Assembly: GCF_003261175.1 (NCBI RefSeq)
Contig: NZ_QLNP01000003.1
Location: forward strand, 1-64,000
Direction of reading: 5' to 3'
Length of the DNA stretch: 64,000 nt
Source of the DNA: Arthrobacter globiformis
GTDB taxonomy: Bacteria > Actinomycetota > Actinomycetes > Actinomycetales > Micrococcaceae
The notes beneath the pieces are model-generated. The model did no database searches and had not been told where the DNA came from. It saw only the letters and a program-made list of their open reading frames with translations. The position numbers were made by a program, and so were the translations under genes. Shown here in pieces: positions 1 to 64,000 of this stretch. Numbering within the stretch: the first letter of the stretch is position 1; each line of letters opens with the position of its first letter.

Positions 1-60
1 CAATTTAATAAAAAATCGGTATCAACAAACTTGGCACACTATTGAGTTCTCAAACAACAG
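1..60 (-). promoter_or_regulatory. rRNA operon leader with boxA-like antitermination element, reading out of the window
   Basis: Read on the minus strand, this stretch carries TTGTTTGAGAACTCAATAGTG (plus-strand 37-57). That is the conserved boxA region of actinobacterial rRNA leaders (boxA core at 44-54), where the Nus antitermination complex assembles. It is followed by an AT-rich run toward position 1. No 16S sequence is reached inside the window, so the operon itself is an inference. Two good tandem promoters in the same orientation lie just upstream, which supports the reading. Confidence 0.75.
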
Positions 61-115
61 ACACACCCGGCACCACCCAAACCAACGTTCAGGATCGCTC
101 CGGAGCAACTTTTCA

Positions 116-144
116 AACTTACCCGCTCGCTTCATCCGAGTCAA
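116..144 (-). promoter_or_regulatory. rrn promoter, leader-proximal
   Basis: On the minus strand, TTGACT (139-144) is separated by exactly 17 nt from TAAGTT (116-121). This is a good match to the housekeeping sigma promoter and points into the boxA leader about 60 nt further on. It is the better of two tandem promoters upstream of the presumed rRNA operon. Confidence 0.7.
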
Positions 145-224
145 ATCAGCGGTTTCCGTCCGGCCCAGCCTGTTGGCTTCCGGATCACCTTGCCGACTCG
201 CTCCGGGGAGCGGCGCGGAAATAA

Positions 225-253
225 ACTCTACCACTACCCTGGCAGAATGCCAA
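225..253 (-). promoter_or_regulatory. rrn promoter, leader-distal
   Basis: On the minus strand, TTGGCA (248-253) is separated by 17 nt from TAGAGT (225-230). It is in tandem with the promoter at 116-144 and about 110 nt upstream of it. Multiple tandem promoters are usual for rRNA operons. It lies just past the hairpin that probably ends glgB transcription. Confidence 0.55.
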
Positions 254-272
254 CTGCACCGGAGCAACGAAG

Positions 273-310
273 AGGAGGGCCGGGAATCCCACGGGATTCC
301 GGGCCCTCCT
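273..310 (-). terminator. hairpin between glgB and the rrn promoters
   Basis: A 17-bp stem with one mismatch and a 4-nt loop (290-293) lies 100 nt beyond the glgB stop codon. It has no T-run on either side, so it resembles the GC-rich hairpins of actinobacteria rather than a textbook terminator. It would separate glgB read-through from the rrn promoters. The remaining bases 311-410 show no other feature. Confidence 0.55.
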
Positions 311-410
311 CCTAGCGAAACAACCACCCGGGTCTCCGGCCTCCGCCGGGTCTTAGACCGGCGGTCCGTCGGGACTTAGATGAACGCTCCGATGAGCGGT
401 GCGTCTGGAC

Positions 411-3400
411 TCAGGCGAGGGGCCCGCCGGGCAGAGCCGATTTTCCCGTACCGCCCTTCGGTGCAGCATCTTTCGGCTCAGCACTGTTCGGTTCAACGAC
501 TCGGGTCTCGGCGGGCCGGGTCTCAGCAGCCGTGGGCGCGGCGAAGACTGATTCAGCCTCGGTAACCTTGGCCTTGGCTGCGGCCGCCGAGGTGATCACG
601 CCGGACTCAGCCGGCTTGAAGTACGCGGCGCCCAGCGGAGGCAGCGTAACCGTAAGAGTCGCCGGCTGGCCGTCGATGCCCTCGTCCTCCGCGGTCAGCG
701 TGCCGCCGTTGAGGACGCCCGATCCGCCGTAGTCCTCGGAGTCTGTGTTCAGGACCTCGGTCCAAGCTCCGGCCGAGGGCACGCCCAGGGCGAACTCCTT
801 GTGCGGGCCGCCGGAGAAGTTGACGGCACAGACCAGCGGGTTGCCCTCGGTGTCCCAGCGGACAAAGGTCAGGACGTTGCGGTCGGCGTCGGCCCCGTTG
901 ATCCACTGGAACCCGCCGGGCTCGTTGTCCCGGGAGTACAGTGCCGGCGTGGACTTGTAGAGCTCGTTCAGTTCCTTGAGCAGCAGCTGAATGCCCTTGT
1001 GAGCCGGGATGTCTGCGAGCCACCAGTCGAGGCCGTGCTGTTCTGACCACTCGGCTTCCTGGCCGAATTCCGTGCCCATGAAGATCAGCTGCTTACCCGG
1101 GTGTGCCCACTGGTAGCCGAGGAAGGCGCGGAGGTTGGCCAGTTGCTGCCAGCGGTCGCCTGGCATCTTGCGGAGCATGGAGCCCTTGCCGTGGACTACC
1201 TCATCGTGGCTGATGGGCAGCAGGAAGTTCTCGGTGAAGGCATACACCAGGGAGAACGTGACCGTTCCGTGGTGCCACTTGCGGTTGACCGGGTCCTCGG
1301 AGGTGTACTTGAGCGAGTCGTGCATCCAGCCCATGTTCCACTTGAGTCCGAAGCCGAGGCCGCCTTGGCTGGTGGGCGCTGTGACGCCGGGGAAGGCGGT
1401 GGATTCCTCCGCGATCATCACGGCGCCGGGGTGGGTTTTGTAAACCGTGGCGTTGGTCTCCTGGAGGAACGAGATGGCCTCCAGGTTTTCGCGGCCGCCA
1501 AAGCGGTTGGGCTGCCACTGGCCGTCTTCCCGCGAGTAGTCCAGATACAGCATGGACGCGACGGCGTCCACGCGCAGGCCGTCGATGTGGAACTCTTCGA
1601 GCCAGTACAGCGCGTTGGCCACGAGGAAGTTCCGGACCTCGGTGCGGCCAAAGTCGAAGATCAGGGTGCCCCAGTCCGGGTGCTCGCCAAGGTTCGGGTC
1701 TGCGTGTTCGTAGAGCGGCTGCCCGTCAAACTGCGCCAGGGCCCAGTTGTCCTTCGGGAAGTGCGCCGGCACCCAGTCCAGGATCACGCCGATGCCGGCC
1801 TGGTGGAGCGAGTCCACCAGGAACCGGAATTCATCGGGATGCCCGAAACGGGAGGTGGGCGCATAGTAGGACGTGACCTGGTAGCCCCAGGAGCCGCCGA
1901 AGGGGTGCTCGGCCACGGGCATGAACTCGACGTGGCTGAACCCGAGCCACTTGACGTACTCGACGAGTTCCTTGGCCAGCTCGCGGTAGTTCAGGCCCAG
2001 GCGCCAGGATCCTAGGTGGACCTCGTAGACGCTCATGGGCGAGTTGTGCGGATCCCGGGCGGCGCGTTCCTTCATCCAGTCCGCGTCCTCGAACCGGTAG
2101 TGGGACTCGACAACCCTCGACGCGGTGAGCGGCGGCACCTCGGTGCCGAAGGCCAGCGGGTCGGCCTTCTCTACCCAGTAACCGCCCTTGGTTTTGATTT
2201 CGAACTTGTAGCAGGCGCCGGCCGGGACACCCGGGATGAACAGTTCCCAGACGCCCGAGGAACCGAGGGACCGCAGTGAGTTTTCCCGCCCGTCCCAGGC
2301 GTTGAAGTCGCCCTTGACCCGGACCGCTTCGGCGTTGGGCGCCCACACGGCAAAGGACACGCCGTCAACGTCGCCCATTGCGGACTTGTAGTGCTGCACG
2401 TGCGCGCCCAGCACGGTCCAGAGCTTTTCGTGGCGTCCTTCGCCGATCAGGTGCAGGTCCACTTCGCCCACGGTGGGGAGGTAGCGGTATGGATCGTCCG
2501 CGGTCACCGGCTCAGCGCCCTCGTACGTCACTTCAAGGCGGTAGTCCGGCACGTGACCGTGCTGCAGCGGCTCGAGCACCGCCACCCAGACGCCCTCGGC
2601 CTCGTGGGTCATGGGCACGGTTCCGGCCTGGGTCACCACGTTGACCGCTTCCGCGAGGTGCTTGACGGTGCGGATGGTCACGTGTCCGTAGTCGTCCAAA
2701 TGGGCACCAAGCACCGAGTGCGGGGCGTGGTGTTCACCGGCCGCGACGCGTGAGAGCGTGTGCGCGTCCACGTGCAACGGTGCGTGGGGGCTGTCGGTGT
2801 GTGCAGAGCCTGTCATGTTATTACCTTCCGCTGCTGCTCCGGCCGGTTCGCCGGAGCTTTTAGTGCTGAGGAGCCGCCTGGCCGCATTCACCGGAATGGC
2901 CAGCCAGCCCGGCCGGTTGCGCAACTCGTACACGACTTCGTAGAGCGCCTTGTCCAGCCACAATGCCACAAAGAGCGGCGAATTGCGGTCCACCGTTCCG
3001 GGAGTTACTTCCGCGTAGCCTGCCAGGAAGGCCTCGGTGCAGTCGTCCACCCAGGAGTCCGGGACGCGGACGTCCGGCTGCTCCCTTTCGGCGGCGCCCG
3101 CCGCGTAGTCAAAGGAGCGAAGCATGCCCGTCACGTCCCGGAGCGGGGCGTCGGGGAAGTTGCGCTCGGAGATCGGCCGGAGCGGCTCCCCCTCGAAGTC
3201 GAGGATGGCCCACCGGTCATGGCCGCCTTCGGCGCCGGGAACCTGGAGGATCTGGCCGAGGTGCAGGTCGCCGTGGATGCGCTGAAGCGCTCCGCCGGGG
3301 GTGCCTTCAAGCCGGCTGAGCAGGCTTTCCAGCGCTTCTTCGTAAGGCCCGACGGCGGGTCCCGCCTCCGCCCACATCTGACGCACGCGCTGGGCTACGC

Positions 3401-4280
3401 CGGGGGCAATGTCCCCGCCCGGAACCGCTTCGGCCGAAACACCCAGCGTTTCGGCGAGCCTGCGGTGGACAGTGGCCGTTGCATGGCCAAGGGCATGCGC
3501 CTCGGCCGTGAAGTCCACTCCCCCGGCCGCTGCGTCAACGGCGAGCCGCCACGCGTCCCGGCCGCCGGCCAGGAATTCGTGGGCCACTGCCAGTTCGCCC
3601 CGGGCTGGACCGCCTGAGGCAGTCTCATCCTGGCGAAGTTGAGCCTGCGGGTACCACTCGCCGGTGACCCAGCCCAGTGTGGCGGGGACCTCGGGGGTGC
3701 GGGCCGCGGACAGCGCGGCGCCGATCTCCACCTCCGGGTTTCGCCCGGCCGAAAGCACCCGGAAGAACTTCACGATGGCCGCGGAATCGCCGTCGTCCAC
3801 TATTACCGACGTGTTGGACTGTTCGCCTGACAGGACACGGACCGTCCCGGAGGCCTGCGGCAGCGGCTGCCCGCCCCCGGAAAGGTGGCCGCTGGCCGTG
3901 CCGGCGGCTTCCTCCGTCCGGATCAGGTCCAGCCAGGCGGCGATGAAGGCGGGGTCGTGGACGGCGTCGTAGACCCAGCGGTGCCCAAGTTCGGGATCGT
4001 CGCTCTCACCGATCAGGGCCCGCTCGGCGCCCGGCAGCGGCTGGCTGCGGTAGCTGAGCGGGATCTGGACGACGTCGGTGCGGGAGACGCCGTCGGCCGT
4101 TTTGGACTCGACGGAGGCAAGGAACACCTCCAGGCCGGCCTGGCCGGTGGGGTCATCCAGGACCAGGCCGCCCACCGGCGCCAGGGTGAAGTCCAGAGAC
4201 TTTACCGGGAACCACCTCTGGGCCGGAAGCCAGTCGCGGAGCAGGTGTTCGAGTGTGGGTGTCAGCGTTGTTTGGATCAT
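411..4280 (-). CDS. glgB: Maltokinase fused to 1,4-alpha-glucan branching enzyme
   Basis: A bifunctional protein of about 1289 residues in cytosolic alpha-glucan synthesis. Residues 1-470 are a maltokinase (Mak/Pep2): an N-terminal cap starting near QRWFPVKS, the catalytic loop HGDLHLGQ near 336 and the metal-binding DFEGEP near 361. From about 488 on it is GlgB, with CBM48 domains, then a GH13 barrel with nucleophile [10 protein letters not shown], acid EEST and SHDEVVHGK, then a beta domain. The Ala/Glu/Pro-rich tail of about 60 residues looks disordered. The ATG at 4280 is preferred over an in-frame TTG at 4292: it has GAGGGA in the end of treS and sits 1 nt past the treS stop. An internal ATG at 2816 has its own GGAAGG at 7-nt spacing, so free GlgB may also be made. 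Maltokinase makes maltose 1-phosphate for GlgE; GlgB branches the product. Confidence 0.93.
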
Positions 4281-4281
4281 C

Positions 4282-6078
4282 TCATCCCTCAATCGACAGT
4301 ATCGGCATCGCTTGCGTAAAGGGTGAAGCTGGGTTGGAAGCAGAGGCCCGCACGCGCAGCCAGAAGAAGTCGTGGCTGCCCAGCGTCAGCGTCAGCTGGC
4401 CGTCGTCGCTGATGCCGGGGAACGGCTGGCCCCCGAAGACGTCCCGCAGACCCCGGCCGGAAAAGTCCGGAAGCCTCAGCGTGGAGGACACCGGGTGCTG
4501 GGAAAGGTTGAAAACGCACAGGATGGATTCGGCCGGCTCTCCCGCCGTGTTGCCCTCCGGCAGTTCGCGGAGATAGGCCAGCACCACCTCGTGGTCGGCC
4601 TGCACATGCCTGAACGCCCCGAGCCCGAACGCCGGATGGTTCTTCCGCACGCTGAGGATCTGCCGGGTCCAGCGCAGCAGCGAGCCGGAATGGGCGGCCT
4701 CGGCCTCCACGTTTGCCATGGCGTAGTTGTAGACCAGCGACTGGATCACGGGGAGGTACAGCTTGCCGGGATCGGCGTTGGAGAACCCGGCGTTGCGGTC
4801 GGGATTCCACTGCATGGGGGTGCGGACGGCGTCACGGTCCTCGAGCCAGATGTTGTCGCCCATCCCGATCTCGTCGCCGTAGTACAGGAACGGGCTGCCC
4901 GGCAGTGACAGCAGCAGGGCGTTGATCAGCTCGATTTCCGCCCTGGAGTTGTCCAGCAGCGGCGCCAGCCTGCGCCGGATGCCGATGTTGGCCCGCATGC
5001 GCGGGTCCGGTGCGTACCAGCCGAGCATAGCGGCCCGCTCATCGGCGGTGACCATTTCCAGCGTCAGCTCGTCGTGGTTGCGCAGGAATGTTCCCCACTG
5101 CGCACCTTCCGGGATGGCCGGGGTGTCGTGCATGGTCTCGATGATGGGGGCGGCCTTCTGGTCACGCAGTGCGTAGTAGAGCCGCGGCATGATCGGGAAG
5201 TGGAAGGCCATGTGGCATTCCGGTTCCTCCTCGGTTCCGAAGTACTCCACCACCTCGTTGGGCGGCTGGTTGGCCTCGGCAATGATGACCCGCCCGGGGT
5301 AGCTCTCGTCCACCATCTTCCGCAGCTTGCGCAGGAACTCGTGCGTCGCCGGCAGGTTTTCGCAGTTGGTCCCCTCCTCCTCAAACAGGTACGGGATGGC
5401 GTCCGCCCGGAACCCGTCGATCCCCTGGTCCAGCCAGAACCGCACGACGTCGAACACGGCGTCGATGACCTTCGGGTTTTCGAAGTTCAGGTCGGGCTGG
5501 TGGCTGAAGAACCGGTGCCAGAAAAACTGCCGCCGGATGGGGTCGAAGGTCCAGTTGGATTCCTCCGTGTCCACGAAGATGATGCGCGCGTCCTGGTATT
5601 TCTCGTCCGTGTCGCTCCACACGTAGAAGTCGCCGAAGGGACCGTCGGGGTCCTTCCTGGACTCCTGGAACCAGGGGTGCTGGTCCGAGGTGTGGTTCAG
5701 GGGGAGGTCGATGATGACCCGGACGCCTCGTGCATGCGCCTCGGCCACCAGCCGTTTGAAGTCGCTGATGGTGCCGAACTCGTCCAGGACGGAGTTGTAG
5801 TCCGAGATGTCATACCCGCCGTCCCGCAGGGGTGACTGGAAGAACGGCGGCAGCCACAGGCAGTCCACGCCCAGCCACTGCAGGTAGTCGAGCTTCTCGA
5901 TCAGCCCGTGGAAGTCGCCCGAACCGTCGCCGTTGGCGTCCGCAAAGCCCCGGACCAGCACTTCATAGAACACCGCTTTCCGGTACCACAGCGGATCATG
6001 CTGCAAACCCGGTGCATTGAGTTCAAACGTGCTCTTGGGGGTGAAGTGTTGGGTGGAGCCCTGCGGACTGAAACTCAC
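4282..6078 (-). CDS. treS: Trehalose synthase (maltose alpha-D-glucosyltransferase)
   Basis: GH13 enzyme of 598 residues that interconverts trehalose and maltose and feeds maltose to maltokinase. Visible motifs are the N-terminal [19 protein letters not shown], the nucleophile Asp226 in GFRADAIPY, the general acid Glu268 in IIAEANQ and HDE at 335-337. Length and order match the TreS family. The start is GTG with CGGAGG just upstream, inside the end of glgE. The glgE stop lies 7 nt before and mak/glgB begins 1 nt after, so the three genes read as one translationally tight operon. Unlike some TreS proteins it carries no maltokinase domain; that domain is on the GlgB fusion. Confidence 0.95.
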
Positions 6079-6084
6079 TGGCGG

Positions 6085-8157
6085 CTACCTCCGGATGCTC
6101 AGGATGTGTGCAGGTTCAACATGTGCATCCAGCCTCACGTAGTTGTACTCGCCCCATTCCCAAGACTCGCCGGAGATGAGGTCATCCACCCAGAATCCGC
6201 CGTTCGGAGTGAGGTCTGCGGGGTCGAGCCCCAGCGCGGACAGATCCAGCGAGACCATGCCTTCCCTCGCACTGTGCGGGTCCACGTTGGCCACCACGAT
6301 GATGGTGTCCCTCGTGCCGTCCGGGAGGGTCTTGTGCTTGGAGTAGACCACCGTGGCGTCGTCAGTGGACTGGTGCACGGTGAGGTTCTGCTGGTCGCCC
6401 AGCGCGGGGTGGGCCTTGCGGATTTCGTTGAGCCTGGTCAGGTACGGCGCGAGGGTCCGGCCGGAGGCGGAGGCCGCTTCCCAGTCGCGGGCCTTGTACT
6501 CGAACTTCTCATTGTCGATGTACTCCTCGGCGCCGGGCCGGGCCACGTGCTCGTACAGTTCGTAACCGGCGTACACGCCCCACAGCGGGCTCGCGGTGGC
6601 TGCCAGGGCAGCACGGATCTTGAACGCCGCCGGCCCGCCGTACTGCAGGTACTCGGTGAGGATGTCCGGGGTGTTGACGAAGAAGTTGGGCCGGAAGAAG
6701 GCAGCCGACTCGCGGCTCACGTGGTGGAAGTACTCCTCGAGTTCCTTCTTGGTGTTGCGCCACGTGAAGTAGGTGTAGGACTGCTGGAAGCCTGCCCTGC
6801 CCAGCGCGTGCATCATGGCGGGGCGGGTGAAGGCCTCAGCCAGGAAGACGACGTCCGGGTCCTTCTTGTTCACCGTGCCGATGAGCCACTCCCAGAACCA
6901 CACCGGCTTGGTGTGCGGGTTGTCCACCCGGAAGATCTTCACGCCGTGGCTGACCCACAGCTCGACGATCCGCAGGATTTCCTTGGACAGGCCCTCGGGG
7001 TCGTTGTCGAAGTTGAGCGGGAAGATGTCCTGGTACTTCTTCGGCGGGTTCTCGGCATACGCGATGCTGCCGTCCACGCGGGTGGTGAACCATTCCGGGT
7101 GCTCGGTGACCCAGGGATGGTCGGGGGCGGCCTGGAGTGCCAGGTCGAGCGCCACTTCCAGATTCAGCTCATTCGCCCGCGCCACGAAGGCGTCGAAGTC
7201 CTCGAAGGTTCCGAGGTCGGGGTGGATGGCGTCGTGCCCGCCTTCCTTGGCGCCAATGGCCCACGGCGACCCGGGATCGTTCGGGCCGGCGATCAGCGTG
7301 TTGTTGGGGCCCTTGCGGTGCTGCACGCCGATCGGGTGGATCGGCGGCATGTAGATGACGTCGAAACCCATGCCGGCCACGGCATCCAGCCGTTTGGCCG
7401 CAGTCCGGAAGTTGCCGGACGTCCAGGCGCCCGTGCCGGGGTCGCGCACGGCGCCCTCGGAGCGCGGGAAGAACTCGTACCAGGACCCGCGGCCTGCGCG
7501 GTCCCGCTCAACGAGCAGGGGAAACGGTTCGGAGACGGTGACAAGCTCACGGATCGGCTCGCGCTCCACCACGCCGGCGACCTCCCGGCTGAAACCTGCG
7601 GCCAGGCGGTCCTCGGGTGAAAGGGAGGTGTCCGAAAGGATGGTGGCTGCCGAGCGCAGCGTCTGCCGGTCCGCATCGTCGCGGGCGGGTTCCTCGGCCG
7701 CCTCGGACAGCAGCGCGGCGCCCTCCGCAAGCATCAGCTCGACATCGATGCCCGCGTCCACCTTGACCTCGGCATTGTGGTGCCACGTGCCGTAGCGGTC
7801 GTGCCAGGCCTCGATGACGAACGACCAGTTCCCGGTGGATTCCGGGGTGAGCAGGCCTTCCCAGAGGTCGGTTCCCTTGCCGCGGTCACCGGATGGCGGC
7901 TGGAGCCGGACCCGCTGGCGCTCGTTGCCCTTGGGATCCAAGAGGACCGCGCTGACGCCCAATTGGTCGTGGCCCTCGCGGAAGGACCTGGCGCTGACCA
8001 CGATTCCTTCACCGGGCAGCGCCTTGGCCGGGAACTTCCCCCCTTCGACAACAGGCTGAACGTCCGTGATAGGGAAACGGCCAAACCGAAGGCCTTCCGT
8101 GACCGAAACTTTCGGCGTTTGCTTTGCTGGGGCACTGGTTCGCGTGTTAGTCGTCAC
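6085..8157 (-). CDS. glgE: Alpha-1,4-glucan:maltose-1-phosphate maltosyltransferase
   Basis: GH13_3 enzyme of 690 residues that transfers maltosyl units from alpha-maltose 1-phosphate to growing alpha-1,4-glucan. The N-terminal immunoglobulin-like domain (FGRFPITDVQPVVEGGKFPA) and a helical insertion (about 130-210) are typical. The barrel carries nucleophile Asp412 in FRVDNPHTKPVWFWEWL and acid Glu441 in FLAEAFTRP, which identify GlgE rather than an ordinary amylase. The start is GTG at 8157 with a poor Shine-Dalgarno, so the N-terminus is less certain. It is the first gene of glgE-treS-mak/glgB and is divergent from glgP. Confidence 0.95.
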   Translation of the reverse strand: MTTNTRTSAPAKQTPKVSVTEGLRFGRFPITDVQPVVEGGKFPAKALPGEGIVVSARSFREGHDQLGVSAVLLDPKGNERQRVRLQPPSGDRGKGTDLWEGLLTPESTGNWSFVIEAWHDRYGTWHHNAEVKVDAGIDVELMLAEGAALLSEAAEEPARDDADRQTLRSAATILSDTSLSPEDRLAAGFSREVAGVVEREPIRELVTVSEPFPLLVERDRAGRGSWYEFFPRSEGAVRDPGTGAWTSGNFRTAAKRLDAVAGMGFDVIYMPPIHPIGVQHRKGPNNTLIAGPNDPGSPWAIGAKEGGHDAIHPDLGTFEDFDAFVARANELNLEVALDLALQAAPDHPWVTEHPEWFTTRVDGSIAYAENPPKKYQDIFPLNFDNDPEGLSKEILRIVELWVSHGVKIFRVDNPHTKPVWFWEWLIGTVNKKDPDVVFLAEAFTRPAMMHALGRAGFQQSYTYFTWRNTKKELEEYFHHVSRESAAFFRPNFFVNTPDILTEYLQYGGPAAFKIRAALAATASPLWGVYAGYELYEHVARPGAEEYIDNEKFEYKARDWEAASASGRTLAPYLTRLNEIRKAHPALGDQQNLTVHQSTDDATVVYSKHKTLPDGTRDTIIVVANVDPHSAREGMVSLDLSALGLDPADLTPNGGFWVDDLISGESWEWGEYNYVRLDAHVEPAHILSIRR

Positions 8158-8288
8158 AAGCTCGACGTTAGCGAGAAATGGGGCGAATTGCTAAGCCTGC
8201 GAACTTAATTAGTGAAGCGATTCGTCATTTACCGGAAAGTAATCAAAAGCGGTTCCGGCCGTTCACCCGGTCGGTTAGTGTGGCGCAG
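8158..8288. promoter_or_regulatory. Divergent intergenic region glgE/glgP
   Basis: The 131 bp between two divergently read glucan genes must contain both promoters. It is locally AT-richer (around 8200-8240) than the surroundings. I find no convincing -35/-10 pair with a 17-nt spacer on either strand and no clear operator, so only the location is claimed. Confidence 0.4.
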
Positions 8289-10907
8289 GTGAAGGCAATC
8301 CGCAGATTTACCGTCCGTACCGTTCTTCCCGAGCCGATCCGGCCACTGGCCCGGTTGGCGACGAACCTCCGCTGGTCCTGGCACCGGCCCACCCGGGAGC
8401 TGTTCGAAAGCTTGAACCCGCGTGTCTGGGCACAGTGCGGCAACGACCCGGTCAGCTTCCTGGGCCTGGTGGGCCGTGAGGAGATGCACCGGCTCGCGAT
8501 CGACCAGGACGTGGTGGCCCGCGTCCAGGCGGCAGCGGCGGACCTGGACCGGTACCTGACGGAACCTCGCTGGTACCAGGGGCTGGGCAGCGACGCCCCC
8601 GCCTCAATCGCCTACTTCTCCCCCGAATTCGGCATCACCGAAGTCCTGCCGCAGTATTCCGGCGGCCTCGGCATCCTCGCCGGCGACCACCTCAAGGCCG
8701 CCTCCGACCTCGGCGTGCCGCTGATCGGCGTCGGCCTGCTCTACCAGGCCGGCTACTTCAAGCAGTCACTCTCCCGGGACGCCTGGCAGCAGGAGACCTA
8801 CCCGGTCATTGATCCCGACGGCCTGCCCCTGACCCTGCTGCGGGAGCCCGCCCCGGACGGGAACGGCAAGCCGCTGGAGATCTCACTGCCTTTGCCCAAC
8901 GGACGGTGCCTTCTGGCACACATCTGGCGTGCCGACGTCGGACGTGTCCCCCTCCTGCTGCTGGATTCCAACGTTCCCGGAAACGACGACGCCGCCCGCG
9001 GCATCACCGACCGCCTGTACGGCGGCGGCGGAGACCACCGGCTGCAGCAGGAACTGCTGCTCGGCATGGGCGGGGTCAAGGCGCTGCGCGCCTACCAGAA
9101 GCTCACCGGCACGCCCGCGCCCGAGGTGTTCCACACGAATGAGGGCCACGCCGGATTCCTCGGCGTCGAACGGATCCAGGAGCTGATGGCCGGCGAGCAG
9201 GCGCTCACCTTCGACGAGGCCCTCGCCGCCGGACGCTCGTCCACCGTGTTCACCACCCACACGCCCGTTCCCGCCGGCATCGACCGTTTCGAAGCCGCGC
9301 AGATCCAGCACTTCTTCGAAGCCGGGCTGGCACCGGACGTTCCCACCTCGCGGATCCTCGACCTGGGCCGCGAAAACTTCAGCGAAGGCAACCCCTTCGT
9401 GTTCAACATGGCCGTGATGGGCCTGCGCCTCGCACAGCGCGCCAACGGCGTTGCCAAGCTGCACGGTGAAGTCTCGCGCGGCATGTTCTCGGCGCTGTGG
9501 CCGGGATTCGACCACTCGGAGGTGCCCATCACCTCCGTGACCAACGGCGTGCACGTGCCCACCTGGGTGGATCCCCGGATCGCGAAGCTCGCCCGGGAGC
9601 GGTTCGGACCCGAAGCCGAGGTCATGGGCCGCTGGGACCTCGCCTACAACGTCTCCGACGCCGAGGTGTGGGCTCTCCGGCGCGAGATGCGCGTTTCACT
9701 GGTGGAGGATGTGCGGCGCCGGCTGCGGGCTGCGTGGAAGAAGCGCGGTGCGGCTGATGCCGAGCTGGCGTGGACGGACTCGGTGCTGGACCCGGACGTC
9801 CTGACCATCGGTTTCGCCCGGCGCGTGCCCACGTACAAGCGGCTGACCCTCATGCTGCGGGACCCCGAGCGCTTGAAGGCGCTCCTGCTGCACAAGGAAC
9901 ACCCCATCCAGCTGGTCATCGCCGGCAAGTCCCACCCTGCGGACGACGCCGGCAAGAAGATGATCCAGGACCTGGTCCGCTTCACGGACGATCCCGCCGT
10001 CCGGCACCGCATCGTCTTCCTGCCGAACTACGACATCGCCATGGCCCGCACGCTGTTCCCGGGCTGCGACGTCTGGCTGAACAACCCGCTGCGGCCGCTC
10101 GAAGCCTGCGGCACCTCCGGCATGAAGGCCGCCATCAATGGGTCCCTGAACCTGTCCGTCCTGGACGGCTGGTGGGATGAAATGTACGACGGCGAAAACG
10201 GCTGGGCGATCCCCACGGCCAATAACGGCGCGTCCGCCGATGAGCGCGACGACATCGAGGCCGCGGCGCTGTACGAGCTGCTCGAGACGCAGGTGGCGCC
10301 GCGGTTCTATGGCAACACCGTCTCCGAGGCGGCCGGCGCCGCAGGGCCGTCCGAGTCCGGCCACGAGAAGATCCCCACGCACTGGGTCTCCATGATCAAG
10401 CACACGCTGGCCCACCTGGGTCCGGCGGTCTCGGCGGAGCGGATGCTGCAGGACTACGTCAACGTCCTGTACCGGCCCGCGGCGGTTTCGGGACGCGAGG
10501 CGGTGGCAGGCTCCTACGCACAGGCCAAGGCGCTGGCGGCATGGGTCGCCAAGGTCCGCGCTGCCTGGCCCCAGCTGCACGTGGAGCACGTCGACTCGCT
10601 GGGCGTCTCCGAGGACCCGCAGATCGGTGACACCCTCCAGGTCCATGCCTACGTGGGACTGCACAACCTGTCCCCGCAGGACGTGGCGGTGGAGGTGGCC
10701 TACGGGCAGGCAGCCGAAAGCGACGAGCTGGCCAACGTGACCATGGTGGAACTGGAGGCCAAGGAGGAGCTCGGCAACGGCCGCTACCTCTTCGCCGGGT
10801 CCATCGTGATCGACCGCTCCGGATCCTTTGGCTACACCGTGCGGGTGCTCCCCAAGCACGACGCCCTCGCGTCCAGGGCCGAGCTGGGGCTGATCGTCAA
10901 CGCCTAG
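8289..10907 (+). CDS. glgP: Alpha-glucan (glycogen) phosphorylase
   Basis: GT35 phosphorylase of about 872 residues that releases glucose 1-phosphate from glycogen or maltodextrin. The N-terminal 110 residues are the DUF3417 domain seen in the bacterial alpha-glucan phosphorylase subgroup (RRFTVRTVLPEPIRPLA, NLRWSWH). The PLP lysine is K613 in GTSGMKAAING, followed by NLSVLDGWWDE. EFGITEVLPQYSGGLG and the TNGVHVPTW segment are also family hallmarks. I chose GTG 8289, because homologues begin with (M)KAIRRFTVRT. An upstream in-frame extension to 8178 has no family support. Confidence 0.93.
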   Translation: MKAIRRFTVRTVLPEPIRPLARLATNLRWSWHRPTRELFESLNPRVWAQCGNDPVSFLGLVGREEMHRLAIDQDVVARVQAAAADLDRYLTEPRWYQGLGSDAPASIAYFSPEFGITEVLPQYSGGLGILAGDHLKAASDLGVPLIGVGLLYQAGYFKQSLSRDAWQQETYPVIDPDGLPLTLLREPAPDGNGKPLEISLPLPNGRCLLAHIWRADVGRVPLLLLDSNVPGNDDAARGITDRLYGGGGDHRLQQELLLGMGGVKALRAYQKLTGTPAPEVFHTNEGHAGFLGVERIQELMAGEQALTFDEALAAGRSSTVFTTHTPVPAGIDRFEAAQIQHFFEAGLAPDVPTSRILDLGRENFSEGNPFVFNMAVMGLRLAQRANGVAKLHGEVSRGMFSALWPGFDHSEVPITSVTNGVHVPTWVDPRIAKLARERFGPEAEVMGRWDLAYNVSDAEVWALRREMRVSLVEDVRRRLRAAWKKRGAADAELAWTDSVLDPDVLTIGFARRVPTYKRLTLMLRDPERLKALLLHKEHPIQLVIAGKSHPADDAGKKMIQDLVRFTDDPAVRHRIVFLPNYDIAMARTLFPGCDVWLNNPLRPLEACGTSGMKAAINGSLNLSVLDGWWDEMYDGENGWAIPTANNGASADERDDIEAAALYELLETQVAPRFYGNTVSEAAGAAGPSESGHEKIPTHWVSMIKHTLAHLGPAVSAERMLQDYVNVLYRPAAVSGREAVAGSYAQAKALAAWVAKVRAAWPQLHVEHVDSLGVSEDPQIGDTLQVHAYVGLHNLSPQDVAVEVAYGQAAESDELANVTMVELEAKEELGNGRYLFAGSIVIDRSGSFGYTVRVLPKHDALASRAELGLIVNA

Positions 10908-10943
10908 TCCCTACCGTCTCCTGACGGCGTGGGCCCAGGCGGG

Positions 10944-11300
10944 CTAGATCAGCACCGCGATGACGGCGAGGTCCTCGCCGGCGTAGCTCTCGGCGTCCTG
11001 GAGGATCTCGCAGATGACGCCGAATGAGCGGTCGCCGCGGAAGGCTGCGGGGACCTGCCAGATCACGGTCAGGGGCTTCGCGCCGTCGTCGGAAATGGCG
11101 TCGGCGAAGTCATGCAGTGAGTCGTTGAGCGCATCGAGGTTGACGCCGAAGTGCTCCGGAAAATCCAGCGCCTCGCCGAAGGCTGCGAGCACGGACTTCT
11201 TGGAGTCGGCAGCAGGGACCAGCAGGCTCCGGCGGCCGGCGTCGGCTACCTGGTCCCGGAGTTCCTCGAGGGTCCAGGTGTCGCCGGAATAGATCTTCAT
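10944..11300 (-). CDS. Barstar-family ribonuclease inhibitor
   Basis: A 118-residue acidic protein with the barstar fold signature: KIYSGDTWTLEELRDQ, then HFGVNLDALNDSLHDF near 50-66, which corresponds to the barstar helix and Asp-rich loop that plug barnase-type active sites, then LTVIWQ and a conserved EILQDAE helix. It should stay in the cytosol and neutralise the RNase encoded immediately upstream. ATG 11300 follows the RNase stop after 4 nt, so the two are co-translated. Toxin before inhibitor is the reverse of many toxin-antitoxin pairs but is seen for secreted RNase loci. The barstar family is certain; that the neighbouring RNase is its partner is inferred from adjacency. Confidence 0.88.
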   Translation of the reverse strand: MKIYSGDTWTLEELRDQVADAGRRSLLVPAADSKKSVLAAFGEALDFPEHFGVNLDALNDSLHDFADAISDDGAKPLTVIWQVPAAFRGDRSFGVICEILQDAESYAGEDLAVIAVLI

Positions 11301-11304
11301 GGTG

Positions 11305-11790
11305 CTATTTGCCTTCTGCTATGAACTTGAACGATTCGTAGTGGTCCGCCGTGTAGTACTTGTCGCCGGCCTGTCCCGCCACGATCCTGCGGGCGCCCCG
11401 GTCCGACTCGCCGGGCGTCGGCACCGTGTACTCCTTGTAGTACCCGCCGGCCTTGCGCGGCAGGATGCGTTCAAAGTTTCCGAATGTCACGCCGTCGCGG
11501 GGGTACGGGTAGGGTCCGCCCTGCCGGATCAGCGTCAGTGTCCGCCTGCCTTCCGCCGGTAGCTGGGACTCCCGGATGATCGGGAGCCCGGAGACGTTCG
11601 GCACGCCAGTGCCTTTGCCGGCCGACGACGGCGGCGCTGCGGCAGGTGCCGACGTCGTCGTTCCCGGAACCCCACTGGGCTGAACTCCACTGGGAGGCGT
11701 GCCGCCCGGCGCGATGAAAAGGTTGAAGACCACGAGGGCAGCCACGGCAAGCCCCAGCAGCAGCGTTCCGACATTCCAACGCCTGCGCAT
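11305..11790 (-). CDS. Membrane-anchored guanyl-specific ribonuclease, RNase Sa/barnase family
   Basis: 161 residues. The start MRRRW plus a hydrophobic segment (about 8-27) form an uncleaved signal anchor or signal peptide. A Pro/Ser/Thr/Ala linker (28-62) follows, then a C-terminal microbial RNase domain of about 95 residues. The catalytic set matches RNase Sa: Glu120 in GGYYKEYTV, Arg134/135 in RGARRIV and His150 in YYTADHYESF. LTLIRQGGPYPYPRDGVTFGN matches the N-terminal half. It probably cleaves RNA outside the membrane, as a scavenger or in competition. The ATG has AGGGAAC upstream and starts 16 nt after glgX, with barstar 4 nt downstream. Unlike RNase Sa no disulfide cysteines are present. 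Confidence 0.88.
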   Translation of the reverse strand: MRRRWNVGTLLLGLAVAALVVFNLFIAPGGTPPSGVQPSGVPGTTTSAPAAAPPSSAGKGTGVPNVSGLPIIRESQLPAEGRRTLTLIRQGGPYPYPRDGVTFGNFERILPRKAGGYYKEYTVPTPGESDRGARRIVAGQAGDKYYTADHYESFKFIAEGK

Positions 11791-11806
11791 GCCCGTTCCC
11801 TCTATG

Positions 11807-13924
11807 TTATGTGCGGTAGATGTTGATGGTGTAAGCCTGCACCTCGTCAGGCTCGCCGGAAGCGACCAGTGTGCCCTGGCGCCGGTCGTGGAGCTCGGAC
11901 GTGGTGAGGCGCAGATCGAAGACCCGCCTGCCGGTGCCGTCGTTGGTTACCTGCGGAAGGGTGACCTCGATGTCCTCGGGACCGCCGTTGACCACGATGA
12001 GCCCGGCCTCGTGCCCGTCATCGGAGCCGAGCAGCAGCTGAACCACCCGGTTCCCGGAATCGTTCCACCGTTCCATGGTCATGGGCTGCCCGCCCTGGTC
12101 GTACCAGTAGAGGTACGAGCGGGCGTCGCGGACGGGGTAGTCGGGCGGCTGGGCGGTCAGGAACTCCCGGCGGAGGCGGATCACGCGCTTGGTGCTCCGC
12201 AGCATGGCATGGGACTCCGGCGTGCTGGTCCAGTCGACCCACGTGAGGGGATTGTCCTGGCAGTACGCGTTGTTGTTGCCCTGCTGGGTGCGGCCGAGCT
12301 CGTCCCCTGCCGTGATCATGGGAACGCCGAGGGAAATCATGAGCGAGGCCATGAGGTTGCGCTTGCTCTGGTGGCGGCGCGCCAAAATGCCCTCGTCCTC
12401 GGTGCGTCCTTCAAAGCCGTGGTTGTAGCTTCGGTTGTCGCCATGCCCGTCCCGGTTCTGTTCACCGTTCGCCTCGTTGTGCTTGCGGTCGTAGGACACG
12501 AGGTCGGTCATGGTGAAACCGTCGTGGGAGGTGATGTAGTTCAGCGAAGCCAGCCGCGAGCGGCCCGATGGTTCGAACAGGCTCGCCGAGCCGGACAGGG
12601 CATCGGCCAGCCGGGCGACGGACGCTCCCCGGCCTCCGTTGTCGAGGGCGGCCCGGTCCGCCACCCAGAAGGAGCGCACGGCGTCGCGGTAGTGGTCGTT
12701 CCAGTCCACCCAGCCGCTGGGGAACCGGCCGGTCTGCCAGCCCCCGTAGCCCACGTCCCACGGTTCGGCGATCAGTTTGACGCGCGAGAGCACCGGATCC
12801 GCGGCGACCGCCACGAGGAAGGGGTGGTGGGGATCGAACTCGTTGGTTGCGTTCCTGCAGAGCGTGACCGCGAGGTCAAAGCGGAAGCCGTCGATGTGAA
12901 ACTCGTTCACCCAGTACCGCAGGGAGTCCAGCACCATCTGGATCACGCGGGGTTCGCCGAAGTTCAGGCTGTTGCCGCAGCCGGTGGTGTCAACGTATTT
13001 TCCGTTGCCGTCGGTGCGGTAGTACTTCTGCTCGCCGAGGCCCCGGAAGCTCAGGGTGTGGCCGTCCGGCCCGCCTTCGGCAGTGTGGTTGTAAACGACG
13101 TCGAGGATGACCTCGATGCCGGCGGCGTGCAGCAGCTTGACCATTCCCTTGAACTCGTCCTGGACGGCCTGCGGCCCCGCTTCCTGGGCCGATTTGGTGG
13201 CGTACCCGGGGGACGGCGCAAAGAACGCTGCCGTGTTGTAACCCCAGTAGTTGGTGAGGCCGAGGTTCTGGAGGTGTGGCTCGTCCAGATGGAAATGCAC
13301 GGGCAGCAACTGCAGGGCTGTGATGCCGAGACCGGTGAGGTGCTCGATCATGGCGGGGTGGGCCATGCCGGCGTATGTGCCGCGCAGGGCCTCCGGGATG
13401 TCCGGATGGAGCATGCTCTGTCCGCGGACGTGCGCCTCGTAGACGATGGTGTTGCGCCACGGTGTATTCGGCTTCTCGTCGGCGGCCCAGTCGAAGTCCG
13501 AAGACATCCTGACACTGGTGAGGAATCCGTCGCGTTCGTCGACGGCCCGGCCGTAGGGGTCCAGCAACAGCGGTTGCCGGCTGCCGCCGTCGTCGTCGAA
13601 ATCAACAGTGGGAACCGCAAGCGGCAGGACCTCTTCGCCTTGGGGGACGGCGCGGAAGCCGTACCGTGAGCCCACGGGGAATCCGTCGACCACACCGTGG
13701 TGGACGCCGTTCGGAAGGCCGGAGAGGGTCTGAAGGCGCCAGCTTTGCCCGGGCGCCTGGTAAGCCACCTCCAGCTTGGTGATGCCGGGCGCATAAACCG
13801 CAACGCGGGCGCGGCCGCCTGAGACCCCGCCTGCGCCGGGAACTTGGCGCGCTTCGCTGACCCCGAGGGGAAAGGCCTGGGGGTCGTCCACCATCGAGGT
13901 TGTGTCTAAAAGGGGCATTACCAT
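11807..13924 (-). CDS. glgX: Glycogen debranching enzyme (isoamylase type)
   Basis: GH13_11 debranching enzyme of about 705 residues that hydrolyses alpha-1,6 branches left after phosphorylase action. Motifs are the N-terminal CBM48 (VAVYAPGITKLEVAY), IVYEAHVRG, VYNHTAEGG, the nucleophile Asp near 350 in GFRFDLAVTL, the acid Glu near 387 in LIAEPWD and TSHDGFT. ATG 13924, ATG 13918 or TTG 13927 are all possible because no strong Shine-Dalgarno is visible. It works with glgP, 1 kb away on the other strand. The RNase/barstar pair follows it in the same direction with a 16-nt gap, so read-through is likely. Confidence 0.92.
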   Translation of the reverse strand: MVMPLLDTTSMVDDPQAFPLGVSEARQVPGAGGVSGGRARVAVYAPGITKLEVAYQAPGQSWRLQTLSGLPNGVHHGVVDGFPVGSRYGFRAVPQGEEVLPLAVPTVDFDDDGGSRQPLLLDPYGRAVDERDGFLTSVRMSSDFDWAADEKPNTPWRNTIVYEAHVRGQSMLHPDIPEALRGTYAGMAHPAMIEHLTGLGITALQLLPVHFHLDEPHLQNLGLTNYWGYNTAAFFAPSPGYATKSAQEAGPQAVQDEFKGMVKLLHAAGIEVILDVVYNHTAEGGPDGHTLSFRGLGEQKYYRTDGNGKYVDTTGCGNSLNFGEPRVIQMVLDSLRYWVNEFHIDGFRFDLAVTLCRNATNEFDPHHPFLVAVAADPVLSRVKLIAEPWDVGYGGWQTGRFPSGWVDWNDHYRDAVRSFWVADRAALDNGGRGASVARLADALSGSASLFEPSGRSRLASLNYITSHDGFTMTDLVSYDRKHNEANGEQNRDGHGDNRSYNHGFEGRTEDEGILARRHQSKRNLMASLMISLGVPMITAGDELGRTQQGNNNAYCQDNPLTWVDWTSTPESHAMLRSTKRVIRLRREFLTAQPPDYPVRDARSYLYWYDQGGQPMTMERWNDSGNRVVQLLLGSDDGHEAGLIVVNGGPEDIEVTLPQVTNDGTGRRVFDLRLTTSELHDRRQGTLVASGEPDEVQAYTINIYRT

Positions 13925-14038
13925 CAATTAAAGCTTAGCTGTCACATCGAAATCGCTGATCTATTCCGGCATGTTACGCATGCGGGGTACGTGGCGGCAC
14001 GCTAAACGCTGTAATGACGCAACGACGTGGAGGTTTTC

Positions 14039-14848
14039 GTGAAGATTGCATTGGCTCAAATCATCACCGGCAGGGATGTGGCCGGGAACCTCACCGTGGT
14101 CGAGGAGTATGCCCGCCGCGCCAAGGACGGCGGCGCCGAGATGGTCGTTTTCCCCGAGGCCACGATGCGGGCCTTCGGCAATTCCCTGCTGGACATCGCC
14201 GAGCCTCTGGACGGCCCCTGGGCCAGCCGCGTCCGCTCGATCGCTGACCGGCTGGGGATAGTGATCGTTGCCGGAATGTTCACTCCAGGTTCAGCGCCGT
14301 CCGAAGGGCAGACGAAGGTGCGCAATACGCTGCTGGTGGCCGGGCCGGGCGTGGACGCCAGCTACGACAAGGTGCACCTTTTCGACGCCTTCGGGTTCCT
14401 GGAGTCGGACACCGTTGACGCCGGGACCGGCCCCGTAACGTTCGACGTCGGCGGCCTCACCTTTGGCCTGGCCACCTGCTACGACATCCGCTTCCCGGCC
14501 CTCTTCACGGCCAACGCTGACCGCGGAGCCGTGGCCAACATCGTCTGCGCGTCCTGGGGTTCCGGCCCCGGCAAGGTCGACCAGTGGCAGCTCCTTGCCC
14601 GTGCCCGGGCCGTGGACACCACCACTTACGTCCTCGCCTGCGGCCAGGGCGATCCCGCCACCCAGGGCATCGAACCGCGGGGCGCGGCGCCCACGGGCGT
14701 GGGGCACAGCGCGGTCGTCTCGCCTTTCGGGCAGGTCCTGGAAGAGCTCGACGGCGCCCCCGGCCTGATCTTCGCCGACCTGGATCCCGATCTGGTCAAG
14801 GAAGCCCGCGCCAAGCTCCCGGTCCTGGCCAACCGCCGGGAGTTCTAA
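14039..14848 (+). CDS. Carbon-nitrogen (nitrilase superfamily) hydrolase
   Basis: A 269-residue amidase-like enzyme with the full nitrilase triad: Glu40 in VVFPEAT, Lys111 in SYDKVHLFD and Cys147 in LATCYDIRFP. The compact length and the CYDIRFP motif suggest the Nit1/Nit2/omega-amidase or deaminated-glutathione amidase branch, which cleaves small amides. Substrate is not deducible. GTG 14039 has GGAGG at 5-nt spacing, which beats an in-frame GTG at 14027. It is convergent with rlmB across the mirrored 32-nt repeat. Confidence 0.9.
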   Translation: MKIALAQIITGRDVAGNLTVVEEYARRAKDGGAEMVVFPEATMRAFGNSLLDIAEPLDGPWASRVRSIADRLGIVIVAGMFTPGSAPSEGQTKVRNTLLVAGPGVDASYDKVHLFDAFGFLESDTVDAGTGPVTFDVGGLTFGLATCYDIRFPALFTANADRGAVANIVCASWGSGPGKVDQWQLLARARAVDTTTYVLACGQGDPATQGIEPRGAAPTGVGHSAVVSPFGQVLEELDGAPGLIFADLDPDLVKEARAKLPVLANRREF

Positions 14849-14856
14849 GGCGCCAG

Positions 14857-15014
14857 AACGCTTCCTCAGATCCTGCCGGAAATCCCCAAACCCTCCTGCA
14901 GCTCCTGCCGCTTAAAACGGAACGCTTCCGCACCCAGGTGCGGAAGCGTTTGCCGGTTCCCTGCGAAAGCTGAGGAAGCGTTTCGTGTTTCCCTGCAGGA
15001 ACTGAGAGAGCGTT
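14857..15014. repeat. Mirrored array of 32-nt repeat units
   Basis: Plus-strand units begin with AACGCTTCC-like cores at 14857, 14889 and 14921. Minus-strand units end at 14950, 14982 and 15014. Every step is exactly 32 nt, and all three pairs share one centre at 14935.5. The central pair forms a perfect 13-bp stem (14921-14933 with 14938-14950) and a 4-nt loop. The consensus unit begins AACGCTTCCTCA and contains TCCTGC about 14 nt in. The array fills the gap between two convergent genes. A related two-unit copy lies at 47351-47414. It is not CRISPR-like, because whole units, not spacers, are similar. Confidence 0.85.
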
Positions 15015-15023
15015 TGGCCGGGG

Positions 15024-16025
15024 TTACTTCGCGGAGCGCTGGCGGGAGACTTCGTAGAGGGAGATGCCGACGGCCATGGAGGCGTTCAGGGATTCCATGG
15101 CGGAGTCGATCGGGATGGAGACGATCTGGTCGCAGTTTTCCCTGACGAGCCGGCTAAGGCCCTTACCCTCGGAGCCGACCACGATGCAGACGGGTTCGGT
15201 GGCAACGGTGAGGTCCGGCAGCGAGACGTCGCCGTCGCCGTCGAGCCCCAGCACGAAGACGCCCATGTCCTTGAACTGCTTGATGGCGTTGTTCAGGTTG
15301 GAGGCGCGGGCCACGGGAACGCGGACAGCCGCGCCGGCGCTGGTCTTCCATGCAGCGGCCGTGACGCCCACGGAGCGGCGCTCGGGGACGATGACACCGT
15401 GGCCGCTGAACGCCGAGACCGAGCGGATGATCGCGCCGAGGTTACGGGGGTCGGTGATGCCGTCCAGGGCGACGAAGAGGGGTGCGTTCGCGATGTGCCC
15501 CTTCTTCCAGCCTTCCACGGTCTCTTCGGCCAGGTCGTAGGCGTCCTGGTACTCGTACGGCGGGATCTGCAGGACGAGCCCTTGGTGCACGGCGTCGTCG
15601 GTCATCCGGTCCAGCTCGGGCTTGCCGGTCTCCAGCAGCGGGATGCCCCGTTCGGCGGCGATCTTCAGCGACTCTTTGACGCGGTCGTCCATCTCGATGC
15701 GGATGGCCACGTGCAGTGCCTTGGCGGGAATGCCGGCGCGCAGCGCCTCCACGACGGAGTTGCGGCCGGTGACGACCTCTTCGGTGGCACGCCCCTTCGG
15801 GCCCGACCGGGCACCGGCACTGCGGGTGCCGCCGGCACCAGCGGGCCGCTTGGCTGCGGAGCGATCCGCGAGCTGCTTGTTCTTGTGCGCCTTGTGGTAG
15901 GGGCGGTCCTCGGCCTTGGGGGTTGGCCCCTTGCCTTCGAGAGCCTTGCGGCCGTGGCCACCGGTTCCGGTGGTGGGGCCCTTCTTGAGCTTGCGGACTG
16001 CGCCCGGGCGACCTTTGTTGGCCAT
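15024..16025 (-). CDS. rlmB: 23S rRNA (guanosine-2'-O-)-methyltransferase, TrmH/SpoU family
   Basis: About 333 residues. The first 90 are a Lys/Arg/Gly-rich, probably disordered, RNA-binding extension typical of actinobacterial RlmB. A SpoU substrate-binding domain (TGRNSVVEALRAG) and a SPOUT methyltransferase domain follow, with the three SPOUT motifs ITDPRNLGAIIRS, IVVGSEGKGLSRL and IPIDSAMESLNASMAVGISL, which form the knotted SAM site. RlmB modifies G2251 of 23S rRNA; the exact target is by family. ATG 16025 (MANKGRP) has GGGTGG upstream. It follows cysS in the same direction with a 92-nt gap, the usual cysS-rlmB order. Confidence 0.93.
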   Translation of the reverse strand: MANKGRPGAVRKLKKGPTTGTGGHGRKALEGKGPTPKAEDRPYHKAHKNKQLADRSAAKRPAGAGGTRSAGARSGPKGRATEEVVTGRNSVVEALRAGIPAKALHVAIRIEMDDRVKESLKIAAERGIPLLETGKPELDRMTDDAVHQGLVLQIPPYEYQDAYDLAEETVEGWKKGHIANAPLFVALDGITDPRNLGAIIRSVSAFSGHGVIVPERRSVGVTAAAWKTSAGAAVRVPVARASNLNNAIKQFKDMGVFVLGLDGDGDVSLPDLTVATEPVCIVVGSEGKGLSRLVRENCDQIVSIPIDSAMESLNASMAVGISLYEVSRQRSAK

Positions 16026-16117
16026 GAATTCCACCCTTGGTTGTATTGAGTAAGTCTGGACTCCAGTCTACTGACTGGCCTCAAATCGTTGACCGGGCGG
16101 GCGCTGAGCCTGGGAGG

Positions 16118-17575
16118 CTAGCCGCGCTGCAGGCTCCAGGTGGCGCCGTCGGCGTTGTCTTCGACCAGGACGCCGGCCGCGGCGAGGGTGTCCCGGATGG
16201 CGTCGGAGGCGGCCCAGTCCTTCTTGGAACGGGCTTCGGCGCGGGCGGCGAGCTGCGCTTCAATGAGCGTACCAAGTGCACTGGTGGCCTGGTCGTCGAC
16301 GGCGGGCTGCGCGGCGTCGCTGATGCCCAGGACCCTCAGCATGTCGGTCACGCTGGCCAGGGCCTGCCGCGTCGCCGCCAGGTCGCCATCGGTGAGGGCT
16401 GAGTTGCCGGCGCGGACCGTATCGTGCAGAACCGCGAGGGCCTGCGGGACGTTGAGGTCGTCGTCCATGGCAGCGGCGAACGCCTCCGGAACGGTGCCGT
16501 GGCTGAAGAGGCCGGCAGCGCCGTCTTGCGTCATCGTGCTCCGAAGGGCGCGGCTGATGAAACCGTCAATGCGTTCGACGGCGGCCGCGGCCTCCTGCAG
16601 CGACGTCGGCTGGTAATCCAGCACCGAGCGGTACTGTGCCTGGCCCAGGTAGTAACGGACCACGCGCGGCGGCGCGATTTCCAGCATCTCGGCCGGGCTG
16701 ACGGTGTTGCCGACGGACTTCGACATTTTCTCGCCCTGATATGTGACCATGCCGTTGTGCATCCAGAAGTTGGCAAAGCCGTGGCCCGCCGCCTGGGACT
16801 GGGCCATCTCGTTTTCGTGGTGCGGAAAGCGCAGGTCGAGGCCGCCGCCGTGGATGTCGAATTCGGTGCCGAGGTATTTCGTGACCATTGCCGAGCATTC
16901 GAGGTGCCAGCCCGGACGGCCGGTGCCCCACGGCGAAACCCAGCTCGCCGTCGTCGGCTCCCCCTCCTTGTAGCCCTTCCAGAGGGCGAAGTCGCGGGGG
17001 TCCTTCTTGCCGCGCGGGTCCGCGTCCGCGGCACCTTGCATGTCATCAATCTTCTGCCGCGTCAGCGCGCCGTACTTGTTCCACGAGCGCACGTCGAAGT
17101 AGACGTCCCCGGAGCCATCGAGGGCAGGGTACGCGTGCCCGCGGTCGATCAGCTGCTGGATCAGTGCGTGCATCTCCGGGATGTGCCCCGTTGCCCGCGG
17201 CTCGTACGTGGGCCGGGACACGCCGAGGGTGTCGTAGGCCTTGAGGAACTCCTGCTCGTAGCGGTAGGCCAGCGCCCACCATTCCTCCTCCGGCACGGCC
17301 CCGGGCTCCTGCTCGAAGTCAGGGTGGAAGGAGGCCTCGGACTTGGCGAGGATCTTGTCGTCGATGTCGGTGACATTCCGGACCACCGTGACGCGGAAGC
17401 CGCGGTACTCAAGCCAGCGGCTGAGCTGGTCGAAGGCGATGGCGGAGCGGATGTGCCCCACGTGCGGCATGCCCTGCACCGTGGCACCGCAGTAATACAG
17501 GCTTACCTTGCCCGGTACCAGGGGAACGAAATCGCGGACTTCGGCGGATGCAGTGTCGTAAAAGCGCAGGGTCAC
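16118..17575 (-). CDS. cysS: Cysteinyl-tRNA synthetase
   Basis: Class I aminoacyl-tRNA synthetase of 485 residues that charges tRNA-Cys. It carries the zinc ligand Cys29 in YYCGATVQG, the HIGH motif as PHVGHIRS (37-44), ECSAMV, the [13 protein letters not shown] zinc/cysteine site and the KMSKS loop EKMSKSVGN near 280. The C-terminal DALR-like helical domain is complete. The start is GTG 17575 with GGAGC close by. It lies in the minus-strand series ispD-ispF-lipoprotein-cysS-rlmB, a common actinobacterial arrangement. Confidence 0.97.
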
Positions 17576-17607
17576 CGCTCCAGATTAGCCGATGCCAATG
17601 TTCCCGC

Positions 17608-17934
17608 TTACTTGCAGACTTCGCCGATCCGGTTGTTCTGCCTGGCGAGTTCAGCCGTCTGCTCCGAACTCTTGTTTCCCAGCGAGGTGCCGGCCACCTG
17701 CTTCATGATGTCGGCCATCTTCTGGATGGGGTCGGCGACGTTCTGGGCCACCTTGTCGGCGACCTCCTGGTAGTGCTTGGCGATCTGGTCGGCCTGCTGC
17801 TGCTGGTTGCCCGTGGGCTTGAACGTGTCGCCCTGCAGGAACTTGCAGCTCTCCTCCACGCTCATGCGGGGGCTGCCGGCACAGCCGGCCAGCAGCATCC
17901 CTGCGATCACGACGGCGGGAAGCAGCTTTTTCAC
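17608..17934 (-). CDS. Small lipoprotein of unknown function
   Basis: 108 residues. It begins KKLLPAVVIAGMLLAGC, a type II signal peptide whose lipobox LAGC puts the acylated Cys at about 18. The mature part is polar and mostly helical, with a Gln run (QQQQ) and further Cys at about 30 and near the C-terminus. GTG 17934 has AGGAG at 7-8 nt. A long in-frame extension upstream overlaps ispF and has no signal, so I rejected it. The gene is inserted between ispF and cysS, 32 nt before cysS. I do not recognise a function. Confidence 0.8.
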   Translation of the reverse strand: MKKLLPAVVIAGMLLAGCAGSPRMSVEESCKFLQGDTFKPTGNQQQQADQIAKHYQEVADKVAQNVADPIQKMADIMKQVAGTSLGNKSSEQTAELARQNNRIGEVCK

Positions 17935-18034
17935 GGCGGGTCTCCTGGGATTGCGGTACTGGTGCTTATTCCAGCGTAGGTGATTTGGCTGCAGGTGCGG
18001 ACAGCCGCCCTGTGGGCCGGTGACGGCGGGACAG

Positions 18035-18547
18035 TTACGACGCCGGGTAGACCAGGGCCGTCGCCACTGCGGAAATGCCTTCGCCGCGGCCGGTGAAGCC
18101 GAGGCCGTCGCTGGTGGTGGCGGTAACGGTGACCGGGGCGCCCGCAGCCTCGGTGAGGACGCGCTGGGACTCTTCCCGGCGCGGGCCGAACTTGGGCCGG
18201 TTGCCCACGAACTGCACCGCGACATTGCCGATCTCGAAGCCTGCCGCCCTGACGATCCGGGCTGCTTCGGCCAGAAGCGTGACTCCGGAGGCCCCCGCGA
18301 ATTCGGGCCGGTCTGTGCCGAAGTGAGTGCCCAGATCGCCGATGCCGCATGCGGAGAACAGTGCGTCGGCGGCCGCGTGGGCCACGGGATCGCCGTCGGA
18401 ATGGCCGGCGAGGCCCCGCTCCCCCTCCCAGAGAAGCCCGCCCAGCCAGAGCGGCTGCGGGTCGCTGTCCGGGGCAAAGGCGTGCACGTCAATGCCGATG
18501 CCTGTCCGGGGCAGGAGTACCGGGGTGCGTGAAGCGTTGTGGGTCAT
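18035..18547 (-). CDS. ispF: 2-C-methyl-D-erythritol 2,4-cyclodiphosphate synthase
   Basis: Fifth enzyme of the MEP isoprenoid pathway, 170 residues. Metal-binding residues are visible in GIGIDVHAF and [18 protein letters not shown], the substrate loop in GTHFGTD and the C-terminal [18 protein letters not shown] 18547 has GGAAGG at about 5 nt. An ATG at 18562 would add five residues and cannot be excluded. It follows ispD after 23 nt, the usual ispD-ispF pair. Confidence 0.96.
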
Positions 18548-18570
18548 GGCGCCTTCCGTCATGTGGTTTG

Positions 18571-19353
18571 TCAGCCCTCCACCCAGCGGGCGCCGAGGGG
18601 CCCCTCGAGCAGGCCCTCGGCGATGATGAGGTCCAGCGGGGTGGTGATTTTCAGCGACTGGCTGGCTCCCCGGACGGCGTGCACCGGCACGCCGAGAAGC
18701 TCCACCAGCATGGCGTCGTCGGTCACCGCGGCGGCCTGGCGCTCATCGAAGGCCGAGGCCGCCTGGTGCGCCTGCCGCAGCACGGAGAGCCTGAAGCCCT
18801 GCGGGGTCTGGACTGCCCGGAGCTCCTCCCGGGGCGCGGTTCCGGTGACGAGTTCAGGTGCGATGTCCGTGGCTGGCCCCTCGGTGGCGGCGACCGTCTT
18901 GACCGTGTCCACCACCGGGATCACCGGAATCACTGCATCGGCGCCGGCTGCCAGAGCCTGGGCCACCCGGTGGAAAACCTGCTCCGGCGCCAGGGCGCGG
19001 GCGGCGTCATGGACCAGAACCGCTTCGGTGCCGTCCTCGACGGCCGCCAGAGCGGAACGGACGGAATCCGCCCGGGACGCCCCGCCGTCGACCATTGTGA
19101 GGAGCGGGCCGCCGTCGACCAGCTCCACCCGGAAGTCTTCGCAGAGCCGGCGGAGTGCCTCGTCACCGGCCGGCAGCGCGATGCAGACCTGACTGGCGAT
19201 GCCTGCCGCGACGATCCCGCGGAGCGCGTGCATCAGGATCGGTTCACCGCCCAACGGCACGGCGGCCTTGGGCATGCCATACCCCAGCCTCTGCCCGGAC
19301 CCGGCGGCGACGAGGATCACGGCGGTCACGGGGCGCTTGGGTGCAGTGTTCAT
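18571..19353 (-). CDS. ispD: 2-C-methyl-D-erythritol 4-phosphate cytidylyltransferase
   Basis: Third enzyme of the MEP pathway, 260 residues. It has the CTP-binding loop [18 protein letters not shown], the Arg-Asp segment [19 protein letters not shown] and AVQTPQGFR, and a late TDDAMLVE and [11 protein letters not shown] 19353 is chosen although its Shine-Dalgarno is weak. An upstream in-frame extension to 19467 runs into the carD terminator and is unlikely. It is first of the minus-strand ispD-ispF-lipoprotein-cysS-rlmB series. Confidence 0.94.
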
Positions 19354-19439
19354 GCGCTCTAGCCTACGTCCCAGCCGCACTCGCCCTCCATCTTCCAGGT
19401 GCTCCGTGGATGGGGTTATGGGATGGGTGTTTTTGGGCA

Positions 19440-19474
19440 AGAAGAAACCCCGGCGGCACTCTGCCACCGGGGTT
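19440..19474 (-). terminator. carD terminator
   Basis: An 11-bp stem (19446-19456 with 19464-19474, one G-U pair) is followed on the minus strand by TTTCTTCTT. It starts 10 nt past the carD stop and should separate carD from the isoprenoid genes, although CarD-IspD read-through is common. Confidence 0.75.
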
Positions 19475-19483
19475 CAATTCTTG

Positions 19484-19966
19484 TTAGGAAGCCAAGACCT
19501 CGTCGAGAACGCTTGCAGCCTTCTCTTCGTCGGTCTTTTCAGCCAGGGCCAATTCTGAGATCAGAATCTGCCGGGCCTTGGCCAGCATTCGCTTCTCGCC
19601 TGCGGAAAGGCCCCGGTCGTGATCCCGGCGCCACAGGTCGCGGACGACCTCTGCAACCTTGATGACGTCACCGGAAGCAAGCTTCTCCAGATTTGCCTTG
19701 TAACGACGCGACCAGTTGGTGGGCTCCTCAGTGAACTCGGCACGGAGCACGTCAAACACGTGCTCCAGACCGTCTTTGCCCACTACGTCGCGAACCCCAA
19801 CAAGGTCAACGTTCTCTGCTGGAACTTCAATGGTCAGATCACCCTGAGCCACCTTGAGCTTGAGATACATCTTCTCTTCGCCCTTGACAGTGCGCATCTT
19901 GATTTCTTCAATTTTTGCTGCACCGTGGTGAGGGTAAACTACTGTCTCGCCGACCTCAAAAACCAT
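19484..19966 (-). CDS. carD: CarD-family RNA polymerase-binding regulator
   Basis: 160 residues. The N-terminal Tudor-like RNAP interaction domain begins [21 protein letters not shown] and binds the RNAP beta subunit. The C-terminal helical DNA-binding part carries a conserved [20 protein letters not shown] segment, which binds the upstream edge of the transcription bubble. CarD stabilises open complexes at rRNA and many other promoters in actinobacteria. ATG 19966 has GGGGAAAG at 7 nt. It lies upstream of ispD, a conserved neighbour relationship. Confidence 0.95.
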
Positions 19967-20290
19967 GTGGACTTTCCCCTTTCCCGCAGACCAGTTTATC
20001 ACGATTAAGGCATATGACTGGCACGGAAACGGTCGAAGAACCCCGTAAATCCGCGGAAAATAGCCGAAATCGGTCGCTCAGACCCCTTGACGAATGCGAA
20101 CAATAGTGCATCGCATGCGGGCCCACAAGCGTTACGCGCGGGTAGTTGCGGGTGCCATCGACGGCCCCGAGGACCCCCAAGGAGGCGTCGGAAGGGGCGG
20201 TCATGTGGAGGGACCGAATCCTTGTTTGGTCCTCTTTGCCGATAGGCTATGCCTGAAAACTGTTTCAAGACTTTTCGAGGAGTGCGTGAC

Positions 20291-20863
20291 GTGCGTTTCA
20301 CTGCGATGAACCGGGGCCAGAGCGGCAAGATGGCAATGGCAGCAGCCGCCCTGAGTGCCGGCCTGCTGGCCCTGACGGGCTGCGGCTACATCAACGCCCA
20401 GCAGACCTCTCACCAGTACGCTGCCTCCGACGGAACCCGGGCCGAGGTCGGACCGGTGCAGCTGCGCAACATGCTGATCGTTTCTGCGGGCGACAACCAG
20501 CCGGGCCGCGTCATCGGCGCCGTCTACAACTCCTCCTCGAAGGACGTCAAGGTCACCCTTAAGGGAGCTGAAGGCGCGCAGACTGAAGTTTCCGTCAAGC
20601 AGAACGCCTACACCCTGCTGAACGAATCCGCGGACGAAGCCATCCTGAGCACCTCCGGCGGCAAACCCGGATCCCTCGTGGACGTCCAGGTGACCGAGGA
20701 CGGCACCAACGTCAACAAGACCGTTAAGATTCCCGTGGTGGACGGCACGCTGAAGGAATACGCCGCCTACCTTCCGGGCGGCACGCCCAGCGGGACTGCC
20801 ACTCCGAGTGAGACTGCAGCGCCGAGCGACACCGCATCGGCCACGCCCACCGAAAGCCACTAG
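20291..20863 (+). CDS. Lipoprotein, conserved hypothetical
   Basis: About 190 residues. After a short n-region a hydrophobic stretch ends in the lipobox LTGC, so the protein should be lipid-anchored outside the membrane. The mature part is a beta-rich domain (VGPVQLRNMLIVSAGDNQPG, GAVYNSSSKDVKVTL) that resembles the extracellular, DUF461/copper-chaperone-like domains of actinobacterial lipoproteins. The last 35 residues are a Ser/Thr/Pro/Ala tail. GTG 20291 with GGAG upstream is preferred over an extension to 20249. It is divergent from carD across 324 bp with no other gene. I cannot name a function. Confidence 0.78.
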   Translation: MRFTAMNRGQSGKMAMAAAALSAGLLALTGCGYINAQQTSHQYAASDGTRAEVGPVQLRNMLIVSAGDNQPGRVIGAVYNSSSKDVKVTLKGAEGAQTEVSVKQNAYTLLNESADEAILSTSGGKPGSLVDVQVTEDGTNVNKTVKIPVVDGTLKEYAAYLPGGTPSGTATPSETAAPSDTASATPTESH

Positions 20864-20899
20864 CAGCGCGGGCCCCTGACGGCCGCTTACTAGAGCAGC

Positions 20900-20949
20900 A
20901 ATACGAAGAAGGAGGGGTTCCCGGCCGGGAACCCCTCCTTCTTCGTATT
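20900..20949. terminator. Perfect 50-bp palindromic bidirectional terminator
   Basis: Bases 20900-20924 are the exact reverse complement of 20925-20949: 25 bp of arm with no loop. It lies between the convergent lipoprotein and regX3 genes, so it can end transcription from both sides. The outer part is AT-richer and the inner part GC-rich, so each strand ends in a weak T-rich tract. Confidence 0.85.
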
Positions 20950-21026
20950 ATCGGTGCTTTTGTGTGCCGGCCCCGCGCCGCCCAGGCACGCCGCCCGGGC
21001 GCCTCGCCCGGGCCGGCAGCCAACTC

Positions 21027-21707
21027 CTACGGCTCGAACTTGTAGCCCAGTCCGCGAACGGTGACGAGGTACCGCGGCAGGGACGGGTCGGGCTCGATCT
21101 TGCTGCGCAGCCGTTTCACGTGGACGTCGAGCGTTTTCGTGTCGCCCACATAATCGGAGCCCCAGACCCTGTCAATCAGCTGGCCCCGCGTCAGCACGCG
21201 ACCGGAGTTGCGCAGCAGCATCTCCAGCAGTTCAAACTCCTTCAGCGGCAGCGACACCTGCTCGCCGCCGACGCTCACCACGTGCCGCTCGATGTCCATC
21301 CGCACCGGGCCGGCGTGGACGGTGGAGGCGATGAGTTCCTCCGGTTCGCCCTGGCGCCGCAGCACCGCGCGGACGCGGGCCACCAGCTCGCGGGAGGAGT
21401 AGGGCTTGGTGACGTAGTCGTCCGCGCCCAGCTCCAGTCCGACGACCTTGTCGATCTCGGTGTCCTTGGCGGTCAGCATGATGACCGGGACGGTGGAGCG
21501 CTGACGAAGCTGCCGGCAGACCTCCGTGCCGGACTGGCCCGGCAGCTGCAGGTCGAGCAGCACGAGGTCTGCCCCGTTGCGGTCGAATTCCGTGATGGCG
21601 TCGAGGCCGTTGTCCACGACCTCCACCTCGAATCCTTCCTTGCCCAGTAGATAGGACAGGGGATCGCTGAACGACTCCTCATCCTCGACAATAAGAATCC
21701 TGCTCAA
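21027..21707 (-). CDS. regX3: Response regulator RegX3 (phosphate response)
   Basis: OmpR/PhoB-type response regulator of 226 residues. The receiver domain has acidic VEDEE, the phospho-acceptor Asp52 in LVLLDLQLPG, Thr in MLTAKD and Lys in VTKPYSSREL. The winged-helix domain ends RYLVTVRGLGYKFEP. It should bind PHO-type direct repeats. The start is TTG, overlapping the senX3 stop as TTGA, with GAGGAG at about 8 nt, so it is translationally coupled to senX3. The PhoU neighbour and kinase type identify RegX3. Confidence 0.94.
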   Translation of the reverse strand: MSRILIVEDEESFSDPLSYLLGKEGFEVEVVDNGLDAITEFDRNGADLVLLDLQLPGQSGTEVCRQLRQRSTVPVIMLTAKDTEIDKVVGLELGADDYVTKPYSSRELVARVRAVLRRQGEPEELIASTVHAGPVRMDIERHVVSVGGEQVSLPLKEFELLEMLLRNSGRVLTRGQLIDRVWGSDYVGDTKTLDVHVKRLRSKIEPDPSLPRYLVTVRGLGYKFEP

Positions 21708-22978
21708 GCGTTAGCTCCTCGTTCGTGGACGCCGGCGGCGTCGCGTGGTTCGGTGGCGTGTTGCGGCCGGTCGGTCTGGCCCTGCGGTGGGGCGGGGGCC
21801 AGGTTGCCGGCTTCCTGGGCAGTACGGGCGGCGCGCGGTTCCGGCGCGGACGGGTCTTCCTGCCCTTCCATCTCCGGCAACCGGAGGGTGAACGTGGAGC
21901 CCTGGCCGGGCTGGGACCAGAGCGTGACTTCCCCGCCGTGGTTGGAAACGACGTGTTTGACGATGCTCAGGCCCAGGCCGGTTCCGCCGGTGTGGCGGGA
22001 CCGGGCTGCGTCCACCCGGTAGAAACGCTCGAACACCCGCTCCTGGTCCTCAGGTGACAGGCCTTCGCCCTGGTCCGTGACGGAGACGGAAACCAGTCCT
22101 TCCCTGGACCGCACACCGATGCCCACCCTGGTGTTCTCCGGCGAGTACCGGATCGCGTTGTCGATGAGGTTGCGCAGCGCGGTCACCAGCAGGTCCTGGT
22201 CGCCGTAGACCTTCGCCTCCGCACGGCCGCCAATGACGATCTGGATGTTCTTGCTCTCGGCGGGCAGCTGCGACCGGTCGACGGCTTCGGAGATGACGTC
22301 GTTGATGTCCACGGGGTGCCCCTGCTGCGCCACGTTCGCGCCCTGCAGCCGTGACAGCTCGATGATGTCCTGCACCAGCGCGGCGAGGCGGGCCGACTCC
22401 TTGTGCATGCGTTTGGCGAAGCGGCGGACGGCGTCCTCGTCGTCGGCCGACGATTCCAGCGCTTCAGCCAGCAGCGAGATGGCGCCCACCGGCGTCTTCA
22501 GTTCGTGGGACACGTTGGCCACGAAGTCGTTGCGGATCTCCTCGGTCCGGGTGATCTCGGTGCGATCATCGGCCAGCAGGACGATGTATTCCTCACCCAG
22601 CATCGCTGCCCGGACCTGCACGATGATGGTTCCCTGGCCGAGCGGCCCCCGGGGCAGTTCAAGCTGCCTCTCCAGGATGACGCCGTCGCGCCGGACGTTC
22701 GCCGTCATGTCCAGCAGCTCGCGGTGCACCACCGTGTGGCCGCGCACCAGGCCGTAGGCGTAGGCCGCCGGGCTGGCCCGGACGACGCCGTCGATCGCGT
22801 CCACCACCACGAACGCCTGCCCGACGACGGCGAGGACTTCCGCGGACCCATGGGGCAGCGCGGGTTCGTCGTATTCGATGTCCACGAGCTCGCGCTGCTT
22901 CTCGCTGGCCCGGAAGGCGAGCACGCCAAAGACGCCGAACGACAGGCCCAGCAGGCCGGCGATAACACCTAAGAGCAT
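21704..22978 (-). CDS. senX3: Sensor histidine kinase SenX3
   Basis: About 424 residues. One N-terminal membrane segment (LLGVIAGLLGLSFGVFGVLAF) is followed by a PAS-like region (about 50-140), the HisKA box with His near 157 in NVSHELKTPVGAISLLAE, then HATPase motifs N (NLIDNAIRYSPE), G1 (DQGEGLS), F (FERFYR) and G2 (GGTGLGLSIVKHV). A Pro/Ala/Arg-rich tail of about 60 residues is unusual and probably disordered. ATG 22978 with GGAGG at 10 nt is chosen over GTG 22987. SenX3 is held in check by PhoU and activates RegX3 under phosphate limitation. Confidence 0.94.
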   Translation of the reverse strand: MLLGVIAGLLGLSFGVFGVLAFRASEKQRELVDIEYDEPALPHGSAEVLAVVGQAFVVVDAIDGVVRASPAAYAYGLVRGHTVVHRELLDMTANVRRDGVILERQLELPRGPLGQGTIIVQVRAAMLGEEYIVLLADDRTEITRTEEIRNDFVANVSHELKTPVGAISLLAEALESSADDEDAVRRFAKRMHKESARLAALVQDIIELSRLQGANVAQQGHPVDINDVISEAVDRSQLPAESKNIQIVIGGRAEAKVYGDQDLLVTALRNLIDNAIRYSPENTRVGIGVRSREGLVSVSVTDQGEGLSPEDQERVFERFYRVDAARSRHTGGTGLGLSIVKHVVSNHGGEVTLWSQPGQGSTFTLRLPEMEGQEDPSAPEPRAARTAQEAGNLAPAPPQGQTDRPQHATEPRDAAGVHERGANA

Positions 22979-23057
22979 TGGATCCACGCCTCCAGCTTAT
23001 GCTTCCGGGAACCCCCGATATCCGATAAACGGCCCACGCGGTGCGGATTCAGCTAAC

Positions 23058-23086
23058 GTTCATCTTGAGGTGTGTAACAGTTCACC
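23058..23086 (+). promoter_or_regulatory. PHO-box-like direct repeat between senX3 and phoU
   Basis: Three heptamers in exact 11-nt steps, GTTCATC (23058), GGTGTGT (23069) and GTTCACC (23080), match the layout of PhoP/RegX3 operators in streptomycetes, where units related to GTTCACC repeat every 11 bp. The site is about 95 nt upstream of phoU and 80 nt upstream of senX3, so it could control either or both. Confidence 0.6.
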
Positions 23087-23181
23087 GAACACTGGAAGAG
23101 TGTGCGGTTGGACTGCCGGAACGGTGACACGAAATTCTGACCGCCGCGGCGGGGCGGAGTTTCCAAGGAAAGGACGCCTAC

Positions 23182-23844
23182 GTGCGCAAGGTTTTTCAGG
23201 AGGAGCTGGCCCATGTGGGCGAGGACCTCATCGAGATTTCAAAGCTGGTCAGTGAAGCGATCGGCAAGGCAACGACGTCGTTCGAGAGTGCCGACGTCGA
23301 TCTGGCCCAGGACGTCATCGCCGCGGACGCCAGGATCGACTTCCTGCAGAACAGCCTCGACGAGCGCGCCATCGACATCCTCGCCCTGCAGGGCCCCGTG
23401 GCCAGCGACCTGCGCATGATCGTCGGGTCGCTGCGGATGAGCGCCTCCCTGGAGCGCATGGGTGACCTCGCCCGCCACATTGCCCAGCTGGCCCGGCTGC
23501 GCTTCCCCTCCATGGTGATCCCGGAGTCCCTGACCGGGACTTTCAAGAGCTTCGCCGAGCAGGACATCGAGATCGCGAACAAGCTCACCCAGCTGCTGGA
23601 GACCCGCGACCTCGAGGTTGCCCGCGACATCCTCAAGGCCAACTCCGCGGTGAACGACCTCCACCTCAGTGTCTTCAAGGCGATCGCCCGGCCCGACTGG
23701 CAGGAATCCCCGGCCACCACCGTGGACGTTGCACTGGCCAGCCGCTACTTCGAGCGGTTCGCTGATCACGGCGTATCCGTGGCGCAGAAGGTCATCTACC
23801 TCGTGACCGGCGCCTGGCACCCGAACAGCATCGAGCACGGCTAA
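23182..23844 (+). CDS. phoU: Phosphate signalling regulator PhoU
   Basis: 220 residues, two PhoU three-helix bundles. Metal-cluster motifs are present in each half (the ERMGDLARHIAQLA region near 93-106 and YFERFADHGVSVAQKVIY near 189-206). PhoU links the Pst transporter to SenX3 and represses the PHO response when phosphate is plentiful. GTG 23182 has AAGGAAAGG at 8 nt. It is divergent from senX3-regX3, as in other actinobacteria. No pst genes are in the window. Confidence 0.95.
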   Translation: MRKVFQEELAHVGEDLIEISKLVSEAIGKATTSFESADVDLAQDVIAADARIDFLQNSLDERAIDILALQGPVASDLRMIVGSLRMSASLERMGDLARHIAQLARLRFPSMVIPESLTGTFKSFAEQDIEIANKLTQLLETRDLEVARDILKANSAVNDLHLSVFKAIARPDWQESPATTVDVALASRYFERFADHGVSVAQKVIYLVTGAWHPNSIEHG

Positions 23845-23866
23845 CAAAAACCCGAGTGCATTAAAG

Positions 23867-23913
23867 CGGACGACGCCGGCTGGTCACCTGAGGTGACCGG
23901 CCGGCGTCGTCCG
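23867..23913. terminator. phoU/gpmA bidirectional terminator
   Basis: A 22-bp stem with one G-U pair and a 3-nt loop lies between two convergent genes. On the plus strand it is followed by TTGTGGTTT. It can serve phoU and gpmA. Confidence 0.8.
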
Positions 23914-23938
23914 TTGTGGTTTCGACAGGCAGCGAACT

Positions 23939-24685
23939 TTACTTCTTGCCCTGGTTGGCGACGGCCAGAATGGCCTGCTCGGCTGCCTCGGGGTCGAGGT
24001 AGGTGCCGCCCGGGGTGATCGGCTGGAAGTTCTCGTCCAGGTCGTAGACCAGCGGGATGCCCGTGGGGATGTTCAGGCTGGCGATGGCGTCATCGCTGAT
24101 GCCGTCCAGGTGCTTGACCAGGGCGCGCAGGGAGTTGCCGTGGGCGGTAACCAGGACGGTCTTGCCGGCCTTCAGGTCTTCCTTGATGTCCGATTCCCAG
24201 TACGGGAGCAGGCGGATGAGGACGTCCTTGAGGCACTCGGTGCGGGGCATTTTGTCGCCGAGGTCCGCGTAGCGGGGATCGCGGGACTGGGAGAACTCGC
24301 TGCTGTCGTCCAGTGCGGGCGGCGGGGTGTCGTAGGAACGGCGCCACAGCATGAACTGTTCCTCGCCGAATTCGGCCAGGGTCTGGGCCTTGTCCTTGCC
24401 CTGCAGGGCACCGTAGTGGCGCTCGTTGAGGCGCCAGTCGCGCTTGACGGGGATCCAGCCACGGTCGGCCTTGTCCAGGGAGATGTTGGCCGTGTTGATG
24501 GCCCGCTTCAGGAGCGAGGTGTAGAGGATGTCCGGGAGAATGTTGTTCTCAACCAGCAGTTCCCCTCCGCGTGCTGCTTCCTCGCGGCCCTGGTCGTTCA
24601 GGTCTACATCCACCCAGCCGGTGAACAGGTTCTTGGCGTTCCATTCGCTGTGGCCGTGGCGCAGCAGAATCAGCTTGTAAGTCAT
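23939..24685 (-). CDS. gpmA: 2,3-bisphosphoglycerate-dependent phosphoglycerate mutase
   Basis: Glycolytic enzyme of 248 residues interconverting 3- and 2-phosphoglycerate. It has the phospho-histidine His10 in [32 protein letters not shown] and the second catalytic histidine in [14 protein letters not shown] 24685 ([11 protein letters not shown]) has AGGA at 8 nt. An ATG three codons upstream lacks ribosome-binding spacing. An even longer open frame to 25108 runs under the divergent methyltransferase gene and is not real. Confidence 0.97.
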
Positions 24686-24787
24686 GATTTTCATCCTAGC
24701 CGAGCGCGGCCCACGGCTGCCGAGAGTTACATCACCCGGCAGGACCGCCCGCATCCCGTAGGCAGGGCTCCCGGTTAAGCTGGTGCC

Positions 24788-25609
24788 GTGGTGCAGAAAG
24801 CAGAGCGGGTGGTGACCAACCGGAGCAGCCGGGGCAGGCCGGTGGGCAACGTGACCCGCGGCACCACCAACCCAAACCGCATGCGCCGGCTGGACAGGTG
24901 GCTGGCCGGGCCGCAGGCGTGGCGCCTCCGGAGGGCGGCTGACCCGCTCGTGGTGGACCTGGGTTACGGCGCTTCGCCGGCCACCGCCGTCGAACTCTTT
25001 GAACGGCTCCGCGCGGTACGCCCGGATGTGCGTGTCTGCGGGATCGAAATTGAACCGGAACGCGTGCGTGCGGGGAAGGCCCTGGAGCGCCCTGGCCTGA
25101 GTTTCCACGACGGCGGATTCGAACTTCCGGTGCCCGGGAATCCGGTGTTTGTGCGGGCGTTCAACGTGCTGCGTCAGTACGAGGAAGCAGATGTCCGCGG
25201 CATTTGGGCACTGGTGCAGGGGCGGCTGGCTCCGGATGGCCTGTTCATCGACGGGACATGCGACGAGATAGGCCGGCGCTCCGCCTGGATTGCCCTTGAT
25301 GCTGAGCGGCCGCTGAGTCTCACCGTGTCAGTGCGGTTCGGGAGTTTCGGGCTGCCGTCCGAGATCGCGGAACGCCTGCCCAAGGCCCTCATCCACCGCA
25401 ATGTCGCCGGCGAACGCATCCACACGCTGCTGCAGGCGATGGACCGGGCATGGCTCGAGGCGGCGCCGCTGGCACCCTTTGGGAACAGGCAGCGGTGGAC
25501 GGCCATGTGCCGGGCACTGCTCGACGGCGGCTGGCCGGTGCAGGATGGCCCCTCGCGTTGGCGGCTGGGGGAACTTACCGTCGGCTGGGAAGCCGTCGCG
25601 CCGCAGTAA
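24788..25609 (+). CDS. Class I SAM-dependent methyltransferase-like protein
   Basis: 273 residues. The first 45 residues are basic ([20 protein letters not shown]). A Rossmann SAM site then begins [20 protein letters not shown], with an acidic motif ([10 protein letters not shown]) about 40 residues later and [12 protein letters not shown]. The rest is family-divergent. The substrate is unknown; the basic N-terminus would suit a nucleic acid or ribosomal target, which is a guess. GTG 24788 is one of two adjacent GTG codons. It is divergent from gpmA. Confidence 0.75.
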
Positions 25610-25678
25610 GTAGTGCTGGGCCCACGCCGGCAGGGTTCCCTGGGCGAGCTTGCGAGCCTAGGGTGCCGGTGGGGACGG

Positions 25679-26035
25679 TCACCAGGGGCCGTAAGGGCCC
25701 ATGTTTCGGCTGCCGCCGCGGCCGGCGTCCTTCACGGCCGGCCGGACGTCGGCCAGGTAGACGGAGGCCGCAACCACGGCTCCGAGGCCAAACAGGCCGA
25801 GCGGGCCGAGGAGGCCGCCGGATCCGCCGCCAAGCACGGACAGCGCACCGACGGCCAGGCTGCCGCCGGTCAATGCCAGCCAGAACGTTTTGGTCCGCTT
25901 GCCAACAGCTTCAAAGGCGTTGGGCCGGTGGCGGACGCAGTCAAAGAAGGCCCACACCTCGAGGGCCAGTGCGATCAGCCCCAGGATGTAATAGACCGTG
26001 CTCTCAACGTAGAAAATCAGTAGTCGTCCGTCCAC
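25679..26035 (-). CDS. DUF2516-family membrane protein
   Basis: 118 residues with two or three hydrophobic segments: VYYILGLIALALEVWAFFDC, WLALTGGSLAVGALSVL and a Gly-rich GPLGLFGLGAVVAASVYL. The C-terminus is GGSRNMGPYGPW. This layout matches the actinobacterial DUF2516 family, whose role is not established. GTG 26035 begins 9 nt after the stop of the PLP enzyme gene, so the two are probably co-transcribed. Confidence 0.78.
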   Translation of the reverse strand: MDGRLLIFYVESTVYYILGLIALALEVWAFFDCVRHRPNAFEAVGKRTKTFWLALTGGSLAVGALSVLGGGSGGLLGPLGLFGLGAVVAASVYLADVRPAVKDAGRGGSRNMGPYGPW

Positions 26036-26044
26036 CCGCCCAGC

Positions 26045-27229
26045 CTATCGGTCCAGCGCGTCCAGCGCCTGCTTCAAATCGGCCCAGAGGTCCTCGACGT
26101 TTTCGATGCCGACGCTCAAGCGCACCAGGTTCTCGGGGACGCTGGCCGGTTCCGCAGCGTGACGGCGCCGCCGCTCGATGAGCGACTCAACCCCGCCAAG
26201 GGAGGTGGCCGGCAGCCACAGGTTCAGGGCACGCACCAGCTTGTCCGCGGTTTCGGAAGCGCTGAGCCCGCCGGCGGCGGCCACCTGGATGCAGAGAATG
26301 GAGCCAAAGCCTGTCATCTGGGACTTGGCCAGATCGTGGCCAGCATCCGACACGAGGCCCGGGTAGCGCACATTCTCCAGGGCCGGGTGTGCGCTGAGAC
26401 GTTCGGCCAGCACCGCTGCCGACGCCTGTGAACGCTCAATCCGCAGGGCCAGCGTGCGCAGGCCGCGCAACGCCAGCCAGGCTTCGAAGGGACCGGCGAT
26501 GCCGCCATGGATGATGCGGTGGTGAAGAAGTGTTTCGCGCAGTTCCGCGTCAGAGGTCACCAGGGCGCCCAGCACCACGTCGGAGTGGCCGGCCAGGTAC
26601 TTGGTCACCGAGTGAAGCACGACGTCGGACCCCAGGCTGAGGGGCTGCTGCACCAGAGGTGTGGAGAAGGTGTTGTCCGTGACGACGACGGCGCCGGCGT
26701 CGTGGGCGGCCTGGGTCAGGGCCCGGATGTCCGCGATGCCGAGCATCGGGTTGGTGGGGCTTTCCAGCCACAGCATGTCCGCCGCCTTGCCGTCCTGCGG
26801 CGCTATCTGGGTCCGGACAGCTTCGGTATCCGCGATGTCCACGGTGCGGAGTTCCAGGAGGCCTTTTTCGGCCAGTTCGGCGGCCATGACCAGCGAACCG
26901 GAATAGCTGTGGGACGGCATCACCAGGACGCCCCCGTTGGGGATCAGGGAGAGTGCGGAGCTGACCGCGGCAAGGCCCGAAGAGTAAAGGAGGCCCGGCA
27001 GCGAGGCGCCTTCGAGCTGGCCGAGGGCCTCTTCGAACGGGTCCCACGTGGGGTTCGAGTAGCGGCCGTAGCCCCGGTCGCCGTCGTCGAGTGCGCCGGT
27101 GCCGAAATAGGTGGAGGAGAGCACGATGGGCGGGTTGACGGGCGCATCGTGTTCACGGGGCGGACGTCCGGCGGCCACAACCACCGTTTCGGCGGACAGG
27201 GATGCGGCATGCTGATCGGAAAGACTCAT
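26045..27229 (-). CDS. Trans-sulfuration-type PLP enzyme (cystathionine gamma-synthase/lyase family)
   Basis: 394 residues of the Cys/Met metabolism PLP family. Recognisable are the Tyr/Arg phosphate-binding region GYGRYSNPTWDPFE, SSGLAAVSSAL, LWLESPTNPML with DNTFSTP, and the Schiff-base Lys210 in HSVTKYLAGHSDV. The family includes cystathionine gamma-synthase, gamma-lyase and O-acylhomoserine sulfhydrylases; the exact reaction cannot be told from sequence alone. ATG 27229 has poor but acceptable upstream purines. The gene is followed by a DUF2516 gene after 9 nt and is divergent from tmk. Confidence 0.88.
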   Translation of the reverse strand: MSLSDQHAASLSAETVVVAAGRPPREHDAPVNPPIVLSSTYFGTGALDDGDRGYGRYSNPTWDPFEEALGQLEGASLPGLLYSSGLAAVSSALSLIPNGGVLVMPSHSYSGSLVMAAELAEKGLLELRTVDIADTEAVRTQIAPQDGKAADMLWLESPTNPMLGIADIRALTQAAHDAGAVVVTDNTFSTPLVQQPLSLGSDVVLHSVTKYLAGHSDVVLGALVTSDAELRETLLHHRIIHGGIAGPFEAWLALRGLRTLALRIERSQASAAVLAERLSAHPALENVRYPGLVSDAGHDLAKSQMTGFGSILCIQVAAAGGLSASETADKLVRALNLWLPATSLGGVESLIERRRRHAAEPASVPENLVRLSVGIENVEDLWADLKQALDALDR

Positions 27230-27338
27230 GGTCAAAGGGTACGTTGGGTGCCTGCCCGCAGGGAAAGCGGCCCCTTCCGGCCGGATGCGGAAGCGGGCGC
27301 CGGGCATTTTCGTCGGTGGAAATCGGTAGGCTGGATAA

Positions 27339-27992
27339 GTGAATACGCAGAGCTCCGGACTTTTCATCGCCTTCGAAGGCGGTGACGGTGCCGGCAAGTC
27401 GACCCAGGCGGCCCGGCTGGCCGGTTCACTGCAATCGCGCGGCCTCACCGTGCTGCGCACCCGGGAACCCGGCGGGACGCCCATCGGGGAGAAGCTCCGT
27501 TCCCTGGTGCTGGACCACGGCCACGGCCACATCGACGCCCACACCGAAGCCCTGATCTTTGCCGCCTCCCGGGCCGCGCACGCCAGCCAGATCATCAGGC
27601 CGGCCCTGGCCCGCGGCGAGGTGGTGCTCACGGACCGCTACATCGACTCCTCCGTGGCATACCAGGGCGCCGGCCGCGCTCTCGGCACAGACGCCGTGCG
27701 GAGCGTCAACGAGTGGGCCACGTCCGGTCTGCAGCCGGACCTGACGGTGCTCCTGGATGTCCACCCGGCAGAGGGCCGCAGCCGCCGCACCGCCGGCGAT
27801 GCCGCGGAGGACCGGCTGGAATCGGAAGCCGACGAATTCCATGCGCGGATCCGCCAGGCGTTCCTGGACCTCGCAGCGGCCCGGCCGGAAGGCTACCTGG
27901 TGCTGGAGGCAGGACAGCCCGTCGAAGAAATCGCGGGACTGATCCTGGAACGCGTCGAAAAGCTCCTTGCAACAAGGGACATGCAGCCGTGA
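27339..27992 (+). CDS. tmk: Thymidylate kinase
   Basis: dTMP kinase of 217 residues. The P-loop is FEGGDGAGKST (12-22). The DRx motif is TDRYIDSSVAYQGAGR and the TREPGGTPIGE loop is present. The lid region contains RSRRTAGDAAEDRLESE. It supplies dTDP for DNA synthesis. GTG 27339 (NTQSSGLFIAFEGG) is preceded by GGAT. The stop overlaps the holB start as GTGA, the widespread tmk-holB pair. Confidence 0.97.
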   Translation: MNTQSSGLFIAFEGGDGAGKSTQAARLAGSLQSRGLTVLRTREPGGTPIGEKLRSLVLDHGHGHIDAHTEALIFAASRAAHASQIIRPALARGEVVLTDRYIDSSVAYQGAGRALGTDAVRSVNEWATSGLQPDLTVLLDVHPAEGRSRRTAGDAAEDRLESEADEFHARIRQAFLDLAAARPEGYLVLEAGQPVEEIAGLILERVEKLLATRDMQP

Positions 27993-29131
27993 CCGTCTGG
28001 GGCGACCTGCAGGGCCAGCCTGCCGTCGTCACCCAGCTGCGGCAGGCGGCCATGGGTGAAGGGCTGACGCACGCCTGGCTGTTCACCGGGCCTCCGGGCT
28101 CCGGCCGTTCCAATGCGGCCAAGGCCTTCGCCGCGGCGCTGAACTGCGACCAGGACGACGTCACCAATCGCGGCTGCGGCACCTGCCCGGCGTGCCTGAC
28201 CATCCTGGGTGAAACCCACGCCGACGTCTCCTTTGTGCGCACCGAAAAGGTGACCATCACCATCGACGAGGCCCGTGAACTCGTGGCCACCGCCGGCAAC
28301 CGGCCGTCCTCGGCCCGCTGGCGGATCATCGTGGTGGAGGACGCCGACCGCATGGCCGAGCGCACCACCAACGTGCTGCTCAAGGCCATCGAGGAGCCCA
28401 CCCCCCGCACCATCTGGATGCTGTGCGCCCCCTCCCCTGCGGACGTCCTGGTGACCATCCGCTCAAGGTGCCGGGCAGTGGCCCTGCGGCTTCCGCCCGC
28501 CGCAGACGTGGCTGCCCTGCTGGTGAAGCGGGACGGCGTGGACCCTGCCCTTGCTGAGCGGGCTGCACGGGCCGCCCAGAGCCACGTGGGCATCGCCCGC
28601 CGTTTGGCGCGGGATAGCGAGGCCCGGGAACGGCGCCTGGAGACCGTCCGGTTCCCGCTGGGCCTGCGCGGCATTACGGCCGCTGTGATGATGGCTGATA
28701 AACTCGTGAAGATCGCCACCGCGGAGGCCACCAGCTCCAATGAGGAGCGCGACGCCGCCGAGAAGGCCGCCCTGCTGGCAACGCTGGGTGCTCCCGAGAC
28801 CGGGACCCTGCCGCCTGCCATGCGCAGCCAGGTGAAGCAGCTCGAGGACGATCAAAAGAGACGGGCCAAGCGTTCCATCACCGATTCACTCGACCGGACG
28901 CTGACCGACCTTCTGTCGTTCTACCGGGACGTTCTGATCATCCAGCTGGGGAACGCCGTCGAACTCGTGAACGTTGAACTCAGGAGCGAGCTGGAGGAGT
29001 TTGCCCAACGGTCCGGGCCGGAAGTGACACTCGCCCGCATGGACGCCATCAACAACGCCCGCAAGCGCATCACCACCACCAACGTCGCACCCCTGTTGGC
29101 CGTAGAGTCAATGGCCGCGAGCCTGATCTAA
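27989..29131 (+). CDS. holB: DNA polymerase III subunit delta'
   Basis: Clamp-loader subunit of 380 residues, AAA+ fold. The nucleotide loop is GPPGSGRSN (34-42), with Arg in place of the Walker Lys, normal for catalytically inert delta'. A zinc site CGTCPAC (63-69) with Cys53 follows, then VVEDADRM, and a C-terminal collar domain of helices. It helps load the beta clamp during replication. GTG 27989 overlaps the tmk stop by 4 nt. A longer open frame back to 27713 lies inside tmk and is excluded. Confidence 0.95.
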   Translation: MTVWGDLQGQPAVVTQLRQAAMGEGLTHAWLFTGPPGSGRSNAAKAFAAALNCDQDDVTNRGCGTCPACLTILGETHADVSFVRTEKVTITIDEARELVATAGNRPSSARWRIIVVEDADRMAERTTNVLLKAIEEPTPRTIWMLCAPSPADVLVTIRSRCRAVALRLPPAADVAALLVKRDGVDPALAERAARAAQSHVGIARRLARDSEARERRLETVRFPLGLRGITAAVMMADKLVKIATAEATSSNEERDAAEKAALLATLGAPETGTLPPAMRSQVKQLEDDQKRRAKRSITDSLDRTLTDLLSFYRDVLIIQLGNAVELVNVELRSELEEFAQRSGPEVTLARMDAINNARKRITTTNVAPLLAVESMAASLI

Positions 29132-29191
29132 GCCACGCACCGCCCGCCCTTTGCCTGACCAAGCTGACGCCGCCCACAAGGAGAACACCGC

Positions 29192-30769
29192 ATGATGTCT
29201 GCACCGCCCCTGTCCTCGCGACCCCGGACCCTCGCGGGCGGGATGCGGGCGGCCGGCGCCATGGCGCTGGCCCTGCTGCTGGCATCGTGCAGTGCCCTTG
29301 GCTTTTCCAAGGACGGGTCCTCCCAGGGCGGCTCCACCGGGCAGGCCGACCCCTCGATAGCGGCGGCCGCGCCCGAAGGGCTGAAGGACTTCTACTCCCA
29401 GACGATTGTCTGGGAGCCCTGCGAGGAAAAGCTGCAGTGCGCCAAGGTCAAGGTGCCGGTGGACTACGCGAAACCGGACGGCGACACGATTGAACTCGCT
29501 GCCGTGAAGATCGCCAGTACCGGGAACAAGAAGCAGGGCAGCCTGCTGGTCAACCCCGGCGGACCGGGCGCATCCGGCTACGACTTCGTCAGGGACGCCG
29601 GCAACAGTAATTTCTCTGAGACGGTGCGCGCCAACTACGACCTCATCGGTTTCGATCCCCGCGGCGTCAAGCGCTCGGCACCCGTCACCTGCCTCACCGA
29701 CAAGGAACGGGACGAGGCGAGGGCAAAGGTCTACACGCCGGAAACCGACGCCGGGCTGGCAGTCCTCCGCGCCGATAACAAGGCCATCGCCGCCAAGTGC
29801 GCTGAGCAAACGGGCGCGGTGCTTGGCCACATTGACACTGTCAGCGCGGCCAAGGACCTGGACGTCCTGCGCGCCGTGCTCAACGACTCGAAACTCAATT
29901 ACATGGGTTTTTCCTATGGCACTTTCCTGGGCTCCACCTACGCGTCGCTCTTCCCGGACAATGTGGGGCGCATGGTCCTCGATGGCGCCATCGATCCGTC
30001 CCTCAGCGCTGAGGAGCTGACTCTGGGCCAGGCGCGGGCCTTCGAGAAGGCGCTGCGCGCCTACGTGGAACATTGCCTCGGGGAGGAGGGGTGCCCCCTG
30101 AGCGGAACGGCCGACGACGGCCTCCAGCAGGTCCGCGACCTCATCAATTCCGTGATCCAGACTCCCCGTACGGCCAAGGACGGCCGGCAGGTGGGCGGCA
30201 ATGCCTTCGTCAGCGGCATCGTCGTTCCGCTGTACGCCAACGAAAGCTGGCCGGCTCTGACGCAGGCACTGGACGCGGCCATGAAGGGCGACGTCAGCCC
30301 CATGCTTCGCCTGGCCGACCTGGGTGCGAACCGGTCCCCCAGCGGCAAATACACGTCCAACACGGCCCTTGCCTTCAGCGCCATCAACTGCCTGGACTAC
30401 CCCACGAGCAGCGATCCCGCGGCCATGCGTGCCGAGGAGCAGCGGCTTCGTGAGGCCTCCCCCACGCTGGGCTACTTCTTCGCCTACGGCGGGGCGAACT
30501 GCGCGGACTGGCCGTACAAGAACGTCCGCACCCCGTCAGCCGTCAAGTACAGCGGCTCCGCACCGATCGTCGTCGTCGGTACCACCGGCGACCCGGCAAC
30601 GCCGGTGGAGTGGGCGAGCGAACTGCGGAAGCAGCTGGGCAACGCGTCTTTGCTCACCTTCAAGGGCGAGGGCCACACCGCCTACGGCCGGTCCAACACC
30701 TGCATCACCAGCGCCGTGGACAAGTACCTCGTGGACGGCAAGGAGCCGGCGGACAACACCGTCTGCTGA
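29192..30769 (+). CDS. Secreted alpha/beta-hydrolase lipoprotein, TAP-like (tripeptidyl aminopeptidase family)
   Basis: 525 residues. The signal peptide ends in the lipobox ASC (Cys near 33), so the enzyme should be lipid-anchored. The alpha/beta-hydrolase core has the oxyanion segment LLVNPGGPGASGYDF, nucleophile Ser241 in GFSYGTFLG, a C-terminal TAP-like domain, the acid in VGTTGDPATP and His in GEGHTAYGRS. The family includes Streptomyces tripeptidyl aminopeptidase and mycobacterial lipases/peptidases. ATG 29192 has AAGGAG at about 8 nt. It follows holB after 60 nt in the same direction. Confidence 0.88.
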   Translation: MMSAPPLSSRPRTLAGGMRAAGAMALALLLASCSALGFSKDGSSQGGSTGQADPSIAAAAPEGLKDFYSQTIVWEPCEEKLQCAKVKVPVDYAKPDGDTIELAAVKIASTGNKKQGSLLVNPGGPGASGYDFVRDAGNSNFSETVRANYDLIGFDPRGVKRSAPVTCLTDKERDEARAKVYTPETDAGLAVLRADNKAIAAKCAEQTGAVLGHIDTVSAAKDLDVLRAVLNDSKLNYMGFSYGTFLGSTYASLFPDNVGRMVLDGAIDPSLSAEELTLGQARAFEKALRAYVEHCLGEEGCPLSGTADDGLQQVRDLINSVIQTPRTAKDGRQVGGNAFVSGIVVPLYANESWPALTQALDAAMKGDVSPMLRLADLGANRSPSGKYTSNTALAFSAINCLDYPTSSDPAAMRAEEQRLREASPTLGYFFAYGGANCADWPYKNVRTPSAVKYSGSAPIVVVGTTGDPATPVEWASELRKQLGNASLLTFKGEGHTAYGRSNTCITSAVDKYLVDGKEPADNTVC

Positions 30770-30778
30770 CCCCGAACC

Positions 30779-31549
30779 TCAGGTTGCCTGGGATGCGCGC
30801 CACTCCAGTAGTGCCGGGAAGTCCTTGATGGAGGGCAGGACGTCGGTGGCGCCCGCGCCGCGAAGCGCCGCCTCGGAGTGCGACCCTGTCAGCACCCCGG
30901 CAGCCATAGAAGCCCCGGCACGCAGGCCGGAATGGATGTCCGCGGCGGAGTCCCCCACCACGGCCACCTTCCGGACGTCGTCAATGTCGAGGGCCAGGAC
31001 CGCTGTCAGCACCATGTCCGGGAACGGCCTGCCCCTGCCGGCGTCCGCGGGGCACAGGCTGAGGTCCGCCAGGCCCATCCAGCCCAGCGATTCGAGCACC
31101 ATGTTCTGCGTGTGGCGCCCGAAGCCGGTAGCCAGGCAGATCTTGATGCCGGCGCCCCGGAGCCACCCGATGGTGTCCTCGGCCCCCGGGACGGCCCGGA
31201 CTCCGCCGTCGGCGATGAGTTCATCGCAGTTCAGCTCGAACTTTTTGTTGGCACTTGTGGCCGCCTGGGGGTCGTCGAACAGTTCGGCGAAAACCGTCAT
31301 CCGGGAGATGCCGGAACGCTCCCGCGCGTAGCGCAGCATGCCTTCAAAACGGGCAGAGCCGGCCGGGACTCCCTGCTCTACCAGCGTGCGGGACATCGCG
31401 CGGTCCATGAGGCCGCCGTCGTACACGGTTGTTCCCACCATGGCCAGCACCGCCAGCCGGACGGGATGGCCCTGCTCCGCCGCCTCCCCATCCGCCGAGA
31501 GGGCAGTGCGTCCTGTGCTGCCGGTTGAATCTGTGCTGGTAAGTGTCAT
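30779..31549 (-). CDS. HAD-superfamily protein, phosphonatase-like, nucleophile missing
   Basis: 256 residues. The layout matches the phosphonatase-like HAD group: motif I region LAVLAMVGTTVYDGG near 32-46, a helical cap, motif II in CLATGFG, motif III near RGRPFPDM, motif IV in VAVVGDSAADIHSGLRAG. Family members have DMAGTTV or similar in motif I. Here the nucleophilic Asp is Ala (codon GCC, one base from GAC), so ordinary phosphoryl transfer should be impossible, while motifs II and IV look intact. It may be non-catalytic or recently inactivated. ATG 31549 has GGAG at 8 nt. It is convergent with the TAP-like gene, 9 nt apart. Confidence 0.82.
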   Translation of the reverse strand: MTLTSTDSTGSTGRTALSADGEAAEQGHPVRLAVLAMVGTTVYDGGLMDRAMSRTLVEQGVPAGSARFEGMLRYARERSGISRMTVFAELFDDPQAATSANKKFELNCDELIADGGVRAVPGAEDTIGWLRGAGIKICLATGFGRHTQNMVLESLGWMGLADLSLCPADAGRGRPFPDMVLTAVLALDIDDVRKVAVVGDSAADIHSGLRAGASMAAGVLTGSHSEAALRGAGATDVLPSIKDFPALLEWRASQAT

Positions 31550-31699
31550 GGTTTGAGCTCCTTTGCCGCTGGTGCGCAGGTATGCTGCGACACACTGTCG
31601 GACCCAGCATTCCCGCCGTTGCTGTGGGCGGCCTGAACCGGATCCGACGGCGGAATGAACGTCCTGCCAACGTCAATCGCCGCTAGCGGGGCGCTCATT

Positions 31700-31729
31700 T
31701 TGACCCGGACACGGGGACTCTATTACAGT
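31700..31729 (+). promoter_or_regulatory. Promoter of tRNA-Thr
   Basis: TTGACC (31700-31705) is followed by an 18-nt spacer and TACAGT (31724-31729). It ends 45 nt before the tRNA. Alternative -10 choices (TATTAC) give a worse 15-nt spacing. Confidence 0.5.
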
Positions 31730-31774
31730 TGTCTCTTGCATGAACCGGCCGGTTTCCCGGCTGATTGGTGCGGT

Positions 31775-31847
31775 GCTTCCTTAGCTCAGTCGGTAGAGCG
31801 TTTCACTCGTAATGAAAAGGTCATCAGTTCGATTCTGATAGGAAGCT
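31775..31847 (+). tRNA. tRNA-Thr (anticodon CGT)
   Basis: 73 nt. The acceptor arms GCTTCCT and AGGAAGC pair fully. The D arm GCTC/GAGC, anticodon stem TTTCA/TGAAA with loop CTCGTAA, and T arm ATCAG/CTGAT with TTCGATT fold as a normal cloverleaf. CCA is not encoded. Confidence 0.97.
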
Positions 31848-31854
31848 CGGGAAG

Positions 31855-31898
31855 AACCCCGTATTGTCGTTGATTTCGGCGATGATGCGGGGTTTTTT
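31855..31898 (+). terminator. tRNA-Thr terminator
   Basis: AACCCCG (31855-31861) pairs with CGGGGTT (31888-31894), and TTTTTT follows. It is a classical intrinsic terminator just past the tRNA. Confidence 0.8.
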
Positions 31899-32227
31899 GC
31901 TGGTTAAGCCCGAGAGCGCCATTCGCCCGGGCACATCTTTGGCGCCCGTCGGCGCACACATCCGTTTCACCGGATCCACGCACGTCGTCGGAGACCTAGG
32001 CCAATCGTGGCATTACACGCCGCGGGCGGGTTTTCTTGAGCCAGAATTGATCGGCATCCGATGGGACCTTGAGTCAACAACGGCAGAGTGTTGGTTACCG
32101 GCACCGAAGGCCGGTCGTCCTAAGTCCGCAGGTCGGGCCAACAAATAACCCCACACACGTCCCCTCCGTCGTTTGGCCCCAGAACCGCGGCGGAGGGGGC
32201 CCATCCGTAAGGCAGACGCCACGACAG
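31899..32227. other. Non-coding stretch between the tRNA-Thr terminator and the convergent lipoprotein
   Basis: I see no supported gene here. A 94-codon open frame across 31864-32148 begins inside the terminator and has no ribosome-binding site or family features. No direct repeat of the tRNA 3' end is visible, so this is not a recognisable integration scar. Confidence 0.6.
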
Positions 32228-33226
32228 CTAGGCGGGGGCGCACACCGCCGTCACAAAGTCGTAGATCTGCCCACGCAGTGCAGTGCCGGCGGCGATTTTC
32301 AGCTGCCCCTCGCGGTCTCCCACACCCACATGCAGGGGCAGCAGCGTGCCGACTTTGTCCTCCGGGATCGCATGCGGATCGCAGCGGGCGGGACGGATCC
32401 GCAGGCGGAGTTCAGAGCGCGGGGCGCCCTGCACGATGCGGACGTTACGCGGCCACGGCTCGTCCGCCGGTGCGGCAATCAGGGTGGTCCCGTCGATATT
32501 CGCGATGGTCACCGACCTGAGGTCCGTGCCGGCGCCGCCCGCTTCTTTCGGCGTGATGACCAGCCGGACGACGGCGGTGCGGGAGTCCGGCGCAACCTCA
32601 AGTCTGCGGTCCAGGACGATGTCCGCCACGGCGGCCACCTCTGCCGCCAGGCACTGCTCCCTGTTGTTCCGCTCCAGGACCCCGAAGGGGTCGACGGCGA
32701 CCGGCGCCACTTCCCGCAGACCGGGCCGCCCGGGCTCCGAATACCTCACGGTGGCGACTGGCTGCTGAATGCTTGATTGCTGCGTAGCTGCTGGGTCCTG
32801 ACCGCAGACCGGGGCCGGCAGCCGGGCAGGGAGGCTCTTGGGCTGGCCGGGAGGCAGTTCGAGGCTGCCGCCCGCCGGCTCCCACAGGATGTCCCCCTGA
32901 AACAGTGGCGACGCCAGTTGCGCCGCGGCTACTGTCAGGGGCCTGCCGGACACGTTGGTGAGCAGGAGCTGGATGGCCTGTTTGCCGTACTGGTCGCGCG
33001 ACTGGTACACCTCCACCGTTATCGGCAGCGGTCCAGCAGACTCCTGTGGCTCCGGCACGGTGCAGGCCGCCAGCGCAGGGACCGCCGTCGCCATGGCAAC
33101 CGCCGCCAGGACACTCAGCCGGCGGCGGTTGCCCTTACGGAACGCGCCCGCTGGCGACTTCAGCGCAGGGAAAACGTGCGCAACAGGGCACGGGCCCAGG
33201 ACCTGTTGTCCATCCAACAGGTCCAC
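32228..33226 (-). CDS. Secreted or lipoprotein of unknown function
   Basis: Up to 332 residues. After a basic region (FRKGNRRRLSVLAAVAMATA) comes a hydrophobic stretch ending VPALAAC near 54, which looks like a lipobox, so the true start may be internal. The mature part has Ig-like beta features (LLTNVSGRPLTV) and two or three late Cys. The C-terminus is YDFVTAVCAPA. GTG 33226 is used for want of a better start. It follows the SRPBCC gene after 14 nt and may share its transcript. I do not recognise a family. Confidence 0.7.
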   Translation of the reverse strand: MDLLDGQQVLGPCPVAHVFPALKSPAGAFRKGNRRRLSVLAAVAMATAVPALAACTVPEPQESAGPLPITVEVYQSRDQYGKQAIQLLLTNVSGRPLTVAAAQLASPLFQGDILWEPAGGSLELPPGQPKSLPARLPAPVCGQDPAATQQSSIQQPVATVRYSEPGRPGLREVAPVAVDPFGVLERNNREQCLAAEVAAVADIVLDRRLEVAPDSRTAVVRLVITPKEAGGAGTDLRSVTIANIDGTTLIAAPADEPWPRNVRIVQGAPRSELRLRIRPARCDPHAIPEDKVGTLLPLHVGVGDREGQLKIAAGTALRGQIYDFVTAVCAPA

Positions 33227-33240
33227 GGCCCGCGATTTTT

Positions 33241-33714
33241 CTAGAACTGCCCGGTGGGGCCGCTGTCCTCGACTTCGCCGCGCCAGCCGCCGGTTTCCGT
33301 GCCGCGTGACTCGATGAAGTCCTTGAATTTCCGCATGTCGGCCTTGACCTGCATTTCGTCAATCTTCAGGGCCGCGCCTGCTTTCTCCGTGACGGTTTCC
33401 GGCGCCCATTCGAAGTGGACCTTTACCTTGGTGTGATTGGCGTCCAAGGGGGTGAACCTGATGATGCCGGCGTGGGACTTGCCATCGGTACTGCGCCAGG
33501 CGATCCGATCATCAGGCTCCTGGTCGACTATCTCCGTATCAAATTCCCGTTTCACGCCGCCGACCTTCGTGACCCAGTGATTGGTGGTGTTGCTCAGCTG
33601 GGTAACGGATTCGACGCCGGACATGAACTGCGCAAATGATTCGAACTGCGTCCACTGGTTGTAGGCCGTATGGACCGGAACTGCGACATCAACGGTCTCT
33701 TCAACGGTTTCCAT
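33241..33714 (-). CDS. SRPBCC-family (START/Bet v1-like) protein
   Basis: 157 residues of the polyketide cyclase/dehydrase-like SRPBCC fold: ETVDVAVPVHTAYNQWTQFESF at the start, FMSGVESVTQL, then EPDDRIAWRSTDG and a C-terminal long helix DMRKFKDFIESRG. The fold binds hydrophobic ligands. Many actinobacterial relatives have no assigned role. ATG 33714 has GGAGG at 6 nt. It heads a two-gene run with the lipoprotein downstream. Confidence 0.85.
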   Translation of the reverse strand: METVEETVDVAVPVHTAYNQWTQFESFAQFMSGVESVTQLSNTTNHWVTKVGGVKREFDTEIVDQEPDDRIAWRSTDGKSHAGIIRFTPLDANHTKVKVHFEWAPETVTEKAGAALKIDEMQVKADMRKFKDFIESRGTETGGWRGEVEDSGPTGQF

Positions 33715-33845
33715 CTGCTTCCTCCTGTCATCACGGGTGGCCCGCCTTCGGACCCTCGGCAGCCGCCGTCGTCCCCCACAGCAACCGCCATCTGAACGGT
33801 AGGTCCGGTGGCTTCCTGTGTCCAGACCTTGCAGGTGATTGGGGA

Positions 33846-34085
33846 TCAGGGAGCGCCGGCGGCTCCGCCCGCGGTAACCAGGAGGTCCCCGACCCGGCAC
33901 TCCAGGACGTCACAGATGGCCGTCAGGGTGGAGAACCTGATCGCCTTGGCCCTGTCGTTTTTCAGTACCGACAGGTTCACCAGGCTGACGCCGACCCGCT
34001 TGCTCAGTTCGGTCAGGGTCATCCCGCGGTCTGCCAGCAGCTCGTCGAGCCGGCAATGGATTCCTGAGGCTTCCTCCGCCGGCAT
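33846..34085 (-). CDS. YozG-like helix-turn-helix regulator
   Basis: 79 residues, nearly all an XRE/Cro-type HTH: RLDELLADRGMTLTELSKRVGVS, then NLSVLKNDRAKAIRFSTLTAICDVL and CRVGDLL. This is the YozG-like small regulator that often follows a DUF2975 membrane protein. ATG 34085 overlaps the DUF2975 stop as TGATG, so the two are translationally coupled. It probably binds the palindrome at 34731-34765 and represses its own operon; that is inference. Confidence 0.87.
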   Translation of the reverse strand: MPAEEASGIHCRLDELLADRGMTLTELSKRVGVSLVNLSVLKNDRAKAIRFSTLTAICDVLECRVGDLLVTAGGAAGAP

Positions 34086-34720
34086 CAGACCAGACCCTCG
34101 GTGTCCTTCTGCAGCCTGCGGCCAAACTCGAAGACCCCGGCGACAAGAAGCAAGGCGATGCCCAGTACCAGCGGACCGACGTTGAAATCCAAAGAGAAGA
34201 GGTAGTACTCCCCCGGCACACGCCCGCTCGCTCCGATCAGGTCTGCCAGCCGGCTCCGCGCGATGGAATCGAGAATCTGCCCCACCGTCCCGGCCAGTGC
34301 GAGGACAAATCCCCCGGCGCCAACGAGCCACGCAGAACCACGGGTGAAAAGAAGTTCACTCCGGAGCCGGTAGGCCAGCAGGAAGATCAGCGCCAAAACG
34401 GCAAGAATGCCGAGTTGGTTCAGGGCCCCACCCCAAGCCAGCAGTGCGGCCGGGCCGGAAGGAAGCACCGGAAGGGTTGCATCAAGGGCGGTGTAGTGTC
34501 CGGTTGCCCCCAATGACAGTCCGGACGCGGCTTGGCGCGTCGTAGCCACAGGAAGTGTGAGCGTCACGGGACCTGGAGCGGAAGCAACGATGCCCGACAC
34601 CGTGAGCACCGTCGTCGTGACTGCCGCCGCTGCCGAGGCAATCATCAGAAAAAGCGCATCTGTTCTGGACACGATCATTTTCCGGCCTGGAGCCGGAACG
34701 GCGCGCTTGGTAGCTTTCAT
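34085..34720 (-). CDS. DUF2975-family membrane protein
   Basis: 211 residues with four hydrophobic segments: ALFLMIASAAAAVTTTVLTV, LNQLGILAVLALIFLLAY, SAWLVGAGGFVLALAGTV and VGPLVLGIALLLVAGVFEFG. A polar loop between TM1 and TM2 lies on one side. DUF2975 proteins pair with a small HTH; the membrane protein may sense a signal and tether or release the regulator, which is a hypothesis. ATG 34720 has GGGGG at 4-5 nt. A near-ideal nested palindrome lies immediately upstream. Confidence 0.83.
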   Translation of the reverse strand: MKATKRAVPAPGRKMIVSRTDALFLMIASAAAAVTTTVLTVSGIVASAPGPVTLTLPVATTRQAASGLSLGATGHYTALDATLPVLPSGPAALLAWGGALNQLGILAVLALIFLLAYRLRSELLFTRGSAWLVGAGGFVLALAGTVGQILDSIARSRLADLIGASGRVPGEYYLFSLDFNVGPLVLGIALLLVAGVFEFGRRLQKDTEGLV

Positions 34721-34730
34721 CAATCCCCCA

Positions 34731-34765
34731 GTTATCGAAGCTCGTTAATAACGACAATCGATAAC
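34731..34765. promoter_or_regulatory. Nested palindromic operator upstream of DUF2975-HTH
   Basis: GTTATCGA (34731-34738) and TCGATAAC (34758-34765) form a perfect 8-bp inverted repeat. Inside, CGTTA-A-TAACG (34743-34753) is a second perfect palindrome. Both are centred on 34748. The element ends 10 nt before the DUF2975 ATG. It is AT-rich compared with the neighbourhood, as expected for an operator or promoter. Confidence 0.7.
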
Positions 34766-34915
34766 CTAGGGCTTGAAGAGGCCGGAGTCAATGCTGCTCA
34801 ACCTGCTGCTCCGGACAGGGCAAAAAGGAGCAAACAATTGATCATCGACATGGTCCCCGCACGGGCTTAACCTTTCCTCGCTGGGACCCAACAACAACGA
34901 CAGTGAGGCAGCGAA

Positions 34916-35308
34916 ATGGGAACCCGGGAAGATGCTGATTTGGTCCGCCGGGGCTACGAGGCATTCGGCGCAGGAGACATGGACACCCTTCGCAGCCTGT
35001 TTGCCGAGAACGCCGTCTGGCATCTGGGAGGAAGCGGCGGGCTGTCCGGTGACAAGCAGGGCCTGGACGCCATCCTCGCCTACTTCGGCGAACTGTTCAC
35101 GCGATCTGACGGCACCATCAGAGTTGATTTGGACGATTTGATCGGCGGGGAAAACCATACGGTGGGCTTCCAGAGGGTGCACGCACAACGCAACGGGGCG
35201 GCCATGGACCAACGCGCCGTCATCGTATTCGCGCTCCAGGACGGGAAAATCAGCGAGGCATATGAATTCCCGGAGGACACCGCCAAGGCCGCCGAATTCT
35301 GGTCCTGA
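34916..35308 (+). CDS. NTF2-like (SnoaL-type) family protein
   Basis: 130 residues of the NTF2-like fold: DADLVRRGYEAFGAGDMDTL, then LFAENAVWHLGGSGGLSGDKQGLDAI, the FTRSDGTIRVDLDDLI sheet and DGKISEAYEFPEDT at the end. SnoaL-like proteins bind small ligands or act as isomerases or cyclases; no catalytic assignment is possible. ATG 34916 has GAGGCAG at 4-5 nt. A GerW-like gene begins 4 nt after it. Confidence 0.82.
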   Translation: MGTREDADLVRRGYEAFGAGDMDTLRSLFAENAVWHLGGSGGLSGDKQGLDAILAYFGELFTRSDGTIRVDLDDLIGGENHTVGFQRVHAQRNGAAMDQRAVIVFALQDGKISEAYEFPEDTAKAAEFWS

Positions 35309-35312
35309 CGCC

Positions 35313-35645
35313 ATGGCAGATGCGATGACGTCCCTCACCGAATCCTTCAAAAATGTGGGCGTGTCCAGGGCCTACGGGGAGCCGATCCGGCTCGACGGGA
35401 AAGAACTCGTTCCCGTCGCGCTGGTCTCCTTCGGCTTTGGCGGCGGCACCGAAGGCGGCGATCCGGACGCAGCGGGCTCCGGCGGCGGAGGAGGCGGATT
35501 CGTCTTCCCCCTGGGGGTTTACACCCACGACGACGGCGGCCGGCTGACTTTCCGTCCAAATCCCCTGTCGCTGACCGCTTGCCTGGTACCGCTCGTATGT
35601 GCCGTCGGCTTTGCGCTGCGCGGCGCACTCCGGGCACGGCGGTAG
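35313..35645 (+). CDS. GerW/YtfJ-family protein
   Basis: 110 residues. Residues 8-40 (ESFKNVGVSRAYGEPIRLDG, LVPVALVSFGFGGG) and the Gly run GSGGGGGGF match the YtfJ/GerW family, first named for Bacillus spore germination. A C-terminal hydrophobic segment (LTACLVPLVCAVGFALRGAL) suggests membrane attachment. Actinobacterial members are not tied to sporulation and their role is unknown. ATG 35313 is 4 nt past the NTF2-like stop; its Shine-Dalgarno is weak. Confidence 0.8.
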   Translation: MADAMTSLTESFKNVGVSRAYGEPIRLDGKELVPVALVSFGFGGGTEGGDPDAAGSGGGGGGFVFPLGVYTHDDGGRLTFRPNPLSLTACLVPLVCAVGFALRGALRARR

Positions 35646-35689
35646 CCTCCCCAGTTTCCGACCGCTGTGTGATTCGCGGCCGGAGGTCG

Positions 35690-35857
35690 CTACGCGACGT
35701 CGTCGGCGATGTTCCGGTCCGACAGGTGGGCCAGCAGGGCCTTTTCCGGATTGCCGGGGTTCTCTTCGAGGTGGCGCAACAGGCTGACGCGCACATCAGG
35801 GCCTGTGGCAACAGCCGAAAGAACATCGATAATGACGTCCATGACCTGACGGCGCAT
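35690..35857 (-). CDS. Small hypothetical protein (55 aa)
   Basis: 55 residues starting MRRQVMDVIIDVLSAVATG and ending LSDRNIADDVA, amphipathic and acidic. ATG 35857 has GGAGG at 8 nt, the main support. An in-frame GTG at 35890 would add 11 residues. It is convergent with the GerW-like gene. I recognise no family, but codon use looks like that of its neighbours. Confidence 0.55.
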   Translation of the reverse strand: MRRQVMDVIIDVLSAVATGPDVRVSLLRHLEENPGNPEKALLAHLSDRNIADDVA

Positions 35858-35919
35858 CGTCCAATCCTCCGAAGCGTACGTCACGTCCACCTCCCATCCG
35901 GCCGCGGGACCCTGGAACC

Positions 35920-35953
35920 AGTGGGGCCGGCCCTCGCTTGGGCCGACCCCACT
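35920..35953 (-). terminator. Hairpin after the GlsB-type gene
   Basis: A 14-bp stem with one mismatch and a 6-nt loop lies 28 nt past the stop of the GlsB-type gene. It has no clear T-run. Confidence 0.45.
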
Positions 35954-35980
35954 TGCAGATCATGGTGCTATGAAATCAGG

Positions 35981-36244
35981 TCAGACCCGGCTTCTGCGAG
36001 TGACGGCGCCGTAGATCAGCAACACAATGACGGCCCCGAGGATGGACAACAGCCAGGTCCGGAGGTCGAAGAAGTCACCCAGGCCGCCACCGAAGATCAG
36101 CGAACCGATCCAGCCGCCGAGGATAGCCCCGACAACACCCAAGACGAGGGTGACAATCCAACCGCCGCCCTGCCTCCCGGGAAGAATGGCTTTTGCAATG
36201 GCCCCCGCAATCAGACCGAGCAGGAGAAATCCAAGAATTCCCAT
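35981..36244 (-). CDS. GlsB/YeaQ/YmgE-family stress membrane protein
   Basis: 87 residues with three hydrophobic segments: GILGFLLLGLIAGAIAKAILP, VTLVLGVVGAILGGWIGSLIF and TWLLSILGAVIVLLIYGAV. The Gly-rich transmembrane pattern and the PGRQGGGW turn match the Transgly_assoc (YeaQ/YmgE/GlsB) family, linked to envelope or general stress. ATG 36244 has GGAAAG at 6 nt. The upstream 437 bp contain no gene. Confidence 0.88.
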   Translation of the reverse strand: MGILGFLLLGLIAGAIAKAILPGRQGGGWIVTLVLGVVGAILGGWIGSLIFGGGLGDFFDLRTWLLSILGAVIVLLIYGAVTRRSRV

Positions 36245-36681
36245 GACGCACTTTCCTTTCCACCAGACAGGTACCGCGGGTGTGGCACCGGCTATAGAGA
36301 TGAGTTAATCAGCATGCTTAGTAGCTGGCAAGCGTCCATTGCCAGTGCCCTGAAAATTCTCTTGTCAGGGCTGTTGGAGCGGTGCTATAAAAATCGGTAT
36401 CCAGCATCGGAAACTGAGGTCAAGGAGGGGGTCCCCGGCAGTAGTAAGTCAACGCCTCATAGACTGGGACGGGATACCGGTACACGCAAAGGCTGCTAAT
36501 CGGGCGGCGAGCTAATAGAGAACGCCACAGCGCAAAGTGTGCAGGTGCAGCATCATCAGCGTGCGGATCTTCTTCCCGCTAAGTGGTCCCCGGCTGCACG
36601 AGCAGCCGGGGACCACATCACCCTAGCTGCAGAGGGGAACGCAGCATCCGGAATTACCGAGCTGGTTGTGGTGGGATTCCA
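36245..36681. other. Gene-free stretch with one strong hairpin
   Basis: No supported gene. It is less GC-rich than the rest and probably holds the divergent promoters of the GlsB-type and small membrane protein genes. A perfect 15-bp stem with a 4-nt ACGA loop lies at 36583-36616, 66 nt before the small membrane gene. Without a T-run it could be a leader structure or a terminator. Two open frames across it lack ribosome-binding sites. Confidence 0.6.
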
Positions 36682-36927
36682 GTGGACCAGGCGACAATCG
36701 TCAGTTATGCCCTCGGCTATATCGGCGTCGCTATAGCCGTTTTTCTTATGTTCCTGCCGGCGCTCGCTGTTTTCGGCCTGCTTCTGCTCGGGGTCGGCGC
36801 CGTGCAAGTGCTCCTTCTACTCATCAATGCAATGGCCATCGGCCTCTACAAAGCTGTCCTCAGGCTTTATCACTACCTGCTGGACAGGTGGCAGAGCGGC
36901 CATGGCGGCAGGCTGGCCGCCCACTAG
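36682..36927 (+). CDS. Small two-helix membrane protein
   Basis: 81 residues. Two hydrophobic helices (IVSYALGYIGVAIAVFLMFL, and ALAVFGLLLLGVGAVQVLLL) are followed by an amphipathic tail with YKAVLRLYHYLLDRW and a basic end. GTG 36682 has GGGA about 5 nt upstream; the start is tentative. No family is recognised. It lies upstream of the coiled-coil gene in the same direction. Confidence 0.55.
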   Translation: MDQATIVSYALGYIGVAIAVFLMFLPALAVFGLLLLGVGAVQVLLLLINAMAIGLYKAVLRLYHYLLDRWQSGHGGRLAAH

Positions 36928-37021
36928 AGCGGAACCCCGCCCGGCCGAAGGGGGTCCTGCCGGAACTCCGCCCGCATGAGGGCATGCCGAAACCGGCGTG
37001 CCGAAACATATGATGGCTGTC

Positions 37022-38068
37022 ATGGAGGAGGAACTGCAGCGCGCCGCCCAGGCCCTGTACGCGCTTCCCTTCGACGACTTCATCGCCGCCCGCACTGCGG
37101 CCGCCAAGGATGCCGCCGCATCCGACAAGCGCCTTGCCCAGGCGATCAGGACCCTGCCGAAACCATCCGTGGCCGCTTGGACCGTCAACATGCTGGCGCA
37201 CCATCGCCCCGAGGCAGTTCAGCAGCTCAGGGTCCTCGGCCAGACCATGCAGCAGGCCCAGGCTTCCCTTGACGCCGCAGCCCTGCGGGAACTCGCCAAG
37301 GAACGCCGGAAGCTTCTCGGCACCGCGGTGGGTGAAGCACGGCTCGCCGCTGAGGAACAGGGCCGGAAGATCAGCGGACCTGTGGCCACCGAAGTGGAAG
37401 AGACACTGCGGGCCGCCACGGCGGATCTGGCGGCTGCCGCCGCCGTCGAAAGCGGGCTGTTGCTCCGCGGGCTGTCCGCTGACGGCGTTGACCAGGTTGA
37501 TGTGACTGACGCCGTGGCGGTTCCGTCCGCCCTCGGCAAGCTGCCGCCTCCGCCGCTCCCGGCGGTGCGACCCAGCGGAGCACGGCGCCCGGTTGATGAG
37601 GGGCCGAAAAGCCGTCGGGAGGCATCCTCCGCCACGACGGCTCCGGCCAGCCGGAGCGCACGAACACAGTCGCCGAAGTCCGCGGACAAGGCCCACTCCG
37701 AAGAGCACGAACAGCCGCGGCTCCGGGCCGTCCGCAGCGCTCCCCGCCCTGTTCCACCGTCCCTGCTGGAGAAGGCGCAGGCGGCACTGGCGGAAGCGGA
37801 GGAGACGGCCGCCGATGCCGCCAGCGAGGCCGCACGCCGCGCCCAGGCACAGGAGGACGCCGCGGCAGCCTTCGTCCAGCTCACAGCGGACGTTAACGAG
37901 GCACGGCAGCGGCTCCGGGCCCTGGAACTCGCACTCGATGCCGCGCGCAAGCAACGTGAGACCGCCGCCGCTGAAGCGAAGCAGTACGCCCGGGCGGCGG
38001 AGAAAAGCGAGCGGTCGGCCGTGCTGGCCAAGGAACGTGTTCTCCGTCTCCGCAACACGCCGGACTGA
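37022..38068 (+). CDS. Ala-rich coiled-coil protein, conserved hypothetical
   Basis: About 348 residues. The N-terminal 150 residues form a helical domain (LYALPFDDFIAARTAAAKDAA, LPKPSVAAWTVNMLA) that I have seen in uncharacterised actinobacterial proteins. A Pro/Ser-rich linker (about 175-235) leads to a long coiled coil with Lys/Glu/Ala heptads (AQAALAEAEETAADAASEAA). It has no signal peptide or membrane segment. The start may be ATG 37022, 37013, 37010 or GTG 36998; no strong Shine-Dalgarno decides. Function unknown. Confidence 0.75.
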   Translation: MEEELQRAAQALYALPFDDFIAARTAAAKDAAASDKRLAQAIRTLPKPSVAAWTVNMLAHHRPEAVQQLRVLGQTMQQAQASLDAAALRELAKERRKLLGTAVGEARLAAEEQGRKISGPVATEVEETLRAATADLAAAAAVESGLLLRGLSADGVDQVDVTDAVAVPSALGKLPPPPLPAVRPSGARRPVDEGPKSRREASSATTAPASRSARTQSPKSADKAHSEEHEQPRLRAVRSAPRPVPPSLLEKAQAALAEAEETAADAASEAARRAQAQEDAAAAFVQLTADVNEARQRLRALELALDAARKQRETAAAEAKQYARAAEKSERSAVLAKERVLRLRNTPD

Positions 38069-38107
38069 ACTGCCAAAAATGTCAGACCCCGGTTGCACCA
38101 TGGAGCC

Positions 38108-38287
38108 ATGGAAAATAATCAGGAGTTCCACGTAACTTACTTCGACGCCGACTGCGGCCGGATCCGGACCGAGGTCTTCGACACCGTGGCGGCGGCAGAG
38201 CTGTTCGCCAGCCGTAGCATCACCGGCGAGGACAGCTGGGCCATCGTCGATGCCGTCGCAGTCCAGCAGGAACAGCTCGCCGCCTGA
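38108..38287 (+). CDS. Small hypothetical protein (59 aa)
   Basis: 59 residues, MENNQEFHVTYFDADCGRI to AVQQEQLAA. A beta-rich N-terminus followed by one helix (TVAAAELFASRS) suggests a small alpha/beta fold. GGAG lies just 2-3 nt before ATG 38108, too close for ideal initiation. It sits 39 nt after the coiled-coil gene and before a terminator hairpin. Function unknown. Confidence 0.6.
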   Translation: MENNQEFHVTYFDADCGRIRTEVFDTVAAAELFASRSITGEDSWAIVDAVAVQQEQLAA

Positions 38288-38333
38288 CGCCGGTTAGGCC
38301 TGACCAGCCAAGCCTGAAGCCGACTCCGATCAA

Positions 38334-38387
38334 CACGGAGAGGCCCCGCCCCGCCCGCCTAGGCGAACGTAGCGGGGCCTCACCGTG
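38334..38387. terminator. Bidirectional terminator between 38287 and the aldo/keto reductase
   Basis: A perfect 9-bp stem AGGCCCCGC/GCGGGGCCT (38341-38349 with 38372-38380) extends outward by CACGG/CCGTG after a 2-nt mismatch. It lies between convergent genes. Confidence 0.65.
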
Positions 38388-38400
38388 GGCAGCGTGGGAA

Positions 38401-39246
38401 TTAGGCGAAGTCAGAGACAGCCGGGTCGGGGCCGATCCTGCCGCTTCCGTCCGCGGTGCGGTCCAGCCCGTTAATGGCTGCAACGTCCTCGGCGTCCAGC
38501 GTGACGTTCAGCGCGTCGAAGTTTTCACGGATCCTGGATTCCGTGACGGACTTGGGAATGACGACGTTTCCAATGGCAAGGTGCCATGCGATGACCACCT
38601 GCGCCGGGGTGGCCTTGTGCTTCTGTGCGATGCCCGCAATGACCGGGTCCTCCAAGAGTTCGCCGCCCTGGCCCAGCGGGGACCAGGCCTGGGTCAGGAT
38701 GCCCTGGGAGGCATTGAATTCCCGCAGCTCCGACTGGCTGAAGTACGGGTGCAGTTCCACCTGGTTGATGGCCGGGACCACGCCGGTCTCGTCGATGATC
38801 CGCTGCAGACCTTCGACGGTGAAGTTGGAGACGCCGATGGATTTGACCTTGCCGCGCTTCTGAAGTTCGATCAGCGCCTTCCAGGTGTCCACGTACTTGT
38901 CCTGCTTGGGCTGGAGCCAGTGGATCAGGTACAGGTCCAGCGTTTCAAGGCCCAGCCGCTCCAGGGACTCCTCGAACGCGGCAAGCGTGGATTCGTACCC
39001 CTGGTCGGCGTTCCACAGCTTGGTGGTGATAAAGATTTCCTGCGGCGACAGCCCGGAGCTGGCGATCGCCCGGCCGACGCCGGACTCGTTGCCGTAGATC
39101 TTGGCGGTGTCGATGTGGCGGAACCCGGCCTGGAACGCCTGGAAGACAACCTTCTCGGCTACGTCGTCTTCAACCTGCCAAACCCCGTAGCCAAGCTGCG
39201 GAATGGTGTTGCCGTCATTGAATGTCAGTGTTGGTGAAGAAGTCAT
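38401..39246 (-). CDS. Aldo/keto reductase
   Basis: 281 residues, NADPH-dependent aldo/keto reductase of the 2,5-diketo-D-gluconate reductase-like group. The tetrad is complete: Asp46 and Tyr51 in HIDTAKIYGNE, Lys76 in ITTKLW, His109 in DLYLIHW. Also seen are IGVSNF, INQVELHPYF and the cofactor segment VVIPKSVTESRI. It reduces aldehydes or ketones; the substrate is unknown. ATG 39246 has AGGA at 9 nt. It stands alone on the minus strand. Confidence 0.95.
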   Translation of the reverse strand: MTSSPTLTFNDGNTIPQLGYGVWQVEDDVAEKVVFQAFQAGFRHIDTAKIYGNESGVGRAIASSGLSPQEIFITTKLWNADQGYESTLAAFEESLERLGLETLDLYLIHWLQPKQDKYVDTWKALIELQKRGKVKSIGVSNFTVEGLQRIIDETGVVPAINQVELHPYFSQSELREFNASQGILTQAWSPLGQGGELLEDPVIAGIAQKHKATPAQVVIAWHLAIGNVVIPKSVTESRIRENFDALNVTLDAEDVAAINGLDRTADGSGRIGPDPAVSDFA

Positions 39247-39358
39247 TTGTCCATCCTGCCAACAATCAAACCGGAAGGGCACGGATTATGACGAAGCTAA
39301 GCTAGCCGCGTAACGGCCCGTCAGAAGGAATATATCGGCGGCAGGCGAATACCGCCCG

Positions 39359-39802
39359 TCACGACTCCGACAGGAGCCGCTCGGCGTCAGCGACCTGCTC
39401 AAAAACCGTCTCCGCCCGGCGCCAGACCGAGGCCGCGCCAACTGGCACGGGTCCCACGGCAAGCCGCAGCATCGCCGCCGCCTCGGCGGTGGCCGCCAGC
39501 GAGTTGCCCGCCTTGGACAGCGAGCGGTGAACACCGGAGAGGGCATGCGGAATGTCCAGCCCGTCGCTGGGCGACCGCCGCTGCGCCTCAACGCAAACCT
39601 CCCGGACACGGCTGGAGAGGCCGGCCAGCTGATTGGCGATCTCCACCAGCTCTCCATAGAGCTGGGCGTCCTCCACACCCTCGAGCACCTGGTGGTAGCG
39701 GTCGAGGCCGCGGTGGAACCGGTCATGGGCACGGCGCCACAAGCCCTTGCCAAGTTCCGCGTCGTCTTTCCGCCCTTGCCGGGCGGCCGTAAAAAATCCC
39801 AA
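39359..39802 (-). CDS. Helical protein downstream of the proteasome activator
   Basis: 147 residues, mostly helical (FHRGLDRYHQVLEGVEDAQL, LAGLSSRVREVCVEAQRR). No membrane segments or catalytic motifs. The start is TTG 39802 with AGG at 5 nt, 6 nt after the bpa stop, so the pair is probably co-transcribed and perhaps co-functional. I do not recognise the family. Confidence 0.65.
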   Translation of the reverse strand: MGFFTAARQGRKDDAELGKGLWRRAHDRFHRGLDRYHQVLEGVEDAQLYGELVEIANQLAGLSSRVREVCVEAQRRSPSDGLDIPHALSGVHRSLSKAGNSLAATAEAAAMLRLAVGPVPVGAASVWRRAETVFEQVADAERLLSES

Positions 39803-39808
39803 AGAGGC

Positions 39809-40459
39809 CTACAAATACTGGCCGGGGCCGTGGTCGGGGTCTTCCTTCCGGCCCGGGTGCAGCGGGTCTGCACCGGGCTGAGGCGCCTTGGCACGCTGCG
39901 GCTCACCGTTCTCACCGATGATCACGCCGGGTGCTATGACCGTGCCTGGCGGCAGCTGCTTTAGCTGCATCTGGGCCAGGGTGTGTTCCCGGGCGGCGTG
40001 CTGGGCGGCGATCGCCGTCTGGATCCCGTGGAACAGGCCTTCCAGCCAGCCCACCAGCTGGGCCTGTGCGATACGCAGCTCGGCGTCAGAGGGAGTGGCG
40101 TCGTCCGGGAATGGCAGGCTGATCCGTTCCAGCTCCTGCACCAGTTCCGGTGCCAGACCGTCCTCAAGCTCCTTGATGGAGCGCTCGTGGATTTCCGCCA
40201 GGCGCCCCCGGGCGGCGTCGTCCAAAGGCGCTGACTTCACCTCTTCCAGCAACTGCCGGATCATGGTTCCGATCCGCATCACCTTGGCGGGCTCATCCAC
40301 CAGGTCCTGCAGATTGGCGGCCTTGGGCTTTTCCGCCTCGGCGGGGCGATCAGTTGTCCCCGCGTCCAGGGTGTTGCCCTCATCATCCAGGGTGGTGCCC
40401 TCCACCGGCTCCTCGTCCTCTGCAGTCCGGGTGGGTTGAGTGTCTTCGGGATCGCTCAT
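39809..40459 (-). CDS. bpa: Bacterial proteasome activator Bpa/PafE
   Basis: 216 residues. The acidic, disordered N-terminus (about 1-45) precedes the four-helix DUF2587 core (NLQDLVDEPAKVMRIGTMIRQ, LAPELVQELERISLPF, AQAQLVGWLEGLFHGIQTAI), and the C-terminus is exactly GQYL, the peptide that docks into the 20S core in mycobacterial Bpa. Bpa rings open the 20S gate for ATP-independent degradation of unfolded proteins. ATG 40459 is used. No prcBA, mpa or pafA genes are in the window, so the proteasome itself must be elsewhere or absent. Confidence 0.93.
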   Translation of the reverse strand: MSDPEDTQPTRTAEDEEPVEGTTLDDEGNTLDAGTTDRPAEAEKPKAANLQDLVDEPAKVMRIGTMIRQLLEEVKSAPLDDAARGRLAEIHERSIKELEDGLAPELVQELERISLPFPDDATPSDAELRIAQAQLVGWLEGLFHGIQTAIAAQHAAREHTLAQMQLKQLPPGTVIAPGVIIGENGEPQRAKAPQPGADPLHPGRKEDPDHGPGQYL

Positions 40460-40497
40460 GCGTTCATACTCTCACGGGCCCGGAATGCCGAGTCCAC

Positions 40498-40962
40498 TCA
40501 ATGAAGCTCCTTGACCAGGATTTCGCCTTCGTCCTTAGCGAAACCGCATTTGCGGTAGAAACCGACGGCATACGTGTTGGCCGGAACCCACACTTCCGCC
40601 ACTCCATTGCGCCTCATCCAGGCCTCCATCTCTGCAATAAGCGCGCGCCCGATGCCCCGGCGGCGCCACTCTGCATGGGTTCCCATCTCCATCAGCAGCA
40701 ACTCCGCCCAGGGGCCGGGCGTCCGCCGCCGCTGAATGCAGCAGTGCAGGAATCCCACCGTCTGTCCCCCGGCCTCCGCCAGCCAGAAGCGAACCGATGG
40801 GTCAGCGAGAAAGTGCCGGGCGCCGTCGGGGGTTATTGTCCCCGACGGCGCGGTGCCCGGATCCTCGTCAAAGAGGTTGTCCGTAGCGGCCAGCGCGACG
40901 AGCGCGCCGGCGTCCGCCGGCCCGATCCTGCGGACGGCGAATCCGGCCGGCGGAACTGGCAT
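40498..40962 (-). CDS. GNAT-family N-acetyltransferase
   Basis: 154 residues, GNAT fold. FAVRRIGPADAGALVALA is the N-terminal strand and helix, VGFLHCCIQRR the mid-sheet, LLLMEMGTHAEWRRRGIGRALI the acetyl-CoA pyrophosphate loop (Arg-Arg-Gly-Ile-Gly) and YAVGFYRKCGFAKDE the end. The substrate is unknown. ATG 40962 lies 2 nt past the ybdD stop, so it is the third gene of the cstA-ybdD run. Confidence 0.9.
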   Translation of the reverse strand: MPVPPAGFAVRRIGPADAGALVALAATDNLFDEDPGTAPSGTITPDGARHFLADPSVRFWLAEAGGQTVGFLHCCIQRRRTPGPWAELLLMEMGTHAEWRRRGIGRALIAEMEAWMRRNGVAEVWVPANTYAVGFYRKCGFAKDEGEILVKELH

Positions 40963-40964
40963 GG

Positions 40965-41186
40965 TCAGCAGCACCTGCCCTGCGGGTTGCTGTCCTGGCG
41001 GTCAGTCCGGTCCCGCCAGAACGCGCGTTCGTCCAGGGGCGGCGTGCCGTGGCCCGCCGCCGCGTGGTGCTCCAGGTACTTCCGGTACGCGTCGGCGCCC
41101 ATGACACCCTGCATGTACCGTGCGAAGCCGCGGAAGGCCCCCGCCACCGGATGAAGCACGCCAGCCGGTCCGGGTGCAGCACTCAT
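40965..41186 (-). CDS. YbdD/YjiX-family small protein
   Basis: 73 residues. AFRGFARYMQGVMGADAYRK, PPLDERAFWRDRTDRQD and the C-terminal NPQGRCC match YbdD/YjiX, the partner encoded beside CstA/BtsT pyruvate or peptide transporters. The tail RCC is followed by TGA; similar RCC tails occur in E. coli YbdD, so it is an ordinary stop. ATG 41186 overlaps the cstA stop as TGATG. Confidence 0.9.
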   Translation of the reverse strand: MSAAPGPAGVLHPVAGAFRGFARYMQGVMGADAYRKYLEHHAAAGHGTPPLDERAFWRDRTDRQDSNPQGRCC

Positions 41187-43486
41187 CAGTGGTGCCCCGC
41201 CCGCTCAACACGCATTTCAGCGGGCAGCTTGTTCCATTCCGCCATGAGCTCGCGTTCGGCGGGGGTTGGGATCAGCCCGGCGGGCGCGTAGACGCGCGAG
41301 GGATGTGGCCGGTCCTCGTTGTTGACGTTGGGGACGCCGGCCGCGGTGTTGCGGAAGGCCTTCACCGTGGCAAGCACCGCGGTGACGATGACGATGATGC
41401 TCAGGACCACGAAGATGACGGACAGCCAGCCCTGGATCATGGTGTTGCGGACCACGGCCTCCATGGCCGCCGTGGTCTTGGCCGTGCCGAACGAGGTCTT
41501 CCCGTCGGCCAGCGCCTTGCTGAAGGCGGCGTTGTTGGCGAAGTACCCCACGGCCGGGACGGAGGAGAAGATCTTCTGGATGCTTGCCGTGATGGTAACG
41601 ACGGCGGTGAAGGCCAGCGGCACGGCAACGATCCACAGGTACCTGAACGAGCCGCGCTTCGCCGCGATGGCCATGCACACCGCCAGGGCGATCGCGGCCA
41701 GCAGCTGGTTGGCGATGCCGAACAGCGGGAACAGGGTGTTGATGCCGCCCAGCGGGTCGGTGACGCCCATCAGCAGCACGGCACCCCAGGCACCCACCAT
41801 GATGGCCGTGCAGAGCCACGCGCCCGGACGCCAGGACGCCTCCTTGAACTTCGGGGCAAAATTCCCGATCGAATCCTGCAGCATGAACCGCGCAACGCGC
41901 GTTCCGGCGTCGACCGCGGTGAGGATGAACAGGGCCTCGAACATGATGGCGAAGTGGTACCAGAAGGCCATCATGCCGGTGCCGCCGATGAACTGCTGCA
42001 TGATGTGGGCCAGGCCCACGGCGAGCGTTGGCGCACCGCCTGAACGCGAGACGATGCTTTCCTCGCCCACGTTCGACGCGGTCTGGGCGAGGACGTCCGG
42101 GGTGATGTTGACGCCGGCCAGGCCGAGTCCGTTGACCCACTGCGCCGCCGTCTCGACGGTTCCTCCGGTCAGCGCCGCTGGGGCGTTCATGGCGAAGTAG
42201 ATCCCGCGGTCGATCGAAATGGCCGCGACCAGCGCCATGATGGCGACGAAGGACTCCATGAGCATCCCGCCGTAGCCGATGAACCGGGACTGACGTTCCT
42301 TTTCGATGAGCTTTGGCGTGGTGCCGGAGGAAATCAGGGCGTGGAAGCCTGACAGCGCGCCGCACGCGATGGTGACGAACAGGAACGGGAACAGGGCACC
42401 GGAGAAGACCGGACCGTTCTCGCGGCCCGCAAACTCGCTGAAGGCGGGAACGGTGATTTCGGGGCGCACCACAATGATGGCCACTGCGAGCATCGCGATC
42501 ACGCCGATCTTCATGAAGGTCGAGAGGTAGTCCCGGGGCGCGAGCAGGAGCCACACCGGGAGGATGGCCGCGATGAAGCCGTAGACGATGAGGCCCCACG
42601 CGATGGTGACCTTGTCCAGGTGGAAGAACGCCGCGCCCCATTCCGTGCCGGCCACCGCGCCGCCCCCGATGATGGCGGCCATGAGCAGCACGAAGCCGAT
42701 GATGGAAACCTCCATGACCTTGCCCGGGCGCAGGTACCTCAGGTACACGCCCATGAAGAGCGCGATCGGGATGGTCATGCCCACCGAGAAGACGCCCCAC
42801 GGGCTCTCCCCCAGGGCATTGACGACGACGAGCGCCAGGATGGCGACGATGATCACCATAATCAGCAGGGTGGCCACGAGGGCGGCAGTGCCGCCGATGA
42901 CGCCGAGTTCCTCGCGCGCCATCTGGCCGAGGGAACGGCCGCCGCGGCGCATCGAGAAGAACATGACCAGGTAGTCCTGTACGGCGCCTGCGAGGACGAC
43001 GCCGAGAATGATCCAGATAGTGCCGGGGAGGTACCCCATCTGGGCCGCGATGACGGGCCCCACGAGCGGTCCGGCTCCGGCGATGGCGGCGAAGTGATGC
43101 CCAAAGAGGACATTGCGGTCCGTGCGGACGTAGTCCTTGCCGTCAGCCTTGTACTCTGCGGGCGTGGCGCGGCGGTCGTCAGGCTTGAGCAGGTAGCGCT
43201 CGATGACCTTCGAATAGAAGCGGTAGCCGATCAGGTACGTGCACACCGAGGCGAACACGAACCAGATGGCGTTGACCGTTTCGCCCCTGACGATGGCCAG
43301 CATGAACCAGGCCACGCCGCCCAGGAGCGCGATGGCTACCCACGTGGCGATCTTCGCAGGGGTCCATCTGCGCTCCTCCGCGTCGCGGACCGCGTCATCC
43401 ACCGACGTCGGCGGCAGCGACCCGTTGGGCGCGGGATCGAGTTCCCCGTCCGCCGTTCGGGTCCCGTCCTCAGGCATGGTGCCCAT
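41186..43486 (-). CDS. cstA: Carbon starvation protein CstA (pyruvate/peptide transporter)
   Basis: 766 residues with about 16-18 membrane segments. The conserved block FGHHFAAIAGAGPLVGPVIAAQMGY-type (split here as GHHFAAIAGAGPLVGP and VIAAQMGYLPG) near 125-150 and the FMLQDSIG region near 590 are characteristic. The cytosolic N-terminus is acidic and Pro-rich. In E. coli the family imports pyruvate or peptides under carbon limitation. ATG 43486 has AAGGAGGAG at 4-6 nt. It heads cstA-ybdD-GNAT. Upstream lies a small inverted repeat. Confidence 0.95.
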   Translation of the reverse strand: MGTMPEDGTRTADGELDPAPNGSLPPTSVDDAVRDAEERRWTPAKIATWVAIALLGGVAWFMLAIVRGETVNAIWFVFASVCTYLIGYRFYSKVIERYLLKPDDRRATPAEYKADGKDYVRTDRNVLFGHHFAAIAGAGPLVGPVIAAQMGYLPGTIWIILGVVLAGAVQDYLVMFFSMRRGGRSLGQMAREELGVIGGTAALVATLLIMVIIVAILALVVVNALGESPWGVFSVGMTIPIALFMGVYLRYLRPGKVMEVSIIGFVLLMAAIIGGGAVAGTEWGAAFFHLDKVTIAWGLIVYGFIAAILPVWLLLAPRDYLSTFMKIGVIAMLAVAIIVVRPEITVPAFSEFAGRENGPVFSGALFPFLFVTIACGALSGFHALISSGTTPKLIEKERQSRFIGYGGMLMESFVAIMALVAAISIDRGIYFAMNAPAALTGGTVETAAQWVNGLGLAGVNITPDVLAQTASNVGEESIVSRSGGAPTLAVGLAHIMQQFIGGTGMMAFWYHFAIMFEALFILTAVDAGTRVARFMLQDSIGNFAPKFKEASWRPGAWLCTAIMVGAWGAVLLMGVTDPLGGINTLFPLFGIANQLLAAIALAVCMAIAAKRGSFRYLWIVAVPLAFTAVVTITASIQKIFSSVPAVGYFANNAAFSKALADGKTSFGTAKTTAAMEAVVRNTMIQGWLSVIFVVLSIIVIVTAVLATVKAFRNTAAGVPNVNNEDRPHPSRVYAPAGLIPTPAERELMAEWNKLPAEMRVERAGHH

Positions 43487-43509
43487 GTCTCCTCCTTGAG
43501 ATTCCCAGT

Positions 43510-43526
43510 TGGCACGGAGTGTGCCA
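43510..43526. promoter_or_regulatory. Short inverted repeat upstream of cstA
   Basis: TGGCAC and GTGCCA form a perfect 6-bp inverted repeat with a 5-nt spacer, 24 nt before the cstA ATG. It could be a regulator site or a leader hairpin. It does not match the CRP consensus TGTGA-N6-TCACA. Confidence 0.35.
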
Positions 43527-43682
43527 CCGGCACCCTACCAACGGGTAGGGCTACAACCGCGGCCATTTGCGGAGCACCGCCGGAGGAATCGCCGAGCGGT
43601 CGCGACGCCGCGGTGAGCGGACGGCCCTGGCCAGTACCGCCGTCGTCCGCTCCAGGGGTCCAGTGCGGCTGTCAGAAGCTTC

Positions 43683-43977
43683 TCAGGTGCCGGCGCTTCG
43701 CCAGGACACGGGCAGGCGGGCAACGTAGAAACCCATGGCCTGGATCCGGTAAACGTGCGCCAGGGCAGCCGACGCCTGTCCTGCTCGGCGGCTTCCGCGT
43801 AGGCGGACAGTTGGGCGAGCAGTACGGAGTTTTCGAAGTGGATGCCCAGCCTGGACGCGGTGCCCGGGGGATGACGCCGTAGAACGGAACCGGCACGGCA
43901 ACAGCCGTGGCCCCGTGCCCGAACGTCCTGCTGACTTTCGCGAGTTCCAGGATCTGCTGGGGCCCCTGCACGCTCAC
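43683..43977 (-). pseudogene. Decayed ABC transporter ATPase remnant behind padR
   Basis: GTG 43977 overlaps the padR stop as GTGA, the usual spacing of an operon partner. It opens an ABC-ATPase N-terminus (QQILELAKVSRTFGHGATAV). After about 27 residues the similarity ends: no Walker A, signature or Walker B is found. Two other frames over the next 200 nt look like broken protein (GIHFENSVLLAQLSAYAEAA, then HVYRIQAMGFYVARLPVSW, ending at a stop at 43683). The gene appears cut by deletion and frameshift. The downstream 43487-43682 contains only the cstA upstream region and no other gene. Confidence 0.7.
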
Positions 43978-44588
43978 CGGCGGTTCTCCGCTGTGAGCGG
44001 AGCCGCCTCTTCCACGGTGACCCCGTTGGACGGCTTACGTGCCTGGCTGCGCGCCCCGGTGGCTTGCGCAAGCTGCATCATCCGGGCCTCGCACAGATCC
44101 AGCCAGCGGATCTCGGCCTCGGTCTGGAAGATCAGCGAATCCAGCACCAGCAGCCAGGCCGTGTCCGCCGCCCGCTGGTTGGCCGCGGTGTCCCGCCGGG
44201 ATTTCGTATAGTCCTGCAGGGCACGCATGGAAGCGGTGCGCTGGGCCTGGATGATGGCTGCGACGTTTACCCCGGGCAGGGTGACGGCCAGCGCCAGCTT
44301 GATGGCGAGCTCGTTCCGCGGCGGGTTGCCCCGTTCCACCGGTGTCGCAAACCAGCCCTGCACCTCCGCCCTGCCGGCTTCGGTAATGCTGTACACGACG
44401 TGGCCTTCGCCGTCGCCGCCGTCGTTGCTAACGAGGCCATCGCGTTCCAGCCGGTCGAGGGTGGTGTAGACCTGCCCGATGTTCAGCGGCCAGGTGTAGC
44501 CAGTGCGGTCTTCGAATTCGACCCTGAGCTGGTAGCCGTAACGGGGCTGGTCCTGCAAGAGGGCGAGGAGGCTGTGGCGGATGGACAT
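43974..44588 (-). CDS. PadR-family transcriptional regulator
   Basis: 204 residues. The winged HTH is MSIRHSLLALLQDQPRYGYQL, then TYTWPLNIGQVYTTLDRL-like text (GQVYTTLDRLERDGLV) and VYSITEAGRAEVQGW. The C-terminal half is the helical PadR_C/Vir_act_alpha_C domain used for dimerisation. ATG 44588 has AGGAG at 4-5 nt. Its own promoter and a perfect palindrome lie immediately upstream, so it is probably autoregulated. The adjacent target, an ABC ATPase, is now decayed, so the regulator may lack its original partner. Confidence 0.93.
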   Translation of the reverse strand: MSIRHSLLALLQDQPRYGYQLRVEFEDRTGYTWPLNIGQVYTTLDRLERDGLVSNDGGDGEGHVVYSITEAGRAEVQGWFATPVERGNPPRNELAIKLALAVTLPGVNVAAIIQAQRTASMRALQDYTKSRRDTAANQRAADTAWLLVLDSLIFQTEAEIRWLDLCEARMMQLAQATGARSQARKPSNGVTVEEAAPLTAENRR

Positions 44589-44610
44589 CTGGCTCCTTGG
44601 CTGGAAGTCG

Positions 44611-44647
44611 GCAGTATGCACGCGCCCCCAAGACGCGTGCATACTGC
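44611..44647. promoter_or_regulatory. PadR operator (14-bp perfect inverted repeat)
   Basis: GCAGTATGCACGCG (44611-44624) and CGCGTGCATACTGC (44634-44647) are exact reverse complements with a 9-nt spacer. The repeat covers the expected transcription start and leader of padR, 22 nt before its ATG. PadR sites typically contain TATGCA/TGCATA halves, as here. Confidence 0.75.
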
Positions 44648-44657
44648 GTATCCTCCG

Positions 44658-44696
44658 AGCCTAGCCTTTGCTTTTCAGCGTGGCAATACTGAGTAT
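44658..44696 (-). promoter_or_regulatory. padR promoter with second palindrome at -35
   Basis: On the minus strand TTGCCA (44681-44686) and TAGGCT (44658-44663) are 17 nt apart. A further perfect palindrome, ATACT-G-AGTAT (44686-44696), lies at the -35 edge and shares the ATACT half with the PadR operator. That suggests a second binding site. Confidence 0.65.
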
Positions 44697-44721
44697 CTAC
44701 CCTTCCCGCGCGGGCGCGGCG

Positions 44722-45705
44722 CTACATCACCAGCAGGACCTTGCCCACGTGCTCGCCGGAGTCGAAGTATTTGTGGGCCGCCCTGGCCTGGTCCAGCGGA
44801 AAGGTCTTCGCCACCAGCGGGTGAATGCGCCCATCGGCGACGAGGGGCCATACGGAGTCCCTGACCGCCGTCATGATGACGCCTTTCTCGGCTGTCGGGC
44901 GGGGGCGCAGCGCCGTGGCCACGATGGCGGCACGCTTGCGCAGCAGCTGCCCGAGGTCCAGTTCCCCCTTGGCGCCTCCCTGCAGCCCGATGACGACGAG
45001 CCGGCCGTAGTCCGCCAGGGCGTCAACGTTTTTCTGCAGGTACTTGGCGCCCACTACGTCCAGGATGACGTCGGCACCCTTGCCCCCGTTTTGGGCGCGG
45101 AGGCTCTCGGCGAAGTCTTCCTCCGCATAGTTGATGGCGATGTCGGCCCCAAGGAAGGCCTTGGCGGTGCTGACTTTCTCGTCGGTGCCGGCGGTGGCCG
45201 CCACCGTGGCCCCCAATGCCTTGGCCAGCTGGATGGCCATGGTGCCGATGCCTCCCGTGGCACCGTGGATCAGGACGGTCTCCCCCGGCTGCAGCTGCGC
45301 GGTCATGACGAGGTTTGAGTACACGGTCGCCGCCACCTCAGGCAGGGACGCAGCGGTAACCAGGTCCACGCCGTCGGGAATCCTCAGCACCTGCTCGGAC
45401 GGCACCGCGACCTGCTGCGCATAGCCGCCGCCGGACAGCAGTGCCACCACCTTGTCCCCGACAGAAAACGGCTTGGCCACGCCGGGGCCGAAACCAGCGA
45501 TCCTGCCGGATACCTCCAGCCCGGGGATCTCCGAAGCACCCGGCGGGGGCGGGTAGTAGCCCCTCCGCTGCTGGACGTCGGCGCGGTTCAGGCCCGCCGC
45601 CACAACATCGATGAGGACCTCACCGTGGCCCGGCTGCGGAGCCGGCACCTCACGGATTTCCAGCACTTCCGGCCCGCCGGGCTCCGAGATAAAGACGGCT
45701 TTCAT
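44722..45705 (-). CDS. NAD(P)H-quinone oxidoreductase, zeta-crystallin/PIG3 type
   Basis: 327 residues, zinc-independent medium-chain reductase. The start is MKAVFISEPGGPEVLEIREV. The substrate segment LNRADVQQRRGYYPPPPG is typical of PIG3. The Rossmann loop GATGGIGTMAIQLAKALGA near 148-166, then YAEEDF and LDVVGAKYL. It reduces quinones with NADPH and detoxifies carbonyls. ATG 45705 has GGGAG at 6-7 nt. The gene sits downstream of the padR promoter region on the same strand but ends before it. Confidence 0.93.
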   Translation of the reverse strand: MKAVFISEPGGPEVLEIREVPAPQPGHGEVLIDVVAAGLNRADVQQRRGYYPPPPGASEIPGLEVSGRIAGFGPGVAKPFSVGDKVVALLSGGGYAQQVAVPSEQVLRIPDGVDLVTAASLPEVAATVYSNLVMTAQLQPGETVLIHGATGGIGTMAIQLAKALGATVAATAGTDEKVSTAKAFLGADIAINYAEEDFAESLRAQNGGKGADVILDVVGAKYLQKNVDALADYGRLVVIGLQGGAKGELDLGQLLRKRAAIVATALRPRPTAEKGVIMTAVRDSVWPLVADGRIHPLVAKTFPLDQARAAHKYFDSGEHVGKVLLVM

Positions 45706-45818
45706 GGCGAACTCCCGATTTCTAGCTGATTCCTGCCCCAAAAATACTGTGCGGCGGCGACAACTGCCACGCGGCGGTTTTTGTTGCAGCCAACTGCCTA
45801 TGAAACACTACTAGTCAG

Positions 45819-45906
45819 GGAAGGTTGTCCGAGCGGCCGAAGGAGCTGGTCTTGAAAACCAGTGTGCGGTAACCCCGTACCAAGAGTTCGAATCTCTTAC
45901 CTTCCG
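45819..45906 (+). tRNA. tRNA-Ser (anticodon TGA)
   Basis: 88 nt, with the long variable arm of tRNA-Ser. Acceptor GGAAGGT pairs with ACCTTCC. The anticodon stem CTGGT/ACCAG encloses CTTGAAA. The T arm is AAGAG/CTCTT with TTCGAAT. Discriminator G. CCA not encoded. Confidence 0.97.
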
Positions 45907-46210
45907 CGCAGGGGCCGGCGCCGTGTGAAAAGCACCGGTATGACGGCCATTTTGAAGGCCGGCTGGGCCAATCGAAAGGTTGGTCTGGCCGGCCTTTTGC
46001 GTAGGCAGGCAGCGGCACTTTCCACCAGCAAGTAGGGGTTCGGACGGGGGCCTGGAAAACAGGTAATCCGAGTACCTGCCCGGCAGAATTCGAGTACGCG
46101 CCACTGATGCGCACCCTTGCCGAAAGGCGTTCACTTGTATCAGCACCGCTCTATCCCGCGACCGCGGGAGGGAGATTCCGCATCCACCGTTGCATGTGGG
46201 GGTCGAGGTC
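45907..46210. other. Gene-free stretch after tRNA-Ser, with terminator
   Basis: An intrinsic terminator lies at 45955-45998: AAGGCCGGC pairs with GCCGGCCTT and a T-run follows. Beyond it I see no supported gene up to the small ORF at 46211. A 31-codon frame across the terminator is not convincing. Confidence 0.6.
45955..45998 (+). terminator. tRNA-Ser(TGA) terminator
   Basis: A 9-bp stem (45955-45963 with 45988-45996), with an inner GG/CC-rich loop, ends in TTTT. It lies about 50 nt past the tRNA. Confidence 0.75.
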
Positions 46211-46342
46211 ATGAGCAAGGCTGAAAAACAGAGCCTGCGCTACTCGGATTACTACTGGTGCATGTCGCTGAAGGACTTCACGGAGTGGATCGAGGCCGAC
46301 GACGACCAGGAGCCGGGCACGTCATACTCAGACCAGCGCTGA
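46211..46342 (+). CDS. Short protein of 43 residues
   Basis: ATG 46211 to TGA 46342. It starts MSKAEKQSLRYSDYYWCMSL and ends DQEPGTSYSDQR: aromatic in the middle, very acidic near the end (EADDDQE). GAGG lies only 2-3 nt before the ATG, so initiation is uncertain, but the frame has normal high-GC third positions. It precedes the VOC gene by 115 nt, with that gene's own promoter between. Unknown function. Confidence 0.45.
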   Translation: MSKAEKQSLRYSDYYWCMSLKDFTEWIEADDDQEPGTSYSDQR

Positions 46343-46363
46343 GCGCACCCCGTCTCACCCCCA

Positions 46364-46392
46364 TTGAAAGTGTCACACCCCCGGCATAGTGT
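46364..46392 (+). promoter_or_regulatory. Promoter of the VOC gene
   Basis: TTGAAA (46364-46369), a 17-nt spacer, then TAGTGT (46387-46392), 65 nt before the VOC ATG. It is the best housekeeping-type promoter in this part of the window. Confidence 0.6.
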
Positions 46393-46457
46393 CGGTTCTG
46401 TTCGTAGCACCTCCATGACCTGCGGGAACGTCCCGCAAACCACACCAGGAGCAGACC

Positions 46458-47279
46458 ATGCCTACGCCCGAACCCACGCCCGGCGCCCCCTGCTGGGTCG
46501 ACCTTATGACCACCGACGCCAACCAGGCGAAACAGTTCTATGGCGAACTGTTCGGCTGGGACTTCCAGACCGGAGACCAGGAAAAGTACGGCGGCTACAT
46601 CACCGCCCAAAAGAACGGCAAGACCGTCGCCGGCATCATGCAGAAGCAGGAGGACCAGGAGGGTATGCCGGACATGTGGTCCACCTACCTGTGGTCCGAC
46701 GACGCCGCCGCCACAGCCGCGGCGGTTGCCGCAAACGGTGGCCAGGTGTACATGGAGCCCATGGACGTGCCCGAACAGGGCCACATGGCGTTCTTCGGGG
46801 ATGCCTCCGGCGCCACGGTGGGCGTGTGGCAGCCGCGTGAGATGCGCGGTTACGAGCTTGTTGGCGAGCCGGGCGCCCCGGCCTGGCACGAGCTTCACAC
46901 CAAGGACTACTCCGCCGCTGTGAAGTTCTATCAGGACGTGTTTGGCTGGGACACCGACGTCATGAGCGACACCCCGGAGTTCCGGTACACAACCCTGGGC
47001 GCCGGCCGGGAGGCGAAAGCCGGGATCTATGACGCGTCGGCCGACCTTCCCGCCGAAGTCCCCTCCAACTGGGTGGTCTATTTCGCGGTGGAGGACGCTG
47101 ACGCTTCCATCGACAAGGCCGTCAGTTTGGGTGCGACGGTCCTTGACGGACCGGATGACACACCCCACGGCCGGCTGGCCACGCTGACGGACCCCACCGG
47201 GGCGAGGTTCAAGCTCGTGGCCGACACCGGCCAGGGCAACGCGGGCGACGCCGAAACAGGCGGACAGGGCACCCTGTAG
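46458..47279 (+). CDS. Two-domain VOC (glyoxalase/bleomycin-resistance-like) protein
   Basis: 273 residues, two tandem VOC domains: first about 10-125 (PCWVDLMTTDANQAKQFYGE, LFGWDFQTG), second about 138-258 (AWHELHTKDYSAAVKFYQDV, FGWDTDVM). Each has the FYxxxFGW signature and a late beta strand with DPTGA. The family binds metal and small molecules; relatives include hydroxylase-like and antibiotic-binding proteins. The substrate is unknown. ATG 46458 with AGGAG 6-7 nt upstream. It is convergent with the flavoprotein gene across a 32-nt repeat pair. Confidence 0.9.
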   Translation: MPTPEPTPGAPCWVDLMTTDANQAKQFYGELFGWDFQTGDQEKYGGYITAQKNGKTVAGIMQKQEDQEGMPDMWSTYLWSDDAAATAAAVAANGGQVYMEPMDVPEQGHMAFFGDASGATVGVWQPREMRGYELVGEPGAPAWHELHTKDYSAAVKFYQDVFGWDTDVMSDTPEFRYTTLGAGREAKAGIYDASADLPAEVPSNWVVYFAVEDADASIDKAVSLGATVLDGPDDTPHGRLATLTDPTGARFKLVADTGQGNAGDAETGGQGTL

Positions 47280-47350
47280 TCACGTTCGCCAATGGATGCC
47301 GGCTGGCCGCTTCGAAGGAAGCTGCCGGCCGGCATTTTCGTGCGCCCGAG

Positions 47351-47414
47351 GGTGGCACTCCGGCAGGAGGTGAGTACGCGTTTGAGATCAGGCGGCAGGA
47401 GGTGAGGAAGCGTT
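47351..47414. repeat. Two-unit copy of the 32-nt repeat
   Basis: On the minus strand two units, AACGCTTCCTCACCTCCTGC (from 47414) and AACGCGTACTCACCTCCTGC (from 47382), are exactly 32 nt apart. They match the consensus of the array at 14857-15014. They lie in the same context, between the 3' ends of convergent genes. The first unit forms the last codons of the flavoprotein gene. Confidence 0.75.
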
Positions 47415-49394
47415 TGGGGCCAGGGCGAGGATGGCCCGGGCGATCTCGTCGGCGTCGCGGAGCGTGCGCTGCCCGCTGGGGTACACCGGGCCGGCCTGCT
47501 GTGCCGCCTCGGCGGCAATGGCCGTGCCCCACTGCGTAGCCGAGAGCTGCAGCCCCAGCACGTACATCCGGTCCGTGACCTCGCCGTTCGCGGCAACCGG
47601 CCGGTACGGGTGCGGGCGGACGTCGAGCCCGGAGGCCTGCACCGGGGTGCCTTCCACTGTCATCATGGTCCGAGGCCGGACGAGCCCGTCGGCGAGGAGC
47701 TGTTCCAGCAGCCGGGACTCGTTCAGGGCCACCCGGTTGGCCGGGGCCAGTGCCTCCACCAGAGTGTGTGCTTCCGCGGCACCGCCCCGAACCCACGGCG
47801 AGGCGGCGGTGAAGGCGCGTTTTCCGCGGGCCACGCCGAACTTGGGGTCCGGGCCCACGAAGCTGACAATTCCGGCTCGTGCCAGAGCTGCCAGCTGCTC
47901 GGCGCGCAGCGCCGGAGGACCGCTGGCCAGGCCCTCCACCAGCGACTCAAACCAGCCCCGCAGGCCGGCGACCCATGACTCGTCGGTGATCCCGCCGTCG
48001 GCCACCACCGATTTCAGCACCGCGCGGCCGTGGTGCAGCGCGCCGATGGCCATCTTGACGGGGTCGTCCTCGCCGAGCGCTGAGCGCCGGGCATCGTCGT
48101 CGAGGTACTCGACGACGGCGGCATCCAGCTCGGCACGCGAAGCAAAGCTCCGACCGGACAGCGGGGCGGCCAGGCCGCGCAGGTCCAGCCTGCCGCCCTG
48201 GCGGACATGGCGGCCGACGACGGCGTTAAAGTCCGCTTCCCACCGGCCGGTGCTGTGGGCATGCGGGTGCAGGGCCTCGTCCAGCTCCTTGAGGAACGCG
48301 GCGTGGTCCTGCACGGCGTCCGGCTGCGAGCGCACGAGGGTCGTGTAGTAGGCCCAGAGCGCGTCCCGGTGCAGCAGCGGCCAGAGGTCGTGGTCGAATG
48401 CCGGAACGATTCCGGCGGCCGCAAACCTCTGCAGTGCTTTCCCGGTGAAGTAGCGGAGCGTGACCGACGCCGGGTAGTAGCCCGCGAGGGTGGCCTTGGA
48501 CCGGTACGGCGTTCCGCGCCGGGACGCGGCGAAGATGATCGGCTCCTGGCCAGAAGGCAGGTACTCGAGGGTGTCCCCTGCCTCCACGAACTTTCCGCCC
48601 CGGCCCTCCGTGAGCTGGCCCATCACATCGAAGAAGTTAAGGCCCATCCCGCGGACCAGCACCGGCTCCTGCGCGGGAATCACACTCCAGTCGACGTCGG
48701 CCGGGACGGCGGGCGGCAAGTAGCGCAGGCCGAGTTGAGCGGCGGCTGCCTGCAGTTCGCGCTGCTCCGGGCTGAGGCGGGACGCGAGGTGGCCCAGCGC
48801 GAGCACCACCGAATCGACGGTGAGGGTCCCGCCACCGTCCGGTTCGCCGCCGTCGAGTTCGCCCGCGTCCAGTCCTCCCCGGTCCAGTTCGACCTCGAAC
48901 CTTCCGTCCGGTTGCCGGCGCGCAGCGGTAGCCGTCGCCTGGTGCATCTCGATCGTGACGCCGTCGGGCAGCGCGGCGAGCAGCTCCTCGACGGTGGACC
49001 GCAGGTAGCGGCCGTAGATGGCGCGGCTGGGGAAGTCTCCGGATCCCAGTACGCCGAGCTCCGCCCGCTCGTCATCGGTGAGCTCCGGCAGGGGGCTGCG
49101 CTGCTGGGCTGCCCGCCAGCGGTCGAACGTGGTGCCGGCCAAAGGCGCCGCCAGCCCCGTGTCCTCGGGGACCAGCGTGGGGTAGAACGACTGAGTGTTC
49201 ATCAGGTAGAGGCGGGACTGGCCGGGCTGCCAGACGTGCCCCGGGCCGGCCGGAAACGGGTCAATGACATCTATGTGCAGGCGGGCTCCCGCAGGGCGGG
49301 CGGCGGACCAGTTGGCGAGCAGCCGCTCCAGCACGCTGGTACCCCTCGGACCGGCGCCGATCAGCGCCGTCCGGATGCTCTGCGAAATAACCAC
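47388..49394 (-). CDS. FAD/NAD(P)-binding protein (HcrB-like/NAD_binding_9 family)
   Basis: 668 residues. The start TALIGAGPRGTSVLERLLAN is the FAD/NAD(P) Rossmann loop (about 8-27). DPFPAGPGHVWQPGQ follows, then a second glycine-rich part with VDSVVLALGHLASRL and MGLNFFDVMGQLTEGRGG. The C-terminal half is alpha-helical with VQASGLDVRPHPYRPV. The family is annotated only as FAD/NAD(P)-binding; no substrate is known. GTG 49394 with GGAAAG close upstream. The last codons (APNASSPPAA) are contributed by the 32-nt repeat, which suggests the repeat was inserted into or extended the gene's 3' end. Confidence 0.82.
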   Translation of the reverse strand: MVISQSIRTALIGAGPRGTSVLERLLANWSAARPAGARLHIDVIDPFPAGPGHVWQPGQSRLYLMNTQSFYPTLVPEDTGLAAPLAGTTFDRWRAAQQRSPLPELTDDERAELGVLGSGDFPSRAIYGRYLRSTVEELLAALPDGVTIEMHQATATAARRQPDGRFEVELDRGGLDAGELDGGEPDGGGTLTVDSVVLALGHLASRLSPEQRELQAAAAQLGLRYLPPAVPADVDWSVIPAQEPVLVRGMGLNFFDVMGQLTEGRGGKFVEAGDTLEYLPSGQEPIIFAASRRGTPYRSKATLAGYYPASVTLRYFTGKALQRFAAAGIVPAFDHDLWPLLHRDALWAYYTTLVRSQPDAVQDHAAFLKELDEALHPHAHSTGRWEADFNAVVGRHVRQGGRLDLRGLAAPLSGRSFASRAELDAAVVEYLDDDARRSALGEDDPVKMAIGALHHGRAVLKSVVADGGITDESWVAGLRGWFESLVEGLASGPPALRAEQLAALARAGIVSFVGPDPKFGVARGKRAFTAASPWVRGGAAEAHTLVEALAPANRVALNESRLLEQLLADGLVRPRTMMTVEGTPVQASGLDVRPHPYRPVAANGEVTDRMYVLGLQLSATQWGTAIAAEAAQQAGPVYPSGQRTLRDADEIARAILALAPNASSPPAA

Positions 49395-49455
49395 GCTTTC
49401 CAGAGTATCGGCATGTGACTTGCTAGCTGAGCGGGGATGTTGTTTGGATGGGCGC

Positions 49456-51705
49456 ATGACCACCACTGCAGCTGATTCTGCCCCCGCCTCCGGCGCCGCT
49501 CCCACCGCCCCCGCGCCCACCGACGAGAACATCTGGCTGGAGGACATCTACGGCGAGGAACAGCTGGCCTGGGTGCGCGAGCAGAATGCCCGCACGGAGG
49601 ACCTGCTCGAGGACGCCGATTACGCCCGGCTCGAGGGCGAGATCCTCGAGGTGTTGGATTCGACGGACAAGATCGCCATGGTGAGCAAGCACGGCGAGTG
49701 GTACTACAACTTCTGGAAGGACCGGCAGAACCCCAAGGGCCTGTGGCGCCGAACCAGCTGGGACAGCTACCGCAGCGACGACCCGGAGTGGGACGTCCTG
49801 CTCGACGTGGATGCCTTGGCGGCCGCCGACGGCGTGGAATGGGTCTTCCACGGCGCAAACCTGCTCCGGCCTGAACCCGGGCAGCCGTACCGGCGCGCCC
49901 TGGTGGCGCTCTCCCCCGACGGCGGCGACGCCAACCGCTACCGTGAGTTCGACGTCGAGACCCGCACCTTCGTTGATCCCGCTGCCGGCGGTTTTGATCT
50001 CCCGACGGCGAAGGGAAACGTCTCGTGGCTCGATGCGGACACGCTGCTGGTCGCCAGCACCGCAGCGGATCTCCCCCGCACGGCGTCCTCGTACGCCCGC
50101 ACCGCTGTGCGGATGCGCCGGGGCCAGGCCCTGAGCGATGCGCCCCGCATCTTCGAGATCCCCGAGGACCACATGATGGCGATCGTGGCCCACGACTCCA
50201 CGCCCGGCTTTGAGCGGACGTTCGCGGTGGACTGGATCGACTTCTTCAACCGCCGCACCTCGGTGCTGCAGGACGGTGGCTGGGTGCAGTTGGACGTGCC
50301 CACCGACGTGAACACGGGCGTGCACCGGGAATGGCTGCTGTTCAGGCCGCAGCGCGACTGGACGGTGAGCGGGACCACCTACGCGGCGGGCTCCCTGCTC
50401 GCCGCCGATTTCCAGGCGTACCTGGCCGGCGAGCGCGAGCTGACGGTCCTCTTCGCCCCGGACGCGCACACGTCCCTGCAGTCCTGGAGCTGGACCCGGA
50501 ACTTCCTGCTGCTGAACCTGCTGAAGGACGTGTCCTCGGAGATCCGCGTGCTGGATCCTGCCGACTCGTGGCGGTCCTCGCTGCTCGATGCCTGCCCGCC
50601 ACTGCACGACGTCAATGCCTTCGCCGTTGATGACGAGGACGAGGCGGAAGGCGGGTGCGGGGACGACTTCTGGCTCGTGGCCACCGGCTTCACGACGCCC
50701 AGCACCCTGACCCGCGGCACCCTGACCCGCATGACACTCACCGGGGTCGCCGCCGACGGCGGGGCTTCCGGCGAGTCTTCCAGCGAAACGCCAGCGGCTG
50801 GCGTGGTGAGCAGCCACGCGGAAGTGAAGGCATCGCCGTCGTTCTTCAATGAAGCGGACTACGAGGTGCAGCAGCACTTCGCCGTCTCCGCGGACGGCAC
50901 GAAGGTGCCGTACTTCCAGGTGGCCACCCGCGGCCTGGTGCTCGACGGGCAGAACCCCACCCAGCTTTCCGGCTACGGCGGCTTCGAGGTCTCGCGCACG
51001 CCGGCGTACAGCGGCACCATCGGCCGGGCGTGGCTGGAACGGCGGACTGCCGCAGTTCCCGGCGACGGCCTCGCGGAGGGGCACAGCCGGGGCGGCGTGT
51101 ACGTTGTGGCCAACATCCGCGGCGGCGGGGAATACGGCCCGTCCTGGCACCGGGCCGCACTGCAGGAAAACCGGCACCGCGCCTACGAGGACTTTGCCGC
51201 GGTGGCCAGGCACCTGATCTCCCGGGGCGTCACGAGCCGTGACCGTCTCGGCTGCGTCGGCGGCTCCAACGGCGGCCTGCTCGTGGGCAACATGCTGACG
51301 CGGTATCCCGAACTGTTCGGCGCCGTGTCCTGCGGGGTGCCGCTGCTGGACATGCGCCGGTACACCAAGCTGTCGGCGGGTCACTCGTGGATTGCCGAGT
51401 ACGGCGACCCCGACCTGCCCGAGCACTGGGAATTCATCAGGACCTTCTCCCCGTACCACCAGCTGAAGGACGGCGTGGAGTATCCGGAAACCTTCATCTG
51501 GACCGCAACGTCCGACGACCGGGTAGGCCCGGTGCAGGCCAGGAAGATGGCTGCCCGCATGCTGGCCATGGGCATCCCCAACGTCTGGTTCCACGAAGCG
51601 CTGGAGGGCGGGCACGCCGGAGCTTCGGACAACCGGCAGGCCGCCGCCCTGCAGGGCCGAAGCCAGCACTTCCTGTGGAAGGCGCTGGCAGAAGGCACGG
51701 CCTGA
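49456..51705 (+). CDS. S9-family prolyl oligopeptidase-like peptidase
   Basis: 749 residues. The N-terminal part (ENIWLEDIYGEEQLAWVREQ, then about 70-440) is a beta-propeller-like gate, and the C-terminal part (about 470-749) an alpha/beta-hydrolase. Catalytic Ser604 in GCVGGSNGGLLVG, Asp687 in TSDDRVGPVQARK and His720 in GGHAGASD are all present, as is the NIRGGGEYGPSWH oxyanion region. No signal peptide is seen, so it is cytosolic. It probably cleaves proline- or hydrophobic-containing peptides. ATG 49456 is used; a shared divergent region with the flavoprotein gene lies upstream. Confidence 0.93.
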   Translation: MTTTAADSAPASGAAPTAPAPTDENIWLEDIYGEEQLAWVREQNARTEDLLEDADYARLEGEILEVLDSTDKIAMVSKHGEWYYNFWKDRQNPKGLWRRTSWDSYRSDDPEWDVLLDVDALAAADGVEWVFHGANLLRPEPGQPYRRALVALSPDGGDANRYREFDVETRTFVDPAAGGFDLPTAKGNVSWLDADTLLVASTAADLPRTASSYARTAVRMRRGQALSDAPRIFEIPEDHMMAIVAHDSTPGFERTFAVDWIDFFNRRTSVLQDGGWVQLDVPTDVNTGVHREWLLFRPQRDWTVSGTTYAAGSLLAADFQAYLAGERELTVLFAPDAHTSLQSWSWTRNFLLLNLLKDVSSEIRVLDPADSWRSSLLDACPPLHDVNAFAVDDEDEAEGGCGDDFWLVATGFTTPSTLTRGTLTRMTLTGVAADGGASGESSSETPAAGVVSSHAEVKASPSFFNEADYEVQQHFAVSADGTKVPYFQVATRGLVLDGQNPTQLSGYGGFEVSRTPAYSGTIGRAWLERRTAAVPGDGLAEGHSRGGVYVVANIRGGGEYGPSWHRAALQENRHRAYEDFAAVARHLISRGVTSRDRLGCVGGSNGGLLVGNMLTRYPELFGAVSCGVPLLDMRRYTKLSAGHSWIAEYGDPDLPEHWEFIRTFSPYHQLKDGVEYPETFIWTATSDDRVGPVQARKMAARMLAMGIPNVWFHEALEGGHAGASDNRQAAALQGRSQHFLWKALAEGTA

Positions 51706-51800
51706 CCACGGCTCCTTCGGGACTCTGCAGTGACCCTCCCCGGCCGTTTTGCGCTGGATGGCCGGTTCTGCGTATCCTTGGTGGGCTAGGAATAGCAATT

Positions 51801-51888
51801 GGAGACGTGCCAGAGCGGCCGAATGGGCTTCACTGCTAATGAAGTGTGGGGCACAACTCCACCGGGGGTTCAAATCCCCCCGTCTCCG
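51801..51888 (+). tRNA. tRNA-Ser (anticodon GCT)
   Basis: 88 nt. Acceptor GGAGACG pairs with CGTCTCC. The anticodon stem CTTCA/TGAAG encloses CTGCTAA. The long variable arm is present and the T arm GGGGG/CCCCC has TTCAAAT. Discriminator G. Confidence 0.97.
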
Positions 51889-51893
51889 CGTTT

Positions 51894-51917
51894 GGCCCCG
51901 GTCCTCGGACCGGGGCC
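51894..51917 (+). terminator. tRNA-Ser(GCT) terminator
   Basis: A perfect 10-bp stem (GGCCCCGGTC/GACCGGGGCC), with a 4-nt loop and GTTT after it, begins 5 nt past the tRNA. Confidence 0.75.
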
Positions 51918-52030
51918 GTTTGCGTTCCCGGGCCCATTCCCTGCCGCGTGGCCGCCAGTCCTGCCGTTGCGGCCGTCCGAGTGCCGGACCCCCAAGGCAG
52001 TAAACCGCTTTCCGGTGTCAGGATGATTGC

Positions 52031-53506
52031 ATGAACAAGCTTTCTGCCAGCGAGGCCTGGAGCCCCAGGCTGGCCCTGCTGGTGGCGGCCACGTTCTTCA
52101 TGGAGTTCCTCGACGGCACGGTCCTGACCACCGCCATCCCCAGCATCGCCAGGGACTTCGGGGTGCCGTCGGCCAGCGTGAACATCACCATGACCGCCTA
52201 CCTGATGACAGTGGCCATGGGTATCCCACTGAGCGGCTGGCTGGCGGAGCGCCTCGGGGCCCGGCGGATATTTTGCCTGGCCATCGCTGTCTTTACCCTG
52301 GCGTCGCTGCTGTGCGCCGCCAGCCAGGACCTCACGATGCTGACCGTCAGCCGCGTCCTGCAGGGCCTGGGCGGGGCGATGATGGTGCCGGTCGGTACGC
52401 TGCTGGTGCTTCGCGGGACGCCAAAGTCGGATCTGCTGCGCGCCACCGCCTACCTCGTCTGGCCGGGGCTGCTGGCGCCGGTCCTCGCACCACTCGTGGG
52501 CGGCGCCCTGACCACCTACCTGTCCTGGCACTGGATCTTCCTGATCAACCTGCCGCTCGGCGCCGCGGCCTTCCTCGCCGCCCTGCGCCTGGTTCCCGCC
52601 GTTCCCGGCGACCGGACCCGCCGGCTGGACTGGCTTGGGCTTGCCCTCACGACAGCCGGCGTGGGCGCGCTGGTGGCGGGCCTTGAACTGGCCAGCGGCC
52701 ACCCCGGCGGCTTGTGGACCTGGCCCAGCATCCTGGCCGGGGTTCTCGCGCTGGCAGCGGCGGTCGTCTGGATGCGACGCGCGGCCCACCCGTTGTTTGA
52801 CCTGACGGTGTTCGGCACCCGCACCTTCCGGGCCACCAACTCGGGCGGCTTCATGTACCGGCTGACCATTAGTGCCGTGCCGTTCCTGTTGCCGCTGATG
52901 TTCCAGAACGGATTCGGATGGAGCCCCCTGCACGCGGGCATCATGGTGGCCGCCGTGTTCATCGGGAACATCGGCATCAAACCCGCCACGACGCCGCTCA
53001 TCAGGCGCTTCGGGTTCAAGCCGGTGCTGGTGTTCGCGTCCCTGGCGTCGGCTGCCACCTTCGCCCTCTGCGCGACGCTGACCCCGGCCACACCTGAACC
53101 GCTGGTGTTCACGCTGCTCGTGTGCAGCGGGGCGTTCCGATCCATCGGCTTCTCCGCATACGCATCTGTCCAGTACGCGGACATCGTGCCGGGGCAGCTG
53201 ACCTCGGCCAATGCCGTCTCGGCGACGCTTGTGCAGCTGGCCACGGGGGCCGGCATCGCGGTGGGCGCCCTGCTGCTGCGTCTCTTCGAGTCGGAGTCCC
53301 TGCTCTCGTCCGGGTTTGGCGCCATCTTGTCGGCCGGACCGGACGGCAGCGGCGTGGCCGCCTACCGCGGCGCGTTCCTGTCAATTGCGGTGCTGATGCT
53401 CCTCAGCACCGCCGACAGCCTTATGCTGCACCGGCACGCGGGGGCCGAGGTCAGCCGGCCTGGGCCAGTGCCAGCGGAAGCACCGCGCCCGCACCGGCCC
53501 GCCTGA
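52031..53506 (+). CDS. MFS transporter, DHA2 (14-TMS drug efflux) family
   Basis: 491 residues with about 14 hydrophobic segments. The early motif DGTVLTTAIPSIARDFG, motif A SGWLAERLGARRIF, motif B/C region RVLQGLGGAMMVPVG and the central WHWIFLINLPLG are diagnostic of DHA2 multidrug efflux (EmrB-like). Substrate unknown. ATG 52031. The C-terminal 19 codons overlap the end of the convergent RecQ gene by 56 bp. Confidence 0.93.
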   Translation: MNKLSASEAWSPRLALLVAATFFMEFLDGTVLTTAIPSIARDFGVPSASVNITMTAYLMTVAMGIPLSGWLAERLGARRIFCLAIAVFTLASLLCAASQDLTMLTVSRVLQGLGGAMMVPVGTLLVLRGTPKSDLLRATAYLVWPGLLAPVLAPLVGGALTTYLSWHWIFLINLPLGAAAFLAALRLVPAVPGDRTRRLDWLGLALTTAGVGALVAGLELASGHPGGLWTWPSILAGVLALAAAVVWMRRAAHPLFDLTVFGTRTFRATNSGGFMYRLTISAVPFLLPLMFQNGFGWSPLHAGIMVAAVFIGNIGIKPATTPLIRRFGFKPVLVFASLASAATFALCATLTPATPEPLVFTLLVCSGAFRSIGFSAYASVQYADIVPGQLTSANAVSATLVQLATGAGIAVGALLLRLFESESLLSSGFGAILSAGPDGSGVAAYRGAFLSIAVLMLLSTADSLMLHRHAGAEVSRPGPVPAEAPRPHRPA

Positions 53507-55667
53507 GCGCGCGTCCCGCGACGGTGACGGTCCACCGGCTGTCCACGAGGTCGTCGATGAGCATCACACTGCCGCCGCCGAGGCCGGCGAGCTCTGCCGC
53601 CAGTGACTCCCCCACCACGAGACGGTCCCACACACCGGCCAGCCGGTACGCGCTGTTGCCGCCGCGTCCGCCGGTGGGCCCGCCGTGCTCGAGCTGCAGC
53701 TGGCCGATGTACGGGATGCGGCCGATCTGGGAAATGCCACGGGCCAGGGAGTCCACGAGTTCGGGCCTGCTGCGCGAGGGCATGCTGACGATCGCGGCCG
53801 GCCTGCCTGCGCCGCTCCAGCCCGGAATCCGGGAATCACCTGTGCCCCATTCGCGGAGCACCTGGACACAGGCCTGCAGCATGCCGGGATCGACGGCACG
53901 GTCCGGAGCCCCGGCCGCGAAGAGTTCGCGCAGCGCCCCTCCCCAGCCCAGGTCCGTCAGCCTGGCGAGGACCCGGCCGTCCGCTACGTTTTCGTCAGGT
54001 TTGATCTTGCCCTTCACCGGCACCCCGAGGCGGTCCATCCCGCTGGGCCACTGGAGCCGGGACTCCAGCACGATGCCTGCACGGCTGAGGGTCTGCCCGG
54101 CAGCCTCCGTGGCCGTGGAGGCGACCTCCGAGGGGAACCACCTCCCCGCGCAGTTGTCGCAGCGGCCGCAGGCGGCAGCCGTCTCGTCATCCAGGACGGA
54201 GGTGATGTACTCCATCCGGCACCCGGCGGTGTCCTGGTAGATGACCATGGAGTCCTGCTCGTCCACCCGGGCCTCCGCGATGCGGCGGTACCGTTCGGCG
54301 TCGTACGTCCAGGGCATCCCGGTGGAGCGCCAGCCGCCGCCCACCCGTTCCACTGCACCGTCCACGGCGAGGACCTTCAGCAGGAGTTCCAGCGGCGTCC
54401 GGCGCAGGTCCACCCGGGCTTCCAAAGCCACCGTGGACACGGCCGAGCCCGCCTCAGCCAGCGCGGTCAGCACAGCGGTGGCCTTCTCCTCGGAGGGCAT
54501 GGAGGCCGTGGCGAAGTACTGCCAGATTTCGCGGTCCTCGGACCCTGGCAGGAGCAGGACGTCCGCATTGGCGGCGCCACGGCCCGCCCTGCCCACCTGC
54601 TGGTAGTAGGCGACCGGGGACGACGGTGCGCCGAGGTGCACCACGAAACCAAGGTCCGGCTTGTCGAAGCCCATCCCCAGCGCAGAGGTGGCCACCAGTG
54701 CCTTGACCTGGTTGTCCTTGAGGAGCTGCTCCGCCCTCTCCCGGTCTGCCGGGTCAGTGCGGCCTGTATAGGCCAGTACCTCGTGGCCCGCCTCCGCGAG
54801 CAGCCTGGCGGTGTCCTCTGCGGCGGAGACCGTCAGGGTGTAGATGATTCCGCTGCCCTGCAGATCAGCCAGGTGCGTGAGCAGCCAGCCGAGACGTTCG
54901 CGCGAATCGGGCAGCGCCAGGACCCCGAGACGCAGCGATTCCCTGCCCAATGCGCCGCGGATGGTCAGCACGCCGTCGCCCAGCTGTTCCTCGATGTCGT
55001 GGACCACCCTGGAGTTGGCAGTGGCTGTGGTGGCCAGTACGGGCACGGCGTCCGGCAGCTCGGCGATGAGGTCGGCAATGCGACGGTAGTCGGGCCGGAA
55101 GTCGTGGCCCCAGTCTGAGATGCAGTGGGCCTCGTCGATCACCAGCAGCCCCGTGCGCCGGATGAGTTCCGGCAGCTGGTTCTCGCGGAACGAAGGGTTG
55201 GTGAGCCGCTCGGGGGACACCAGCAGGACATCCACCTGGTCGGCAGCAAGCTGCTCCCGCACCGTATCCCACTCCAGCTGGTTGGCTGAGTTGATGGCCA
55301 CGGCCCGGACACCCGCCCGGGCGGCGGCGGCCACCTGGTCCCGCATCAGGGCCAGCAGCGGCGAAACAATCAGAGTGGGTCCCGCCCCGCGCCGCCGGAG
55401 CAGCAGGGACGCCACGAAGTAAACGGCGGATTTTCCCCAGCCCGTCCGCTGCACCACGAGCGTCCGGCGGCCGCCGTCGACCAGCGCCTCTATGGCCTCA
55501 AACTGGCCGTCGTGGAAGTCGGCATCCGGCCGGCCTACCAGCTCGCGCAGCACCGACAGGGCCTGACCCCGGGTCCCAGTGGCCGCCGCTTCCTGGTCCC
55601 TTCCGGCGCCGGTACCGGAGGGGCCGGGGGCAGAAGCAAGGACAGGAGCGTGCTGGTTATTTGCCAT
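53451..55667 (-). CDS. RecQ-type DNA helicase with C-terminal phosphoribosyltransferase-like domain
   Basis: 738 residues. Helicase motifs: Q/I QRTGWGKSA (Lys79), II VIDEAHCISDWGHDFR (DEAH 178-181), III ATTATA, V ALGMGFDKPDLG, VI QQVGRAGRG. The Cys cluster CRMEY...CGRCDNC is the RecQ zinc site. From about 590 a different domain follows with VMLIDDLVDSRWTVTVAG near 698-715, the PRPP-binding loop pattern of ComF/PRTase proteins. It unwinds DNA in repair; the role of the PRTase part is unknown. ATG 55667 (MANNQHAPV). It is divergent from the phosphomannomutase gene and overlaps the MFS gene by 56 bp. Confidence 0.88.
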   Translation of the reverse strand: MANNQHAPVLASAPGPSGTGAGRDQEAAATGTRGQALSVLRELVGRPDADFHDGQFEAIEALVDGGRRTLVVQRTGWGKSAVYFVASLLLRRRGAGPTLIVSPLLALMRDQVAAAARAGVRAVAINSANQLEWDTVREQLAADQVDVLLVSPERLTNPSFRENQLPELIRRTGLLVIDEAHCISDWGHDFRPDYRRIADLIAELPDAVPVLATTATANSRVVHDIEEQLGDGVLTIRGALGRESLRLGVLALPDSRERLGWLLTHLADLQGSGIIYTLTVSAAEDTARLLAEAGHEVLAYTGRTDPADRERAEQLLKDNQVKALVATSALGMGFDKPDLGFVVHLGAPSSPVAYYQQVGRAGRGAANADVLLLPGSEDREIWQYFATASMPSEEKATAVLTALAEAGSAVSTVALEARVDLRRTPLELLLKVLAVDGAVERVGGGWRSTGMPWTYDAERYRRIAEARVDEQDSMVIYQDTAGCRMEYITSVLDDETAAACGRCDNCAGRWFPSEVASTATEAAGQTLSRAGIVLESRLQWPSGMDRLGVPVKGKIKPDENVADGRVLARLTDLGWGGALRELFAAGAPDRAVDPGMLQACVQVLREWGTGDSRIPGWSGAGRPAAIVSMPSRSRPELVDSLARGISQIGRIPYIGQLQLEHGGPTGGRGGNSAYRLAGVWDRLVVGESLAAELAGLGGGSVMLIDDLVDSRWTVTVAGRALRRAGAGAVLPLALAQAG

Positions 55668-55795
55668 TGATTCAGTATCCCAGCCGCCTCTGACACACCA
55701 AACCCAGGGCACCCGCCATGTGGACAACAGCCGGCGCGCACTTCTGTGACTTCCCCTTCACAGGCCGCCGGCCGCGTGCCCGTAAGATAAGTGCC

Positions 55796-57214
55796 GTGAC
55801 TAGCGACCAGACCCGTACTTTTGACCTTTCGGCCTCGTTCAAGGCGTATGACGTCCGCGGCATCGTGGGCGAATCCATCACGGCTGAAATCGTCGAAGCC
55901 GTGGGCGCAGCATTCGTTGACGTGCTTGGCCTTGAGGGACAGACGGTCCTGGTGGGCGGTGACATGCGCCCGTCCTCCCCCGAGTTCAGCAAGGCGTTCG
56001 CCAGCGGTGCGGCCAGGCGGGGAGCCAACGTCCAGCTGCTGGACCTGATCTCCACGGACGAGCTGTACTACGCGTGCGGAGCCTTGAACGCCGCAGGCGC
56101 AACGTTCACCGCGAGCCACAACCCCGCCGCATACAACGGCATCAAGATGGCCAAGGCCGGCGCCGTCCCCATCTCCTCCGAAACCGGCCTCAAGGAGATC
56201 CAGGCGCTCGCCGAGCAGTACCTGAACACGGGCTCCATTCCCGCTGCGGAAACGCAGGGCCAGATCGGCGTCCGGGACGTGCTGAAGGACTACGCCGAGT
56301 ACCTGCGCACGCTGGTTGACCTCTCCGGCTCGCGCCCGCTCAAGGTGGTGGTGGACGCCGGCAACGGCATGGCCGGACTCACCACGCCCGCCGTCTTGGG
56401 CGACACGCTGCTGCCGAAGCTGCCCTTCGACATCGTTCCGCTCTACTTCGAACTGGACGGCTCCTTCCCGAACCACCCGGCCAACCCCCTCGAGCCGGAA
56501 AACCTGCGCGACCTTCAGTCCGCCGTCGTCGAACACGGCGCGGACATCGGCCTGGCGTTCGACGGCGACGCCGACCGCTGCTTCGTCATCGACGAAAAGG
56601 GCGAGGCGGTCTCGCCGTCGGCCATCACCGGCATGGTGGCCCGCCGCGAAATCGCCCGCGCGAAGGCGCAGGGCGAGGCAAACCCCACCATCATCCACAA
56701 CCTCCTGACCTCCCGCGCGGTGCCGGAGCTCGTCGCCGAAGACGGCGGCCGGGCGGTACGCACCCGGGTGGGCCACTCCTTCATCAAGGCCGTCATGGCA
56801 GAGGAAGGCGCCATCTTCGGCGGGGAGCACTCCGCCCACTTCTACTTCCGTGACTTCTGGAACGCGGACACCGGCATGCTTGCCGCCATGCACGTGCTGG
56901 CCGCACTGGGTGAACAGGACGGCCCGCTGTCTGAGCTCGGCCGGGAGTACGAACCGTACGTTTCCTCCGGCGAAATCAACTCGGAAATCGAGGACAAGGC
57001 CGGCGCCGTGGAGCGCGTCCGGGCCGATTTCGAGACCGAGGACGTGGTGGTGGACCACCTCGACGGCAGCACCTTCACCGCCGCCGACGGCAGCTTCTGG
57101 TTCAACCTGCGCCCCTCCAACACGGAACCGTACCTGCGGCTGAACGCCGAAGCCACGGACCGGGCCACGATGGAGCGGGTGCGCGACCGCGTGCTGGCCC
57201 TGGTCCGCAGCTAG
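55796..57214 (+). CDS. manB: Phosphomannomutase/phosphoglucomutase
   Basis: 472 residues, alpha-D-phosphohexomutase. The phospho-Ser loop is TASHNPAAYNGIK (Ser near 107), the metal loop DGDADRCF near 256, the sugar loop GGEHSAHFYFRDF near 343 and the phosphate loop RPSNTEPYLRLN near the C-terminus. It interconverts mannose 6- and 1-phosphate or the glucose equivalents, for GDP-mannose or glucan supply. GTG 55796 precedes TSDQTRTFDLSASFKAYDVRG. It starts 128 nt from the RecQ start. Confidence 0.93.
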   Translation: MTSDQTRTFDLSASFKAYDVRGIVGESITAEIVEAVGAAFVDVLGLEGQTVLVGGDMRPSSPEFSKAFASGAARRGANVQLLDLISTDELYYACGALNAAGATFTASHNPAAYNGIKMAKAGAVPISSETGLKEIQALAEQYLNTGSIPAAETQGQIGVRDVLKDYAEYLRTLVDLSGSRPLKVVVDAGNGMAGLTTPAVLGDTLLPKLPFDIVPLYFELDGSFPNHPANPLEPENLRDLQSAVVEHGADIGLAFDGDADRCFVIDEKGEAVSPSAITGMVARREIARAKAQGEANPTIIHNLLTSRAVPELVAEDGGRAVRTRVGHSFIKAVMAEEGAIFGGEHSAHFYFRDFWNADTGMLAAMHVLAALGEQDGPLSELGREYEPYVSSGEINSEIEDKAGAVERVRADFETEDVVVDHLDGSTFTAADGSFWFNLRPSNTEPYLRLNAEATDRATMERVRDRVLALVRS

Positions 57215-57223
57215 GACGGCCTC

Positions 57224-57706
57224 ATGGCATCACCCGACTCAACCCCGGCCCAGTCATCGTGGCGCGCATCCGTGCCGGAGTCCACGGCTACGGATCTGGA
57301 AAACCTGCTGGGCACCGGATTGGCGGCGGCCCAGGAGCAGCTTGAGCGCAGTGGCGGGTTCCTGCCGTTCGCCCTTGTGGTGGAGAACGACGGCGACGTC
57401 CGCCTCGTCGCTGTTTCTCCGGCGGATCCGGAGGCCGACGGGGACAGTGAGTTCGACGCCGACGCGATGATCCGGGACATCACGGAACTTTTGCGCCAGC
57501 ACCGGGACGAGTTCCGCGCCGCCGCCGTCGTCTGCGACATCACCCTGGTCGAGGAGGACTCGGACGCCATCCATGTGGCCACCGAACACCGGGACGGCGC
57601 GGTGTTCGCAGCCGTCCTGCCGTACTCCCCCACCACCGAGGGCGGTGAGTGGGAGTTCGGCGACCTTGCCGCCGACTCCAACGAGCCTGTCATTTGGGCG
57701 GACTAG
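57224..57706 (+). CDS. Conserved hypothetical protein
   Basis: 160 residues, acidic. LENLLGTGLAAAQEQLER then FLPFALVVENDGDVRLVAV and a late strand AAVVCDITLVEEDSDAIHV. No signal, membrane segment or catalytic motif. ATG 57224 lies 9 nt past the phosphomannomutase stop, so it is likely co-transcribed. The gene commonly stands next to manB in this group as far as I recall, but no function is known. Confidence 0.75.
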   Translation: MASPDSTPAQSSWRASVPESTATDLENLLGTGLAAAQEQLERSGGFLPFALVVENDGDVRLVAVSPADPEADGDSEFDADAMIRDITELLRQHRDEFRAAAVVCDITLVEEDSDAIHVATEHRDGAVFAAVLPYSPTTEGGEWEFGDLAADSNEPVIWAD

Positions 57707-57805
57707 ACCGGGCGAAACGGTGAATTGCGCCGGTCATCAGGCGCACAGCCACCCTGTGCGCCCCGGACCCAACGTCGATTTGCCCAGGTCATTTAGGCTA
57801 GAAGC

Positions 57806-58255
57806 ATGAAAATCAACGCCTTCGCGGACGTCAGCCTGCGCGCCCTCATGGTGCTCGCTGCCGCGCCCGAGGGCGGCTTGCTCACCACCCAAAACGTCGC
57901 GGACGCCGTCAACACCCCGTACAACCATGTCAGCAAGGCCGTGGCAAAGCTGCGTATGCTCGGGCTGATTGATGTGGAGCGCGGCCGCAACGGAGGCTCG
58001 AGGCTCAGCGCAGCCGGCCGCCGTGTGACCGTGGGCCAGGTCCTGCGGGAACTGGACACCCGCGAGGACCCCGCCGAGTGCATTGGCCCGGCCGGCAGTT
58101 GCCCCCTCATCAGCGAATGCAGGCTCCGTGGAGCCCTGGCGCGGGCCCGCGAGGCCTTTTACCGCGAGCTCGACGGCGTCGTGGTGGCCAACCTGCCCAC
58201 CTCACGGCAGATGACACCCGTCTTCGAGGCCATCGGGCTCCGCCCCGGCGTCTGA
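57806..58255 (+). CDS. nsrR: NsrR-type Rrf2 transcriptional regulator (nitric oxide sensor)
   Basis: 149 residues. The winged HTH begins KINAFADVSLRALMVLAA and continues VADAVNTPYNHVSKAVAKLR and VERGRNGGSRLS. Three cysteines (C92, C99, C105) in CIGPAGSCPLISEC have the spacing of NsrR, which binds an NO-sensitive iron-sulfur cluster. It normally represses hmp flavohaemoglobin. The hmp gene downstream is broken, but an operator-like palindrome remains. ATG 57806. Confidence 0.9.
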   Translation: MKINAFADVSLRALMVLAAAPEGGLLTTQNVADAVNTPYNHVSKAVAKLRMLGLIDVERGRNGGSRLSAAGRRVTVGQVLRELDTREDPAECIGPAGSCPLISECRLRGALARAREAFYRELDGVVVANLPTSRQMTPVFEAIGLRPGV

Positions 58256-58333
58256 CTCGCGCCCCAGTCAGCCGTTCCCCGGTTGCACGGGATTTGAATT
58301 CACTTCTACGGGGTGTAGAAATTGAGGCGCGCC

Positions 58334-58361
58334 AATACTCGTATTTACAAATACAGGTATT
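58334..58361. promoter_or_regulatory. Probable NsrR operator
   Basis: AATAC-TC-GTATTT-AC-AAATAC-AG-GTATT is an inverted repeat of 28 nt. The inner halves GTATTT/AAATAC and outer halves AATAC/GTATT pair perfectly. It is AT-rich, lies about 80 nt past nsrR and directly before the hmp remnant, which fits NsrR control of hmp. It also resembles known AT-rich NsrR sites only loosely. Confidence 0.65.
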
Positions 58362-58367
58362 TCAAAG

Positions 58368-58639
58368 GTCATCACGCCGGAGATTGCCGAAGCCTGGACC
58401 GAGGTCTACTGGCTCATGGCCGATGCCCTGATCAAGCTGGAGAAGGGCCTCTACGCGGCCCAGGCGAACACGCAGATGTGGATGCCGTGGACCGTCGTCG
58501 AGAAGACCCCCGCCGGCACCGGATCGATGACTTTCGCCCTGGCGCGAAAAACATCCGCAACGAGGCCATCGAGGCAGGCATCCCCGCAACACGGATCCAC
58601 TACGAGGTCTTCGGACCGGACATCTGGCTGGCCGCCTAG
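58368..58639 (+). pseudogene. hmp: Flavohaemoglobin (hmp) remnant
   Basis: The first piece (about 58368-58545) encodes VITPEIAEAWTEVYWLMADA and on through WTVVEKTPAGTGSMTFAL: the last helices of the globin domain and the first strand of the FAD domain. After a frame change the last 32 residues match the enzyme's C-terminus (NEAIEAGIPATRIHYEVFGP, then DIWLAA and a stop at 58639). The first ~100 residues of the globin and nearly all of the FAD/NAD domain are gone, so at least two deletions or one deletion plus a frameshift happened. It cannot encode nitric-oxide dioxygenase. The nsrR gene and operator upstream are intact. Confidence 0.85.
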
Positions 58640-58671
58640 CCCCTATTATCTGGACGAAAACTCCAGAACGG

Positions 58672-58721
58672 ACGACGGCGGCCCCGCACCTCTGAAGAAA
58701 AAGGTGCGGGGCCGCCGTCGT
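58672..58721. terminator. Perfect 20-bp terminator hairpin between hmp remnant and pckG
   Basis: ACGACGGCGGCCCCGCACCT (58672-58691) and its exact reverse complement (58702-58721) enclose a 10-nt loop. It lies 7 nt past the pckG stop on the minus strand and is convergent with the hmp remnant, so it may serve both. Confidence 0.8.
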
Positions 58722-58727
58722 ACTGGT

Positions 58728-60554
58728 CTAGGCCAGACGGGACTTCAGGCCGTCGAGCTCCTGCTGGAGCGCTGCGGGCAGCGAATCGCCGAAGTTGGCG
58801 AACCACTCTTCGATCGAAGCGAGCTCGGTCTTCCACTCGTCGGCGTCGACGCGGACGGCGTCCTCCACCTGAGCGGGGGTCATGTCGAGCCCGTCGAGGT
58901 CGATGGCGTCGCCGGTCGGGACGAAGCCGATGGGGGTCTCCACGGCGTCGGCCTTACCTTCGAGCCGCTCGATGGCCCACTTCAGGACACGTGCGTTGTC
59001 CCCGAAGCCCGGCCAGGCGAAGCCACCCTCAGCGGTACGGCGGAACCAGTTGACCAGGAAGATCTTGGGCAGGCGCTCCGGGTTAGCTTTGGCGGACAGG
59101 TTGACCCAGTGGTTCAGGTAGTCGCCTGCGTCGTAGCCGATGAACGGAAGCATGGCCATGGGGTCGCGGCGGACCACGCCGACGGCACCGGCCGCAGCAG
59201 CGGTGGTCTCGGACGACAGGGTGGAGCCCATGAAGATGCCGTTGGTCCAGTCGCGGGCCTCGGTGACCAGCGGGATGGTGGTCTTGCGGCGGCCGCCGAA
59301 CAGGATGGCGGACAGTTCCACGCCGTTCGGGCTGTGGTACTCCTCGGCCAGCATGTCGATCTGGTCGATCGGGGTGCAGAAGCGCGAGTTCGGGTGGGCT
59401 GCCGGCTTGGCGGACTCGGGCGTCCAGGAGTTGCCCTGCCAGTCGGTGAGGTGCGCCGGGGTTTCCTCGGTCATGCCCTCCCACCAAACGCCGCCGTCGT
59501 CGGTCAGCGCGACGTTCGTGAAGATGCTGTTGCCCTTGGCGATGGCGCGCATGGCGTTCGGGTTGGTGCCCCAGCCGGTGCCGGGGGCCACGCCGAACAG
59601 GCCGGCCTCGGGGTTGACGGCGCGGAGCTCGCCTTCCTTGCCGAACCGCATCCAGGTGATGTCGTCGCCGAGGGTCTCGACCTTCCAGCCCTTGATGGTG
59701 GGGTCCAGGAGGGCAAGGTTGGTCTTGCCGCAGGCAGACGGGAAGGCAGCCGAGACGTAGTACGTCTTCTGTTCAGGCGAGGTGAGCTTGAGGATGAGCA
59801 TGTGCTCGGCAAGCCAGCCCTCGTCGTGGGCCATGACCGAGGCGATGCGCAGGGCATAGCACTTCTTGCCCAGCAGCGCGTTTCCGCCGTAGCCGGAGCC
59901 GAAGGACCAGATGGAACGCTCTTCGGGGAAGTGCACGATCCACTTGTCCGGGTTGCAGGGCCACGGGACGTCTGCCTGGCCGGCCTCCAGCGGAGCACCC
60001 AGGGAGTGCAGGGCCGGAACGAAGAAGGCGTTGGTTTGGGTGATCCGGTTCAGGACGTCCGTGCCGATGCGGGCCATGATGCGCATGGAGGCGACAACAT
60101 AAGCCGAGTCGGTGATCTCGACGCCGAACTTCGGGTCCTCGGCGTCGAGGTGGCCCATGACGAACGGGATGACGTACATGGTGCGCCCGCGCATGGAGCC
60201 GGAGAACAGCCCGCGCAGCTTCTCCTTCATCTCCGCCGGGGCCATCCAGTTGTTGGTGAAGCCTGCGTCGTGCTCCTTCTCAGAGCAGATGAACGTCTGC
60301 TCTTCAACGCGGGCCACGTCAGCGGGGTCCGAGAAGGCAGCGAAGGAGTTGGGGAACAGGTCCTGGTTCAACCGCTTCAGGGTGCCGGCCGCGACGAGTT
60401 CGTCGGTGAGGCGGGTGTTTTCTTCCTCGGAGCCGTCGACCCAGTGAATCCGGTCCGGCTGGGTGAGCCCAGCGACCTCTTCAACCCAGGCCAGCAGACC
60501 GGCATGGGTGGTGGGTGCTTTCTCAAGCAGCGGCAGTCGCGCCAGGTGGGCCAT
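58728..60554 (-). CDS. pckG: Phosphoenolpyruvate carboxykinase (GTP)
   Basis: 608 residues. The GTP-type enzyme decarboxylates and phosphorylates oxaloacetate to PEP for gluconeogenesis. The P-loop with the reactive Cys is FPSACGKTN (Cys near 275), the Mn site and lid regions include [26 protein letters not shown] and [12 protein letters not shown] 60554 has GAGGAAGGGA at 6-8 nt. The upstream 280 bp contain a CRP/GlxR-like site. It is ended by the hairpin at 58672. Confidence 0.97.
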
Positions 60555-60703
60555 TGCAGTTCCCTTCCTCGGGTTCAGTGGTGTGTGCTAAATGCTATTT
60601 CTGATGATCTGGACCAATTCGCGGTCAGACATCGGATGTCCTGCCCGCCGGGACCCAACTTCCGCGGAAATTCGCGGAATTTTTATTTAGAAAAGTCGAA
60701 ATT

Positions 60704-60719
60704 GGTGACGAAGGTCACA
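60704..60719. promoter_or_regulatory. CRP/GlxR-like site upstream of pckG
   Basis: GGTGA-CGAAGG-TCACA fits the CRP/GlxR pattern TGTGA-N6-TCACA with one mismatch at the outer T. It is 150 nt upstream of the pckG ATG, an ordinary position for catabolite control of gluconeogenesis. The assignment is by pattern only. Confidence 0.5.
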
Positions 60720-60757
60720 TAGACCGGTCTAGTTGCGTAAATTACAGGGTCCTCGAT

Positions 60758-60786
60758 TTGGAACTCCCGCTGTCCTCGCGTAAAGT
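60758..60786 (+). promoter_or_regulatory. Promoter of tRNA-Arg
   Basis: TTGGAA (60758-60763), a 17-nt spacer, then TAAAGT (60781-60786), 47 nt before the tRNA. Good match to the housekeeping sigma consensus. Confidence 0.65.
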
Positions 60787-60833
60787 TAATCGAGGTTCGG
60801 GGCGAGCGAAAAACTCGCCGGGAACCGGAAGAT

Positions 60834-60907
<74 letters not shown>

Positions 60908-60912
60908 CAGCG

Positions 60913-60948
60913 AGAAGGTCCGCATCGGGAAACCGATGCGGACCTTCT
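60913..60948. terminator. tRNA-Arg terminator
   Basis: A perfect 16-bp stem with a GAAA loop begins 6 nt past the tRNA. It lies 35 nt beyond the stop of the convergent GntR gene, so it may serve both. Confidence 0.8.
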
Positions 60949-60982
60949 GCGTTAAGCATGGGTTAGTCCAGAACCGGGCTTC

Positions 60983-61711
60983 CTATTCGGCAACTGCCTC
61001 CCGTATCCGCTGCCGGAACCCCTCGAAGTGGTGCGTCAGCTCGCGGGCTGCCCTGGCCTTGTCCCCGGCAGCGACGGCCGAATAGATGTTCCGGTGGACT
61101 GCAGCGAGTCCCGGCAGGTCCTCCACGCCGGGTCCAACCTCGGCATAGATCTTGCGGTAAACCTTCCAGAAGACTCCTAGCAGGTTTAGCAGGAGCTCAT
61201 TACTAAGGGGTTCAAAGAGCCTGCGGTGGAACTCAGCATCGGCTTCCACAAAGGCTTCCCCGGCCTCCGCGCTCTCCTCCATTCGGACCACGGACTCCTC
61301 GATGGCCGCGAGCTGTTCGGCCGTCATCTCGTCCATTGCGCTGCCAATAAGCCCCGCCTCCAGCGCGTGCCGGACGTCCACGAGCTGCCGCGCTTCCCGG
61401 CCGTGGTGCCGCAGCGAGAGCCGCCCGCGGAAAATCAGGCCGTCGGCGAGGGATTCGAAATTGCTGGTCGCAACGAACATGCCAAAGCCGTGGCGGATCT
61501 CGATGACCCCCAGCGCCTGCAGGACCTTCAGCGACTCCCGCAGGGTATTCCGGCCCACGCCGAGCGCGAGGCACAGCTCGTTTTCGGTGGGAAGGGCGTC
61601 GCCCGGCTCCAGTTCACGGTCCAGGATGAGCTCCATGATGTCCGACTGCAGGGCGCGCAGGCGCGCCTGGGCGCCGAAGCGGGCCGGCGGAACCACGTGG
61701 GAGGGCTGCAT
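60983..61711 (-). CDS. GntR/FadR-type transcriptional regulator
   Basis: 242 residues. The winged HTH (about 16-80) has LRALQSDIMELILDRELEPGDALPTE-type features (split: LRALQSDIMELILDRE and LEPGDALPTENELCLALG), then RNTLRESLKVLQALGVIEIR. The FCD domain (about 100-235) carries metal-ligand Asp/His positions (AEFHRRLF and AVHRNIYSAV, HHFEGFR). Targets unknown; the family controls sugar acids and organic acids. ATG 61711 has AAAGGAG at 7 nt. Confidence 0.9.
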   Translation of the reverse strand: MQPSHVVPPARFGAQARLRALQSDIMELILDRELEPGDALPTENELCLALGVGRNTLRESLKVLQALGVIEIRHGFGMFVATSNFESLADGLIFRGRLSLRHHGREARQLVDVRHALEAGLIGSAMDEMTAEQLAAIEESVVRMEESAEAGEAFVEADAEFHRRLFEPLSNELLLNLLGVFWKVYRKIYAEVGPGVEDLPGLAAVHRNIYSAVAAGDKARAARELTHHFEGFRQRIREAVAE

Positions 61712-61841
61712 GGAAGGCTCCTTTGCACTGTCCGTACTTTTCCTCACCGTAGCGGATGTCCCATGTCCCCAGAACGGCGGGGTCCATTGTTACGGCAGCG
61801 CCTGCCGAAATCCGCGGCAGGCGTGGGCGTAGGCTTTTGCC

Positions 61842-63299
61842 ATGCCACGTCTTGTTGAACGGGAATTCGATGTCATTGTGATCGGCGCCGGCGCGGCAGG
61901 GGAAAATGCCGCGGACCGGGTAGTGCAGGGCGGCCTCACGGCGGTTCTGGTGGAAGCTGAACTGGTGGGCGGCGAATGCTCCTACTGGGCGTGCATGCCA
62001 TCCAAGGCACTGCTGCGGCCGGGCACCGCACTGCACGGGGCCCAGTCAGTTCCAGGCGCCAGCGAGGCCGTGACAGGAACGCTTGATGCGGCCGCGGTCC
62101 TCAAGCGGCGCGACTCCTTCACGTCCCACTGGCAGGATGCCAGCCAGGTGGAATGGGTGGAGAGCGCAGGCATCGAGCTGATCCGCGGCCGGGCACGCAT
62201 CACCGGCGAGCGGACAGTGGGAGTCGCCGGGCTGGACGGCGACGCTTACGCACTCACGGCGCGTCACGCCGTCGTGCTTGCCAACGGCTCCACGCCCAAC
62301 CGGCCGCCCGTCGACGGGCTGAGCGACGTTGAGTACTGGGGCACGCGGGAGGCGACCTCGGCAAAGGAGGTCCCCGGACGGCTTGGCGTGCTGGGCGGCG
62401 GCGTCGCCGGAACCGAGCTTGCCCAGGCTTTTGCCCGCCTCGGGTCCACGGTCACGCTGGTGGCGCGCAGCGGGCTGCTGCGCAATTTTCCCACTGAGGC
62501 AGCGGAACTGGTGGCCGCCGGCCTGCGCGCCGACGGCGTGGAGCTCCGGCTCGACGCCAAGACCCGCAGCGTCCACAGGAATTCGGACGGTTCCCTGACG
62601 CTCACGCTCGACGGCGGCGACACCGTCACAGTGGACCAGCTGCTGGTGTCGACCGGCCGGAGGCCCGCCCTGGACGGGATCGGGCTGGAAAACGTGGGGC
62701 TGTCCGCCAGCGACGGCAAGCCGCTGATCATCAGCACCGACTCCACCGGCCTGGTGGCCGGAGCCTCGGGCAACGACGGCGGCCGCTGGCTGTACGCGGT
62801 GGGCGACGCGGCGGGCAAGGTACTGCTGACCCACCAGGGCAAGTACGAGGCCCGGGCCACCGGCGCCGCCATTGCCGCCCGGGCCAAGGGCGAGCTGCGC
62901 GGGGACCCTGAGCCGTGGAGCCGGTACGCGCAGACAGCCGACGAACACGCCATTCCCAACGTGGTGTTCACCGACCCCGAGCTGGCCAACGTCGGCAGGT
63001 CGCTGGAGCAGGCCCGCACGGACGGCTACAACGCATCCTCGGTGGAGCTGCCCATCGAAGTGGCTGGCTCCTCCCTGCACGCCCGGAACTACAAGGGCTG
63101 GGCGCAGCTGGTGGTGGACGAGGACCGCAAGGTGCTGCTCGGCGCAACCTTCGCGGGGCCCGACGTCGCCGAACTCCTGCACGCGGCGACGATCGCCGTC
63201 GTCGGGGAAGTTCCGCTGGACCGGCTCTGGCACGCCGTGCCCTCTTATCCCACCGTCAGCGAGGTCTGGCTGCGGCTGCTGGAAAAGTACGGGCTCTGA
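61842..63299 (+). CDS. Lpd/mercuric reductase-like NAD(P)-disulfide flavoprotein
   Basis: 485 residues. FAD loop VIVIGAGAAGENAA, redox Cys46/Cys51 in GGECSYWACMPSKAL (CxxxxC), a second Rossmann loop LGVLGGGVAGTELAQAF, the FAD segment WLYAVGDAAGK. The C-terminal active-site segment reads SYPTVSEVW where dihydrolipoamide dehydrogenases have HAHPTLSE, so the usual base His appears to be Tyr. Such proteins often act as quinone or other disulfide reductases rather than Lpd. Substrate unknown. ATG 61842. It is divergent from the GntR regulator. Confidence 0.85.
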   Translation: MPRLVEREFDVIVIGAGAAGENAADRVVQGGLTAVLVEAELVGGECSYWACMPSKALLRPGTALHGAQSVPGASEAVTGTLDAAAVLKRRDSFTSHWQDASQVEWVESAGIELIRGRARITGERTVGVAGLDGDAYALTARHAVVLANGSTPNRPPVDGLSDVEYWGTREATSAKEVPGRLGVLGGGVAGTELAQAFARLGSTVTLVARSGLLRNFPTEAAELVAAGLRADGVELRLDAKTRSVHRNSDGSLTLTLDGGDTVTVDQLLVSTGRRPALDGIGLENVGLSASDGKPLIISTDSTGLVAGASGNDGGRWLYAVGDAAGKVLLTHQGKYEARATGAAIAARAKGELRGDPEPWSRYAQTADEHAIPNVVFTDPELANVGRSLEQARTDGYNASSVELPIEVAGSSLHARNYKGWAQLVVDEDRKVLLGATFAGPDVAELLHAATIAVVGEVPLDRLWHAVPSYPTVSEVWLRLLEKYGL

Positions 63300-63306
63300 T
63301 CTTTAT

Positions 63307-63335
63307 TTGAACTGACTAGTCAGTTCGGTTAGCCT
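63307..63335 (+). promoter_or_regulatory. Promoter with a TetR-type operator filling its spacer
   Basis: TTGAAC (63307-63312), a 17-nt spacer, then TAGCCT (63330-63335). The perfect 16-bp palindrome AACTGACTAGTCAGTT (63310-63325) lies across the -35 edge and spacer. TetR-family operators often have this form and position, and binding there would block RNA polymerase. No TetR gene lies inside the window; it may be just beyond the right end. Confidence 0.65.
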
Positions 63336-63366
63336 TGAAGCAGACAACTTCTGCGAAAGGCCCGCT

Positions 63367-64000
63367 TTGCTCTGCGCACGACAGCTCAGCGTCAAAGGCC
63401 GGCGGCTCGACCTCCTGCCGCCGACCTCACTGCAGGTGGCCCGCGGCCAACTGCTGCTGGTAACCGGCGACCGCCAGGACCAGCGCACGGCCCTCACCTT
63501 GGTCCTGAGCGGCCGGATGAAGCCCGACGGCGGCACTGCCAGTTGGGACGGCTCAGCAGGAATAAGGCCGCTCCGCCGCGCCAGCGCCCTGGTGGACTCC
63601 CCAGGCGTCAACGAACCCGAACAGCACCTGAGCGTCGCCGACCTGGTGACCGAGGATCTGGCCCTGATCCCCCGGCGCTACCGCGGCGCCCTGCGCAGCA
63701 AGCCGTGGCTGAAGGTCAACCGCTTTGAGGACGTCGCCGGCATGTGGACGGAACAGCTCCCGGCGGCGCGGCGCACCGAGCTCCTCACGGCGCTGGCCCT
63801 TGCCAACCCCGGCACGGACCTCCTCGTGGTGGACTCCCCCGACCGGCACGGTTCCGATTCTGCCCACTGGCTGCCCCGTCTCACGGAGTTGGCGTACGAC
63901 GGCGGCCGGCCCCTCGCCGTCGTCGCAACCGTTACGTCTCTCCCGGACGGCTGGACCGGACCGACCGCGGAGATCGGCAATGCGGTCCGCCGCCCCTCCA
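63367..64000 (+). CDS. ABC-ATPase-like protein with degenerate Walker A, 3' end beyond the window
   Basis: 211 codons are visible. It starts LCARQLSVKGRRLDLLPPTS and resembles the ABC ATPase N-terminus, but Walker A reads TGDRQDQRTA (Gly at position 5 and the Lys replaced by Gln and Arg), the signature LSGGQ reads as LPAARR, while Walker B survives as TDLLVVDSPD. I recall similar sequences in Arthrobacter near TetR and YhgE/Pip membrane proteins. It may not hydrolyse ATP and may serve a structural role. TTG 63367 with GAAAGG at 6 nt; the 3' end is cut by the window edge. Confidence 0.7.
   Translation, partial: MLCARQLSVKGRRLDLLPPTSLQVARGQLLLVTGDRQDQRTALTLVLSGRMKPDGGTASWDGSAGIRPLRRASALVDSPGVNEPEQHLSVADLVTEDLALIPRRYRGALRSKPWLKVNRFEDVAGMWTEQLPAARRTELLTALALANPGTDLLVVDSPDRHGSDSAHWLPRLTELAYDGGRPLAVVATVTSLPDGWTGPTAEIGNAVRRPS

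Follow-up and report, generated by a model that had tools for sequence, protein, structure and literature searches.

The window analysed here is a stretch of 64,000 nt of the Arthrobacter globiformis genome (contig NZ_QLNP01000003.1, positions 1 to 64,000), and it holds two loci at which a 13-nt core recurs at a step of 32 nt. Window genes are those predicted by a purpose-written codon-score caller alone, which missed some genes. The genes and features of the two loci are the following.

14027..14848, plus strand: carbon-nitrogen hydrolase gene of locus 1 (PF00795), convergent, upstream of the array; stop-to-array distance 8 nt
14857..14933, minus strand: left arm of locus 1; cores of 13 nt each at 14857-14869, 14889-14901 and 14921-14933, 32-nt step
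14921..14950, no strand: central inverted repeat of locus 1, perfect over 14 bp (14921-14934 / 14937-14950)
14938..15014, plus strand: right arm of locus 1; cores at 14938-14950, 14970-14982 and 15002-15014, 32-nt step
15024..16034, minus strand: SpoU-type RNA methyltransferase gene of locus 1 (rlmB-like; PF00588, PF08032), convergent, downstream of the array; stop-to-array distance 9 nt
46506..47279, plus strand: glyoxalase-fold protein gene of locus 2, convergent with the gene at 47388-49394 on the minus strand
47370..47414, plus strand: locus 2 array, a single arm with cores at 47370-47382 and 47402-47414, at the 3' end of the gene at 47388-49394
47388..49394, minus strand: FAD-NAD(P)-binding gene of locus 2 (PF13454); its final codons overlap the locus 2 array

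Locus 1 has six copies of the core (consensus GTGMGRRAGSGTY), of which the first three lie on the minus strand and the last three on the plus strand. Every step is exactly 32 nt and the centre lies at 14935.5, in agreement with the mirrored layout proposed in an earlier sequence-only reading of the window. The perfect central hairpin of that reading is indeed a perfect inverted repeat, with a length of 14 bp rather than 13 bp. The middle unit of the left arm (14889) is degenerate. Transcripts of the upstream gene read the left arm as a pyrimidine-rich sequence, and those of the minus-strand rlmB-type gene do so for the right arm. As RNA, the intergenic stretch folds at -86 kcal/mol (z -6). A scan for T-tract terminators at locus 1 found none, and the best Rfam match at 14750-15150 (E 0.54) was far under the gathering threshold, which only four tRNAs reached in the whole window.

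Locus 2 had been regarded as a sister copy of locus 1. It does have two cores 32 nt apart (47370, with two mismatches, and 47402), but it consists of one arm, and the opposite arm of a mirror is absent. Array units share 47388-47414 with the last codons of the FAD-NAD(P)-binding gene, so that the array reaches into the coding end. According to the gene caller, both loci lie between convergent genes, as had been claimed. In the window alone, core matches at up to three mismatches numbered 11 against 4.1 expected, which is borderline (1 of 100 shuffles also reaches 11).

In the whole genome, the core at up to two mismatches gave 55 matches and its reversed form 11; for pairs of cores 32 nt apart the numbers were 36 and 0. 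The 32-nt period thus extends beyond the two loci, and the earlier suggestion of a dispersed element holds, also in further genomes. The two-core pattern was positive in 26 of 59 genomes (that of the window included); all 26 come from the genus of the window, which contributed 37 of the 59, and the reversed control gave no match in any of the 59. A family-level search was positive in 25 of 295 genomes, from two genera only. When the middle core bases were left free, arrays were found in 8 of the 11 same-genus genomes previously without matches, with variant cores such as TGATGGGGCGT; this search covered 40 genomes, two of which gave one control match each. Three genomes of the genus (G005, G007 and G014) had no arrays even with the middle bases free. 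The core variant switches genome-wide between species. A scan of genome contigs yielded at least 115 stretches, and the 80 matches listed were all Arthrobacter, Pseudarthrobacter, Paenarthrobacter or Micrococcaceae by name. The narrow distribution rests on the searches of 59, 295 and 40 genomes, within the groups sampled. Viral contigs, phages and plasmids searched for arrays gave no matches, and a phage or plasmid origin was rejected on this ground. The family consists of dozens of 32-nt-period arrays after gene ends in the Arthrobacter group.

Across 384 unit pairs from at least 115 loci, the unit runs in the order GTGAGRRAGSGTY, SSSSN, an A-biased W-tract, SSY, GCRRRAN and the next core, with the conserved GCRRRA directly preceding the core GTGAGRRAGSGTY. 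Same-strand neighbours with exact cores were spaced at 31, 32 and 33 nt in 3, 220 and 3 cases, respectively. Linkers from different arrays were no more alike (0.418) than after column shuffling (0.420), compared to 0.819 for the cores. Within an arm the linkers were 0.771 alike, and between opposite arms they barely matched (0.447 versus 0.418). Since the linkers are saturated while the cores stay alike, each core must be under selection, and both the cores and the 32-nt step are retained as the linkers drift to saturation. The likeness of linkers within an arm, together with the saturation between arrays and the retained cores, indicates that arms grow by tandem duplication and that their linkers subsequently drift. 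Linker composition shows an S/W/S/A alternation over ~10 bp; over the whole unit, a 10.67-nt signal was not above the 8-nt one (0.080 versus 0.079). Hairpins inside the linkers were dismissed because pairing was below that of shuffled sequences (1.67 versus 1.78). The Shine-Dalgarno-like content of the purine strand, whose consensus contains AGGARGTGA, was likewise dismissed, as the positions preceding GTGA vary among species (by reading).

The gene context was determined with a strict array finder, which returned 146 arrays in true sequence and 11 in reversed sequence; a permissive finder (three mismatches) gave many false units, and only its gene-to-gene comparison was used. In the at least 115 stretches, which had been chosen for holding arrays, 55 of the 146 loci were convergent, 54 tandem, 9 divergent, 4 intragenic and 24 at a stretch edge. 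The recount left out the edge and intragenic loci as well as 23 loci with gene gaps >600 nt, where the caller misses some genes. It gave 43 convergent, 45 tandem and 7 divergent arrays, against a background of 114 convergent among 596 gene pairs (p 1.3e-7). The predicted enrichment at convergent gene ends is therefore present, but arrays between co-oriented genes are just as frequent (45/95), which means that convergence is not required. Without long gaps, 8 of 17 arrays were convergent in the window's own genome (p 0.01) and 9 of 17 in the sister genome G002 (p 0.002). In the stretches taken, the own genome had 24 strict arrays (2 in reversed sequence; 12 convergent, 10 tandem, 1 divergent, 1 edge) and G002 had 26 (0 in reversed sequence; 13 convergent, 9 tandem, 3 divergent, 1 edge). 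Two fhs arrays of G000 were wrongly labelled convergent, the caller having missed genes between the arms. For this reason, the notion that the arms of one convergent pair may stand 1 kb apart was dropped. The sequence-only reading had named three outcomes that would speak against it, namely two loci only, no 32-nt period elsewhere and no enrichment at convergent ends; none of these was observed.

Arrays are strongly polar with respect to their neighbours. Among gene 3' ends within 150 nt, 143 of 154 face an arm that reads as pyrimidine-rich in their mRNA, at a median stop-to-array distance of 9 nt (n=154). The 5' ends lie farther away (median 63 nt, n=50). Single-arm arrays in tandem gene pairs have the orientation that fits the upstream gene in 18 of 22 cases. 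From this polarity and closeness to 3' ends it follows that an arm goes with the gene transcribed towards it, as part of that gene's 3' end, and that the mirror is secondary. Recurrent array neighbours resemble housekeeping genes, rlmB and fhs among them; the names of the others are presumptive. A partner gene beside the arrays was rejected, given these housekeeping-like neighbours.

Two-arm arrays numbered 95 and one-arm arrays 51. The arms followed the minus-then-plus order in 85 of the 95, and the other 10 deviated. The centre gap had modes at 3, 5 and 13 nt, with 29 different lengths among the 85 arrays. Perfect pairing was more common for central core pairs (35 of 72 arrays) than for outer mirrored pairs (15 of 78; p 2e-4), which indicates that the centre is kept paired where arms meet. 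T-runs of at least three occurred at 19 of 144 central ends. The pairing of one-arm arrays was scored for 63 of 66, three having too little flank. On the inner side, 62 of the 63 paired at no more than 10 of 13 positions within 60 nt and one reached 12; on the outer control side four reached 11, so that the inner side was no better. The absence of a partner at 62 of the 63 indicates that the basic module is a single arm and not the mirrored pair. Under a looser rule, applied with no control, 58 of the 66 were flagged as possibly partnered. In the eight arrays unpartnered even by that rule, the cores of units with diverged linkers were 0.883 alike (19 pairs), and the same comparison for two-arm arrays gave 0.854 (433 pairs). 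A bidirectional terminator, one of the roles first suggested, is plausible at mirrored loci, but T-runs are short and many arrays are one-armed without a hairpin.

Two observations concern the array centres and the hairpins. At three loci, the inner end of array units borders directly on one and the same insertion-sequence-like end, which reads TGAACTGCTCCCCGGAAGTTGGACT reversed or a close variant of it (L079:333-357; L112:543-567; L191:2558 and 3968-3992, the rlmB locus of G388). This suggests preferential insertion at array centres, as in REPs. Furthermore, G014, array-free by the patterns used, has long hairpins at the 3' ends of fhs (L259) and rlmB (L189), the ends of which read TGACCCCGCGTT, i.e., the array core with a different middle. 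G014 may therefore carry the family in a hairpin-only form.

Comparison with G002, whose rlmB protein is 99% identical to that of the own genome, covered 14 locus pairs, many with matching flanking genes; G002 was sampled at the sites of its own arrays. The detected number of units differed in 11 of 13 aligned arrays, one of which (L226/L237) was poorly aligned, and three rows could not be mapped. Five alignment gaps were exactly 32 nt and one was 64 nt; the others were near these lengths or irregular. The whole-unit differences support the earlier idea that arms expand and contract, here between two sister species.

The rlmB search covered 81 genomes, and the 30 loci whose proteins are closest to that of the own genome were compared. 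An array or a family hairpin was present at 21 of 23 convergent loci and at 1 of 7 co-oriented loci (by eye, kinship ignored), G010 and G014 having the hairpin only. Unit number and core variant vary by species. At fhs, 26 of the 31 genomes searched were scored (G028, at a contig end, G009 and G030, with partial gene matches, G019, weak, and G027, without a match, were not), and 13 of the 26 had a single arm of at least three units directly past the stop codon (kinship ignored). Twelve of these calls were made by script and that of G010 by eye, its core being outside the script pattern. In the genomes with an arm, the local MFE in the first 200 nt was never stronger than -28.6 kcal/mol per 75 nt, and in the other 13 it was -33.5 or stronger. 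Three of these 13 hairpin genomes (G013, G008, G023) also had array units, by eye, and the hairpin of G005 lies in a region that looks rearranged. Given this either-or pattern, the arm seems to take the place of a terminator, and the simplest reading would be that arm and hairpin are interchangeable means to one task. In the place of the arm, L262, L263, L265, L266, L273 and L274 show a long, almost perfect hairpin whose end reads CTGATAGAGCAAC or nearly so and resembles the array core CTGATAGAGCGTT. Just past the fhs arm and before the next gene, many species (e.g., L253, L261, L267) have a conserved CTGTGGATAACTTCTGC, containing TGTGGATAA, which we take to resemble a DnaA box.

The arrays probably act in transcription termination or as a 3' boundary of genes. 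Tentatively, and close to an even call, the arms might be orientation-specific, factor-dependent terminators, with Rho as the likeliest factor; we infer both the function and the factor. The arm would be a 3'-end module of at least two copies of the 32-nt unit placed right behind the stop codon, and the nascent mRNA would contain RACSCTYYCTCAC-NTYYYGC over and over. After the release of the ribosome at the stop codon, C-rich and G-poor repeat RNA would be exposed and could load Rho, which would end transcription inside the array or just past it. Where genes converge, two arms would meet to form a mirrored array, and the hairpin at its centre might serve as a pause site or second terminator in both directions. 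A factor seems to be needed because hairpins after stop codons terminate and one-arm arrays have none.

The composition of the RNA is consistent with the proposed role of Rho. Single arms of at least three units contain 43.5% C and 18.4% G, and fold no better than shuffled sequences (z -0.05). RNA with C in excess of G over ~78 nt past the stop codon, as expected of a Rho terminator, was found in 49 of 51 single arms, and C exceeded 1.5 times G in 74 of 151 array 3' flanks compared to 21 of 247 other 3' flanks. The array RNA therefore matches published descriptions of Rho loading sites as C-rich, G-poor, ribosome-free RNA (PMC6407284; PMC9160355). The actinobacterial Rho described in PMC4167861 has an additional RNA-binding stretch, and M. 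luteus Rho terminates where E. coli Rho cannot (as cited in PMC4167861). Rho was found in all nine genomes searched, with open frames of 727-770 aa. It was also present in the array-free G005, G007 and G014, and thus its presence is not discriminating.

Other features fit this proposal less well. In 80 arms, chains of YC dimers at N9-13 spacing were shorter than in their own shuffles (4.88 versus 5.86), and chains of six or more occurred in 24 of the 80 arms versus 55% of shuffles. Only spacings of 10-11 nt (4.19 versus 3.80) and 10-12 nt (5.11 versus 4.72) were slightly above shuffles, and G was weakly depleted in the spacers between cores (0.285 versus 0.308). Rho requires no fixed 13-nt core and no base-exact 32-nt step. 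The genome-wide change of the core variant between species is not explained by Rho either. Folds of 60 nt below -25 kcal/mol were almost as frequent in array 3' flanks (52%) as in other 3' flanks (60%).

An alternative explanation, possible although rather doubtful, is a phased DNA-binding array, in line with the protein site suggested in the sequence-only reading. A sequence-specific protein would occupy each ~20-bp site on one helix face (three turns per step), and the polar array would block RNA polymerase, insulate convergent genes or organise the chromosome, much as gyrase does with BIME-2; in function this overlaps with the Rho proposal. Such an array would account better than Rho for the conserved core and the exact step, which is 32 nt in 220 of the 226 neighbours at 31-33 nt despite saturated linkers and variable centre gaps. 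The ~10-bp linker alternation, the equal conservation of cores in one-arm and two-arm arrays and the genome-wide change of the core variant, as if its reader co-evolved, point in the same direction. A gyrase motif phased at 10.75 bp and gyrase sites downstream of transcribed units have been described (PMC6379681). However, the 10.67-nt signal was no stronger than the 8-nt one, and neither the pyrimidine strand bias nor the either-or pattern with hairpins at fhs is predicted by such an array. No candidate protein or partner gene was found among PF03457, PF01797 and the array neighbours. Proteins with the helicase-associated (HA) domain (PF03457) were rejected as partners, being absent in 6 of 18 array-bearing genomes. 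As a separate observation, G172, of another genus, had 21 HA-domain matches compared to 0-5 in 33 other genomes. A broader version, which we consider unlikely, is a genus-wide, sequence-specific gene-end code, in which a factor would read a polar 20-nt motif at 32-nt steps and the two would change together between species.

It is quite improbable that the arrays are a REP/BIME-like mobile element or a neutral minisatellite that spreads by copying and slippage and settles at gene ends as harmless. Their dispersal in genome-specific variants, the gain and loss of whole units between sister species and the 77% likeness of linkers within an arm would fit, as would the insertion-sequence-like ends at array centres, since REPs are reported as insertion-sequence targets (PMC1525189). 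Yet loci recur across species, orientation is strict, cores are conserved beside saturated linkers, viral contigs, phages and plasmids gave no matches, and the Y1 transposase is absent from the array-bearing genomes searched. Very improbable is an RNA-stem element, in which mirrored units would pair into an extended rod, with protection of mRNA 3' ends or intrinsic termination as its role: the fold of the window stretch and the excess of perfect central pairs agree with it, but one-arm arrays lack a partner beyond control level, linkers of opposite arms are hardly alike and T-runs at central ends are few.

With factor-dependent termination as the preferred reading, the arrays can be compared to known systems. 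They do not seem to have been described before: among the matches listed by literature searches in open-licence papers, one of them by sequence, none describes them. The words Arthrobacter and Actinobacteria are absent from the main text of PMC3733652, and PMC12306157 has one Arthrobacter species, in a table only.

Like REP, REPIN and BIME elements, which are dispersed, intergenic, near 3' ends, mostly in convergent or co-oriented contexts and often paired in opposite orientation (PMC3733652), the arrays are dispersed at 3' ends in convergent as well as co-oriented contexts. Each REP, however, is itself palindromic and carries a GTAG or CGTC tag (PMC3733652), whereas the array unit has no internal dyad, as the linker pairing and the partnerless one-arm arrays indicate, and is repeated head-to-tail every 32 nt. 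Membership of REPIN/RAYT was rejected because PF01797 (Y1 transposase) was absent in 18 of 18 array-bearing genomes; its one occurrence among 34 genomes was in G151, a genome without array matches. The arrays thus lack the defining features of REP/BIME despite similar placement. The likeness to gyrase-bound BIME-2 is one of base composition, as an analogy only. The MIRU minisatellites of mycobacteria, likewise actinobacterial, are also repeated in tandem at dispersed sites and in variable copy number, but their units are longer, and they are not known to have mirrored arms or a strict 3'-end polarity of this kind. The whole-unit differences between sister species suggest that the arrays could provide a marker set for strain typing.

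Bidirectional intrinsic terminators share with the arrays a central hairpin between convergent genes, and some genomes have the hairpin only at the same place. The arrays differ in their short or missing U-tract, in their flanking tandem half-units and in the many cases without a hairpin; the GC-rich hairpin followed by a U-tract was found neither in the scan of locus 1 nor in the one-arm arrays, which are hairpin-free. With rut sites the arrays have in common C-rich, G-poor, ribosome-free RNA of at least 70-80 nt past genes, and Rho loading needs neither hairpin nor U-tract (PMC6407284; PMC9160355). Rut sites, in contrast, are defined by composition and spacing and have no common sequence (PMC6407284; PMC9160355), whereas the arrays combine a core of conserved sequence with a strict 32-nt step and another YC spacing. 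This lack of a common sequence makes Rho-dependent termination sites hard to recognise. If the Rho reading is true, the arrays would be alignable natural 3'-end elements from dozens of species that expose what a C-rich terminator needs, and the hairpins at the same locus in other species would make those needs easier to test. If a DNA-binding protein reads the arrays, they would represent a new chromosome-boundary system with a strict 32-bp step. A gene-end code, if true, would be a termination or boundary system with periodic, fast-evolving sites, unlike intrinsic terminators, ordinary rut sites and REPs.
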